DNA of 6,684 nt from DAOVGU01 sp030637775 [NCBI: bacterium] (GTDB lineage Bacteria > Ratteibacteria > UBA8468). Every line of letters begins with the position of its first letter. The stretch's first letter is position 1. The translations under genes were made by a program, and so were the position numbers. Location of the stretch: the NCBI GenBank assembly GCA_030637775.1, contig DAOWFY010000138.1, positions 1 to 6,684 on the forward strand, in the 5' to 3' direction. Below, in pieces: positions 1-6,684 of this stretch. A model generated the notes under the pieces. It made no database searches. It was given only the letters and a program-made list of their open reading frames with translations, and was not told the DNA's origin.

Positions 1-145
1 TTCCTTCAGATACAACAAGTTTCAAAAATGACCCTACGCTTAAAAAGGTGAATCGTTCTTCTTCAGGTAGCGCAAACTGGAATTTACCTATAAGATCTTT
101 ATTGCCACATTTTGCTCCAACCAAGACCAAATAAATCCATGCCAT
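1..145 (-). other. Open frame running off the left edge, overlapping the HAD gene end
   Basis: In the frame next to the HAD gene, the minus strand is open from an ATG at 145-143 to the left edge (48 codons, no stop). The codons look like ordinary coding sequence; the stretch contains VGAKCGNKDLIGKF and later ALPEEERFTFLSVGSF. No Shine-Dalgarno site precedes the ATG, which argues against an independent gene start. The alternative is that this is the true C-terminal part of the HAD protein: dropping one base near 118-125 would join DLFG directly to LVGAKCGNK. The HAD product as called is short, which supports that reading. I do not recognise the sequence as a domain of its own, and a clear HAD motif IV (acidic pair) is not visible before the edge. 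Confidence 0.4.
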
Positions 146-590
146 AAATTTTCTTGAAATAAGAGGAATTATTTCTGTCAGCTAAATCAGCCAAACTAAG
201 TTTAGCTAATGCTCCTTTGCAAGAGTTATTAGTTACCACATACAGACAAAATCCTTTTGAAAATAAGATTTTGACCATATCTACAGCATCAGCATAAACA
301 AAAAGATGATTTTTTTGCCAAGTAATAACTTCTTCCCACAATTCTTCTTCCGAAATTCCTAAGGTAGGCGCAGTGTGGAAAATACATCCATTAAATATGG
401 GGTCTTTTTCCTGAATCGTTGCTAAGGCAAAAGAAGGATTGAACCCAAACTTCTTTACTAACATATCCTTAAGAACGCCTCGAAAGTAGTCAGAACCAAT
501 ACCGGCTACATTTTGATAGGGATTATCTTTTAGATGAGTTATGGTGTCATCAATATCTACTAAAATATGGTTAATCTTTAATGGAAGCAT
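99..590 (-). CDS. HAD-like hydrolase, C-terminally shortened or frameshifted
   Basis: This is a probable cytoplasmic phosphatase of the haloacid dehalogenase superfamily. Motif I is DIDDT at residues 12-16, where the first Asp would be the nucleophile and the second the acid/base. Residues about 25-100 would form a helical cap. Motif II is seen as the strand LYVVTNNS, with Thr120 in the expected place. YFKKIYGMDLFG near residues 144-155 resembles the approach to motif III, but the frame then stops after WSKMWQ. At 163 residues it lacks a recognisable motif III lysine and motif IV acids; capped HAD enzymes usually have 200 or more. An adjacent frame continues to the window edge, so a one-base indel near 118-125 is likely. 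The ATG lies 3 bp after the stop of the PHP gene with no strong ribosome site of its own, so translation is probably coupled. The substrate is unknown. Confidence 0.7.
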   Translation of the reverse strand: MLPLKINHILVDIDDTITHLKDNPYQNVAGIGSDYFRGVLKDMLVKKFGFNPSFALATIQEKDPIFNGCIFHTAPTLGISEEELWEEVITWQKNHLFVYADAVDMVKILFSKGFCLYVVTNNSCKGALAKLSLADLADRNNSSYFKKIYGMDLFGLGWSKMWQ

Positions 591-593
591 ATT

Positions 594-1640
594 CTATTTC
601 AAAAGGTAATTAATAGGAGAAGTAATTAAATGTTCTTCCTCTGCCTGGATATGAATAATGTAATGATTTTCTTGATTGGAAAGGTCTTTATCTTCCCAAT
701 TTAGATGATATTTATCTTTACGACTACCTTTATCTTCATATATTCTAATACCATTTCGGTATATTTCCACAGTAATTTTTTTCTTGGTGGTATTTTTAAC
801 TGATAAATTTATAACAGGGTTTTTCACTTCCTTAATAGATCTTTTAGAAGGAATAGGTTCTATCTCTTCCAAGTATAAATCTCCATACACCACATAACTT
901 CTCCTTTCATTGTATGCCTCCATTAATGATTTTATAGTCAAATTCTCTGATATATAAAGATAAGTAGAAGGCACAATTCTTTTTTCGTTTGAAAGTAATT
1001 TACAAGGAGTTAAGGCATTATCTACCCCAGCACAGCAAGCCATCATAGAAGAGATAGGATGAGAAAGAAACTTAAGGTATAACTCAAGGTCATAAGGGAA
1101 TTTGTCAGGATGGTCTATGGTATATAGTTCCAGATAGTCAATTTCATAAAGGGAGGGAATATTTATAGGAAAAGGGCCGCCAAATAGTGAATTAACAGAG
1201 AGATAAGGATGGTTTAAGGTAAGTGAACTATTATGTCGATGACATTCAAGGATAAAGCTATCTATTTCTCTTGTATAAGAAGCCGCTAAAGCACGCGATT
1301 CCGGCAATTCAAGTACTGGTAAATAGTCCAAGATGGGAACACAAGAGTGGTGTTCATGCCTCTCGCCAAATGGTGGAAACATTAAATGTATCTCCGGAGA
1401 AGGGATGAGAATAACATCTGAGTCTTTATTTATTGAAAGGCAGGATTCTCTATAATCTTGAAATTCTCTCACGTCTAAACCCCAGTAATTATTTCCTTTT
1501 TCATCTCCGTGGTCCCCAGCACAGAAGACAAAAGTTGCTCCTAATTTCTTTAAATCCTCGGCCAATTCTTCTGGAGTTATCCTTTCTCCCAGAGGATAAT
1601 GGAAACTGGTATGGTAATGAGTGTAACCTTTATACCACAT
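594..1640 (-). CDS. PHP-domain metallohydrolase, CehA/McbA type
   Basis: This is a predicted metal-dependent phosphoesterase or hydrolase of the PHP superfamily, closest in look to the CehA/McbA branch. Likely metal ligands are visible in order: H8 and H10 (THYHTSFH), D43-H44 (AGDHGDE), E83 (PSPEIHL), a histidine cluster at 95-98 (RHEHH), H144 (LNHPYLS) and D207 (AGVDNA). Residues 235-253 (LMEAYNERRSYVVYGD) match the segment that usually closes the PHP barrel. The last 75 or so residues (NPVINLSVKNTTKKKITVEIYRNG) look like an added beta-sandwich domain, common in this branch. No signal peptide is seen, so it is probably cytoplasmic. The start is well fixed: AAAGGAGA stands 6 bp before the ATG. 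The HAD gene follows after 3 bp, so the two are almost certainly cotranscribed and may act on the same organophosphate. The substrate cannot be read from the sequence. Confidence 0.85.
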   Translation of the reverse strand: MWYKGYTHYHTSFHYPLGERITPEELAEDLKKLGATFVFCAGDHGDEKGNNYWGLDVREFQDYRESCLSINKDSDVILIPSPEIHLMFPPFGERHEHHSCVPILDYLPVLELPESRALAASYTREIDSFILECHRHNSSLTLNHPYLSVNSLFGGPFPINIPSLYEIDYLELYTIDHPDKFPYDLELYLKFLSHPISSMMACCAGVDNALTPCKLLSNEKRIVPSTYLYISENLTIKSLMEAYNERRSYVVYGDLYLEEIEPIPSKRSIKEVKNPVINLSVKNTTKKKITVEIYRNGIRIYEDKGSRKDKYHLNWEDKDLSNQENHYIIHIQAEEEHLITSPINYLLK

Positions 1641-1643
1641 GAC

Positions 1644-1923
1644 TTATCTCCTTTGCTGCAACTTAATGATAAAGTCTGCTATCTTTTTACGATAGGAGCC
1701 ATAAAGGCTGTTTGGCCATACGGGCGGATTATACAATGGGGCACCTTAGCCCCATCTTTAACCCTGGGTTCTGCTCTAACAAAAATCTTCCTTTTTAAGG
1801 AGTAGCGCCAGGATGAGCCTCGTAATGCGTACTTAAAAATTTGGGTGTCTATTCAAACAAATCTTCCAGAAGAATTCTGCCCTTCAATTCCTCATCTTTT
1901 GCAATTTCATTCCGCTTTGCCAT
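1644..1923 (-). pseudogene. Unrecognised coding remnant in three frames between ribulokinase and PHP genes
   Basis: The roughly 350 bp between the ribulokinase and PHP genes have no intact gene, but three consecutive minus-strand frames read like protein. Frame A (1923-1849, 24 residues) starts MAKRNE and ends LLEDLFE. Frame B (1852-1679, 57 residues) begins IDTQIFKYALRGSSWRYS and includes RAEPRVKDG. Frame C (1745-1644, 33 residues) reads GAPLYNPPVWPNSLYGSYRK and ends just 3 bp before the PHP start. One extra A after TTTGAA would join A to B as LFEIDTQIF; one extra base near 1747 would join B to C as KDGA-x-GAPLYNPP. The final stop 3 bp before the next ATG mirrors the PHP-HAD junction and suggests an operon gene once ended here. 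I do not recognise the family. Chance open frames remain possible. The rest of the gap, 1924-1991, shows nothing I can call. Confidence 0.35.
1647..1654 (-). promoter_or_regulatory. Ribosome binding site of the PHP gene
   Basis: On the minus strand AAAGGAGA is followed by TAAGTC and the ATG at 1640. It is a near-perfect Shine-Dalgarno site at usual spacing and decides the start. The TAA inside this spacer also closes the upstream remnant frame that ends at 1644. Confidence 0.85.
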
Positions 1924-1991
1924 TATCAATTTCGGTTTAGGAAAAAATTTTGCAAAAAAAGGACCTCAATGTAGGAGTCAAATATATAATG

Positions 1992-3681
1992 TTATAAGCT
2001 TTTCATTATCGGTTCTAAGGATTTCCCGGCGGCTAAATATTGCCGATAAAGTTTATTATAAACGATGGTTTTTGCCTTCTCCGGGCTGTAAGTTTTGCTA
2101 AAGCCTGGACACATCCTCTTTTGCGCCTCCTCTGTATTTTTATAATATCCCGAGGCGACGGCAGCAAAGATTGATGCTCCTAAAGCACAGGTTTGCTCGG
2201 AAGAGGTAACATTTATTGGCAATCCTAAGATATCGGAGGTAATCTGCATCACATACTCTATCCGGGAAAGTCCACCACAGGCAATGACCGAGTCAAGAAC
2301 GATATTTTCCTCCGCAAATTGCTGCACAATCCTTTTTGCCCCAAAAGCGGTTGACTCTACGATACCGTTATATATCGCTGGGGGTAAAGAACCCAGATTC
2401 ATACCGATTAAAGCGCCACGAAGAGCTTGATCAGCGTAGGGTGTTCGTCGACCATTAAACCAGTCAATGGCTAAAAGACCCGATTCAGCCGGTTTAATAT
2501 TTTTTCCTTCTGCGGTGAGAACCTGATAAATGGTGTTTTTCAATTCCTCTTTTAGTCTCTTCGTCTGAAAAGCGGAGATATTTTTACCAAGGGAAGTTTT
2601 TGGCAGGATATTTACAAAACTCCAAATAATAGTATCTCTGAACCAAGCAAAGTCATCGCCTACTGAGGACTGCCCTGCCTCTAAGCCAATATAGCCAGGC
2701 ACAATCGAGCCATCCACCTGACCGCAGATACCTTTAATCGCCCTCTTTCCCGTCTTTTCATAAGGAGCAATCACCATATCACAGCTGGAAGTGCCAATAA
2801 TTTTACAAAGCACCTTGGGTTTGATGCCGGCTCCCACCGCTCCCATATGGGCATCGAAGGCGCCAACAGCTACCGCCACGGAATGGGAGCCCTAATTTAC
2901 TAGCCCACTCTCGGGTCAAATTTCCTACTTTTCTATCTGAGGTATAGGTGTTCTGATACAGATGAGTTCGGAGACCCTTTAGAAGCGGATCCACATGATT
3001 TAGGAATTCCTGCGATGGTAGCCCATCCCAATTCTTACTCCACATCGCTTTGTGTCCCGCAGCACATCGGCTGCGCATCATCCTTGCCGGATCGGTATTG
3101 CCAGCCAATAGCCCGGTTATCCAGTCACAATGCTCCACCCAGCTATAAACAGATTTTCTTACATTTTTGTCTGTCTTTAATGTATGCAGGATTTTGGAGA
3201 AGAACCACTCCGAGGAGTAAATCCCACCACTATAGCGGGTGTAATCTATCTTCCAGGATTTAGCCTTTTCGTTGATGCAAGAGGCCTCCTCTTTAGCCGT
3301 GTGGTCCTTCCAGATGATAAACATCCCATTGGGATTTTCTTTAAATTGTGGTTTTAGGGCCAAAGGGGTGCCTTTTTTATCAACCGCGGCGATGGTGCTT
3401 CCGGTGGTATCAATCCCGATGCCAATTATCTTACTGCCAATATCTTTCTTTTTAGAGGCATCCCTTAAAAAAACGCCCTTCACAACCTTGATCATTGCCT
3501 CGATGTAGTCGGAAGGGTGTTGCCTGAACTGGTCTATCTTAGGGTCAGAGTAAAGGCCATCTTTCCACCGCGGATAATCTTCAACCGCAGTTCCCACTTC
3601 TTCCCCATTGGCCGGGTCAACAATTAAGGCTCGGACGCTATCGGTTCCAAAGTCAAGCCCTAAAACATAACCTTTTCTCAT
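1992..3681 (-). pseudogene. araB: Ribulokinase (AraB-like FGGY kinase), frameshifted
   Basis: An intact version would phosphorylate L-ribulose to L-ribulose 5-phosphate with ATP in arabinose catabolism. The N-terminal part (from ATG 3681) has the phosphate-1 loop GLDFGTDSVRALIVD, then GIGIDTTGSTI and the ribulokinase-typical NPNGMFIIWKDHTAKEEA. The C-terminal part, in another frame, has VGAFDAHMGAVGAG with the catalytic Asp, IIGTSSCDM, DWFNGRRTPYAD, IACGGLSRIEYVMQ and the Ala/Gly-rich ATP site SEQTCALGASIFAAVASG. Added together the span is about 562 codons, the usual ribulokinase length, so one change of frame is enough to explain the break. It falls between 2880 and 2891, because a TAG at 2892-2894 closes the downstream frame; the region carries one base too many (or two too few). 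As written, the product would stop before the catalytic Asp and be inactive. The start lies only 15 bp after the tRNA and has a weak GAAGAA ribosome site. It may be a pseudogene or an assembly error. Other FGGY sugar kinases are less likely. Confidence 0.85.
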
Positions 3682-3696
3682 TTCTTCATAAAAAAG

Positions 3697-3772
3697 TCGG
3701 GGCGACTGGATTCGAACCAGCGACCTTCTGAACCCCATTCAGACGCGCTAAACCAAACTGCGCTACGCCCCG
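3697..3772 (-). tRNA. tRNA-Pro (anticodon GGG)
   Basis: The minus strand folds as a 76-nt cloverleaf: acceptor stem CGGGGCG with CGCCCCG and discriminator A, D stem GCGC/GCGC, anticodon stem TCTGA/TCAGA around the loop ATGGGGT (anticodon GGG, reading CCC and CCU), a 5-nt variable loop, and the T arm GCTGG-TTCGAAT-CCAGT with one G-U pair. The 3' CCA is not encoded: the next bases are CTTTTTT, so CCA must be added by nucleotidyltransferase. The ribulokinase ATG follows 15 bp later. The inverted-repeat element lies just upstream and may have separated the gene from its original promoter. Confidence 0.95.
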
Positions 3773-3786
3773 AAAACTACCCGGTA

Positions 3787-3813
3787 AAGGGGTCAGGTCT
3801 CAACATTTGACAA
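3787..3813 (+). repeat. Left terminal inverted repeat of the 207-bp element
   Basis: This 27-bp arm exactly matches the reverse complement of 3967-3993. It sits 14 bp from the 5' end of the tRNA-Pro gene. Outside it the flanks agree only loosely (GTAA against GTA, a one-base offset). Confidence 0.9.
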
Positions 3814-3966
3814 TTCTATTTAGATGGAACTATTTTTTAATTTATACAGATGTAAGAGGTAATAGTGAACTAATACAGTTAGGTTTATAGACATTTGCTG
3901 TGAGTAGTTCATAGGAAAATAATCTACGCGCATATTCCTAACTAAAGATAGTATAGTAGCGGAATT

Positions 3967-3993
3967 TTGTCAAATGTTGAGACCTGACCCCTT
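3967..3993 (-). repeat. Right terminal inverted repeat, fused in frame to the methyltransferase gene
   Basis: This 27-bp arm exactly matches the reverse complement of 3787-3813. Read on the minus strand in the methyltransferase frame it encodes KGSGLNI followed by TGA, so the arm supplies the final seven residues and the stop. Confidence 0.9.
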
Positions 3994-4776
3994 ACTGTTC
4001 TTGAATGCTTTGATATACCTCAGGCAGTATTCATCCTTGCCGAGAAGGGCTTCGCTCGCATAGATAAAGGATTGCAATTCTTTATCTAAAGGATCAAGGA
4101 TGGCCGCGTCAAGTCCCGCCTCAATTGCCAAAATGGTAAAGGCTTTGTTGATGGTTTTCCTTTGGGGAAGGCCAAAAGAGATATTAGAGAGTCCGCAAAC
4201 TGTCCTGATTCCGGGAAAACCCGATTTAATCAGTCTGACCGCTTCTAAAAATTCTATACCAAACTTCTGATTGATACTCAGTGGCTGCACTAAAGGGTCA
4301 AGATAGATCTGTTCGTTTTTAATTCCTTGATCGTTCAAGATTTTGACAAGCCGCTTTGCAATTTCTAAACGCTCCTTGGCTGTCTTGGGAATACCCTTAT
4401 CATCCATCGTCAAGGCGATGATTTCTCCTTGGTAATTTTCCAAGATGGGCAAAAATTTTTCTATCTTTTTCTCTTCAGCATTGATGGAATTAATCATCGG
4501 AGGTTTTTTACAGAGTTTTAACCCTTCCTCTAATGCCATTGGGTTAGCCGAATCAAGACAGAGGGGAACTTCGGTTATCCTCTGAACATTCTCAATCAGC
4601 CAGAGGAGACCCTCCTTCTCTGTTTTGCTGGAAAGGCCGGCATTGAGGTCAATGTAGCTGCTGCCGGCGGCTACCTGCTTTTTTGCCTCTTCTTGAATAA
4701 AGGCAGCATCCTTCTTCCCAATGGCAAGGCCAATTGGTTTTCTCGTCGCATTAATCCTTTCTCCGATAATAAGCAT
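3970..4776 (-). CDS. acsE: Methyltetrahydrofolate:corrinoid protein methyltransferase (AcsE-like)
   Basis: This predicted cytoplasmic enzyme moves the methyl group of methyltetrahydrofolate to the cobalt of a corrinoid protein, as in the Wood-Ljungdahl pathway. It is a single pterin-binding TIM barrel of 268 residues. The motifs are GERINATRK (5-13), DLNAG (43-47), LCLDSANP with D75, INSINAEE with N96, TMDDKGIP, YLDPLVQPLS with D160 and CGLSNISFGLP with N198. These correspond almost residue for residue to the pterin-binding D75, N96, D160 and N199 of the Moorella thermoacetica enzyme, as I recall that family, so the barrel should be functional. Residues 262-268 (KGSGLNI) come from the adjacent inverted-repeat element; without them the protein has 261 residues, close to the family length. 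The ATG has no Shine-Dalgarno site, and a promoter ends just before it, so the mRNA is probably leaderless. No corrinoid protein or CO dehydrogenase gene is nearby, so the methyl acceptor is unknown. Confidence 0.88.
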   Translation of the reverse strand: MLIIGERINATRKPIGLAIGKKDAAFIQEEAKKQVAAGSSYIDLNAGLSSKTEKEGLLWLIENVQRITEVPLCLDSANPMALEEGLKLCKKPPMINSINAEEKKIEKFLPILENYQGEIIALTMDDKGIPKTAKERLEIAKRLVKILNDQGIKNEQIYLDPLVQPLSINQKFGIEFLEAVRLIKSGFPGIRTVCGLSNISFGLPQRKTINKAFTILAIEAGLDAAILDPLDKELQSFIYASEALLGKDEYCLRYIKAFKNSKGSGLNI

Positions 4777-4782
4777 AGTAGG

Positions 4783-4811
4783 AGTATAGCATGATTTTAT
4801 TGACTTTTCAA
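4783..4811 (-). promoter_or_regulatory. Extended -10 promoter of the methyltransferase gene (leaderless)
   Basis: On the minus strand TTGAAA (4811-4806), a 17-bp spacer ending TGC, and TATACT (4788-4783) form a near-consensus sigma70 promoter with an extended -10. Only CCTACT separates the -10 from the ATG at 4776, so the predicted start point is the A of the ATG or within a base or two. There is no GGAGG-like site upstream of that ATG. Confidence 0.75.
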
Positions 4812-4827
4812 TTTAATGTGATATATT
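4800..4827 (+). promoter_or_regulatory. Promoter of the Gfo/Idh/MocA operon
   Basis: TTGACT (4800-4805) and TATATT (4822-4827) are 16 bp apart, and a TG one base before the -10 makes it an extended -10. Transcription should start near 4833-4835, giving a leader of about 20 nt. Its -35 directly abuts that of the divergent methyltransferase promoter. Confidence 0.7.
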
Positions 4828-4840
4828 AAGAAGACTAAAA

Positions 4841-4846
4841 AGGAGG
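4841..4846 (+). promoter_or_regulatory. Ribosome binding site of the first Gfo/Idh/MocA gene
   Basis: AGGAGG lies 8 bp before the ATG at 4855, inside an A-rich leader. It is a strong site that fixes the start and contrasts with the missing site on the divergent gene. Confidence 0.9.
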
Positions 4847-4854
4847 AGAAACAG

Positions 4855-5811
4855 ATGGCGGTTAGAATAGGGTTTATTGGAGTAGGGGGGATTGCTCATT
4901 CTCATCTTAGTAGGCTTTCTCAGATAAAAGAGGCAGAGATTGTTGCTCTCTGCGATGTAGTGAGAGGAAAGGCAGAGGATGCAGCAAAAAAGTATCAGGC
5001 TACTTCTTATACAAACTACAAAGAAATGCTTGATAAAGAAAATCTGGATGCTGTCTTTATCTGTCTTCCTCCCTTTGCTCACGGGGATATCGAGATTGAT
5101 CTTGCCCAGAGGGGTATCCCCTTCTTCATCGAAAAACCGGTTAATCTTCATCTGGAAAAGGCAAGGAAGGTGGAAAAAATAGTAAAAGAGAAAAATCTTA
5201 TCACCTCAGCGGGTTATGTTCTCCGCTATATGGATATTGTGGAAAAAGCGAGAGATTTTTTGCAGGATAAAAAGATTGCTTTGGTTCTGGGACGCTACTT
5301 TGGAGAATTCCCAAAGTCTCCTTGGCTGGGAGTAAAGGAGAAATCTGGCGGCCAGATTGTAGAGCAAGCAACCCATATTGTAGATTTAATGAGGTACTTA
5401 GCCGGTGAGATAGATTATCTTTATGGACAGGGGTTCAGTGGCCTTAACAAATTAGAGGATTATAATGTTGAGGATGCCAGTATTGTAGCATTTCATTTTG
5501 AGAAGGGAGCACTTGGTTCTCTGACCTCCAATTGGCTTTTATCAGGTTTTCAACCCACATTAGAGATTGTTACTAAAGGTATTCAGATTCAATATTCTGT
5601 TACCTCCTTGAAGATTATCTCTAAGGACAAAAAGGAGGAGTTTCAGGTAAATAATGACTATGCCCTTCTGGAGGACCAGATATTTATCGAGGCGGTAGGG
5701 AATAATGCCCCCTCAAAGATTAAATCCGACTATAGCGATGCTCTCCGAACCTTAGAGGTTACTTTGGCCGCCAATGAATCGATGGAGAAGAAAAGAATAA
5801 TTTCTTTATGA
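4855..5811 (+). CDS. Gfo/Idh/MocA family NAD(P)-dependent oxidoreductase (first of pair)
   Basis: This is a predicted cytoplasmic dehydrogenase acting on a sugar, polyol or their derivative. The Rossmann nucleotide-binding loop is GFIGVGGIA (6-14); the acid at the end of the second strand is D34 (LCDV), which favours NAD over NADP. AVFICLPPFAHGD (66-78) and FIEKPVNLHLEKA (91-103) are the usual second and third family motifs, with the catalytic lysine K94 in EKP. The C-terminal alpha/beta domain has SGGQIVEQATHIVDLMRYLAG (164-184), where H174 is the likely proton donor/acceptor. At 318 residues it has normal length and is complete. Its stop overlaps the start of the next gene by ATGA. The substrate is not predictable; inositol-like, scyllo-inosose-like or glucose-fructose-type activities are all within the family. 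Confidence 0.9.
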   Translation: MAVRIGFIGVGGIAHSHLSRLSQIKEAEIVALCDVVRGKAEDAAKKYQATSYTNYKEMLDKENLDAVFICLPPFAHGDIEIDLAQRGIPFFIEKPVNLHLEKARKVEKIVKEKNLITSAGYVLRYMDIVEKARDFLQDKKIALVLGRYFGEFPKSPWLGVKEKSGGQIVEQATHIVDLMRYLAGEIDYLYGQGFSGLNKLEDYNVEDASIVAFHFEKGALGSLTSNWLLSGFQPTLEIVTKGIQIQYSVTSLKIISKDKKEEFQVNNDYALLEDQIFIEAVGNNAPSKIKSDYSDALRTLEVTLAANESMEKKRIISL

Positions 5812-6684
5812 AGATGAAAAAGGTTAATTTAGGAATTATCGGGCTGGGGGGAATGGGAAACTACCATGCGAAGTCCTTGAAGACCGGAATGGAGGATGTG
5901 GAAATTTTAGCCGCCGCAGACACTGATCGCAATAGAACTAAACAATTTACTAAAAAGTATAGGATAAAATATTCCTTCGCCGATTACCACCAATTACTGG
6001 ATGTTGAGGAGATAGATGCGGTGTTGATTTGCCTACCTACCTTTTTACACGCTGAGGTAGTTGTCTCTGCTGCCAAAAAGGGCAAGGGTATTTTCTGCGA
6101 GAAGCCCATTGCCATGAATTTAAAGGATGCAGAGAGGATGACGAAGAGCTGCCAGGAGAATCGGGTTAAATTTATGATTGGCTTTGTGCGGCGGTTCGAC
6201 AATTTCTGGGGAAAAGCCCGTGAAATAGTAAAGAAAGGTATTTTGGGGAGGCCGGTTATCTGGCATGATACAGCCTCTTCTACCGGCGCTCCTTACCCCT
6301 GGTATTTTGATAAGGAGAAAGGAGGAGGTCCTTTGATCGATGGAGCGGTGCACAACTACGATTTCGCTTACTATACATTTGGAGAGGCGAAAAAGGTTTA
6401 TGCTACAACTAAAACCTTCAAGAAGAATATCTCTGGTATCGATACCGGCTCGGCCATTATTGAATATAAGTCCGGGGATGAGCATGTTATCTCCTGGTCC
6501 TGGGGTCTACCTAAAGGGTCTTTTGGAGGAAGGCTTACCGATATCATTGGCCCTAAAGGAGCTCTCCTTTTTCCCGGCTCCTTTGATCCCCGCGAAGTTC
6601 CTAAATCGATTGACCAAGGGAAATATGGGATATTCTGTCTTCTCCGCAAAGGAGGAAAAAAGGAGTGGATAAAGTATCGGAAAA
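5808..6684 (+). CDS. Gfo/Idh/MocA family oxidoreductase (second of pair), cut by the right edge
   Basis: This second dehydrogenase of the same family is open to the window edge (292 codons, no stop). The nucleotide loop is GIIGLGGMGNYH (9-20), with D38 and D40 after the second strand (AADTD). AVLICLPTFLHAE (71-83), FCEKPIAMNLKDAE (96-109, lysine K99) and GGGPLIDGAVHNYDF (172-186, with D178 and H182 as likely catalytic residues) follow in the usual order. VRRFDNFWGKA (127-137) also fits the family. The ATG at 5808 overlaps the upstream TGA, so translation is probably coupled; a second in-frame ATG at 5814 (MKKVNLG) is an equally possible start. It differs clearly from its neighbour, so it is not a recent duplicate. 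The two may do successive redox steps on one substrate or form a hetero-oligomer. Confidence 0.9.
   Translation, partial: MKMKKVNLGIIGLGGMGNYHAKSLKTGMEDVEILAAADTDRNRTKQFTKKYRIKYSFADYHQLLDVEEIDAVLICLPTFLHAEVVVSAAKKGKGIFCEKPIAMNLKDAERMTKSCQENRVKFMIGFVRRFDNFWGKAREIVKKGILGRPVIWHDTASSTGAPYPWYFDKEKGGGPLIDGAVHNYDFAYYTFGEAKKVYATTKTFKKNISGIDTGSAIIEYKSGDEHVISWSWGLPKGSFGGRLTDIIGPKGALLFPGSFDPREVPKSIDQGKYGIFCLLRKGGKKEWIKYRK

What the first reader, a model, noticed from the sequence alone, without database searches (positions are those of the whole stretch)
3967..3993. Inverted-repeat element supplies the last seven codons and stop of the methyltransferase
The 27-bp right arm starts exactly at codon 262 of the AcsE-like gene and adds KGSGLNI plus TGA. 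The barrel and all pterin-binding residues lie upstream, so the insertion is tolerated and has made a new C-terminus. A repeat end that carries an in-frame, polar, short tail and a stop can land near gene ends with little harm, which may help such elements spread.
Basis: partly seen in the sequence, partly recalled or inferred. Interest (0 to 1): 0.62.

Follow-up and report, generated by a model that had tools for sequence, protein, structure and literature searches.

The report
Transposon end supplies a protein's tail
In an uncultured bacterium the end of a small mobile DNA element has become the last six residues and stop codon of a folate-using enzyme, and the same element ends have done this to many other genes, mostly in the reading frame in which the element brings its own stop codon.

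Summary
A perfect 27-bp inverted repeat (3787-3813 / 3967-3993) encloses 153 bp, and its right arm ends the methyltransferase gene with KGSGLNI-TGA. The own genome has 49 such arms; one exact pair flanks a Y1 (HuH) transposase with a DnaA_C-like C-terminus. The element is thus a small non-autonomous relative of the TIRtron/TIRYT elements of Di Nocera 2013 (motif GGGGWSAS): a known kind, new lineage. A relative without the element shows the gene ending one codon after K262 (..FREGKI*), so the insertion replaced one to a few residues. At 29 distinct sites in four related genomes where a gene reads into an arm, 21 use the one frame in which the standard arm gives an immediate stop (about a third expected). 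For another arm type in two other families, 15 of 15 use its two stop-bearing frames (two thirds expected). RuvC, IspD, LigA, AlaRS, and ClpX-like and TyrRS-like genes are among those using stop-bearing frames. Repeats giving stop codons to genes are known for REPs; I found no report of this frame bias for TIR elements. That it helps the elements spread is inferred.

The parts
3787..3813 (+). left arm (TIR) of the element, GGGG outward
   Evidence: 27 nt, 100% complementary to 3967-3993; family of 49 in the genome
3967..3993 (-). right arm (TIR); read outside-in it gives (K)GSGLNI and TGA
3970..3993 (-). codons 262-268 and stop TGA (3972-3970) of the methyltransferase supplied by the arm; K262 probably ancestral
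3814..3966 (.). interior, a mosaic without an ORF of 60 codons: first half shared with the elements L019, L090 and L098; L098 (G001:C257) shares both halves
3893..3966 (+). copy of a second, unrelated ~80-bp repeat family (ATTTGCTGTGAG...GTAGCGGAATTT) nested beside the right arm
   Evidence: (window 3892-3959 matches further places in G001 and G003)
3970..4776 (-). methyltetrahydrofolate:corrinoid/Fe-S protein methyltransferase gene, 268 codons
3777..3779 (-). TAG just beyond the left arm, possible surviving ancestral stop (inferred by comparison with G002 ATATAGTTTCGGGG)
   Evidence: inference
3696..3772 (-). tRNA-Pro(GGG) following the gene; the same tRNA sequence directly follows it in G002, which lacks the element

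Best explanation
The 207-bp element is a non-autonomous (MITE-like) copy of a TIRYT transposon: a Y1/HuH transposase gene with a DnaA_C-like C-terminal domain, flanked by long inverted arms that begin GGGGTCAG. The transposase is inferred to have inserted a copy beside a short A-rich target (..CAGTAA|GGGG) a few codons before the methyltransferase stop. The ribosome now reads K262 into the arm and stops at the TGA whose last base is 22 nt inside it, giving a GSGLNI tail in place of the native one to few residues. The recognised domains are intact, so the insertion was kept. The same happens across the genome: arms settle in the tiny gaps between co-directional genes or in the last codons of a gene. 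Where they enter a gene, the survivors are mainly those in the frame in which the arm itself supplies a stop. Shown: copies, arms around a transposase, empty site, tails on many genes, frame bias, repetition of the bias with another arm type. Inferred: mobilisation by this transposase, the insertion chemistry, and purifying selection as the cause of the bias.
For: Copies: 49 arms, 0 reversed control; within the class only family f1 carries them in number (52, 55, 35 and 2 in G000-G003; 2 single one-mismatch hits elsewhere; 35 genomes). Transposase between two arms of exactly this sequence, Y1_Tnp 58 bits, HYH and YIHLNP visible in the translation, Bac_DnaA_C E 5.8e-7. Empty site in G002; further element-free orthologous sites for arms in rnfC, ispD and a tandem junction (L016a, L026a/L081, L025/L103). 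Frame: sites with a gene reading in are 21 in frame 2, 5 and 3 in the others; of the 21, 20 stop at the codon ending 22 nt inside the arm and one (L035, other inner sequence) 9 nt further on. P is 1.9e-5 against 1/3, 1.8e-4 against the AA-flank null 0.38, 0.016 against the TAA-flank null 0.51. All 29 host ORFs have a Pfam match. Test on another arm type, its stop-bearing frames written down beforehand: 15 of 15 read-ins in stop-bearing frames, 0 in the third frame, all 15 with Pfam matches.
Against: No transposition was observed, and no systematic search for target-site duplications was made. Bac_DnaA_C and NF047646 fall below their curated cut-offs. The genomes are compact (arm-free tandem gaps median 3 nt in G000), so nearness to gene ends by itself needs no special property of the arm. 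In G022, where two frames carry stops, six of seven read-ins still use frame 2, so part of the frame-2 excess may come from insertion preference; against the TAA-flank null the f1 excess is only P 0.016. In the sister species G001 the arm at this very site is decayed and its TGA is gone (..KGSGRNKFKIFGN.. to the contig end), and two more G001 copies read on past the lost stop (L071, L086), so the stop is not strictly needed.
Confidence: 0.83

Rival explanations
1. The frame bias is an insertion effect, not tolerance: the transposase cuts after a short target such as (A)TAA(A), and that motif happens to sit in frame 2 at gene ends, often as or near the stop codon.
For: Gene-end arms are preceded by TAA(A) in 26 of 55 distinct sites against 8 of 52 other arms; some insertions split TA|G and keep a TAG (clusters 49 and 88; L205, L222); G022 favours frame 2 although frame 0 also has a stop (6 to 1).
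Against: AA| falls in frame 2 in only 38% and TAA| in 51% of coding positions, too low for 21 of 29 (P 1.8e-4 and 0.016); G013, with other flanking bases, splits 5 and 3 over its two stop frames and 0 in the third.
Confidence: 0.25
2. The paired arms are kept at gene ends because their RNA hairpin stabilises or terminates the upstream message, as proposed for REPs; the tail is a by-product.
For: Paired arms fold into perfect long hairpins (window z -8.4; L015 z -12.1 and L024 z -12.6); 44 of 50 pairs have exactly one arm at a gene 3' end.
Against: 44 of 144 arms in the fetched f1 loci have no partner found in the fetched stretch, and a lone arm folds little better than shuffles (z -1.3 RNA, -0.01 DNA), yet lone arms give the same tails (RuvC, fumarase, IspD, ROK). 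One gene-end arm per pair is also what tandem gene order gives. In the window no U-run follows the hairpin.
Confidence: 0.2
3. Ordinary chance: any repeat dropped into so compact a genome lies next to a gene end, and some genes simply run into it.
For: Median arm-free tandem gap 3 nt (42 gaps in G000).
Against: Does not predict the frame bias or its repetition with a second arm type.
Confidence: 0.12
4. The tail is native to the methyltransferase and the arm arose from the gene, not from a mobile repeat.
For: None beyond its being in frame.
Against: 27 relatives with a readable gene end lack GSGLNI (of 30 loci; the others are the window itself, G001 with its decayed arm, and L040, read on the wrong strand), and the arm recurs 49 times in the genome.
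Confidence: 0.01

Closest known systems
TIRtron / TIRYT elements (Di Nocera et al. 2013, PMC3733652, passages and section 15 read; subclass 2.1 of Quentin et al. 2018, PMC6006769, passages read, where 291 of 292 RAYT group 1 sequences of Bertels et al. fall)
   Same: Y1 transposase of the REP-associated class with an HTH/DnaA_C-like C-terminus, flanked by long TIRs with the motif GGGGWSAS (here GGGGTCAG), one TIR overlapping the 3' end of the transposase gene, dispersed single and paired TIR copies.
   Different: New arm sequence and lineage. Supply of C-termini and stops to host genes by TIRs, and a frame bias, are not in the passages read.
GTAG REPs / BIMEs / REPINs with RAYTs
   Same: Inverted pairs forming hairpins, near gene 3' ends, a transposase associated with the repeat family. 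[quoted passage not shown]
   Different: No GTAG tag; a lone arm is not a stable palindrome; the stop lies inside the arm after a six-residue tail.
In-frame repeat insertions: Rickettsia palindromic elements (as described in PMC3733652) and enterobacterial/Neisseria repeat units (PMC2759123 and PMC2229807, passages read)
   Same: Small mobile repeats that become protein sequence, also at C-termini beyond the conserved domain.
   Different: The cases in the passages read are mostly longer stretches read as peptide; here the usual outcome is a short tail and immediate stop.

Membership tests
TIRYT / TIRtron (TnpA_REP subclass 2.1) | Y1 HuH transposase gene | tested here: met
   Y1_Tnp 58.1 and 56.8 bits over cut-off 23 in L022 and L036; HYH and YIHLNP visible in the translation
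TIRYT / TIRtron (TnpA_REP subclass 2.1) | C-terminal Bac_DnaA_C or other HTH domain | tested here: met
   Bac_DnaA_C E 5.8e-7 in L022, 1.5e-4 in L036, 3.7e-6 in L067; all below the curated cut-off of 31.5 bits (29.9, 22.1, 27.3)
TIRYT / TIRtron (TnpA_REP subclass 2.1) | gene flanked by long TIRs with GGGGWSAS | tested here: met
   24-nt perfect TIRs starting GGGGTCAG around L130 and L131, 21 nt around L146
TIRYT / TIRtron (TnpA_REP subclass 2.1) | dispersed family of TIR copies in the genome | tested here: met
   49 copies; 50 pairs among 144 arms in G000-G003 loci
TIRYT / TIRtron (TnpA_REP subclass 2.1) | mobilisation of the TIR copies by the transposase | not testable with these tools
   no activity data
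GTAG REP / REPIN | GTAG tag at one end of a self-complementary repeat | tested here: not met
   no GTAG in the arm; lone arm fold z -0.01 as DNA, -1.3 as RNA
REP-associated tyrosine transposase NF047646 | score over the curated cut-off 80 | tested here: not met
   68.0 and 75.2 bits
MITE (class label) | short non-coding element with the TIRs of an autonomous relative | tested here: met
   207 bp, no ORF of 60 codons inside 3814-3966, arms identical over 24 nt to those around the transposase
MITE (class label) | target-site duplication | not tested
   no systematic test was made

The most novel reading that the evidence does not exclude
The ends of TIRYT transposons have been shaped to act as portable gene terminators. 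Each arm carries stop codons both ways: inside-out it closes the transposase (TGACCCC), outside-in it closes any host gene it enters in the favoured frame. The elements can therefore colonise gene-dense genomes by rewriting the C-termini of housekeeping proteins at almost no cost, and arm sequences evolve towards stops in the frames where they land.
Probability: 0.22. Interest if true: 0.75.

Novelty: new variant of a known kind. Interest (0 to 1): 0.5.

Why it matters
It gives a concrete, countable account of how small mobile repeats persist in genomes with almost no spare DNA: the repeat end itself makes the insertion harmless in one or two of three frames. It predicts frame-dependent survival that can be tested on any TIRYT family. 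It also warns annotators that short shared C-terminal tails such as KGSGLNI or TGSTLDS are transposon ends, not protein motifs.

Tried and rejected
Literature for the arm itself: GGGGTCAGGTCT / AGACCTGACCCC anywhere in text gave 5 papers that by title and abstract start concern other subjects (search listing only). 'TIRYT' occurs in 2 papers, both consulted. Wider searches (listings, with passages of PMC2759123 and PMC2229807 then read) gave precedents but nothing seen on frame bias in TIR elements; that absence claim rests only. PMC3116915 (REPINs) was seen in the listing only.

Considered and rejected: a GTAG REP (no tag, no stable lone palindrome); native origin of the tail (relatives lack it); gene-end location as special in itself (compact gaps explain much of it; one 3'-end arm per pair is what tandem order gives). 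A scan of genome contigs with the transposase found one relative only (L067, 92%, MAG CSMAG_1143). Its contig length 11,404 equals that of G001:C157, so G001 is probably that genome; that CSMAG stands for a cold-seep MAG is recalled, from no call.

Rows dropped before counts: clusters 37, 71 and 86 (read-in ORFs with negative or near-zero coding score: phases 2, 1 and 0) were counted as 'other'. Cluster 13 has G000 stop-at and G001 read-in (frame 2, stop lost) and was counted as stop-at. Arms of the divergent GGGGTCAGACC type (L033, L036) fall outside the 12-mer search and are not among the 144. Clusters 82 and 99 are read-throughs inside longer ORFs; without them the phases are 21:4:2. Cluster 96 (Rho, frame 0) has the variant arm GGGGTCAGGTCTTGACA, which gives a stop in frame 0 too (GVRS*), so it also stops in the arm. 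The d=1 cases (TA|G) are not counted as read-in. For the second arm type, 29 of 31 G022 hits and 30 of 30 G013 hits were examined; its 4 hits in G006, 2 in G002 and 1 in G019 were not. For the stop-less type, 19 of 25 G011 hits and 4 of 10 G020 hits were examined; its 2 hits each in G034 and G028 and 1 in G019 were not.

Full report
What is there. The window holds a perfect 27-bp inverted repeat, 3787-3813 and 3967-3993, with 153 bp between the arms. The right arm closes the gene 3970-4776 (-) with K262 GSGLNI and TGA. The gene is a methyltetrahydrofolate:corrinoid/Fe-S protein methyltransferase: NF005719 346.7 bits, residues 1-262 matched; Pterin_bind 6-227. The GSGLNI tail lies outside the matched domains.

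The repeat is a family. In the own genome (1.40 Mb, 83.5% complete) the 24-mer arm occurs 49 times with up to 3 mismatches and never in the reversed control. Of 35 genomes of the class, the arm pattern is abundant in G000 (52), G001 (55) and G002 (35), appears twice in G003, and twice more as single one-mismatch hits. Among the 144 arms of the fetched f1 loci, 100 form 50 head-to-head pairs with GGGG outward and 44 have no partner in the fetched stretch; pairs span 36 to 1231 bp.

The autonomous element. In G000:C119 two such arms enclose a 312-codon Y1 transposase with a C-terminal DnaA_C-like helix-turn-helix. A second transposase, 56% identical, with the arm variant GGGGTCAGACCTCTACATTT, is on C86. 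This is the anatomy of TIRtrons/TIRYTs: Di Nocera 2013 gives the motif GGGGWSAS and moderately abundant TIR families (passages), and Quentin 2018 subclass 2.1 has the DnaA_C-like or HTH C-terminus (passages). Of 12 transposase loci examined here, 9 have a downstream TIR copy that overlaps the transposase stop: in six the stop is the TGA of TGACCCC; in L133 and L139 it is a TAG within the TIR copy (L139 has a broken frame); in L136 the TIR overlaps only the end of a TAA. L137, L138 and L140 were not resolved.

Ancestral end of the methyltransferase. G002 (78% identical, same gene order) has no element here..YIKAFREGKI* TTTCGGGGCGTAGC.., followed directly by tRNA-Pro. Of 30 loci read, 27 relatives have a readable end; their proteins are 261-273 residues long and none ends GSGLNI. 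So the insertion removed one to a few residues and added GSGLNI. Just beyond the left arm the window keeps ..TTTACCGGG TAG TTTTCGGGG.., which may be the old stop (inference). G001 (88% identical) has a decayed arm at the same place (..AACAGCAAGGGGTCAGGGCGCAACAAATTT..) running to the contig end, so the insertion probably predates the two species.

Other genes with the same tail. In the own genome the arm supplies GSGL-type tails to a DksA/TraR-type protein, homocysteine methyltransferase, RnfC, RuvC, a fumarase C-terminal-domain protein, IspD, arginase, a ROK protein and a formyltransferase. For all of these but RnfC, Pfam matches the end of a domain profile (within a few positions) before the tail; for RnfC several Fe-S domains end upstream of it. 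Other frames occur in an epimerase, RnfD, a PMT-like protein and dihydropteroate synthase. In the related genomes GSGL-type tails are on LigA, AlaRS, QueF, RecX, a glycerol-3-phosphate acyltransferase, a poly(A)-polymerase-type protein and others; Rho and an IleRS-like protein have other frames. Further element-free orthologous sites show the displaced native ends: RnfC ..KEQIKVESL* (G001) or ..KEQ* (G002) against ..KTQAKGSGLHS*, and IspD ..ILKMRQP* (G001) against ..LLKIKGSGLNI*.

Frame test. After collapsing orthologous sites, 107 arm sites remain; 55 abut or overlap a gene 3' end and 29 of these are read into. The frames are 21, 5 and 3. Of the 21 in frame 2, 20 stop 22 nt inside the arm and one (L035) 9 nt further. 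Against one third P is 1.9e-5, against the share of AA| positions in that frame (0.38) 1.8e-4, and against that of TAA| (0.51) 0.016. Of the eight off-frame cases, two are read-throughs inside longer ORFs (clusters 82, 99) and one (Rho, cluster 96) meets a stop that its arm variant carries in frame 0.

Test on other arms. The stop-bearing frames of the other arm types were noted before looking. Arms GGGGTCAACTCTTGACnCTTGACA (31 hits in G022, 30 in G013) have stops in frames 0 (GVNS*) and 2 (GSTLDS*/GSTLDT*) but not 1. Of 59 arms examined, 15 are read into by a gene: 6 (G022) and 3 (G013) in frame 2, 1 and 5 in frame 0, none in frame 1; two thirds to the 15th power is 0.0023 (own arithmetic). 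All 15 have Pfam matches, among them ClpX-like, TyrRS-like, TrpA, HU-type, QueF and TatD proteins. Arms without any stop (GGGGTCAGGTCTTGCTTTTTGCAT) give 3 read-ins among 19 G011 arms, one per frame, and none among 4 in G020; the numbers are too small to say more.

What limits this. The genomes are gene-dense (arm-free tandem gaps median 3 nt in G000, 42 gaps), so closeness to gene ends is largely forced. In G022 frame 2 is preferred although frame 0 also stops, so target choice may contribute. The f1 flank at gene ends is A-rich with TAA(A) in 26 of 55 (8 of 52 at other arms), whereas 25 of 29 G022 flanks end in AC. In G001 three copies in frame 2 (this site, L071, L086) have lost the stop and read on. 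Gene calls rest on ORFs, a simple codon score and Pfam. Mobility was not observed.

Mechanism, with what is shown and inferred. Shown: the copies, arms around a transposase, empty sites, tails, the frame bias in two arm families. Inferred: single-strand HuH insertion beside a short target; loss of most out-of-frame insertions by selection; benefit to the element. Known before: in two REP families REPs lie close to (mostly under 20 bp for convergent pairs) gene 3' ends, and GTAG ends often give TAG stops (PMC3733652 section 15); repeat units extend C-termini (PMC2759123 and PMC2229807 passages). What I did not find in print is the supply of stops and tails by TIRYT arms and its frame bias.

Noticed in passing
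L015 1514-1582 against L087 (G001), and L021/L068/L119, L029/L108, L030/L069/L111, L012/L083: At the same site in different species the arms are nearly identical but the interior is exactly inverted (L015/L087) or largely different (the others). G002 arms are mostly CCACA where G000 and G001 mostly have CAACA, as if arms evolve in concert within a genome.
   Followed up: partly
L128 (G001:C87:5703-12312): Where G000 has a 130-bp element (L020), G001 has two arms about 6.6 kb apart enclosing genes for a FAD oxidoreductase, a sulfatase, a GH20-type hydrolase and others: a gene cassette between TIRs, or a deletion in G000.
   Followed up: partly
L114 1518 (G002) and L033 1355-1378 (G000): An arm lies in frame, in the stop-less frame 1, inside a GcvT-like ORF some 65-100 residues before the GCV_T domain. 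In G002 one 931-codon frame also takes in SHMT. In G003 residues 407-928 form one open frame on a contig with no arm found.
   Followed up: partly
L016 1050 and 2000, L023 1538, L031 1567, L096, L102, L105: A single arm is the whole junction between two tandem genes, with the next ATG 26-29 nt from the first G of GGGG. The arm at the rnfD site is identical in three species while its flanks diverge.
   Followed up: partly
window 3893-3966; L157-L170; L098: A second ~80-bp repeat family, found at several places in G003 which has only two GGGGTCAG arms, is nested inside the window element; the element L098 of G001 has the same composite.
   Followed up: partly
L130-L135, L146, L136, L139: In different TIRYT types of this class the downstream TIR overlaps the transposase stop codon, usually as TGACCCC, so the conserved GGGGTCA motif includes the complement of that stop.
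   Followed up: partly
window 1992-2879 and 2803-3738 (-): The ribulokinase-like FGGY gene is split into two overlapping ORFs in different frames (frameshift or sequencing error); the N-terminal ORF is also called from inside the tRNA region.
   Followed up: no
arms facing gene starts, e.g. L022 1542: In 10 of 39 paired arms with a called gene starting on that side, the longest ORF starts at an ATG inside the arm, 18 nt from its edge (MLRPDP..). Whether that start is used is unknown.
   Followed up: no
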